From: a virus
DNA length: 30,713 nt
Strand: one strand, 5' to 3'
IMG/VR virus record: IMGVR_UViG_3300037472_000009
Span: 1-30,713 of that record
Made by a program: the position numbers and the translations under genes. The stretch's first letter is position 1. The number at the start of each line of letters is the position of its first letter. This document shows, piece by piece, positions 1 to 30,713 of this stretch. The notes under the pieces were generated by a model. It searched no databases and was not told the origin of the DNA. It worked only from the letters and a program-made list of their open reading frames with translations.

Positions 1-286
1 AACCGGTCACGTATCAGGTTGGCTTTTGGGATGCCGAGTGTTCCCCACAGGCGTGGGGATGAACCGTGGTGGACAGACGGCAAATGCCCAGCGCTCGAGT
101 GTTCCCCACAGGCGTGGGGATGAACCGCCTACGCGGCCGCTGTCTTGGCAGCAAGGTGCGTGTTCCCCACAGGCGTGGGGATGAACCGTGGTGGACAGAC
201 GGCAAATGCCCAGCGCTCGAGTGTTCCCCACAGGCGTGGGGATGAACCGATCGTTGGCGGTGTGCACACTGGCACGGCCAAGTGTT
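1..286. repeat. Direct terminal repeat (left copy)
   Basis: Bases 1-286 are the same as 30428-30713, checked at both ends and through the internal spacers. The repeat lies entirely inside the CRISPR array, so it shows that the contig overlaps itself. It is most likely an assembly overlap of a circular path of 30427 bp rather than a packaged terminal redundancy, because a P22-like headful phage would not have fixed 286-bp ends placed in CRISPR DNA. Confidence 0.9.
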
Positions 287-615
287 CCCCACAGGCGTGG
301 GGATGAACCGCCGACGGCGACCATGCCTATGCCGACCGCGCCGTGTTCCCCACAGGCGTGGGGATGAACCGGTGGCATCGAACCACAAGCCACCCTCGAC
401 CCGGTGTTCCCCACAGGCGTGGGGATGAACCGCCTACGCGGCCGCTGTCTTGGCAGCAAGGTGCGTGTTCCCCACAGGCGTGGGGATGAACCGCTTTTCA
501 CCGACTGGTTCGAGACCGCCGCGATGTGTTCCCCACAGGCGTGGGGATGAACCGTCTTTCGCCATACATACGAACAGAGTACGGCGGTGTTCCCCACAGG
601 CGTGGGGATGAACCG
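1..615 (+). CRISPR. Type I-E CRISPR array, distal part
   Basis: Ten complete 29-nt repeats start at 38, 99, 160, 221, 282, 343, 404, 465, 526 and 587, preceded by the last five bases of another (1-5). Each begins GTGTTCCCC and ends ATGAACCG, with a CCCCAC/GTGGGG hairpin, the hallmark of I-E (E. coli-like) repeats; orientation is leader-left, plus strand. All copies are perfect, including the last, whereas terminal repeats are often degenerate. Spacers are all 32 nt: 6-37, 67-98, 128-159, 189-220, 250-281, 311-342, 372-403, 433-464, 494-525 and 555-586. Spacer 189-220 repeats 67-98, and 433-464 repeats 128-159. There are no cas genes in the window, so use of the array needs host Cascade/Cas3. 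The array runs directly into the integrase frame at 616. Confidence 0.97.
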
Positions 616-647
616 ATCGTGGGCGGCAAGCACACCGGCACGGCCAA
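616..647 (+). other. Spacer-like 32 nt at the array/integrase junction
   Basis: These 32 nt directly follow the last repeat and are also the first codons of the surviving integrase frame. They align without gaps to spacer 250-281 at 27 of 32 positions; differences are at spacer positions 6, 12, 13, 14 and 21. In the integrase frame three differences are silent third-position changes and two fall in one codon (Lys here, Val in the spacer). The simplest reading is that this stretch is both an array spacer and its protospacer in the phage integrase gene, and that the contig crosses from array to phage here. Confidence 0.7.
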
Positions 648-1272
648 GCGGGTGCTGACCCGTGCCGAGGTGGGCGAGCTCATCGCGTGGTTGCCCAACA
701 TGCGCAGCCTGGGGCGCGACGTGACCACGATGTATCTGTGGACGTGCTGCCGGGGTGGCGAAATTGTCGGGATGCGCCCCGAGCACATCAAGCGCGAGGG
801 CGGTCAATGGTGGTGGACCATCCCGGCCAGCTTGACGAAAAACGCGGGCAACCCTCGGGCGGTGGATCACCGGGTGCCGCTGATTGGCCGGGCGCTGGAG
901 GTGGTGCAGCGCCGCATCGCGGGCGTTGGTGCGTCGGGTTGGCTGTTCGAGACTGAGCGCGGCAGGCAGTACACGCAAAATGATTTCTCGACCTACCTTT
1001 ACAGCCTGCATCCGGACAGCGCAAAGTCTCGGGCCCGGCAGGGCGAAGGACTGGCCCTACCGGTGCTGGGTTGGACAGCGCACGATCTGCGCCGAACCGG
1101 GCGCACGCTGCTGGCCGAGATGGGTTGCCCGCAGGAAGTGGCAGAGGCGATCCTGGGGCACTTGCCCAGCGTGATTGTTGGGACGTACAACCGCAGCTCT
1201 TACGATGCGCAGCGGGTGGAGTGGCTGGGGCGGCTCAGTCAGGCGCTGATGCGTCTGCCATCCGACCCGTAG
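616..1272 (+). CDS. int: Tyrosine integrase, C-terminal catalytic domain (5' end missing)
   Basis: The 218 residues form a complete tyrosine recombinase catalytic domain: Arg46 in TCCRGGE, a likely beta-hairpin Lys75, His156 and Arg159 in HDLRR, His182 in LGH and the nucleophile Tyr191 in TYNR. Such enzymes join phage attP to bacterial attB at integration. Full-length phage integrases usually carry another 150-200 N-terminal residues for arm-type and core DNA binding; these are absent. The frame stays open back through the CRISPR repeats to 526, but those residues are translated repeat and spacer, so no genuine start exists. The 3' end overlaps the convergent gene 1239-1475 by 34 nt. As it stands the gene is partial, either by assembly chimerism or by real fusion to the array. 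Confidence 0.92.
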   Translation: MVGGKHTGTAKRVLTRAEVGELIAWLPNMRSLGRDVTTMYLWTCCRGGEIVGMRPEHIKREGGQWWWTIPASLTKNAGNPRAVDHRVPLIGRALEVVQRRIAGVGASGWLFETERGRQYTQNDFSTYLYSLHPDSAKSRARQGEGLALPVLGWTAHDLRRTGRTLLAEMGCPQEVAEAILGHLPSVIVGTYNRSSYDAQRVEWLGRLSQALMRLPSDP

Positions 1273-1475
1273 AGCATTGGGCAAGTCCAAAAGCCTTCGC
1301 TGTCATCTTGCCCTGTAACAAGCGCAGCCAGCGACATGCCCCGCGTGCTAACCCAGTGACCGCCTTGTTCGCCGCAGTTTTCACAGGTGTGCGCCCCGAA
1401 GACGCGCTCGTAAGCGATCTGCCGCAGCCTTTCGGCATTGGCTCGATTCTTGTTTCGATCATGTTGTCTGCTCAC
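1239..1475 (-). CDS. Small Cys-containing hypothetical protein
   Basis: 78 residues, starting at a GTG whose first bases overlap the stop of the upstream HTH gene (GTGA at 1472-1475). The protein has a basic N-terminal helix, a CENC pair at residues 31-34, His40 and a further Cys at 65, which could bind a metal. It is the last gene of the leftward early operon and converges on the integrase. I do not recognise a family. The coupled start and operon position support it as real; no strong ribosome site is visible, which fits translational coupling. Confidence 0.6.
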   Translation of the reverse strand: MSRQHDRNKNRANAERLRQIAYERVFGAHTCENCGEQGGHWVSTRGMSLAALVTGQDDSEGFWTCPMLYGSDGRRISA

Positions 1476-1723
1476 GCCACCACCCGACCTTTCCGCCCAT
1501 GACCACTGCCCGCAGGCGGGGCCAGGTCTGACGCTGGCCGGGTAGCCACGTACTCGCGCAGGTTCGCCAGCGTGTAGCGCGCATTGCGAGCGCCGACCAA
1601 GATCGGCTTCAGCAGCGGCTCGGTGCGGGTCAGCGCCTGGAATGTGGACGCGGACACGTCCAGCATCTGCGCGGCCTTGTCTTGGGCCACGCATAGCGGT
1701 TCGATTTTGATGTGCTCGCTCAC
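1472..1723 (-). CDS. Excisionase-like helix-turn-helix DNA-binding protein
   Basis: 83 residues from a GTG start (1723) with a good AAGGAG site just upstream. Residues 11-60 resemble the MerR/excisionase-type HTH_17 fold: a helix around AAQMLDVSASTFQ followed by a wing-like segment (VGARNARYTLANLREYV). Proteins of this type act as recombination directionality factors or small regulators. Its place beside the integrase suggests Xis, which would bind near attP and favour excision; that role is inferred from position and fold only. It overlaps both neighbours by 4 nt. A small autoregulator of the neighbouring genes is an alternative. Confidence 0.7.
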   Translation of the reverse strand: MSEHIKIEPLCVAQDKAAQMLDVSASTFQALTRTEPLLKPILVGARNARYTLANLREYVATRPASDLAPPAGSGHGRKGRVVA

Positions 1724-2001
1724 GGTTGCTCCTTCGGTGGTGGTGGCAGGGGCATCCAGTGCGTTGCGCCATCGTTCAAGCGCCAATACTTTAGCTCACC
1801 GCCATGGCTTTGCAGTTCGTACCAGCCTTCGGGCCAATAGTAGGTGTCGTCGGCTGGGTTGTAGTCAGACCAATCGCCTTCCTCGTCCTCGTCATAGCCC
1901 TGATCCAGCGCATAGCGCGGCACCCATATTGCGCGTACCCATTGGTTGCCGTCCCAAGCCAGAACTGATAGTGCTGCTGCTGGTTTATTTGCTTCGCTCA
2001 C
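1720..2001 (-). CDS. DUF551-like phage protein
   Basis: 93 residues from a GTG (2001) overlapping the previous stop as GTGA, with an AAAGGA ribosome site. It is Trp/Tyr-rich and acidic in the middle (DEDEEGDWSDYNPADD), and ends with the THWMPLPPPP signature typical of DUF551 proteins, which are common accessory proteins of phage early regions with no known biochemical role. Two further genes in the same operon (1998-2204 and 2700-3476) carry related modules. Confidence 0.72.
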   Translation of the reverse strand: MSEANKPAAALSVLAWDGNQWVRAIWVPRYALDQGYDEDEEGDWSDYNPADDTYYWPEGWYELQSHGGELKYWRLNDGATHWMPLPPPPKEQP

Positions 2002-2204
2002 GATTGATCCTTTGAAAATGTAGGCAGCGCGCACCAGTGGGTCCAATGCGCGTTTGGCGCGGACGTGTAAGTCCCGTATGTCGCAACCCCCGCCGGGCGC
2101 GAGATCAATTGCAGCTTGACGCCACGCGGGGTGTCTTTGTCGATTGCAATCCAGTGGTAATCGCGGTCCACCGCTGCTGTTTTGCTGCTGTTGATGGCGG
2201 TCAT
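1998..2204 (-). CDS. DUF551-like phage protein
   Basis: 68 residues. The ATG at 2204 overlaps the stop of the upstream gene (ATGA). The pattern YHWIAIDKDTPRGVKLQLI, then a Gly/Tyr-rich stretch and a terminal WTHWCALP is a compact version of the DUF551-like module, in which a tryptophan-led start and a THW.PLP end bracket a short beta-rich domain. Function is unknown. It is translationally coupled on both sides. Confidence 0.65.
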   Translation of the reverse strand: MTAINSSKTAAVDRDYHWIAIDKDTPRGVKLQLISRPAGVATYGTYTSAPNAHWTHWCALPTFSKDQS

Positions 2205-2377
2205 GGTGTTTTGAAAATCGGGATGTACTGACAGCTCACACCACGCACCACGGCTGTATTTGCCGGGGTGCGCTCGCCCCACGTCTGATCGGGATGACCC
2301 ACCCAGCGGGCGCAATCTCGGCACAGGTCGTCATGGGCTACCGGGTGGCAGCGGCTTATGTCGTGGGGCAGCGTCAT
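2201..2377 (-). CDS. Small Cys/His hypothetical protein
   Basis: 58 residues, found by reading the gap between flanking coupled genes: the ATG at 2377 overlaps the upstream stop and its own TGA overlaps the next ATG at 2204. Cysteines at 10, 18 and 21 with nearby histidines (CHPVAHDDLCRDC) and a later Cys at 49 could form a small zinc site. I do not recognise a family. Precise 4-nt overlaps at both ends are the main evidence that it is a gene. Confidence 0.65.
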   Translation of the reverse strand: MTLPHDISRCHPVAHDDLCRDCARWVGHPDQTWGERTPANTAVVRGVSCQYIPIFKTP

Positions 2378-2703
2378 GGCCTCACCGCCTTGCTGGCGAG
2401 CATTGCGGCGTCGATGGCATTAAGAATAGGGTAAGGCACTTGCCTCCAATTGTCAGGGCGCGGCACTTGACGATCTGTGCCTGCAATTTCAAGCACTGTC
2501 CCATGGTCGGTAAAGCACTCTGACACGTATGCGTGATGCAAAATCCAATCAAGCCTATCCGAGTCTTTCAGCACGTCAGCAAGCTTTGCCAGCACGGCGG
2601 CTTCGATTGCATTAGCAACCGATAGCCCGTTGCGATTCCAGTCGCCTAAGTTCAACTGCAAGCGGCCGACAATCTCTTTCTTTTCTTGCTGAGTCAATAT
2701 CAT
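2374..2703 (-). CDS. Hypothetical phage early protein
   Basis: 109 residues, start at 2703 (ATGA overlap with the preceding stop). The N-terminus is helical and polar (MILTQQEKKEIVGRLQLNL), the centre contains DSDRLDWILHHAYV, a pattern I associate with hypothetical proteins of phage accessory blocks. No catalytic motif is visible. A longer upstream frame exists but would overlap the previous gene by over 100 nt, so the coupled start is preferred. Confidence 0.7.
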   Translation of the reverse strand: MILTQQEKKEIVGRLQLNLGDWNRNGLSVANAIEAAVLAKLADVLKDSDRLDWILHHAYVSECFTDHGTVLEIAGTDRQVPRPDNWRQVPYPILNAIDAAMLASKAVRP

Positions 2704-3476
2704 GGCTTTTCCTTTGCAAAAGCCCGCTCCCACTCGCGGGCTGAAAAAATCATTAGCGCCCGCTTGTTTGCATCCATCAAGCCAAAACTGTGATCGCGGG
2801 AAAGGCAAGCGCTGGTGATCTGCTCATCACTCAGCGGCTGCTGTGCTGGTGGCTGCGCTCGATTAACCTCAATCTGAGTCTTCAATTGACGAATCTCAAT
2901 CTTGAATGCAGGCGCCTCGCAATGACTTGCGCACGGTGCTGGGTGCTTTGCCTCACGCTGCAACTCAACGCGCCCCAGTAGCTGAGGCTCTTGCCCGCTG
3001 GCAATAGGTGCTGGTGGGTTGTCGTGTAAAGGTAGCCAACCAAGTGGAGTACCTTCACCCTCAGAAAAACAATCACCAGTCCAGCTCCACCCCGCAAACT
3101 GCCAGTCCTGGTCCTCTTGCGTGTTGCGAGAATAATTCGCCCCAATAGTTGTCTGTGGAAGCTCTGAGTCCTCAAGACTTCGCTCCGTAAACTTCACCAG
3201 CAGCCTAACGATGGTTCCGTCTTTAGGAGCGGCTTCCATCGGTAGCCAAGCAAAAGGCTCCTGCCCGCTGGCAAGCTGCGCCTCAAGCTCGGCAACGCGC
3301 TTTTGCAGCGGTTCAATTGCTTGATTAACGTGATTAACTATTACTCTTTGCTCACGCGGGCTCCACTGCATTGTGTGTTCTGGGTGGGGCGGCAGTTCGT
3401 ATTGCATATCAATTCTCCGATTTAGATCTGATGCAGGGATGAATTCCCCGCTGTCAAGGCAAAGACCGGGGGTCAT
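2700..3476 (-). CDS. DUF551-module phage accessory protein
   Basis: 258 residues; ATG at 3476 overlaps the Gp157 stop. The N-terminal third holds a short coiled coil (about 45-70, QAIEPLQKRVAELEAQL). Residues 75-155 form a DUF551-like module: WLPMEAAPKDGTIVRLLV, aromatic-rich middle, GWLPLHDNPPAP. After a linker the C-terminus has LSDEQITSACLS and ends in a helical, basic tail. Two near-identical phrases (ASGQEP at about 69 and 160) suggest internal duplication. Its role is unknown; proteins with this mix are typical of non-essential early blocks of temperate phages. Confidence 0.75.
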   Translation of the reverse strand: MTPGLCLDSGEFIPASDLNRRIDMQYELPPHPEHTMQWSPREQRVIVNHVNQAIEPLQKRVAELEAQLASGQEPFAWLPMEAAPKDGTIVRLLVKFTERSLEDSELPQTTIGANYSRNTQEDQDWQFAGWSWTGDCFSEGEGTPLGWLPLHDNPPAPIASGQEPQLLGRVELQREAKHPAPCASHCEAPAFKIEIRQLKTQIEVNRAQPPAQQPLSDEQITSACLSRDHSFGLMDANKRALMIFSAREWERAFAKEKP

Positions 3477-3967
3477 TTGATCGTCAATCTGTCACGTCGC
3501 ACAATGCGCGCGCCAGCCACGGGCTCGCCTGCCAAAATCGCGGCTTTGATCTTTGCTTTGCTCAGTCCTGGCGGGCGTGGGTCAAGGCACAGCTCGGGCG
3601 GGAATTCCACGCCGTCTTCGATTTCCACCGATTCGTCCCGGCCAATGTGAAGAGTTGCGGCGGCCAAGCCATCGGCACTTACTTTGCTGATGCCAGCATT
3701 GCGCATACAGTCGGACATGTAAGCCCGGAATCGATCCAGTCGGGCTTTGCGGGTGGCGACTTGTTTGTGCATCGCCGCAAGCATCTTTTCTGATGCGTCA
3801 ATCAGCGCGGTCTCTTCCAGCGCTTAGGCCACACAGGCCCCGCCCTTGCTTGCGAACAGCTCGCGGCTGCTGGTGTAGGCGTCGGTGTATTCGCCGGTCT
3901 CTGGGTCAACGGTCGAGAGGGCTTCGCGCACCGCTTGCGCGGCATCAAAAAGGGTTATGGCTGTCAT
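3473..3967 (-). pseudogene. Gp157-family gene interrupted by an in-frame TAA
   Basis: The 164-codon frame from ATG 3967 reads as a complete siphovirus Gp157 protein (PF05565-like): an N-terminal start (MTAITLFDAAQAVREAL), DPETGE, a helical middle and a C-terminus ending ILAGEPVAGARIVRRDRLTI. Codon 48 is TAA (3824-3826). One C-to-T change from CAA (Gln) would explain it. Downstream, an ATG at 3784 could restart a 103-residue fragment covering the conserved C-terminal half, but its ribosome site is weak. Gp157 proteins sit with SSB and recombination genes, as here; reported roles relate to phage resistance in streptococci, but their function is unclear. A sequencing error is possible. Confidence 0.8.
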
Positions 3968-3979
3968 GGTGTTGGCCGA

Positions 3980-4615
3980 TCAGAAAGGGATTGAGTCGTC
4001 GAGGTCATCGAATGCGCCCGGCGTTGATGCGCCGCCCTGTGCTGGCGCTGCCGACTGAGGCGCGCGGCGGGTTTTAAGAGGGCGGTGATGCAGGCGAGCC
4101 ACCATCTTTTCCAGCAGCACGGGCGAGGTCTTGCGCTCCAGAATCTCGCTGGCGGTCAACTCGGTTCCGGCCTGGAAGCAACCCGACAACACCATGCGAT
4201 TCGTCACCGAACCATCTGACTTTTGGTATTCCTCAGTCTCCAGCAGTAGGCCGATGGGCTTGCTGCAAAGGTCTGGGAAGATGGACCCTTCGCGGACGAC
4301 CTCCTTCTTTTGATCGAAGTCGTAGAAGGTGACATTGCCGAATTGCGGCTTGATGTCGCGCAGCTTCATGCAAGCCATCATGGCCATGAGCATGTCGAAC
4401 CCCATGATTCGGGTGCCGTCTGACTTGAGCGTGTAGAGGCTCAGACGGGCTTTTTGGCCTGCATCGTCTTCAAACACAAAGGCAATGCCCCGCGTACCGC
4501 TTTTCGCGGTGATGTCTTCGGCCTGGGTGAACTTGCCGGTGTATTTACCGATCTCTTTGATCTGGTTGCCGGTGCTGTCGGCTTTGCGTGCGGATTGTGT
4601 GTCGAGTGCGTACAT
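3980..4615 (-). CDS. SSB-like single-stranded DNA-binding protein
   Basis: 211 residues; ATG at 4615 is preceded by a clear GGAAAAG site. The body looks like an OB-fold phage SSB (beta-rich segments around TRGIAFVFEDDAGQKARLSLY and NVTFYDF). A Pro/Ala/Gln-rich linker follows from about 180 and the protein ends DDLDDSIPF, the acidic tip that SSB proteins use to dock recombination and replication partners. It lies directly downstream of a Sak4-like ATPase; SSB tails are known to stimulate Sak4-type annealing, so the two probably work as a pair. Assignment rests mainly on the tail and context. Confidence 0.75.
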   Translation of the reverse strand: MYALDTQSARKADSTGNQIKEIGKYTGKFTQAEDITAKSGTRGIAFVFEDDAGQKARLSLYTLKSDGTRIMGFDMLMAMMACMKLRDIKPQFGNVTFYDFDQKKEVVREGSIFPDLCSKPIGLLLETEEYQKSDGSVTNRMVLSGCFQAGTELTASEILERKTSPVLLEKMVARLHHRPLKTRRAPQSAAPAQGGASTPGAFDDLDDSIPF

Positions 4616-4632
4616 GGTGCTTTTCCTTGTGT

Positions 4633-5283
4633 TTAAGCAGTGGTGGCGGGGTGGTAATACTCGGATATGGCTGCATCAATTGCAGCCAGGTCGTTGTCGA
4701 TGTGCAGGTCTGCGAACATGCCCAGCGGTGACTTGGTGCAGTCGTTGCCGTTGGTCTGGGTGCTGAATTTGTAGTTGCCGTTGATGACTTCGGTTCGCAG
4801 GACGATTGTGAAAAAACCTTCCGGCACGAGCGTTTGATCGACCATCTTGCCAACCGTCTTCATGCGAACAGCGCCGAATTCGTCGGTTTGTGTGTGAGCC
4901 AACAGGTACACCCGGCGATGCGGCGCAAGGTCGCCAGCGGCTCGAAAAATGTTCCATGCGCTCTTGGCAATATCGGTGAACTTCTCATAGCCCTTGTCTG
5001 CGCTGCGGGACATCAGAGAATTCACCATGACGGCCTGGTAATCGTCAATCACCACAACTTCATGGGGTGACGAGCGCATGAGTTTTTCGATCAGCGCCGG
5101 GTCGTCGGTCTGAATGACGTTGCCCACGTCCTTGAGCTCGGCGCGGGTTTTCCACCCGGTAGCCCGAAAAGGCAGTGGTTTTTTTAAGCACTGGATCAGC
5201 AGGGTTTTCGCTGGGTTCAAGTTGCGAAGGCTGGTGGACTTGCCTGACCCGCTGTTTCCGAGAATGAGAGTTGCAATGCTCAC
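4633..5283 (-). CDS. P-loop ATPase, Sak4-like recombinase family
   Basis: 216 residues from GTG 5283, with GAAAG upstream; a longer frame to 5430 would overlap the small gene 5352-5513 and add a sequence unlike the family. Walker A is GNSGSGKST at residues 9-17; a Walker B-like strand VVVIDDYQ lies near 90. This layout fits phage AAA_24/RecA-like ATPases, including Sak4, which binds single-stranded DNA and promotes annealing. The neighbouring SSB with a DDSIPF tail and a Gp157 gene supports a DNA recombination role. Without structure comparison I cannot separate Sak4 from other nucleotide-binding proteins of this group. Confidence 0.8.
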   Translation of the reverse strand: MSIATLILGNSGSGKSTSLRNLNPAKTLLIQCLKKPLPFRATGWKTRAELKDVGNVIQTDDPALIEKLMRSSPHEVVVIDDYQAVMVNSLMSRSADKGYEKFTDIAKSAWNIFRAAGDLAPHRRVYLLAHTQTDEFGAVRMKTVGKMVDQTLVPEGFFTIVLRTEVINGNYKFSTQTNGNDCTKSPLGMFADLHIDNDLAAIDAAISEYYHPATTA

Positions 5284-5351
5284 GATGTGCTTTCGATTGT
5301 GTTGATGTGGTTTTTTGCTGGCTTGGTTTGGGTGCCGGTGAACCCATGATT

Positions 5352-5513
5352 TCAGTTGAATGGATCGGGTGCGCGCTTGAGTGCATCGACGCGCTGCTGT
5401 TGCTTCAATTCGCGCCAGAATGCGCGCCATGCTGCCCTGAATGCCTTCCTGATGGGCGCTGGTGGGCGCGGTGTGCGGCCCTCGCTGGGCCAGTACGCGT
5501 CTTTTGTTCTCAT
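5352..5513 (-). CDS. Small basic hypothetical protein
   Basis: 53 residues in the gap between two operon genes. The ATG (5513) lies 7 nt after the upstream stop. The product is rich in Arg, Pro and aromatic residues (YWPSEGRTPRPPAPIRKAF), then an amphipathic helix with several Trp and ends in PDPFN. No family is recognised. Position, orientation and the otherwise empty 237-nt gap support it. Confidence 0.6.
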   Translation of the reverse strand: MRTKDAYWPSEGRTPRPPAPIRKAFRAAWRAFWRELKQQQRVDALKRAPDPFN

Positions 5514-5520
5514 GGTGCTC

Positions 5521-5817
5521 TCAGGGTTGGTTAAAAACGGTGATGAAAACAGCCAGCGTCACGGCTGCGCCAACAAGGGCGAGCGATACCAGCGCATAGG
5601 CCAGCATCCGCATCGCGCTCATTGCGTCGTCGGCTTCTTGTTTGTCGGCTATGCGGCTCACGAATGCCTCGGGCTGCAACTGCTCGGTGTCGACCGACTC
5701 AATCACCAGCTGCGCGCGAGCTTTGCGAATAGCCCGCATGTGCTGGCCAGCGCTTCGGTTGATGGATGCGTTCATGCGGTGCATGGCGCGTTCGGCTTGG
5801 CGTTCGATGGGCGTCAT
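5521..5817 (-). CDS. Small membrane protein with cytosolic helical N-terminus
   Basis: 98 residues; ATG at 5817 overlaps the upstream stop (ATGA). Residues 1-65 are charged and helical (many Arg, Glu, Gln); residues 71-94 form one strongly hydrophobic helix, leaving a short tail (NQP). This is a tail-anchored single-pass topology. Function is unknown; small early membrane proteins in phages often affect superinfection or host physiology, but nothing here shows that. Confidence 0.7.
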   Translation of the reverse strand: MTPIERQAERAMHRMNASINRSAGQHMRAIRKARAQLVIESVDTEQLQPEAFVSRIADKQEADDAMSAMRMLAYALVSLALVGAAVTLAVFITVFNQP

Positions 5818-5990
5818 GACAGATGCCCCCATGCAATCAAGCCGATCAACACCAGCGCAGCAATGACGCATCCGATTACCACGATGCGGTCTGTTGGGTG
5901 CATCGGCTCGTCGGCCTCGGTGATGTGCTTGCTGGCGTGCGGGCCGAATGCTTCGTCCAGCGTTCGCGCGAAACGGTCTTGGTGTTTCAT
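5814..5990 (-). CDS. Small single-pass membrane protein
   Basis: 58 residues from ATG 5990 (ATGA overlap). The first 30 are polar and His-rich (MKHQDRFARTLDEAFGPHAS), followed by a hydrophobic helix at 35-55. It is the second consecutive membrane peptide in the operon. No family recognised. Confidence 0.65.
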   Translation of the reverse strand: MKHQDRFARTLDEAFGPHASKHITEADEPMHPTDRIVVIGCVIAALVLIGLIAWGHLS

Positions 5991-6217
5991 GCTGCCACCC
6001 GCTGAATCTGCGGCTGCGGCGCACCGTGCCCACGCGCACCCGGTGTGCCCAGCCACATCACGCCATCGGGGTCGATAACCCGCTGAACCTTGTGCAGCTT
6101 GCGCAGGGCTTCTTCGCCCGCCAGGTAGCGGCGGTGATCGTCCGCAAACTGGTACTGCCAGTCGAAGGCCTTGAGTGCTGCGCCGTAGGTGGCCAGCTTG
6201 GATGGGGCGGCGCTCAT
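5987..6217 (-). CDS. Hypothetical phage protein
   Basis: 76 residues; ATG at 6217 overlaps the stop of the first operon gene. The sequence is helical with many charged residues (KAFDWQYQFADDHRRYLAGE, then LRKLHKVQ) and a central VIDPDGVMW strand, ending in a Gly/Pro/Gln tail. No motif recognised. Coupled overlaps at both ends support the start chosen over an upstream in-frame ATG. Confidence 0.68.
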   Translation of the reverse strand: MSAAPSKLATYGAALKAFDWQYQFADDHRRYLAGEEALRKLHKVQRVIDPDGVMWLGTPGARGHGAPQPQIQRVAA

Positions 6218-6351
6218 GCTGACACCTTGCAGGCTTTGGTGATGTGGACCCAGCAACCGCAGTCGATGGTTGTCCACAAGCTGTTGCCGTTGACTTTAAT
6301 GACAACGCCGGTTCGGCCTGTCACTGTGCGGATGGTGTCGCCTACTTTCAT
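6214..6351 (-). CDS. Small SH3-like beta protein, first gene of the leftward operon
   Basis: 45 residues; ATG 6351 has a GGAG site 9-12 nt upstream. Start MKVGDTIRTVTGRTGVVIKV resembles the short beta-barrel (KOW/SH3-like) proteins that phages often encode, with CGCW and a later Cys. A longer frame reaches 6465 but its extra residues run through the promoter region and are unlike the rest. As the first gene after the divergent regulatory region it should be among the earliest expressed. Confidence 0.65.
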   Translation of the reverse strand: MKVGDTIRTVTGRTGVVIKVNGNSLWTTIDCGCWVHITKACKVSA

Positions 6352-6486
6352 GTTGCTGCTCCAGTTGTTGCTGCTGAGAAATTCAGCGGCATGGAAGTAA
6401 TGTAGCACGGCAAAGTGACACAGCACAAGCGATATTGTAAAAATATTTATTCTGGTTGCGCGCATTTACTGTGATACACTGAGCGC
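6352..6486. promoter_or_regulatory. Divergent early regulatory region
   Basis: This 135-bp AT-richer gap separates leftward and rightward early genes. On the minus strand TTGTGC (6428-6423) and TACATT (6404-6399), 18 bp apart, make a plausible promoter for the leftward operon. On the plus strand TGTGATAC (6471-6477 region) could be an extended -10 for gene 6487, but no good -35 is seen. An imperfect palindrome around 6469-6480 (ACTGTGATACACT) may be an operator. The arrangement resembles the control region of a lambdoid phage, without a recognisable CI gene. Confidence 0.5.
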
Positions 6487-6636
6487 ATGGAAAAAATCAA
6501 CACACCGACGAAGGCAAAGTCTATACGGCTGCCGAACGCATCATGGCTTAAGCTGCGCGAGCTGATGCAGCTGCAGGGTAGGGGATGGCTTGAGAAAGCC
6601 GTTGACCGAGAGCACAAGCTGCGCGTCCCTAAATGA
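6487..6636 (+). CDS. Small ribbon-helix-helix-like regulator candidate
   Basis: 49 residues. First rightward gene after the divergent control region, the place of a Cro-like repressor. KAKSIRLPNASWLKLRELM resembles the strand-then-helix start of Arc/MetJ-type RHH proteins, followed by a second helix (RGWLEKAVDREHK). RHH dimers bind operators through the N-terminal strand; a role in controlling the adjacent promoters is therefore inferred. Its stop overlaps the next start (ATGA at 6633). Confidence 0.6.
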   Translation: MEKINTPTKAKSIRLPNASWLKLRELMQLQGRGWLEKAVDREHKLRVPK

Positions 6637-6950
6637 GCAGCCTTGCCCAAGCCCACCCGGGCAACCCACGCAGCAACGAAGTGATGCCCGGCCTGAGCAA
6701 GCGCGCCAAGGCATTGCTCGCACCACGCCACCACCCGCAGTTCACTCGCGCCGTGCCTGCTGTTGACGCCGCGTTGTGCTGGCCCGGTACGTGGATCAAG
6801 CGCAGCACCGACAACGGATTCACGCGCCCGGCTGGCCCGTCAGTCATGGCGAAGGCGCTGCCCTACTACGAGCACAACCTGCAAAAGACAAAAGAGGCCG
6901 ACGCAAGGAAAGCGGCTGGGCCTAAGCGCGCAACGCGGATCACGTTTTAA
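6633..6950 (+). CDS. Hypothetical early protein
   Basis: 105 residues, translationally coupled to the preceding small gene by ATGA. The protein is basic, His- and Pro-rich in the first half (LAPRHHPQFTRAVPAVDAAL) and ends in a Lys/Arg/Ala-rich tail. No membrane segment or known motif. It is followed by a 91-nt gap containing two hairpins. Confidence 0.55.
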   Translation: MSSLAQAHPGNPRSNEVMPGLSKRAKALLAPRHHPQFTRAVPAVDAALCWPGTWIKRSTDNGFTRPAGPSVMAKALPYYEHNLQKTKEADARKAAGPKRATRITF

Positions 6951-7041
6951 CGGCGGTGTGGCTGCGCCTGTTCAGCCACAAAAAGAAACCCACCGTCAAC
7001 GCCGCTGTAATGGCTCGGGTGGGTTCTCAAGAAAGCAAAGT
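6951..7041 (+). promoter_or_regulatory. Two stem-loops ahead of the antirepressor gene
   Basis: A 7-bp hairpin GTGGCTG/CAGCCAC (6958-6964 with 6973-6979) is followed by AAAAAG, not a U-run. A second 8-bp stem AACCCACC/GGTGGGTT (6987-6994 with 7018-7025) ends 16 nt before the ATG at 7042 and lies close to its ribosome site. They may attenuate or time expression of the antirepressor; neither is a canonical terminator. Confidence 0.45.
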
Positions 7042-7839
7042 ATGACAGACCTTAATATTTTGAGCAACACCGAAAAAGTTGGCTTTTGCTACAACTTCGA
7101 CGGCTGGACTATCAGGGCGGTAACCCAAGGAAACGAGCCTTGGTTTGTTGCCTCCGATGTGGCGGACGCCTTGACCATTGGCCGAACCGACGATGCCGTT
7201 TCTCGCCTGGACGATGATGAAAAGGGTGCGGCTACTATCCGCACCCCAGGCGGCAACCAGAAGTTGACCATCATCAACGAATCCGGCCTCTACAGCCTGA
7301 TCCTGACCAGCCGCAAGCCCGAAGCCAAGCGGTTCAAAAAGTGGGTGACCTCCGAGGTCTTACCCAGCATTCGCAAGACGGGCGGCTACAGCCAAGCCGC
7401 TGCGCCAGTCATCGCCTTGCCACAGGACTACATCCAAGCACTTGAAAGCCTGCTGGCCGCGAAGAAGTCTGAGCAGATTGCCCTTGAGCAAGTCCAGCAG
7501 CAGCAGGCACAGCTCGCCATCGCCGCGCCCAAAGTGGCGTTCGTAGATCGCTACGTGGTCGCCACCGGCTTGAAGGGCTTCCGCGAGGTCTGCAAGCTGC
7601 TGGGCGCGAACGAGTCGCGGTTTCGTGAGTTTCTGACCGACAACAAGATCATGTATCGCCTGGGCGGATCGATGACCGCGCACGCGCAGCACTTGGATGC
7701 AGGTCGGTTCGAGGTGCGGGCTGGTGCCAGCGAGGTCAGCGGCCACGCATTCAACGCCTGCAAATTCACGTCAAAGGGGGTGGAGTGGATCGCTGGCGAG
7801 TGGGCGAAGCACCAGATACGCGCGGAGGTGGCCGCGTGA
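7042..7839 (+). CDS. BRO-N / KilAC antirepressor protein
   Basis: 265 residues; ATG 7042 follows AAGAAAG. Residues 15-115 are a BRO N-terminal domain (GWTIRAVTQGNEPWFVASDV, later NESGLYSLILTSRKPEAKRF and FKKWVTSEVLPSIRKTG). A Gln-rich coiled segment (about 140-165) leads to a C-terminal KilAC-like domain (PKVAFVDRYV to the GVEWIAGEW end). Proteins of this build act as phage antirepressors or DNA-binding regulators in the host cytoplasm. A GTGA overlap couples it to the replication gene. With no CI repressor visible, its target is unknown. Confidence 0.9.
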   Translation: MTDLNILSNTEKVGFCYNFDGWTIRAVTQGNEPWFVASDVADALTIGRTDDAVSRLDDDEKGAATIRTPGGNQKLTIINESGLYSLILTSRKPEAKRFKKWVTSEVLPSIRKTGGYSQAAAPVIALPQDYIQALESLLAAKKSEQIALEQVQQQQAQLAIAAPKVAFVDRYVVATGLKGFREVCKLLGANESRFREFLTDNKIMYRLGGSMTAHAQHLDAGRFEVRAGASEVSGHAFNACKFTSKGVEWIAGEWAKHQIRAEVAA

Positions 7840-8705
7840 ATTACTACCCGTTCCACCTTGGCGACTACGCGGCCCACACGGGCCACCTAGAACCCATTGA
7901 AGACCTTGCGTACCGGCGACTTCTGGACGTTTACTACATGCGGGAGGGTGTGCTTCCTGCCGACATTCAGCAGGCTGCAAAGCTGGTTCGCCTGCGGTCT
8001 TGTGCTGGCGATGTGGAGTCTGTCTTGCGCGAGTTCTTCACGTTGACAGAAGACGGCTGGAGGCACTCGCGCTGCGATGCAGAAATCGCAAAGATGCAGG
8101 ACAAGCAGGAAAAAGCCCGAGCCTCCGGCATCGCATCGGCCAACGCTCGCAAAGCCTACGCTGAACGTACATCAAAAGCAAAACCAACGGACGTTGAACA
8201 AAAGTCAACGGACGTTGAACGGTTGTTGGGTGAATCGTCAACGGACGTTCAACTACCAACACCAACACCAACACCAACACCAATAGAAGAAGAAGAGAGA
8301 GCGCCGCGCAAGCGCAGCACCACCACCGACATTGCCAAGCCTGACGATGTTGACCAGCAAACGTGGATTGATTGGGTCGCACTTCGCAAAGCCAAGCGAG
8401 CGCTGGCAAGCCAAACCGCAGTCGATGGCGCGCGGGATGAGGCGCGCAAAGCCGGAATGACGCTTGAAGCCTTTTTCAAAGTCTGGTGCCGCCGAGGTAG
8501 CCAGGGCCTTGAAGCCGACTGGCTCAAGCCCAGCGAAAAGCCCGCCGCCATGACGGCAAACCGCCAAACCGAGACCGCCCACATGCGCCAAGAGCGCGAA
8601 GTGGCGCAGGGCCTCGCCCCGAATGTCGCCCGCGTGAAGCTGGTGCCCACCTTTGATTTTGTCGAAATGGAGAAAAGCAATGTCGCTCTCATCAACCGCA
8701 ATTGA
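7836..8705 (+). CDS. DUF1376-family replication initiation protein
   Basis: 289 residues from GTG 7836 with an excellent GGAGG site inside the end of the antirepressor gene. Residues 1-90 are the DUF1376 domain (NYYPFHLGDYAAHTGHL, EDLAYRRLLDVYY), found in phage replication proteins that occupy the lambda O position. Residues 105-150 are a low-complexity linker with three STDVE/Q phrases and a PTPTPTPTP run; the C-terminal 130 residues form a helical domain ending ADWLKP and a polar tail. The linker DNA holds three palindromic repeats that may be the origin. The next gene, P-like, overlaps its end by 26 nt. Confidence 0.88.
   Translation: MNYYPFHLGDYAAHTGHLEPIEDLAYRRLLDVYYMREGVLPADIQQAAKLVRLRSCAGDVESVLREFFTLTEDGWRHSRCDAEIAKMQDKQEKARASGIASANARKAYAERTSKAKPTDVEQKSTDVERLLGESSTDVQLPTPTPTPTPIEEEERAPRKRSTTTDIAKPDDVDQQTWIDWVALRKAKRALASQTAVDGARDEARKAGMTLEAFFKVWCRRGSQGLEADWLKPSEKPAAMTANRQTETAHMRQEREVAQGLAPNVARVKLVPTFDFVEMEKSNVALINRN
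8185..8253. repeat. Three palindromic iterons, candidate replication origin
   Basis: CAACGGACGTTGAAC occurs at 8185-8199 and 8206-8220 and, with one change, at 8239-8253. Each contains the perfect inverted repeat CAACG-GA-CGTTG. The start-to-start distances are 21 and 33 bp, about two and three helical turns. A C/A-rich CCAACA run (8254-8282) and a purine tract (8285-8302) follow. Iterons inside the initiator gene beside a low-complexity tract match the layout of lambda ori in gene O. The repeats are in frame, so selection on the protein linker is the alternative. Confidence 0.5.
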
Positions 8706-9147
8706 CCGCATCTTTTCCCGTTTGGCAGCAGCCTACGGTAAGCAGTTTTTCGAGCTGTACGCGCAGGTAGACCCTGGTGATGTGAAAACCGCGTGGTGCC
8801 ATGAGCTTGACGTTTTCGGCACGCCAGACGGCTTCAAGCGCATCGCCTGGGCGCTGGACAACCTGCCAGACCGCGCGCCGAACCTGTTGCAATTTCGCAA
8901 CCTGTGCCGATCAGCGCCTGCGCCCGCGGCGATTGCCCTGCCGGTGCCCGTTGCAAACCCGGAGCGGATGCGCGAAGAGCTGGCCAAGCTGGGGCACGTC
9001 ACCGGCTCGAAGGTGCAGACGACCACGGGCGCGATGGATTGGGCGCCCGCAATCATCGCCCGCCATGCAGCGGGGGCAAAGATCACGCCGACCGTGCTGG
9101 GTATGGCCCGCGAAGTTTACGCGCTGCGCGTTCGGAGGACGGCATGA
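8680..9147 (+). CDS. Replication P-like helper protein
   Basis: 155 residues; ATG 8680 has GGAGAAAAG upstream and overlaps the DUF1376 gene end. The pattern TAIDRIFSRLAAAYGKQF, then GFKRIAWALDNLPDRAPNLLQFRNLC is typical of the small proteins that follow DUF1376 genes and are thought to load the host helicase, as lambda P does. No ATPase motif is present. The role rests on position and family resemblance. Confidence 0.75.
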   Translation: MSLSSTAIDRIFSRLAAAYGKQFFELYAQVDPGDVKTAWCHELDVFGTPDGFKRIAWALDNLPDRAPNLLQFRNLCRSAPAPAAIALPVPVANPERMREELAKLGHVTGSKVQTTTGAMDWAPAIIARHAAGAKITPTVLGMAREVYALRVRRTA

Positions 9148-9429
9148 ATGTGCATCGACTGCCACAGAGCCAGCATCGGGCCGGGCTGGCCCATGCACTG
9201 CCCCACCTGTTTGTGGTGCGGTGCGCGGCTGCTGAAAACCATCGGACGGATGCAGATCACAGCCGAGCAATCGGTGGCCAGGCGGCGCCAGGTGCTGGCC
9301 GACTGGGTAGCGCATGGGCACAGCGAGCAGGACTTGCGCGCGTTGGCGAAGGGGTCGACACCGCTCGCACCGACTGGCCAGGACGAGCCAGCGGCATCCG
9401 AGCGCCCGAAGCCAGTAAAACGCCGTTGA
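9148..9429 (+). CDS. Small zinc-finger-like protein
   Basis: 93 residues beginning immediately after the previous stop, with GGAGGA upstream. Cysteines at 2, 5, 18, 21 and 24 (MCIDC ... CPTCLWC) form a likely N-terminal zinc site. A helical middle (SVARRRQVLADWVAHGHSEQ) and a Pro/Lys tail follow. It lies in the replication/recombination block like lambdoid nin-region proteins. Specific function unknown. Confidence 0.7.
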   Translation: MCIDCHRASIGPGWPMHCPTCLWCGARLLKTIGRMQITAEQSVARRRQVLADWVAHGHSEQDLRALAKGSTPLAPTGQDEPAASERPKPVKRR

Positions 9430-9596
9430 GCGCAGCCGAGGTGCTGCACGCGCTCAAGATCAAGCTGATCGCCGACGCCGACGACGATCTCGACAAATGG
9501 CCCGCTGTGCGCGTTTACCGCCCGGCTGGTGCATGGGTATCGGCAATACCCGGCGCGCCGCGTGCGCGTTGGTTTGATGCGGTGGTGACGGCATGA
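9426..9596 (+). CDS. Small hypothetical protein
   Basis: 56 residues if started at TTG 9426 (TTGA overlap with the upstream stop) or 51 from GTG 9441. The sequence VLHALKIKLIADADDDLDKW then VRVYRPAGAWVSAIPG is balanced and protein-like, and its stop overlaps the rusA start. The rare start codon makes the exact 5' end uncertain. No family recognised. Confidence 0.55.
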   Translation: MSAAEVLHALKIKLIADADDDLDKWPAVRVYRPAGAWVSAIPGAPRARWFDAVVTA

Positions 9597-9949
9597 GCGA
9601 ACTCGTTTTGCCCTGGCCATACAAAGCCCTGTCTCCCAATTCCCGGCTGCATTGGCGCGTGACAGCGCCGTTCAAAAAAATGTACCGAGACGCCTGCTAC
9701 GTATTGACCAAGCAATCTGGCATCAAGGTTGATTGGGATGGCGACGTTCACGTCTGGATTGACTTCTACCCGCCCGATCGGCGCCACCGGGACGACGACA
9801 ACATGATTACCGCGTTCAAGTCTGGGCGCGATGGCGTGGCCGACGCCCTGGATATCAACGACAAGCGGTTTCGCATTCACTCATACGTCAAAAGCGAGAT
9901 CGGCGGCATGGTGAAGGTGCGATTCACGCGCGGGCCGGAGGTGGCATGA
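9593..9949 (+). CDS. rusA: RusA-family Holliday junction resolvase
   Basis: 118 residues, close to the usual length of about 120. The N-terminus (LPWPYKALSPNSRLHWR) and the acidic block PDRRHRDDDNMITAFKSGRDGVADAL match RusA; the Asp residues near 63-66 and 79-83 are the expected metal ligands. RusA dimers cut four-way DNA junctions made during phage recombination and clear branched DNA before packaging. ATGA overlaps join it to the genes on both sides. Confidence 0.93.
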   Translation: MSELVLPWPYKALSPNSRLHWRVTAPFKKMYRDACYVLTKQSGIKVDWDGDVHVWIDFYPPDRRHRDDDNMITAFKSGRDGVADALDINDKRFRIHSYVKSEIGGMVKVRFTRGPEVA

Positions 9950-10212
9950 GCGAAACCCTCGAAATCACGCTGCACAACAGGCCGCAGGCATGGGCGGACA
10001 TCAACGCGCAGCTTTTCCCGTTCCTCAAGGTCGTCTTGCAAGGCGGCGGGCGTTGGGTGCTGACCGTAGCGAAGCGCAAGCGCACCAAGCCGCAAAACAG
10101 GCGCTATTGGGGGCGCGGCATCATGGCGCATGTGGACTACCATGTTTGCATTAGACGTGACGCAAGGGACACGGTAAAATCATTTGACAGGATTGACAAG
10201 GAAAAATCATGA
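9946..10212 (+). CDS. ninB: NinB-like recombination protein, shortened
   Basis: 88 residues. The first 65 match NinB (start TLEITLHNRPQAWADINAQL, then the hallmark KRKRTKPQNRRYWGRG). NinB is usually about 140 residues; here the rest of the conserved region is missing and replaced by about 25 residues of different character and composition (HVDYHVCIRRDARD onward). The change coincides with a drop in GC and the start of the late region, suggesting a deletion or recombination joint. It still overlaps the next start by ATGA. NinB (Orf) binds SSB and ssDNA in lambda recombination. Confidence 0.8.
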   Translation: MSETLEITLHNRPQAWADINAQLFPFLKVVLQGGGRWVLTVAKRKRTKPQNRRYWGRGIMAHVDYHVCIRRDARDTVKSFDRIDKEKS

Positions 10213-10595
10213 CCGACGACACCATCGAACAAGAAATCCGAGCCAAGGGCAAGACAGCGCCGCGCGTGACCCCTGCTGACATCGAGGCGAATATTGCCAG
10301 CGAGCACTACTTTACAGCTTGGGATGGAGCACAGCTGGCTTACTGGCGCGTTTATGAAACAGGCAGTACAGAACTAGAAAATCAGCCTGATAACAGTGGG
10401 CCACTTTCTTTGTTAATCTTCTGCGTCCTAGTCTTGCGTAACGGCTTCACCGTCACAGGTGAGAGTGCCTGCGCCAGCCCAGAGAACTTCGACGCCGAGA
10501 TTGGCCGCAAGATCGCCCGCGCCAACGCCGTGGCGAAAGTATGGCCGCTTATGGGATACGCACTGAAAACACAGCTTTATCACGGCGAGGTCTGA
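10209..10595 (+). CDS. Phage Gp49/66-family protein
   Basis: 128 residues. The segments RVTPADIEANIASEHYFTA and SACASPENFDAEIGRKIAR, then WPLMGYALK are the conserved parts of the Phage_gp49_66 family (PF13876), a small phage protein of unknown function. Residues 38-70 look like an insertion between the two conserved parts. TTGACA-like sequences lie just upstream (10184 and 10193) without a good -10. Confidence 0.82.
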   Translation: MTDDTIEQEIRAKGKTAPRVTPADIEANIASEHYFTAWDGAQLAYWRVYETGSTELENQPDNSGPLSLLIFCVLVLRNGFTVTGESACASPENFDAEIGRKIARANAVAKVWPLMGYALKTQLYHGEV

Positions 10596-10597
10596 CA

Positions 10598-10891
10598 ATG
10601 AATGACACAGTGCGGAAAGGTGGGAAACCTAAAGGGTCACCAAAATCGGGCGGCGGAAGTCGTAAAGGCATCCTGAACAAGACAAGCGCCAACCTTAAGA
10701 ACATGATCCTAGGCGCGCTGGACGAGTCCGGCGGGGTTGGCTACCTTGTAGAGCGTGCGAACGATCCTAGGACCGCTAGCGCGTTCATGGCGCTGGTTGG
10801 TAGAGTTTTGCCAATGACGGTGCAAGGAACCGGCGTAGATGGTGAGCATGTCATTACAGTCATTGAGCGCAGGATCGTGAAGGCAAAGTGA
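10598..10891 (+). CDS. Terminase small subunit-like protein
   Basis: 97 residues, start ATG 10598 two bases after the previous stop. The basic Gly/Lys-rich N-terminus (RKGGKPKGSPKSGGGSRKG) and helical remainder resemble small terminase/DUF5681-type proteins that sit before TerL. The small subunit recognises the packaging site and regulates the large subunit. The stop overlaps the TerL GTG start. Assignment rests on context and the N-terminal pattern; the protein is short for a P22 gp3 (about 160). Confidence 0.65.
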   Translation: MNDTVRKGGKPKGSPKSGGGSRKGILNKTSANLKNMILGALDESGGVGYLVERANDPRTASAFMALVGRVLPMTVQGTGVDGEHVITVIERRIVKAK

Positions 10892-12111
10892 GTCAGCTTG
10901 TAATCGACACGCCTGAGGTGTTTGAGCCGCTGCTGGTGCCGTCTCGGTACAAGGGCATCTATGGCGGTCGTGGATCTGGAAAGTCGCACTTCTTTGCTGA
11001 ATCGTTGATTGAACTGTGCATCCAGAAAAAGACGGATGCGGTTTGCTTGCGTGAAGTGCAGCGCTCGCTCAAGTTCAGCGTTAAGAAGCTGCTGGAAAAC
11101 AAAATCCAGTCGATGAATGCGGGTGCTTACTTTGAAGTGCAAAACGAGCAGATCAAGTCTAGGCACGGCGGCGTCATAATTTTTCAAGGTATGCAAGATC
11201 ACACAAGCGACAGCATTAAGTCGCTTGAGGGATTCCAGATTGCATGGTTTGAGGAAGCCCAGTCCGCAAGCCAGCGCAGCTTGGATCTGTTGCGTCCTAC
11301 GATTAGATCGCCGGGCAGTGAACTATGGTTCAGCTGGAATCCCCGATACGCTACAGATCCGGTAGATATGCTGCTAAGGGGTGCAAACCCACCGCCCGAT
11401 GGCATCGTGATTGAGGCGAATCACAGTGACAATCCTTGGATGCCTGATGAGCTGGTTAAAGAGCTTGAATACGACAAAAGGCGTGATCCTGACAAGTACG
11501 CCCATATCTGGCTCGGCAAGTATCAAAGCAACAGCAGCGCTCGGGTGTTCCACAACTGGAGCATCGAAGAGTTTGAGACAGACCCTACAGCCTTGATTCG
11601 CCAGGGTGCTGACTGGGGCTTTAGCGTTGATCCTACGGTGCTCGTCCAGTGCTATATTTCGGGCCGAAGGCTGTATGTGTGCCATGAGGCGTACCGGGTG
11701 GGTTGCGACATTGTGGATACGCCAGAGCTGTTCATGAGCGTGCCAGACTCTGAGAAGTGGCCGATGGTTGCAGACTCAGCCAGGCCAGAGACTATCAGCC
11801 ATCTTCGCAAGAACGGCTTTCCAAAGATCACGAGTGCGGTGAAAGGCCCGAAGTCGGTCGAGGAAGGTATAGAGTTTTTGAAAAGCTTCGATATTGTGGT
11901 GCATCCAAGGTGCATCCACTTGATCGACGAGTTGGCGCTGTACTCGTTCAAAGTTGACCCGCTAGACGAAAGCCGGGTTCTTCCGATTCTTGCCGACAAA
12001 GACAACCACGTCATTGACGCATTGCGGTATGCTTGCGAGAGTGCGCGGCGTGCTGTAAGGCCGAACCACGCTTTACATTTTCAGCCCATCCCGAGCGCAA
12101 ACCGCTGGTAA
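10888..12111 (+). CDS. terL: Terminase large subunit (PBSX/Terminase_3 type)
   Basis: 407 residues from a GTG start coupled to the small subunit. The N-terminal ATPase has Walker A GGRGSGKS at 26-33 and Walker B with catalytic acid in IAWFEEA at 118-124. The C-terminal RNase H-like nuclease has acidic residues at D242 (ADWGF), D296 (ADSARPETI) and D377 (HVIDALRYA). The enzyme cuts concatemeric DNA and pumps it into procapsids through the portal. All domains are intact. Confidence 0.96.
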   Translation: MSQLVIDTPEVFEPLLVPSRYKGIYGGRGSGKSHFFAESLIELCIQKKTDAVCLREVQRSLKFSVKKLLENKIQSMNAGAYFEVQNEQIKSRHGGVIIFQGMQDHTSDSIKSLEGFQIAWFEEAQSASQRSLDLLRPTIRSPGSELWFSWNPRYATDPVDMLLRGANPPPDGIVIEANHSDNPWMPDELVKELEYDKRRDPDKYAHIWLGKYQSNSSARVFHNWSIEEFETDPTALIRQGADWGFSVDPTVLVQCYISGRRLYVCHEAYRVGCDIVDTPELFMSVPDSEKWPMVADSARPETISHLRKNGFPKITSAVKGPKSVEEGIEFLKSFDIVVHPRCIHLIDELALYSFKVDPLDESRVLPILADKDNHVIDALRYACESARRAVRPNHALHFQPIPSANRW

Positions 12112-12115
12112 AAAA

Positions 12116-14185
12116 ATGGCAACAAAAAAGCAAGATCAAGAACTAGTCGGCATCCACGCAGAGGCGTTGGCTCAGTTCGATGATATTCAGACAGCATTGA
12201 AGGATGAGCGTCTGCAATGCTTGCAAGACCGACGTTTCTACAGCATCTCAGGCGCTCAATGGGAAGGCCCGCTAGGCGAGATCTACGAGAACAAGCCCAA
12301 GTTCGAGGTCAACAAAGTTGCACTGGCGGTAATGCGGATCATCAGCGAGTACCGCAACAACCGGGTAACCGTTGACTACACGCCGAAGGACGGGACAAAA
12401 GCAGATGAGCTTGCTGACACATGCGACGGACTGTACCGCGCAGATGAGCAGGACAGCGTGGCTGACGAAGCGTATGACAATGCGTTTGAAGAAGCTGTAG
12501 GTGGTGGTTTTGGCGCTTGGCGCTTGCGCACAAAGTACGAAGACGAGGAATCAGAAGACGACGACCGGCAGCGGGTGATTATTGAGCCGATCTTTGATGC
12601 CGATAGCTCGGTGTTCTTTGACCTTGACGCAAAGAGGATGGACAAGTCGGACGCCAAGTATTGCTACGTCATATTTTCTATGACGCGAGAAAGATACATT
12701 GAAGAGTTTGGCGACAATCCGACTGATTGGCCTAAGACCATTCATCAGCATGAGTTCGACTGGTCGACGCCTGATATGGTGTTCGTTGCCGAATACTACA
12801 AAGTCGAGATGGTGAGTGAGACCATCCGGGTTTTTCAGGGCATCGACGGTGTGGAGGAAAAGTACCGCACAAAAGATTTTAAAGACGACCCGACGCTAGA
12901 GGAAACCCTGCTAGCCGTTGGCAAGACTGAGGTTAGAACCAAGCGCGTTAAGACTAAGCGGGTGCACAAATACATCTTGTCGGGCGGCGGGGTGCTGGAG
13001 GACGCGGGCTACATTGCGGGGAAGTGCATCCCAATCGTACCGGTGTACGGTAAGCGTTGGTTCGTGGACAACATAGAGCGTTGCATGGGCCATGTCCGGC
13101 TTGCCAAAGACGCCCAGCGGCTGAAGAATATGCAGCTATCAAAGCTGGGTGAGATCTCCGCATTGTCCAGCGTGGAGAAGCCAATCCTGACACCTGAGCA
13201 GGTTGCAGGCCATCAAGTGATGTGGAGCGAAGACAACCTTAAGGACTATCCTTACCTTCTCGTTAACCCGATCACAGGACCAGACGGCAGCCAGAGCATT
13301 ACTGGGCCGATTGGGTACACCAAGCCGCCTACGATACCGCCTGCGATGGCTGCGCTGCTACAGATAACGGAGACTGACATGCAAGACATTCTGGGCAATC
13401 AGTCCCAGGGTGACAAGATCGTGTCCAACATTTCAGGCAAAGCTGTGGAGATGATCCAGCAGCGGCTTGATATGCAAACGTTTATCTACATGAGCAACTT
13501 CTCGAAAGCCATGAAGCGCAGCGGCGAGATCTGGCTAAGCATGGCCCGTGATGTTTACGTTGAGGAAGGTAGGCGCATGAAGGTAATCGCTGCAAACGAT
13601 GTGACCGACAGCGTGGAGCTTATGAAGCCCATGATCGACCCTGACACGGGTGAGATCAAGATGCAGAACAACATGGCCGATGCTGCTTTTGATGTCGCTG
13701 TTGATGTTGGTCCATCGTCCAGCAGCAAGCGCAGCGCCACTGTAAGCGCGCTTATGGGCATGATGCAAGTCACGCAAGACCCAGAGACGCTGAACGTGCT
13801 TGGTTCGATGGCAATGATGAACATGGAAGGCGAGGGCATATCTGATGTGCGAGACTTCTTCCGAAATCGGCTTATCAAAATCGGCGTCATCAAGCCGACA
13901 GAAAAAGAGTCTCAAGAACTCATGGCAGAAATGCAAGGTCAGCCAGAAGATCCGAACTCTGTTTTCCTGAAGGCGGCAGCAGAAGAGGCGATTGCTAAGG
14001 CAGCGAAGGCCAGGGCCGATACGGTGGCAACCGTTGCAGACTCTGAGCTGACACGGGCCAAGACAATCGAGACTATGGCGGGCATTGAGCTGGACAGCCA
14101 GGCCCAGGCCATAGAGCTAGCCAAAGAAATAGGCATCGGTGTGGAGATGCAAAACCAGCAGCCCGACTTGCTGCAGTTTAGTTGA
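12116..14185 (+). CDS. P22-like portal protein
   Basis: 689 residues, near the 725 of P22 gp1. Starts 4 nt after TerL. Conserved features of podoviral P22-type portals are present: an N-terminal RRFYSISGAQWEG region, NKVALAVMRIISEYRNNRV, an acidic wing domain and the core near RLKNMQLSKLGEISA; the C-terminal 120 residues are Ala/Glu-rich and helical, like the barrel of P22 portal. Twelve subunits form the DNA entry channel at one capsid vertex and bind terminase, then gp4-like factors. Confidence 0.93.
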   Translation: MATKKQDQELVGIHAEALAQFDDIQTALKDERLQCLQDRRFYSISGAQWEGPLGEIYENKPKFEVNKVALAVMRIISEYRNNRVTVDYTPKDGTKADELADTCDGLYRADEQDSVADEAYDNAFEEAVGGGFGAWRLRTKYEDEESEDDDRQRVIIEPIFDADSSVFFDLDAKRMDKSDAKYCYVIFSMTRERYIEEFGDNPTDWPKTIHQHEFDWSTPDMVFVAEYYKVEMVSETIRVFQGIDGVEEKYRTKDFKDDPTLEETLLAVGKTEVRTKRVKTKRVHKYILSGGGVLEDAGYIAGKCIPIVPVYGKRWFVDNIERCMGHVRLAKDAQRLKNMQLSKLGEISALSSVEKPILTPEQVAGHQVMWSEDNLKDYPYLLVNPITGPDGSQSITGPIGYTKPPTIPPAMAALLQITETDMQDILGNQSQGDKIVSNISGKAVEMIQQRLDMQTFIYMSNFSKAMKRSGEIWLSMARDVYVEEGRRMKVIAANDVTDSVELMKPMIDPDTGEIKMQNNMADAAFDVAVDVGPSSSSKRSATVSALMGMMQVTQDPETLNVLGSMAMMNMEGEGISDVRDFFRNRLIKIGVIKPTEKESQELMAEMQGQPEDPNSVFLKAAAEEAIAKAAKARADTVATVADSELTRAKTIETMAGIELDSQAQAIELAKEIGIGVEMQNQQPDLLQFS

Positions 14186-14246
14186 TAATCACAGAATACG
14201 GAACACCGCCCCGCCGTTTAAAGTGGGCGAGTTAATAGGGTTGAAG

Positions 14247-15077
14247 ATGGAACTAAAGGCAGAACAAGACTACGACGAGCCAGAAGAAGTTATCGAGAGC
14301 TTAGACACTACCGAGACAGGTGATGTTGTGGCTGACGAAGACGACGCGGATGATGTTGTTGTGTCTATCGGAGAGGAATCGCCACCTCCAGAGGATCACG
14401 CTCCAGCGCCAGCATGGGTTAAGGAGTTGCGTAAGACAAGCCGGGAAAAAGATAAGCGTATCCGTGAACTTGAAGCGCGCGAGGCAAGCCGTACACCTGA
14501 GAAAAAACCGGTTGTACTAAGCGCCAAGCCCACGCTTGAAGGCCACGACTACGACTCTGAAAAGTACGAAGATGCGTTGTCAAATTGGTTTGAGCAAAAG
14601 CGCCAGGTAGAGACTGAGACTGAGAAGTTAAAGTCAGCCGAGCAGACTCAGACTAAAGAATGGCAGGGCAAGCTAGACGGCTACACGAAGGCCAAAGCAG
14701 AGTTAAAGGTGCGTGACTTTGAAGAAGCCGAGTCGGTGGCGACCGAGCTTTTCAGTATGACGCAGCAGGGTGTGATTCTGCAAGGTGCAGACAACCCGGC
14801 TTTGGTGATTTACGCGATTGGAAAAAGCCCAAAGAAAGCAGCAGAGCTTGCAGCCATTACAGACCCTGTGAAATTTGCTTTTGCGGTTGCAAAACTTGAA
14901 AAGGAATTGAAAGTGACCAGCCGCAAAGCACCCGAGCCAGAACGCACGATCTCATCTAACGGTCGCACGTCTGGCGCGGTTGACTCAACACTTGAACGGC
15001 TTAGAGCAGACGCAGAGAAGTCTGGTAACTACTCAAAAGTTTATCAGTACCGACAAGCCAAGCGATCAGCCAAATAA
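14247..15077 (+). CDS. Scaffolding protein, P22 gp8-like
   Basis: 276 residues (P22 scaffold 303). Acidic N-terminus (many Glu/Asp to residue 55), a Pro-rich hinge, then charged coiled-coil segments (RKTSREKDKRIRELEAREA; KRQVETETEKLKSAEQTQT) and a short basic C-terminal helix (YRQAKRSAK), the part that contacts coat in P22. It guides procapsid assembly and leaves before packaging. Start ATG 14247 is chosen because the protein begins MELKAEQDY; an upstream TTG is possible. Confidence 0.88.
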   Translation: MELKAEQDYDEPEEVIESLDTTETGDVVADEDDADDVVVSIGEESPPPEDHAPAPAWVKELRKTSREKDKRIRELEAREASRTPEKKPVVLSAKPTLEGHDYDSEKYEDALSNWFEQKRQVETETEKLKSAEQTQTKEWQGKLDGYTKAKAELKVRDFEEAESVATELFSMTQQGVILQGADNPALVIYAIGKSPKKAAELAAITDPVKFAFAVAKLEKELKVTSRKAPEPERTISSNGRTSGAVDSTLERLRADAEKSGNYSKVYQYRQAKRSAK

Positions 15078-15097
15078 CTTAACCTATTGGACCCATT

Positions 15098-16369
15098 ATG
15101 GCTAACGCATTTTCCAAAGAAGAACGAGTAGCATTTGAAGACCTTTTGGAAGGCTTTAACGATGCGCTGGTGTTGTCCCGCAACGTCTCGATCTATCAGA
15201 CCGATCAGACGATGATGGAGCGCACCAACAACATCATCTTTCGACCACAGCCCTACATTGCCCAGTCGTTTGACAGCACCCCAGGCGTGAGCATCTCAGG
15301 CTCTTACAACGACTTTACACAGCTTTCTGTGCCTGCCACTATCGGCTTTAGCAAGACGGTTGCTTTTGAGCTTAACGCCCTGGAACTGCGTGACGCGTTG
15401 CAAGAAGGCCGATTGGGCGTTGCTGCAAAGCAGAAGCTGGCAAGCGATATTAACGTGGCAATCATGAACTCTGCTGCTTCGCTTGGATCGCTTGTTGTGC
15501 CCATCGCTGCCGCTGCTGGCGACTATGACAACATCGCGCTTGCTGACACGATCATGAACGAGCAAGGCGTGAACATGGAAGAGCGCTACTTGGCTCTTTC
15601 CAGCCGCGACTACAACGGCTTGGCTGGCAACTTGTCGCAAGCATCGCGCTCGTTTGGTAATCCAAAGTCGGACAAAGCTTACGAGTCTAGTTTTGTTGGC
15701 CCGGTTGCAGGTTTTGACACCTACAAAATGGACTACGCTAACCGGATTACTGCCGCGGCTGGTGGTGCAACTTTGATTGATACCCGCACTGCTGCTAACA
15801 ACTTCTATGTTCCGCTTGCTACGTCTACGGCAGTTGGTGGCAAGATCAACGTTGATAACCGCTTCCAAACTGTTGCAGTGGACAACACTGGCGGCATTGT
15901 TGCCGGTGACGCATTCACCATCTCAGGCGTTGAAGCGGTGCATCACATCACCAAGCAATCTACTGGCCAGCTTAAGACGTTTCGTGTTGTGAGCGTGACC
16001 AACGGAACTACGATGGTTATCACGCCGCCAGTGATCTCTACCCAAGGCGGCACCGATGCTGAGGCACAATATCAAAACGTTATCGTTACCCAGGCTTCTG
16101 CCGCTGCGATTGTCTTCTTGAACGTCAACGCCACAAGCGTCAACGTTTTCTGGCAGCGCGATTGCTTGGAAATCCTTCCCGGTCGCTACTCTGTGCCTAC
16201 CGATGCAGGCGTGGCCATCATGCGAGCCAGCACAGACCAAGGCATTGAGCTGGTGATGCAGAAGTTCTACGACATTGACACGATGAAAACTAAGTACCGT
16301 TTGGATACATTGTTTGGTGTGGTGAACAAGAATCCACAAATGTCTGGCATTCTGTTGTTCAACCAGTAA
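15098..16369 (+). CDS. Major capsid protein, P22 coat-like
   Basis: 423 residues (P22 gp5: 430). Similarity to P22 coat is visible in the region KINVDNRFQTVAVDNTGGI, followed by a GDAFTISGV segment and VVSVTNGTTMVITPP, the telokin-like insertion domain of P22 coat. The N-terminal helix (KEERVAFEDLLEGFNDAL) and E-loop/backbone helices fit the HK97 fold. It forms the T=7-type shell around scaffold. A strong terminator follows, allowing high coat expression from the upstream genes. Confidence 0.95.
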   Translation: MANAFSKEERVAFEDLLEGFNDALVLSRNVSIYQTDQTMMERTNNIIFRPQPYIAQSFDSTPGVSISGSYNDFTQLSVPATIGFSKTVAFELNALELRDALQEGRLGVAAKQKLASDINVAIMNSAASLGSLVVPIAAAAGDYDNIALADTIMNEQGVNMEERYLALSSRDYNGLAGNLSQASRSFGNPKSDKAYESSFVGPVAGFDTYKMDYANRITAAAGGATLIDTRTAANNFYVPLATSTAVGGKINVDNRFQTVAVDNTGGIVAGDAFTISGVEAVHHITKQSTGQLKTFRVVSVTNGTTMVITPPVISTQGGTDAEAQYQNVIVTQASAAAIVFLNVNATSVNVFWQRDCLEILPGRYSVPTDAGVAIMRASTDQGIELVMQKFYDIDTMKTKYRLDTLFGVVNKNPQMSGILLFNQ

Positions 16370-16375
16370 TCACAG

Positions 16376-16395
16376 AAGGGCTTCGGCCCTTTTAT
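16376..16395 (+). terminator. Rho-independent terminator after the coat gene
   Basis: AAGGGC-TTCG-GCCCTT hairpin with a UUCG tetraloop (16376-16391) followed by TTATCATT. It begins 7 nt after the coat stop. Partial read-through would set the ratio of coat to downstream tail and ejection proteins. Confidence 0.88.
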
Positions 16396-16419
16396 CATTG
16401 TTAACTTTAAAAGGCTAAT

Positions 16420-16563
16420 ATGAAAAACGGTAAAAACGGTATGGGTATGACTAAAACCAAGTCCGGCATGATGATGTCGCCTATGCCAGCCAAAAAAGCC
16501 ATGAGCAGCACCAAGCCTGCCATGAAAAACGCCAAGCCAGCCATGAAAATGAAGTCAAAATGA
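16420..16563 (+). CDS. Met/Lys-rich small peptide
   Basis: 47 residues with AAGG ribosome site 5 nt upstream. Composition is extreme: 11 Met and 12 Lys, with repeated PAMK/AKPAM phrases (KPAMKNAKPAMKMK). It overlaps the next gene by ATGA. It is too small for a fold and may be a disordered, DNA- or capsid-binding peptide. Not a known family to me. The ribosome site, coupling and clean codon usage argue it is translated. Confidence 0.7.
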   Translation: MKNGKNGMGMTKTKSGMMMSPMPAKKAMSSTKPAMKNAKPAMKMKSK

Positions 16564-16730
16564 AGCCAGGCCTTTACGCCAACATCAATGCAAAGCAAGA
16601 CCGCATCAAAGCCCAAAAAGCAGCCGGTGGCAAAGTCGAGCGTATGCGCTCTGTTGGCAGTAAAGGTGCCCCAACAGCAGCCGCATTTAAGCAGTCTGCC
16701 AAAACTGCCAAGCCTGCTAAGAAAAAATGA
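16560..16730 (+). CDS. Small basic phage protein between coat and tail genes
   Basis: 56 residues. The pattern KPGLYANINAKQDRI, KVERMRSVGSKGAPTAAAF and a Lys-rich end is one I associate with short proteins near virion genes of many podoviruses and marine phages; no function is established. It is coupled by ATGA to both neighbours. The strongly basic tail (AKPAKKK) suggests nucleic-acid contact. Confidence 0.78.
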   Translation: MKPGLYANINAKQDRIKAQKAAGGKVERMRSVGSKGAPTAAAFKQSAKTAKPAKKK

Positions 16731-17134
16731 CTGATCTTCCCGCGCTGGTTTACAAGTCGCCAGGTACTCACATGCAACCATCGGGCGGCAGCTATAAATA
16801 CTCCCAGGCACTGACGCAAGAAGACCTTGATAGGCTCTTGGCGGATGGATGGTACTTGACTAGCTTGGCTGCAATTAAAGCCGCTGGAGCAGGATCTGTT
16901 AGGCCTGTGATCCGTGCGAAATGGCGTGATACCAAGACGAAGAAGAAGCGACCATCTGTGCCGCTTGATGGCATCAACCATCGTCTTTTGGTAGTGGCGG
17001 ACAAGCAAGACGATGCACCGCCTACGCGGGTTGAGCTGCTGCAAAAAGCAAGCGAGCTGGGCTTGGTTTTCTCTGAAAAAGCCACAGATCACAGAATCGC
17101 AAAACTTATCACCAGAAAACTTAGCGGGGAATGA
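16727..17134 (+). CDS. Hypothetical virion-region protein
   Basis: 135 residues; ATG overlaps the previous stop. N-terminus VYKSPGTHMQPSGGSYKYSQ and a helix-forming TQEDLDRLLADGWYLT come first, then a Lys/Arg-rich linker (residues 65-85), and a C-terminal helical domain (RVELLQKASELGLVFSEKA) reminiscent of SAP/HeH-like nucleic-acid or protein-binding modules. Lies between coat and gp4-like genes; a head-completion or DNA-binding role is possible but unproven. Confidence 0.7.
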   Translation: MTDLPALVYKSPGTHMQPSGGSYKYSQALTQEDLDRLLADGWYLTSLAAIKAAGAGSVRPVIRAKWRDTKTKKKRPSVPLDGINHRLLVVADKQDDAPPTRVELLQKASELGLVFSEKATDHRIAKLITRKLSGE

Positions 17135-17135
17135 C

Positions 17136-17618
17136 ATGGGATACAGCAAGCGTGAATTTGTCTCTGCTGCTTATGAAGAAATCGGGCTTGCGAACTACAC
17201 ATTTGATCTACAGCCAGAACAGCTCCAATCAGCCTTGCGCCGCCTTGATGCGATGATGGCCGACTGGAATGGTAAAGGAATCCGCTTAGGATACCCGCTG
17301 CCGGGCAGTCCGTCAGACAGTGAGCTAAGCGAGCCGACACTGATACCAGACAGCGGCAATGAAGCGGTAATCACTAACCTTGCGATCCGTCTTGCTCCGA
17401 GCATGGGCAGGCAGGTGATGATGGGCACAATGGCGATTGCCAAGGCCAGCTACAACACGCTGCTACAGCGCGCCGCAATGCCGCCAGAGCAGCAGCTACC
17501 ATCCACAATGCCAGGTGGCGCAGGCCGCAAGCTTTCAAGACAGTACAACAACCCATTTTTGCCCAAGCCTGTAGATCCGATTCTGGCAGGACCAGATGGG
17601 CCGATAGAATTTTACTGA
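17136..17618 (+). CDS. Tail accessory factor, P22 gp4-like
   Basis: 160 residues (P22 gp4: 166). Start 17136 has a GGGGA site. Characteristic parts are FVSAAYEEIGLA, then QLQSALRRLDAMMADWNGKG and AVITNLAIRLAPSMGRQV, matching gp4 in order and spacing. In P22, gp4 binds the portal after packaging and forms the first ring of the tail hub; it also has weak peptidoglycan-cleaving activity. Genome position before the gp10 homologue is conserved. Confidence 0.9.
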   Translation: MGYSKREFVSAAYEEIGLANYTFDLQPEQLQSALRRLDAMMADWNGKGIRLGYPLPGSPSDSELSEPTLIPDSGNEAVITNLAIRLAPSMGRQVMMGTMAIAKASYNTLLQRAAMPPEQQLPSTMPGGAGRKLSRQYNNPFLPKPVDPILAGPDGPIEFY

Positions 17619-17628
17619 TAGCTAAAAA

Positions 17629-18081
17629 ATGCCATACATCAATCAGCTACCTGTTCTGAGTAATGTCTCGCCAGGCGATCAGATCCCGGTTTACAGCCCC
17701 AACAATGGCGACGCTAGACGGTTGCCTATCAGTCAGCTCCTAGCGTTTTTCCAGCAGACATTCGCATCGCCCAGCCTTGCGACTAACATCTTCACTCCGG
17801 GCACTGGCTTTAATATTGCCGTGCCTACGCCGGTTGACCAGCAGTGGATGCTCATCCAGCCAGTCAGCACGCTGGCACTTGGCACAATTACTTTACCGTT
17901 AAACACCGGCACGCCAGACGGTTCCGAGGTGCTTGTCACAACAACCCAGCAGATCACTGGTTTTACCCTTGCGCTTAACGGTGCAACCCAAGCCTACGGC
18001 GTGCCTACCACCTTGGCAGCAGGAGACAGATTCCGCGTGCGCTACGTTTCCGCAACAAACAGCTGGTATCGCATCGCGTAA
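17629..18081 (+). CDS. Predicted beta-rich structural protein
   Basis: 150 residues starting MPYINQLPVLSNVSPGDQIPVY, with DARRLPISQLLAFFQQTF then a beta-rich, Thr/Gly/Val-heavy second half ending RVRYVSATNSWYRIA. The build resembles head-decoration or short fibre proteins of podoviruses. It lies between the gp4 and gp10 homologues, where P22 has no extra gene, so it is an insertion into the tail-hub cluster. Confidence 0.72.
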   Translation: MPYINQLPVLSNVSPGDQIPVYSPNNGDARRLPISQLLAFFQQTFASPSLATNIFTPGTGFNIAVPTPVDQQWMLIQPVSTLALGTITLPLNTGTPDGSEVLVTTTQQITGFTLALNGATQAYGVPTTLAAGDRFRVRYVSATNSWYRIA

Positions 18082-18085
18082 CCAA

Positions 18086-19492
18086 ATGCAGATTCCGATT
18101 CTCAGCGGCATCTATGCCGACAGCTCGCCGCAGCTGCGCACGGCTTACCCGGTAAACCTTGTTCCAGTGCCTAAGAAGTCGGGCATCAGTAACGGCTTTC
18201 TGCGACCGGGCGATGGATTGGTGCAAAACGGTACAGGCCCAGGCATCGACCGTGGCGGCATCAACTGGCGCGATGAGCTTTACCGGGTTATGGGCACAAA
18301 GCTTGTTTTGGTAGGCCGTGACGGCACAGTTACCACATTGGGCGATGTTGGAGGCCCGGTTGATGAAATGGTGACAATGGACTACGGCTTCGGTCGCTTG
18401 GCCATAGCATCCGGTGGGCGTCTTTATTACTGGGACGAAGTATCTTTAGTGCAAGTCACAGACCCTGATCTAGGGATTGTTCTAGACGTGGTATGGGTTG
18501 ACGGCTACTTCATGACTACAGACGGCGGTTCTTTGGTTGTGACTGAGCTTTCAGACCCAACACAGATCAACCCTCTAAAGTATGGAAGCTCAGAGGTAGA
18601 CCCTGATCCTGTTGTTGCCCTGCTGAAACTTCGCAATGAAGTGTATGCATTGAACCGGAACACAATCGAGGTGTTCGAAAACGTGGGAGGGGAGTTATTC
18701 CCGTTTGCCAGGATTCCCGGCGCTCAGATCACAAGGGGCGTGGTTGGCACCCAGGCTTGCTGCACATACCTTGATGCGATTGCATTCCTTGGTAGTTCAC
18801 GCAACCAGCCCCCAGGTATTTTCTTGGGCGTCAACGCACGGTCTGACAAGATAAGCACGCAGGAGATTGACAACCTGCTGCTTGAATACACCGAAGCCGA
18901 GCTGTCTGTTGTAAAGCTTGAGTCTCGCAACGACAGAAGCCACCAATTTCTATACGTTCATCTTCCTGATCGCGCGGTTGTCTACGACGCCGCAGCATCC
19001 CAAGATCTGGGTGAACCAGTCTGGTTTACGCTTACCAGTAGCCTTACAGAATATTCTCAATACCGTGGAAAAAATATGGTGTGGGCCTATGACAAATGGC
19101 TAATTGGTGACACGCAAAGCACATCGCTAGGATTCTTTGTTCAAGACATAAGCACCCACTGGGAGCAGATTGTTTACTGGGAGTTTGGGACCATGATTGT
19201 CTACAACGAAGGCAACGGGGTGATATTTAACGAGCTAGAGCTGGTTAGCTTGACTGGCAGTGTGACGCTTGGTTCAAACCCAACCATTACAACCAGCTAC
19301 AGCACAGATGGCATGTCGTTTAGCCAAGAGCGCGCGGTGAAGGTGGGCACGACGGGCAGCACAAAAAAGCGGTTGGTATGGTTTCAGCAAGGCCACATGC
19401 GCAACTTCCGCATCCAGCGTTTTAAGGGCAACAGCCAAGCGCACTTGTCTTTTATGCGCCTAGAGGCTCAGCTAGATCCTCTGGCTTACTAA
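18086..19492 (+). CDS. Packaged-DNA stabilisation protein, P22 gp10-like
   Basis: 468 residues (P22 gp10: 472). Opening MQIPILSGIYADSS, with PKKSGISNGFLRPGDGL and beta-propeller-like repeats through the middle (VDGYFMTTDGGSLVVTELSD; RNEVYALNRNTIEVFENVGG), is the Phage_stabilise (PF11134) pattern. It caps the gp4 ring in the tail hub and receives needle and tailspike. Start chosen at 18086 because the frame upstream overlaps the previous gene and lacks family character. Confidence 0.92.
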   Translation: MQIPILSGIYADSSPQLRTAYPVNLVPVPKKSGISNGFLRPGDGLVQNGTGPGIDRGGINWRDELYRVMGTKLVLVGRDGTVTTLGDVGGPVDEMVTMDYGFGRLAIASGGRLYYWDEVSLVQVTDPDLGIVLDVVWVDGYFMTTDGGSLVVTELSDPTQINPLKYGSSEVDPDPVVALLKLRNEVYALNRNTIEVFENVGGELFPFARIPGAQITRGVVGTQACCTYLDAIAFLGSSRNQPPGIFLGVNARSDKISTQEIDNLLLEYTEAELSVVKLESRNDRSHQFLYVHLPDRAVVYDAAASQDLGEPVWFTLTSSLTEYSQYRGKNMVWAYDKWLIGDTQSTSLGFFVQDISTHWEQIVYWEFGTMIVYNEGNGVIFNELELVSLTGSVTLGSNPTITTSYSTDGMSFSQERAVKVGTTGSTKKRLVWFQQGHMRNFRIQRFKGNSQAHLSFMRLEAQLDPLAY

Positions 19493-19494
19493 AC

Positions 19495-20115
19495 ATGGCC
19501 GCATCATTTAGCATCAGCCGGGACCAGCTGGCGACGTTTTTGAAAAACCAAGAGCTGGTGCGTCAATTTGAGCGTCTTTTGGAGTCGGCAAACTTAACCG
19601 CGGTTGCCAACGGGGGCACAGGACAAACGACCTACGAAGATGGCAACCTTCTGATTGGCCTAGCCCCAGGTTTGGTAAAATCAACACTTACGGCTGGCGT
19701 CGGCATTGGGGTTGACAATGGGCCCGGATTTATCGGTATCCGCATCACAGATACAGACGTAACGCCAGGATCATTCACTTACGCATCAATCACGGTAGAT
19801 GCACAAGGGCGACTGACTGCCGCGTCCAGCGGGGTGGACCCTGTGACTTCAGTCACCGGAACCGCGCCCATCACCAGCACGGGCGGTTTGACGCCCGCAA
19901 TCAGTATTGATGATACCGCAGTCGTGCCCGGTGATTACGTTTTCGCATCATTCACCGTGGACGCGAAAGGTCGACTCACTGCCGCATCAAGCGGCTCGCC
20001 CTTGGCTGGAGGTATAAGCGCAACCATCAACACCGCAAAGCTTACGACCGGCGGTGTAAACGGATCTATGACGTTTACAGGCGGCATCCTCACATCACAA
20101 ACACAAGCAACATAA
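19495..20115 (+). CDS. Repeat-containing fibre/needle-position protein
   Basis: 206 residues in the position of P22 tail needle gp26. A helical N-terminus (SRDQLATFLKNQELVRQFER) is followed by NGGTGQTT, a phrase common in tail fibres, and two similar beta repeats: about 86-113 and 140-167, each ending TVDA(Q/K)GRLTAASSG. It could be a replacement needle or a fibre-like hub plug. Coiled coil like that of gp26 is not evident beyond the first 35 residues. Start 3 nt after the gp10 stop. Confidence 0.75.
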   Translation: MAASFSISRDQLATFLKNQELVRQFERLLESANLTAVANGGTGQTTYEDGNLLIGLAPGLVKSTLTAGVGIGVDNGPGFIGIRITDTDVTPGSFTYASITVDAQGRLTAASSGVDPVTSVTGTAPITSTGGLTPAISIDDTAVVPGDYVFASFTVDAKGRLTAASSGSPLAGGISATINTAKLTTGGVNGSMTFTGGILTSQTQAT

Positions 20116-20124
20116 GGTAATCAC

Positions 20125-20529
20125 ATGAGCCCGATGTTTATGCACAGTATGGGTGGCATTCCAGAAGCGATGCCGTTTATCACGACGACCGAGAACAAGG
20201 AAAATACTCGGGTTGCCGTGGAAGAGTGGCAGCATGGCCCTGCTATCCCGTCAAACGATCCTACAGCCAACAAGCCATATTGGATGGCCCTTGCGCGTGC
20301 CTTTCAGGTAGACGAGCGAGAAGCACGCCGCCATCGCTGTTCAAACTGCGTCCACTATGACAACAGCAGCATGAAGCAGGCTTTGATGGAGCGCATCCCG
20401 CTAAACGCTGGGGATGTTGGGGCAGGTTATCGGGGCTACTGCAAAAAGTTCGACTTTATTTGCCACGACTTGCGATCCTGCCAGGCGCAGCAAGAACGAG
20501 ACTTTGACGAATTCCACCACGCATCATAA
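20125..20529 (+). CDS. Cys-rich small protein, possible metal or Fe-S site
   Basis: 134 residues. The C-terminal half has Cys at 72, 75, 106, 113 and 119 (CSNC, GYC, FICHDLRSC), a spacing reminiscent of small HiPIP-like or zinc-binding phage proteins. The N-terminal half is Met/Pro-rich then acidic. It lies in the virion cluster, but whether it is in the particle is unknown. Confidence 0.72.
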   Translation: MSPMFMHSMGGIPEAMPFITTTENKENTRVAVEEWQHGPAIPSNDPTANKPYWMALARAFQVDEREARRHRCSNCVHYDNSSMKQALMERIPLNAGDVGAGYRGYCKKFDFICHDLRSCQAQQERDFDEFHHAS

Positions 20530-20594
20530 GCAAATGTGCCAAAATGCAGACGCTGAGCTTAACGAGCCGCCAGCAGCTCACCAGAAATGGGCCA

Positions 20595-21050
20595 ATGATG
20601 CTGCTAGTCACTGAAGGCATAACGCAAGACCATCTAAACGAGGTCTATGCAGACCCATACATTGCTCGCGTGGGCCACGATCATCGTGCGTTTGCTCCAG
20701 TCATACACCCTTGCGCGGTTTACTTGTCTGCGTGGTGTGACGGAATATTTTGCGGTGCATTCTTGGCCATCAAGAATTCGGACTTGGATCTAGACCTTCA
20801 CGCCCTGCTAAAAAAGTCTGCTGTGATGGTTTCTCGCGAGCTAGGCAGGTATTTCTTGGCGTGGGCTTTCGCCATGCCGCTCCTTCGCGTGACTGCGCAC
20901 ATCATCCAAGGCCTTGACTCTGCAAAAAACTACTGTATCAAGCTTGGGTTTAAGCATGAGGGAACTAAGCGCCAAGCGTGTATGCAGTCTGGCGTGATTA
21001 AGGACGTTTACTGTCTGGGCATGACCAGGCAAGAATGGGATAACAAATGA
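20595..21050 (+). CDS. GNAT-like acetyltransferase (P22 gp14 position)
   Basis: 151 residues from ATG 20595; an ATG at 20544 in frame adds 17 residues without family character, so the start is uncertain. The end ITQDHLNEVYADPYIARVG, a central DGIFCGAFLAI strand and NYCIKLGFKHEGTKRQAC follow the GNAT layout, the last being the conserved acetyl-CoA-domain C-terminus. P22-like phages carry a DUF2824/GNAT-like gp14 at this place, before gp7. Substrate unknown. Stop overlaps the gp7-like start. Confidence 0.8.
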   Translation: MMLLVTEGITQDHLNEVYADPYIARVGHDHRAFAPVIHPCAVYLSAWCDGIFCGAFLAIKNSDLDLDLHALLKKSAVMVSRELGRYFLAWAFAMPLLRVTAHIIQGLDSAKNYCIKLGFKHEGTKRQACMQSGVIKDVYCLGMTRQEWDNK

Positions 21051-21757
21051 GCTTCATTGGCGATCTTATTGGAGACGTTTTCGGCGGTATTACTGGCGCC
21101 AAGCAAGCCGGTAAGGCTGCTGAGCAAGCGGGGCAAACACAGGCAGCAGCGTCGCAGGCTGGCATTGAAGAGCAGCGTCGGCAGTTTGATGCTCTTGTTA
21201 ATCTTATGTCACCGTTTGTCACTGCCGGAACTGGTGCGCTGGCTGGACAGCAAAATCTGATCGGACTCGGTGGTGCGGATGCACAAAACCAAGCCATCAG
21301 CGGGATTGCAGATTCTCCGCTGTTTATGCAGCTACAGCAGCAAGGCGAAAACGCGCTGCTGCAAAACTCATCTGCTACGGGTGGGCTGCGCGGTGGCAAC
21401 GTACAAGCAGCACTGGCGCAGTTTAGGCCGCAGATGCTGCAACAAGCCATCGATCAGCAGTTTAGCCGCTTGGGTGGCATTGCAAGCCAGGGGCTAGCAG
21501 CAGCAGCAGGCCAAGCGCAATCGGGTTTAAATGTTGGCGACAACGTAAGCAACCTACTGGCAAACCAAGGGCGCGCAGTCGCTGGGGGACAGATTGCAAA
21601 AGGTGGTGTGGTCGGTAGCACGTTTGGAACTCTTTTGTCTCTTGGCGCAGCTGCTGGCTCATTAGGTGCTTCTGGAGGGGCTGGTGCTGCTGGTGGATCA
21701 GGTATTTCTCTGACTGGTGGCTCAACATTCCCAGGCTTGGGCTTGAAAGCCTTTTAA
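21047..21757 (+). CDS. DNA ejection protein, P22 gp7-like
   Basis: 236 residues (P22 gp7 precursor 229). N-terminal amphipathic/hydrophobic start (FIGDLIGDVFGGITGAKQAG), a long Gln/Ala-rich helical middle including SATGGLRGGNVQAALAQFRP, and a Gly/Ala-rich hydrophobic C-terminus. Such proteins leave the capsid first and help form a conduit through the envelope. Order with the next two genes is that of P22 gp7-20-16. Confidence 0.87.
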   Translation: MSFIGDLIGDVFGGITGAKQAGKAAEQAGQTQAAASQAGIEEQRRQFDALVNLMSPFVTAGTGALAGQQNLIGLGGADAQNQAISGIADSPLFMQLQQQGENALLQNSSATGGLRGGNVQAALAQFRPQMLQQAIDQQFSRLGGIASQGLAAAAGQAQSGLNVGDNVSNLLANQGRAVAGGQIAKGGVVGSTFGTLLSLGAAAGSLGASGGAGAAGGSGISLTGGSTFPGLGLKAF

Positions 21758-21766
21758 GATCAAAAT

Positions 21767-23278
21767 ATGGCAATCAACCCATTACAAGGCCCAATCGACT
21801 ATTCGGGCATGATCCCGCAGGTTGACCTGACGCAAAGAATCGCGCAGGGTTTCGAGCTTGGCGCTGGCATCCGGCAAGCGCAGGAACAGCGTTCCGCGAT
21901 AGAGGCTGCAGCAGCTGCCAAGCGGCAGTATGCGGCAGACCTGCAAGCCACTTTTGATAACCCAACGCAAGCTGCTTTTGCACGTTTGGCCGCGACGTAT
22001 CCGCAGAACGCAGCAGCTTTTAAACAGGCTTCTGAAGGTTTCAGTGCCGATCGCTTGAAGAACGAGTTTAACGGTGGGCTGGAGATCTCAAACGCTCTAG
22101 AAAACGGAAAGCCGGAAGTTGCGAAGCAGGCATTGGCTGGCATCATCGCTGCAAAAAAGAACAGCGGCGAACCTTTGGGCATTTATCAGCAGGCGATGGA
22201 TGCGTTGGACGGTGGAGACGTGCAGAAGGCGCAGGCAGGAATCAACTTGGCCCTGTCTATCGCAGATCCCGACAAATTTATAAAGCTCGCACAGGCCAGG
22301 ACTGCGCCAGCTACAGCAGCTAACGCATCACGCAAAGGCACGGCAGAAGCTGACGCTGCCATTGCTGAGGCAACCATTGCACAAGCAAACGCAAGCAACG
22401 CAGCAGAAAGTGCAGCAGCAGGATTGGCCCTTGCTAAGGCAAACGCGGATAAAGCTCAAGTTGACGCAAGGTTTGCAGAGCCACTAGCAAAGGCTCAGAT
22501 ACAGAACATCAAAAGCCAGGTTTCTGACAGACTAAACCTGTTCGGCTTGAAGAAACAAGAGCTTGCCCTTAGATCTGCTGAAGTAACAGCCGTGGTTGCC
22601 GAAAAAATGGCTTCCATTGGAAATATGGGGCTGGACATTCCGAAGGATGTTAGAGCATCTATAAATGAAGCATCTACCTTGGCTGCAACAAGCAGCCAAT
22701 CTGCGTCTCAATTCTTTGCTCTTGCAGCCAAAGTGGAACAAGCAGGCGGTGGACGCGGTATTTTTACCACTGCTGGCGAGTTTATAAAACGAGCTACAGG
22801 CGGCCAAGGCGACTTCACAATGATTCGCAACGAATACACTCGAGTTCGAAACAGTATTGCGATCAAGAGTCTGCCTCCAGGTGTTGCAACAGACAAAGAC
22901 ATTCAGCTTGCTCTTAAAGGTCTTCCACCTGAAACAGCCGACGCAAAGTTTCTGGCATCGTTTCTTAAAGGCATGGCGAAGATGCAAAAAATCGATTCTG
23001 CTGTGTCAGAGTCAAAAACCGATTGGCTGCAAAACAACAACGGCCTTTTAACCAAAGCAAGGTCAGATTTTGCCGCTGGCTCTCTTGATGTAAAAAAGGG
23101 AGAGTCTTTTACAGAATTTGCAGAGCGTGTAATTGTTAAGATGGGCAAGAGCTACGAAGAAGTGGCAAAGCCAGATCCATCCTTACAAATACCAGCTGGG
23201 CGAGCTGGTGGAGCTGCACCGGCAGCAAGGCCAGCAGCCGCACAGCCAGCAAACCGCAATGTAGTGGTGGACTACTAA
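21767..23278 (+). CDS. DNA ejection protein, P22 gp20-like
   Basis: 503 residues (P22 gp20: 471). Almost entirely helical and Ala/Gln/Lys-rich, with a long predicted coiled region at 190-260 and a Pro/Ala tail. Start MAINPLQGPIDYSGMIPQ is family-like. It is ejected with the DNA and contributes to the transperiplasmic channel. The next gene begins after one base (TAAgATG). Confidence 0.83.
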   Translation: MAINPLQGPIDYSGMIPQVDLTQRIAQGFELGAGIRQAQEQRSAIEAAAAAKRQYAADLQATFDNPTQAAFARLAATYPQNAAAFKQASEGFSADRLKNEFNGGLEISNALENGKPEVAKQALAGIIAAKKNSGEPLGIYQQAMDALDGGDVQKAQAGINLALSIADPDKFIKLAQARTAPATAANASRKGTAEADAAIAEATIAQANASNAAESAAAGLALAKANADKAQVDARFAEPLAKAQIQNIKSQVSDRLNLFGLKKQELALRSAEVTAVVAEKMASIGNMGLDIPKDVRASINEASTLAATSSQSASQFFALAAKVEQAGGGRGIFTTAGEFIKRATGGQGDFTMIRNEYTRVRNSIAIKSLPPGVATDKDIQLALKGLPPETADAKFLASFLKGMAKMQKIDSAVSESKTDWLQNNNGLLTKARSDFAAGSLDVKKGESFTEFAERVIVKMGKSYEEVAKPDPSLQIPAGRAGGAAPAARPAAAQPANRNVVVDY

Positions 23279-23279
23279 G

Positions 23280-25271
23280 ATGCCATATTCAATCACCACC
23301 AGAGACGGCATCACAATCAACAACATCCCCGATAATGTTGCGCCAGACTCTGAAGAACTAAAGTCTCGCGTTGCCACGATTAGAGCCACGTCAGCCACAG
23401 CAGAGCCAGCAGCACCGCCTGTGCCAGTGCCAGTTGACGCGACATTGGGTGAGAACATTGTTGGAGTCGGTGAAACTGCCTTGACGCTCGCGACAGGTGC
23501 CACTGGTGGCGCGCTGGGCATGATTGGCGGTACGCTAAAAGGCCTTGCTGAGCAGATTCTGAGCGGACAGTTTGGCACGCAAGAAGCCGTGCAGATGATC
23601 CAAAAATCCGCACAAGACGCAGCCAGCGCGTTGACGTTTGCCCCGCGTACCGAACGCGGACAAGAGATGGCGCAAGCCACGGGCGAGTTTTTAGGTAACG
23701 CGCTTCCTGTCCTGCCAATTCTAGGGCCGCAGGGTGCTTTGTTGCAAAGTGCCGCCCAGTCTGTGCCAGTCGTCAGAAACGCGGCCCAGCAGGGCGCTGC
23801 GTTGGTTGGTCAAGGCGCGCGGGCTACTGGCCAGGCTGCTGCTACTGCTGGCCGCGCTGTTGCTAGGCCTGTTCAAGGCGCAATCAACACTGGACGCGCG
23901 GCTTTAGGCATTCCACCCGCTGTCATTCCTGCAGCTGCTGATGATGCCGCCGCGATAGGCCGGGCTTCCATCGGTGCTGCTGGGTTGAATATTGAGAGAC
24001 AGCGCCTTGCTGAGCTGAACATGGCAAACGATGGTGTTAATGGCGTACCAATACGCATGACAGAAGGAGAGTTCAAAAGAGATCCGACTCTCTTAGCTTT
24101 CGAGAAGGAAACCGCAAAAACCCCAGGCGTTCAAGAATTGTTTGTGCAGCGCCAGCAGCAAAACAACCGGGCAACCCTTGGGAAAATCAACCAGATTTTA
24201 GATGACACAGGCGCAGTAACTGGCGATTACTCCAACACAGGCATTGCTGTTGTTGATACGCTAATGAAGGGATGGGCTGGCGAGAAGGCGAAAACCAAGG
24301 TTCTTTACGACAAGTTCCGAGACTCAACAGAGGCGGGCACGATTGTTGATCCAACTCCAGTGCTTGAGTTTTTGAACACGCAGGCTCGTGGCGTGGCCGG
24401 TATTACTGGTGTTCCAGACACAGCACGACAGAACGCAGTCAGACTGGGCATCGCACGCGAGCAAGGCGGAGGCGATCTCGTTCCCATTGCTGGCGTTACG
24501 CTTGGTCAGCTAGAAGACTTTCGCCAGTCTGTTTCTAGAATTAGCGCAGCAAACCCCAATGACAAACGACTGTCTTCTATCATCAAAAGAAGCATTGATG
24601 ACATTGGAGACCCGATTGGCGGTGGGCTTACAAAAGCCATGCGCGCCCAGCGTAGAAACCAAGCCGCAAAGTATGAAGACCGGGCGATTGTGTCTAGGCT
24701 TCTACTGGAAAAAAAGGGCATGGCAGACCCCAAAACACCAATTGAAGATGTTTTCCGCGCAAGCATTCTAAGCTCTAGAACAAGCGATATTACTAGACTA
24801 AAGCGAGTCCTTAATACAATACCTGATGAAGAAGGTAAGCAAGCTTTTAAAGAACTGCAAGGCGCCACGGTACGGCACTTTTTGGAAAAGGCAGAAAGTG
24901 GTATTGGTACAGATAACTTGCCTGTAATATCTGGCGCAAAACTAAACCGCGCCATAAAAGCATTCGATCAAAACGGAAAACTGGATGTTGTTATGGGCGT
25001 TGGCGCAGCCGAGCAAATACGCAACCTAAACCAGGTCTTGCAGTACATTCAATCAACGCCACCGCTCACTTCCATCAACAACTCAGGAACCGCCAGGACC
25101 ATTGCGGCGCTTATCAGCGAGTCAGCGGTTCAAGGTATGGTTACTGGAATACCGCTTCCAATAGTCCAGAGCTTAAGGATGATAAGGCAGAACGTCGCTG
25201 ACCAGAAGATCAAAGACAAAATAACAAAAGCCTTGAATTACACGCCCGACTCTGGCGATGGCGCACCATAA
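23280..25271 (+). CDS. DNA ejection protein, P22 gp16-like
   Basis: 663 residues (P22 gp16: 609). The N-terminal 30 residues (MPYSITTRDGITINNIPDNV) form a small beta module seen at the start of many phage internal virion proteins. A hydrophobic Gly/Ala-rich segment near 60-100 could insert in membranes; the rest is helical. Third protein of the ejection set; position before the tailspike matches P22. The assignment is stronger by order than by sequence. Confidence 0.8.
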   Translation: MPYSITTRDGITINNIPDNVAPDSEELKSRVATIRATSATAEPAAPPVPVPVDATLGENIVGVGETALTLATGATGGALGMIGGTLKGLAEQILSGQFGTQEAVQMIQKSAQDAASALTFAPRTERGQEMAQATGEFLGNALPVLPILGPQGALLQSAAQSVPVVRNAAQQGAALVGQGARATGQAAATAGRAVARPVQGAINTGRAALGIPPAVIPAAADDAAAIGRASIGAAGLNIERQRLAELNMANDGVNGVPIRMTEGEFKRDPTLLAFEKETAKTPGVQELFVQRQQQNNRATLGKINQILDDTGAVTGDYSNTGIAVVDTLMKGWAGEKAKTKVLYDKFRDSTEAGTIVDPTPVLEFLNTQARGVAGITGVPDTARQNAVRLGIAREQGGGDLVPIAGVTLGQLEDFRQSVSRISAANPNDKRLSSIIKRSIDDIGDPIGGGLTKAMRAQRRNQAAKYEDRAIVSRLLLEKKGMADPKTPIEDVFRASILSSRTSDITRLKRVLNTIPDEEGKQAFKELQGATVRHFLEKAESGIGTDNLPVISGAKLNRAIKAFDQNGKLDVVMGVGAAEQIRNLNQVLQYIQSTPPLTSINNSGTARTIAALISESAVQGMVTGIPLPIVQSLRMIRQNVADQKIKDKITKALNYTPDSGDGAP

Positions 25272-25282
25272 AGGAATAAACC

Positions 25283-27751
25283 ATGTCCGCAATATCAGTA
25301 CAAACACCCTTCCCGATCTTTAACGACATTGACGGCCAGCCGCTAGAGGCCGGGTATATCTTCGTCGGCGTTGCGAACCTGGACCCGCAAGTAAACCCTG
25401 TAGCGGTTTTCTTTGATAAGGCGCTTACCCAACCAGCGGGGCAGCCCATTCGCACTATGGGCGGCTATGCGGTAAATTCTGGTACGCCGACGAATCTTTA
25501 CACGGGCAGTGACTACAGCATCCGGGTCACCAACAATAACGGCTCGGTTATTTACTCTGCGCCTGTTTCTCAAACATCGCAAGACAAGACCCGAGAGAAT
25601 TTGAGCACCTTAGATTTTGGTGCGGTCGGTGATTCTTCTACAGACAATACAACCGTTTTTCTAAATTTTGAATCCACAACCAGAGGCCAACCTGTAGATC
25701 TGCTCGGCCTTGTGTATTTACTATCAAAAGTTCCTGTAGGTAACGACTATTATAATGGCGCATTCAAGGTCGGATCTGAAATTTATTGGCAGAACCGGAA
25801 TCCAAGGTCTCATCCATTTGAAGGCCCGGCAACCAGCCTGCGACACATAAAGCCCAGGACAGGAGAATACTTGGGACTAAGCTTCGGTCATTTCCCTAGA
25901 AGTGATAAGGGAATGGTGTTGGTATGGCGTCAAGCGACTACCCATGCGGTTCAAAATGGAACTAGACTGAAAGTCGCATTCACAGACGATGGCGGGCGCA
26001 CGCTACAAGCATTCCCAGACCCAAATCAAGATCAAAGTTTCCGCACGATTTCTTATGCTCAAGACGCAGATACCCGCAATTTTTCGTCGGGCATAATCAA
26101 TGGGCGCTTTGTAATCGTCACTACGCGCAGGGAAGAACCTCAGAGCCTTTCTAACTATCAAGACCCTCTAAGTATCTTTAGTGATGATGAAGGGATTACT
26201 TGGACAACTGCCGCAATAACTGGTCTTACTAACAAAGCGATCAACTTTCATGGCCGAGTTTACCCCTGGGAGGGGGGTGGCGTGAATGGTGCTATCGTAT
26301 ACTATTATGCAGCGGGCGGTATCGGTGCTTTAACAAGCACCAATAGAGGTTCGAGTTGGACGAACATCGGCATAGTTGTTACGGCAGGTCCATTTACATC
26401 CATTTCGGAGATGTCGGTTACGCAGATCGGATCTGAAGAAAAGTACGTAATGGTGATGCGGACATCATCTACGGGTAATTTCGGAGTAAGCACGTCAACT
26501 AATCTAACGACATGGACGACCACTGTAAATAGTGGCGTGCTTCTCAAAGGAAACCCGCCTGAGTTACTGTACGCGGACGGTAAACTGTTCATGGTGACAG
26601 TCTCCCGCCGTAATCAAGCGATTTTAGTGGGCTACGAGAATGCATTGCTAATTGCAGAAGGTAACGTCGATTTAGTGTATTCTTCTGGGGGGGTTAGCGG
26701 GTGGTCAGGCTGGAAGGTGGTATCACAGTTGGGGTTTTGGCCAGCTGGCTATCTAACCACGGCTCAGGTCCGAGGTCGCTGGTATGCATTAATGACAGGC
26801 AGTGAGGAGACCGCCGGTGCTTCTACTGGCCGAACTGCTTACATGGCTATGCTTTCCACGGATTTAGTGGACGTGGCTGATACTCGATCTCTTTTGGAGG
26901 CAGTTCCTCAGTTTAATCTTGTCTCCAACGGGTTAATGGAGTATTGGCCAAGGGGCACCTCTTTCTCCTTTACTGTGCCTACTATTAGGACATTGATCCT
27001 TCCAGGCTTCACATTTTCGAGGTCGAGTAACCTTGAGGGTTCCACGCTGTCTCAGATCTCCGGTGACGCACATAGATTTGCAATGCGTGTTCGTAGAAAC
27101 GATGGCAATTCGCTGACTCAATCCATGAACCTGACACACACTCTGACTCAGGCAGATAGTTCAAAGTTCAAAATCAATAATGAGTACCTAGGATTACAGT
27201 TCAGGTGCCGCAAGGGGACGGGGTTCTCCGCTGCCGCTGGATTTTTAACTGTTCAAGTTCGTGACACCAGCACAATCAATGAACAGCAGGCAACGACGTC
27301 AAGCGGGACATTTCCAATCGGAGACAGGACCGTCCAATCTGCGTCTACTGGGATAACACCTACTGAAAATTGGGAAAGTTATCAGATGAATGTCGGCCCA
27401 GTACCCAGCGATTCCACTCAGCTTCTTATTCGGTGGACATGGACGCCGATAGGTATTGCGGATGACGACTACTTTGATTTAGAGGGGGTGACTTTGTTCG
27501 TCGGAAAACAGCGCAGTCCAGTTATTAATAGAACTTATGTTGAAGCCGTAAACAGCACATTACCATTCTTCTGGAGCGCAACTGTCCAAAGTCAAAATGG
27601 ATCTCGCTGGATTTCTTTCCCAGCGGTGATGCACCGTGTACCGAGTATCACCGTTTCCGCAGGTTCCGTATCCAGCGTTTCAACGAATGGGTTTGAGCTT
27701 ACCCATACGTCAGCCGTCGCTGTTACTGTTATTGCCGAAGCGTGGTTGTAA
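25283..27751 (+). CDS. Tailspike with P22 head-binding domain and sialidase-like propeller
   Basis: 822 residues, with AAGGA before the start. Residues 1-105 resemble the P22 tailspike head-binding domain (FNDIDGQPLEAGYIFVGVA, later QPIRTMGGYAV). LDFGAVGDSSTDNT at about 111 is the start motif of beta-helix spikes, but the next 400 residues carry Asp-box motifs of BNR/sialidase propellers: TDDGGRT (about 234), SDDEGITW (about 300) and STNRGSSW (about 352). From about 545 a beta-sandwich resembling a carbohydrate-binding module follows, then a beta C-terminus. It binds and probably cleaves a surface glycan. Local base composition differs from the neighbouring genes, as usual for exchanged receptor-binding genes. 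Confidence 0.85.
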   Translation: MSAISVQTPFPIFNDIDGQPLEAGYIFVGVANLDPQVNPVAVFFDKALTQPAGQPIRTMGGYAVNSGTPTNLYTGSDYSIRVTNNNGSVIYSAPVSQTSQDKTRENLSTLDFGAVGDSSTDNTTVFLNFESTTRGQPVDLLGLVYLLSKVPVGNDYYNGAFKVGSEIYWQNRNPRSHPFEGPATSLRHIKPRTGEYLGLSFGHFPRSDKGMVLVWRQATTHAVQNGTRLKVAFTDDGGRTLQAFPDPNQDQSFRTISYAQDADTRNFSSGIINGRFVIVTTRREEPQSLSNYQDPLSIFSDDEGITWTTAAITGLTNKAINFHGRVYPWEGGGVNGAIVYYYAAGGIGALTSTNRGSSWTNIGIVVTAGPFTSISEMSVTQIGSEEKYVMVMRTSSTGNFGVSTSTNLTTWTTTVNSGVLLKGNPPELLYADGKLFMVTVSRRNQAILVGYENALLIAEGNVDLVYSSGGVSGWSGWKVVSQLGFWPAGYLTTAQVRGRWYALMTGSEETAGASTGRTAYMAMLSTDLVDVADTRSLLEAVPQFNLVSNGLMEYWPRGTSFSFTVPTIRTLILPGFTFSRSSNLEGSTLSQISGDAHRFAMRVRRNDGNSLTQSMNLTHTLTQADSSKFKINNEYLGLQFRCRKGTGFSAAAGFLTVQVRDTSTINEQQATTSSGTFPIGDRTVQSASTGITPTENWESYQMNVGPVPSDSTQLLIRWTWTPIGIADDDYFDLEGVTLFVGKQRSPVINRTYVEAVNSTLPFFWSATVQSQNGSRWISFPAVMHRVPSITVSAGSVSSVSTNGFELTHTSAVAVTVIAEAWL

Positions 27752-27773
27752 TAACGACCCGGAAAAAGATTTT

Positions 27774-28076
27774 ATGGATAGAACATCTATTGAACACGCC
27801 TTGATCGCAGTCGTTGTGCAGACTGCAATCGGCCTGTGGCTTGGTGATTGGATCTCAGGCGCGGCATTGGCCTGTACTTGGTTTGTCGCCCGCGAGCACA
27901 CTCAAGCCGAGTACCGCTGGATCGCTAAGTTTGGCGGCGGCAAACGTGCTAACCTAACAGCAATGGGCTGGGCTGATAAACGCATCTGGAATATCGGGTC
28001 TGTACTTGATTTTGCTGTCCCGGTCGCGGCCTGTCTAGCTGTGTACTTTCTTAGTCCTCTGTATTTGACAATTTAA
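27774..28076 (+). CDS. Two-pass membrane protein, possible holin/antiholin
   Basis: 100 residues, with GGAAAAAG upstream. Two hydrophobic segments at about 8-38 and 75-97 flank a polar loop (EHTQAEYRWIAKFGGGKRAN). Membrane proteins of this kind appear near lysis genes of podoviruses. A lysis role (antiholin or second holin) is plausible by position but a class II holin is also present downstream. Confidence 0.65.
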   Translation: MDRTSIEHALIAVVVQTAIGLWLGDWISGAALACTWFVAREHTQAEYRWIAKFGGGKRANLTAMGWADKRIWNIGSVLDFAVPVAACLAVYFLSPLYLTI

Positions 28077-28088
28077 AGTAAGGAAACC

Positions 28089-28442
28089 ATGTCTACAAGT
28101 TCACAATATGCATTTACACCGCTTGGCCTAACAGTTGCTGTTAGCTCATCATCAACACCGCCAGCAGGATCTCAAGCGCCAGTGATAGCTAAGTTTGACC
28201 CACAAGCCACAGGTCAATATCGATTTGTAAACCAGGGCGCGGCTGTCGTGTTTTTGGGGCACGGGGTAAGTGCTACCGATGCACAGGCAAGCGCTGTTAT
28301 TCCTATTGCAGGAACGCCATCAAGGGCTATCCCGCTGTTGCCTGGGCGCAGTGAAATACTTAGGTTTGGCATTGATACATTTTTCAGCGCCATATCTACC
28401 ACTGCAATTACTTTGTTTGTAACACCAGGCAAAGGCATTTGA
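28089..28442 (+). CDS. Small beta-rich structural protein
   Basis: 117 residues, AAGGA site upstream. Beta-rich with TGQYRFVNQGAAVVFLGHG, a poly-Ala/Ser middle and LLPGRSEILRFG, a pattern of small virion or fibre-associated proteins in podoviruses. It lies between a membrane protein and the holin. Function unknown. Confidence 0.65.
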   Translation: MSTSSQYAFTPLGLTVAVSSSSTPPAGSQAPVIAKFDPQATGQYRFVNQGAAVVFLGHGVSATDAQASAVIPIAGTPSRAIPLLPGRSEILRFGIDTFFSAISTTAITLFVTPGKGI

Positions 28443-28472
28443 TTTTCTCGTTATCAAAAAATAATTGTACTG

Positions 28473-28709
28473 ATGAAAAACGAAGCCACAACAAACGCAT
28501 TAGAGGCTACAGTTGCTAGCCTTGCAAACAAGGCCACCTATACAGGCGCAGGAGTTACCATTAGTGGCGGTATTTTGATTTCTGAGATTGCGGTTATTGT
28601 CGGTATGGTTATCGGAGTACTGGGTCTGTTGGTCAATTGGTACTATCGCGCCAAAGATGATCGACGAGCTGTAATTGAACACAAGCGACGCATGGGAGAG
28701 CGCGAATGA
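28473..28709 (+). CDS. Class II holin
   Basis: 78 residues. A weakly hydrophobic TYTGAGVTISGG segment (22-33) leads into a strong transmembrane helix (about 36-57) ending VNWYYRAKDDRR, then a basic tail. This matches class II holins of lambdoid phages (Phage_holin_2_3 type, S21-like). It makes inner-membrane lesions that time lysis and release or activate the SAR endolysin encoded next (ATGA overlap at 28706). Confidence 0.88.
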   Translation: MKNEATTNALEATVASLANKATYTGAGVTISGGILISEIAVIVGMVIGVLGLLVNWYYRAKDDRRAVIEHKRRMGERE

Positions 28710-29206
28710 AGAACCCACGCATGTTTATTGCCGCGTTGTCGCTGAGTGCGGCAGCGTTTGGTGGGCTTGTGCTAAAGGAGGGCTACACCGACCGGGCTGT
28801 AATACCTATTCCAGGCGACCGGCCTACCGTGGGCTTCGGCAGCACGTTTGACGACAAGGGCTTGCCCGTGAAGATGGGCGACACCATTACCGCGCCCCAG
28901 GCCGTGCGGCGTTCGCTGGCCCACATCGCCAAAGACGAGAGCGCGCTGAAGCAGTGCGTGACTGCGCCATTGAACCAAGCAGAATATGACGGCTTGGTCG
29001 AATTTTCATACCAATTCGGCACCGCCACCGCCTGCCGATCCAGCATGGTGCGACACATCAACGCCGGGCGCTACGCCGACGCCTGTGCGGCCTACCTGCG
29101 CTACCGCTTCGCAGCCGGGCGCGACTGTTCCGACCCAGCCAACAGGTGCCGAGGCGTGTGGCTGCGCACCCAAGAGCGGCACCAAAAATGCATGGCGGCG
29201 CAATGA
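28706..29206 (+). CDS. SAR endolysin, lysozyme (GH24-like)
   Basis: 166 residues. An N-terminal weakly hydrophobic helix (residues 6-22, Ala/Ser/Gly-rich) without a cleavage site is a signal-arrest-release anchor. Catalytic Glu25 follows in KEGYTD, then a GDRPTVGFGST segment with the usual active-site Asp/Thr. Further NQAEYDGLVEFSYQFG and GVWLRTQERHQKC are lysozyme family positions. It cuts peptidoglycan in the periplasm after release from the membrane. Cys residues at several positions may form activating disulfides. Confidence 0.92.
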   Translation: MKNPRMFIAALSLSAAAFGGLVLKEGYTDRAVIPIPGDRPTVGFGSTFDDKGLPVKMGDTITAPQAVRRSLAHIAKDESALKQCVTAPLNQAEYDGLVEFSYQFGTATACRSSMVRHINAGRYADACAAYLRYRFAAGRDCSDPANRCRGVWLRTQERHQKCMAAQ

Positions 29207-29691
29207 TATGGACACCCCTGATCCGACCCCTGGTTGCGATCACAGTTATTGCCATCTCACTTGCTGGGTGTGCATGGTACGCGCACAGCAGCGGTCGGCA
29301 ATCCGGGATGCAAGCTACCCAAGCGCGGTGGGACGCAGAGAAAGTGCGGACGCTGGAAGCGCAGGTCGAACAGATCTTGATTGCGCAGCAGCGCGAAGGC
29401 GAGCTGAGGGCTCAGATGGACAACTTGAAAAGGACGCACCGTGACCAAACGACTCGCATTGCTGCTGCCCATGCTGATCTTGTTGACAGCCTGCGCCAGC
29501 GCCCCGACCGTCCGAGTGCTGGAGGTCTGCCCGAGGGTGCCACCGCTGGAGCTGGGCCTGTCACCGGATGCACTGGAGCTCAGCTTTACCGACCGGATGG
29601 AGAATTTCTTGCGCGGGAAGCTGCCAGGGCCGACCAGCTACGCGCTGCCCTCGGGGTCTGTGCGGCTGCCTACAACGCCCTGACGCGGTGA
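29203..29691 (+). CDS. Rz: Inner-membrane spanin Rz
   Basis: 162 residues; ATG 29203 overlaps the endolysin stop. N-terminal transmembrane helix (about 9-26), then a long periplasmic coiled coil (RWDAEKVRTLEAQVEQILIA and QQREGELRAQMDNLKRTH) typical of i-spanins. It bridges to Rz1 and fuses inner and outer membranes in the last step of lysis. Unusually, LAGC at 20-23 also reads as a lipobox. The o-spanin gene lies wholly within its 3' half in another frame. Confidence 0.9.
   Translation: MIWTPLIRPLVAITVIAISLAGCAWYAHSSGRQSGMQATQARWDAEKVRTLEAQVEQILIAQQREGELRAQMDNLKRTHRDQTTRIAAAHADLVDSLRQRPDRPSAGGLPEGATAGAGPVTGCTGAQLYRPDGEFLAREAARADQLRAALGVCAAAYNALTR
29441..29683 (+). CDS. Rz1: Outer-membrane spanin Rz1, nested in Rz
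   Basis: 80 residues from GTG 29441, entirely inside Rz in a shifted frame. Signal sequence with basic start (MTKRLALLLPMLILLTAC) and lipobox ending at Cys18; the mature part is Pro-rich (CPRVPPLELG, KLPGP), as in Rz1 lipoproteins. Nested arrangement and lipobox make the assignment firm. Confidence 0.9.
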   Translation: MTKRLALLLPMLILLTACASAPTVRVLEVCPRVPPLELGLSPDALELSFTDRMENFLRGKLPGPTSYALPSGSVRLPTTP

Positions 29692-29928
29692 TCTGGCATA
29701 CTGCGCACCAGTGGCGCATGAGTGCCATCACAAAAGCCGAAGGCGAGAAAAGTCGAAGATCGCAGGCAGCACACTTCGGTGTGTCCAGGGCGCAGCCAGA
29801 AATGGAGCAAGCGCCCGCACAGCAGCGAACGCACTGCCGGTTTTTGTGATGGTCGCCGTCCGCAATAGAGCAATCGTCCGCAATAGGCGGTCATCCAAGC
29901 AGGGTAGAGCCTGACAACACAACTGGGT

Positions 29929-30249
29929 GCAAGTGCCCGGTGCCATCACATCAGCGGTAAGGTTAAGAGAAACGGGTTGCCCCTTAGAAAGCCGACGGGT
30001 GGGTTGCAGTTGCGCGTATCGAATCGCGCCCGTTGATGTGATAGCGGAATGCACGGGCTGACGTGCGAGTGCCTGCAAAACCGTGGAGCCACGGCTTGAC
30101 CGCCGCCACATGCCGGAGATCAGCACCGGCCCGCTACCCGATGGCATGACCAGCACCCGCAGCAGGGTTCACCCTCGTGGTGCTGGCTTGCCGACCTTTT
30201 GATGACAAGCCCGTAAATAGCCGCAAGGCCCCAAGGAACGGTTCCGAAG
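29929..30249 (+). ncRNA. Candidate large structured RNA (family not recognised)
   Basis: The stretch 29692-30281 has no convincing gene. It holds many complementary arms: a 13-bp stem (29945-29957 with 30030-30042, one G-U pair) closing over TAAGG/CCTTA (29958-29962 with 29982-29986) and GCGCG/CGCGC (30012-30016 with 30025-30029); hairpins GCACG/CGTGC (30051/30062), CCGTGG/CCACGG (30081-30094), GCCGG/CCGGC (30112/30126), CCAGCAC/GTGCTGG (30150/30180) with an inner AGGG/CCCT, and GGAA/TTCC at 30235-30245. Upstream, 29694-29727 and 29770-29783 (UUCG loop) also fold, and CGTCCGCAATAG is repeated at 29857 and 29875. Giant phage RNAs (GOLLD-like) occur near lysis genes, but I do not recognise their motifs. 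Strand is assumed from the flanking genes. Confidence 0.55.
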
Positions 30250-30281
30250 TCGGTGCAATCCGATGCTGCCATCAACCCAAA
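30250..30281 (+). other. Candidate protospacer at the phage/array junction, with AAG PAM
   Basis: Exactly 32 nt separate AAG (30247-30249) from the first CRISPR repeat at 30282. AAG is the canonical 5' PAM of type I-E systems and 32 nt the spacer length used throughout this array. The stretch therefore looks like a phage protospacer whose copy is also a spacer in the array. A chance AAG has a probability of about 1 in 64, so this alone is suggestive; together with the other junction it is stronger. Confidence 0.6.
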
Positions 30282-30713
30282 GTGTTCCCCACAGGCGTGG
30301 GGATGAACCGCATTCGGCAATCTTACCGCAAACGGTAAGCGCGTGTTCCCCACAGGCGTGGGGATGAACCGAATGCAGTGGCTGCATCCAGCACGGCCAT
30401 GAAGTGTTCCCCACAGGCGTGGGGATGAACCGGTCACGTATCAGGTTGGCTTTTGGGATGCCGAGTGTTCCCCACAGGCGTGGGGATGAACCGTGGTGGA
30501 CAGACGGCAAATGCCCAGCGCTCGAGTGTTCCCCACAGGCGTGGGGATGAACCGCCTACGCGGCCGCTGTCTTGGCAGCAAGGTGCGTGTTCCCCACAGG
30601 CGTGGGGATGAACCGTGGTGGACAGACGGCAAATGCCCAGCGCTCGAGTGTTCCCCACAGGCGTGGGGATGAACCGATCGTTGGCGGTGTGCACACTGGC
30701 ACGGCCAAGTGTT
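30282..30713 (+). CRISPR. Type I-E CRISPR array, leader-proximal part
   Basis: Repeats of the same sequence start at 30282, 30343, 30404, 30465, 30526, 30587, 30648 and (partial) 30709. Spacers 30311-30342 and 30372-30403 are unique to this end; from 30428 onward the sequence repeats bases 1-286. Joined across the ends, the array has 13 repeats and 12 spacers, of which 10 are distinct. The sequence upstream of 30282 is GC-rich and hairpin-rich rather than the AT-rich leader usual for I-E arrays, so no leader is recognisable. Confidence 0.96.
30428..30713. repeat. Direct terminal repeat (right copy)
   Basis: This is the second copy of bases 1-286, with the same order of spacers. It closes the contig into a circle through the CRISPR array. 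Confidence 0.9.

Follow-up and report, generated by a model that had tools for sequence, protein, structure and literature searches.

CRISPR repeats and viral DNA are known to occur together in several settings. In type I-E systems, viruses are linked to their hosts through exact spacer-protospacer pairs, with 29-nt repeats, 32-nt spacers and an AAG PAM, the two partners usually being matched across two contigs. Some viruses carry CRISPR sequences themselves: the mini-CRISPR arrays of SPV1 and SPV2 have spacers against relatives of the virus, some of which target sites adjoining the array (PMC6858448), and in solitary repeat units (Racr) phage DNA is joined to a single intergenic CRISPR repeat (PMC10651486). 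Finally, metagenome assembly chimeras arise at short repeats, where the string common to the partners has about the length of the smallest k, and the authors of MCAAT note that the graph paths of protospacers have nodes in common with spacers (PMC12342471).

The sequence studied here is the IMG/VR virus record IMGVR_UViG_3300037472_000009 (positions 1-30,713; the whole 30,713 bp are referred to as the window), which resembles each of these systems and differs from each. Unlike the SPV1/SPV2 arrays, its array has 13 repeats instead of one or two spacers in an intergenic position, no leader, a broken gene beside it and protospacers at its edges; unlike Racr units, it is a long array in a closed circle and not a solitary intergenic repeat. 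In contrast to the usual host-virus linkage, the link sits in one contig, as a bridge. In contrast to the usual assembly chimera, the common string is a CRISPR spacer, and there would be two bridges, a false circle and a 'terminal repeat' that is internal to the array.

The window starts and ends within one CRISPR array. The repeat (GTGTTCCCCACAGGCGTGGGGATGAACCG, 29 nt) is present in 17 exact copies and all spacers are 32 nt long; this repeat of the GTGTTCCCC...GGGGATGAACCG kind together with the spacer length identifies the array as type I-E. Its left-hand part (1..615, plus strand) contains 10 repeats at 38-615, the last one at 587-615, and its right-hand part (30282..30713, plus strand) contains 7 repeats at 30282-30676. 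Positions 1..286 and 30428..30713 (both plus strand) are exactly identical, i.e., the contig closes on itself within the array. After closure on this 286-bp overlap, the circle consists of the phage part (616-30281) and 13 repeats, with two phage/array joints. The first-pass annotation had described the right-hand joint; that the record also begins in the array, that its ends are identical and that there is a second joint at 616 had escaped it. Two of the array spacers, s4 and s5, are present in duplicate (window 1-286, 160-249). No cas-like matches were found among the window proteins scanned; the host locus lies outside the record.

The phage part encodes the P22-like podophage set of portal (12116..14185, plus strand; PF16510, E=2e-157), coat protein (15098..16369, plus strand; PF11651), scaffold (phrog_648) and terminase large subunit (10888..12111, plus strand; PF04466). 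Besides these, genes for a phage single-strand DNA binding protein (SSB; 3980..4615, minus strand; phrog_743), a Sak4-like ssDNA annealing recombinase (4633..5430, minus strand; phrog_2872, E=3.5e-77), a RusA-like Holliday junction resolvase (9593..9949, plus strand; phrog_34) and an endolysin of the phage lysozyme family (28706..29206, plus strand; PF00959) are present. The record is thus a P22-like phage genome (616-30281) whose circle is closed by a portion of a type I-E array.

At the right joint, the first repeat (30282) is preceded by 32 nt (protospacer B, 30250..30281, plus strand) and these by AAG (30247..30249, plus strand), which is the geometry claimed in the first-pass annotation. 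It had predicted a phage protospacer with the canonical type I-E PAM and phage sequence continuing past 30281, and exactly this is seen in an intact relative, L005 (IMGVR_UViG_3300041583_000188): the identical AAG and 32 nt (B at 4619-4650) are followed there by phage sequence, and the relative departs from the window where the repeat begins. The absence of a leader was confirmed as well, since nothing leader-like or AT-rich precedes the first repeat, its place being taken by phage sequence with AAG and 32 nt. The stretch 29690-30281 of the window is non-coding and follows the lysis genes; it matched no Rfam family convincingly, and ARAGORN called no tRNA there. A related element is present in L005 (4328-4650) in two copies, one with B exact (at 4619) and one with 5 mismatches (at 4381).

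The left joint follows the same rule, so that the earlier single-joint account was correct for the right-hand side and incomplete for the record. Here, the last repeat (587-615) is followed by 32 nt (protospacer A, 616..647, plus strand) that read as integrase codons (IVGGKHTGTAK) and open the truncated gene of a phage tyrosine integrase (616..1272, plus strand; PF00589, E=7e-12; phrog_1). In L006 (IMGVR_UViG_3300022829_000063), the same 32 nt are found exactly (598-629), preceded by AAG and lying inside an intact integrase of 414 aa; in L007, the site has 7 mismatches and lies within an integrase of 412 aa. Compared with these two proteins, the window integrase lacks ~200 N-terminal residues. 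On the sequence comparison, both joints are spacer/protospacer identities with an AAG PAM in intact relatives.

In L007, the two protospacers are 939 bp apart on the same strand, with B before A, and the array keeps this B-then-A order. The array therefore occupies the place of a phage segment of ~939 bp, and the N-terminal half of the integrase is missing. In L007, the missing segment comprises, besides the 5' half of the integrase gene, a hairpin resembling a terminator and a tRNA-like stretch. The tRNA-like stretch (about 9153-9187; reverse strand GCGGGTGTAGCTCAATGGCAGAGC...) was recognised by eye and was not called by ARAGORN; it is probably attP in a tRNA gene. A close relative, G004 (IMGVR_UViG_3300037861_000049; L134 1-300), retains little of its integrase because of two deletions; between them they take out protospacer A as well as the exact copy of B, and one begins just before protospacer A. 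These are possibly CRISPR-escape deletions.

Two further spacers of the array match this phage group. Spacer s7 (250..281, also 30677-30708; plus strand) is a third spacer, aimed at the same integrase site as A, with 5 mismatches to this phage and 4 to L007, and the site carries AAG in relatives, as do those of A and B. Spacer s4 (67..98, also 189-220, 30494-30525 and 30616-30647; plus strand), which occurs twice in the circle, matches the relative G002 with 3 mismatches in another region than the integrase site; it is the exception in having TCG instead of AAG as PAM. Among viral contigs, the exact s7 spacer was found in this record alone, and the ten distinct internal spacers had no match to any INPHARED phage. 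The host link proposed in the first-pass annotation is therefore strengthened by s7 and s4. The exact repeat was found in 33 stretches from many unrelated phyla and does not point to a single host; in 399 genomes from the family to which the Paraburkholderia genome belongs, the portal relatives were just 42-48% identical. Whether the joints are artefactual or real, the data strongly support the presence of a co-sampled type I-E host immunised against this phage group.

How the joints came about is less certain. Most probably, in our view, they are a bridge made by the assembler through two spacers. The array would come from a co-sampled bacterium in which B and A are ordinary spacers. A type I-E spacer and the PAM-derived G would together make 33 common nt, enough to form one vertex at k=33. 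At B the path would leave the phage for the array and at A it would return, so that ~939 bp of the phage and the remainder of the host array are lost. With B and A as ordinary spacers, the strings common to both partners would have lengths of 33 nt at B and 34 nt at A, because the phage-side G of AAG is identical to the last base of the repeat. When k-mer sharing was computed with B and A taken as ordinary spacers and with relatives replacing the missing flanks, phage and array had three 33-mers and one 34-mer in common and none at k≥35; with these flanks, strings of at least k are thus common to the partners at the joints only. One paper on metaSPAdes assembly at JGI lists k = 33,55,77,99,127, with 33 as the first k (PMC11584781); these settings may not be those used for this record, for which k=127 was deduced from the terminal repeat.

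The 286-bp repeat would accordingly be explained as a k=127 edge within the array and not as a phage terminus. Its first 127 bases read AACCG+s3+R+s4+R and its last 127 bases R+s4+R+s7+GTGTT (R, repeat), and these end 127-mers halt exactly at branch points of the spacer order. They are the branch vertices expected if an array variant without the s5-s4 duplication was present, and the ends of the repeat suggest that such a variant co-existed in the sample. As the 'terminal repeat' lies inside the array, it is uninformative on the phage terminus; the relatives G001 and G004 have plain 127-bp terminal repeats. The bridge is further supported by the integrase being cut mid-gene, with its N-terminal half and the probable attP stretch in the missing segment, and by a second IMG/VR contig with a double joint, L150 (IMGVR_UViG_3300037307_000772; 4,306 bp; 1-90 and 4178-4303, reverse complement). 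In this contig, leader-like DNA, a repeat and 32 nt lead into phage sequence, which is left again through AAG, 32 nt and a repeat. The bridge is weakest in requiring two false joins to persist through k=55-127, with competing paths lost or mis-resolved; a 33-nt identity should resolve at k≥55 unless the competing paths are lost. Moreover, with protospacers only 939 bp apart, the record retains nearly all of the phage, an outcome also expected from recombination and subsequent selection.

Recombination in a cell is accordingly a serious rival, although we consider it rather improbable for this record. A real recombinant would have formed in an immune host by two crossovers between phage and host array, one at each spacer/protospacer identity (33 bp and 34 bp). 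It would have exchanged ~0.94 kb with attP and the integrase 5' half for 13 array repeats and would be an obligately lytic phage with a captured array. The Sak4-like annealing protein, SSB and RusA resolvase encoded by the phage make recombination at short homologies plausible; the protospacers being close together, little was lost, and the lost region is dispensable, as G004 (with a 127-bp, k-type terminal repeat) has integrase remnants only. Furthermore, the record forms a closed circle in which the genes otherwise keep their order. However, two crossovers within 33-34 bp would be needed, AAG and the B target are left intact, so that the donor host would still cut the phage, and our literature search found no described capture of an array by such a route. 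The double joint of L150 beside leader-like sequence also suits assembly better. Of the graph crossing proposed in the first-pass annotation, the spacer/protospacer identity holds, and the assembler is favoured over the cell as the origin of the joins.

A case for joints made of real DNA comes from other viral contigs, in which this geometry is seen again. IMG/VR was scanned for type I-E repeats, and 33 non-redundant repeat loci with sufficient upstream sequence were kept. AAG stands exactly at -35 of the first repeat in 13 of these (L041, L042, L148, L149, L150, L152, L154, L157, L158, L161, L165, L168 and L169) and in none at -36 or -34 (p = 4e-13 for the enrichment at -35 against the local AAG frequency). 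Conservation across the 13 loci is confined to AAG, with free variation in the 32 nt. In a control set of arrays with the repeat of the window in bacterial genomes, AAG was found at -35 in 1 of 26 cases. L149 and L150 look as bridges would: they run off the contig, and their phage side has long open frames. Solitary type I-E repeats have AAG at -35 in 8 of 11 cases, and most of these sit between intact genes: in L161, the repeat lies between the terminase and portal genes, while a relative, L179 (with a 94% identical terminase), lacks the whole block; in L157, the repeat provides the last base of a stop codon; and L168 has a record number of the isolate-genome kind and not of the metagenome kind. 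These intergenic solitary repeats (L161, L157, L168), where PAM, 32 nt and repeat stand in phage contigs with no broken gene, are hard to call artefacts, which counts in favour of recombination.

No relatives of L154, L042, L165 and L041 close enough to show the site without the repeat were found. None of 769 sampled bacterial genomes contained AAG followed by 32 nt and a type I-E repeat, but such repeats are so rare there that the result is uninformative. Mini-arrays of isolate phages (Corynebacterium, Streptomyces, Klebsiella, Saccharomonospora) have no AAG at -35, although the majority of these repeats are degenerate. I-E-like repeats of degenerate sequence lie in intergenic gaps of Corynebacterium phages (L262-L267), Streptomyces phages (L268-L269) and the Klebsiella phage KP13-16 (L270), the repeat of KP13-16 standing behind leader-like sequence. 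The main text of the Racr paper, searched for PAM, does not mention the AAG(-35) geometry (PMC10651486).

This unexplained AAG(-35) pattern is the basis for a broader reading, which we put forward tentatively and hold to be unlikely: the joints may be real DNA, formed when phages capture host repeats by recombining at protospacers already represented among the spacers of that host. The scar would be PAM, protospacer and repeat; the window would represent an early, long capture, and the solitary type I-E repeats of other phages (8 of 11 after AAG and 32 nt) would be its contracted remnants.

An old-established phage-borne array serving superinfection exclusion, as proposed by analogy to the mini-arrays of archaeal viruses, is very improbable. 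Such arrays do exist (PMC6858448), mini-arrays occur in isolate phages as well, and the spacers of the window match relatives of this phage. But the array has 13 repeats against one or two spacers, lacks a leader, cuts the integrase gene and has exact protospacers at both edges, and L005 and L006 are free of it at the two sites; it was rejected on these grounds (size, missing leader, broken gene, absence from relatives at both sites). That the right joint is a true array flank with an accidental AAG 35 nt upstream can practically be dismissed: AAG at one given position alone is a 1-in-64 event, and chance is far too weak an explanation because L005 matches at B and the second joint obeys the same rule, with exact 32-nt identity to relatives (L005 and L006), AAG in each and the break at the repeat border.

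If the joints are artefacts, as we favour, a closed-looking virus contig with end repeats can be a phage plus a host array, its terminal repeat being internal to the array. The signature of AAG, 32 nt and repeat is easily screened for, and each such error would be a direct link between a virus and the immunity of its host. Real joints, on the other hand, would show the way in which phages acquire CRISPR repeats. As the geometry recurs in other viral contigs, it bears on the origin of solitary repeats and of RNA anti-CRISPRs. Capture at protospacers, if true, would account for the origin of phage mini-arrays and RNA anti-CRISPR repeats, and also for mini-array spacers aimed at sites beside the array.
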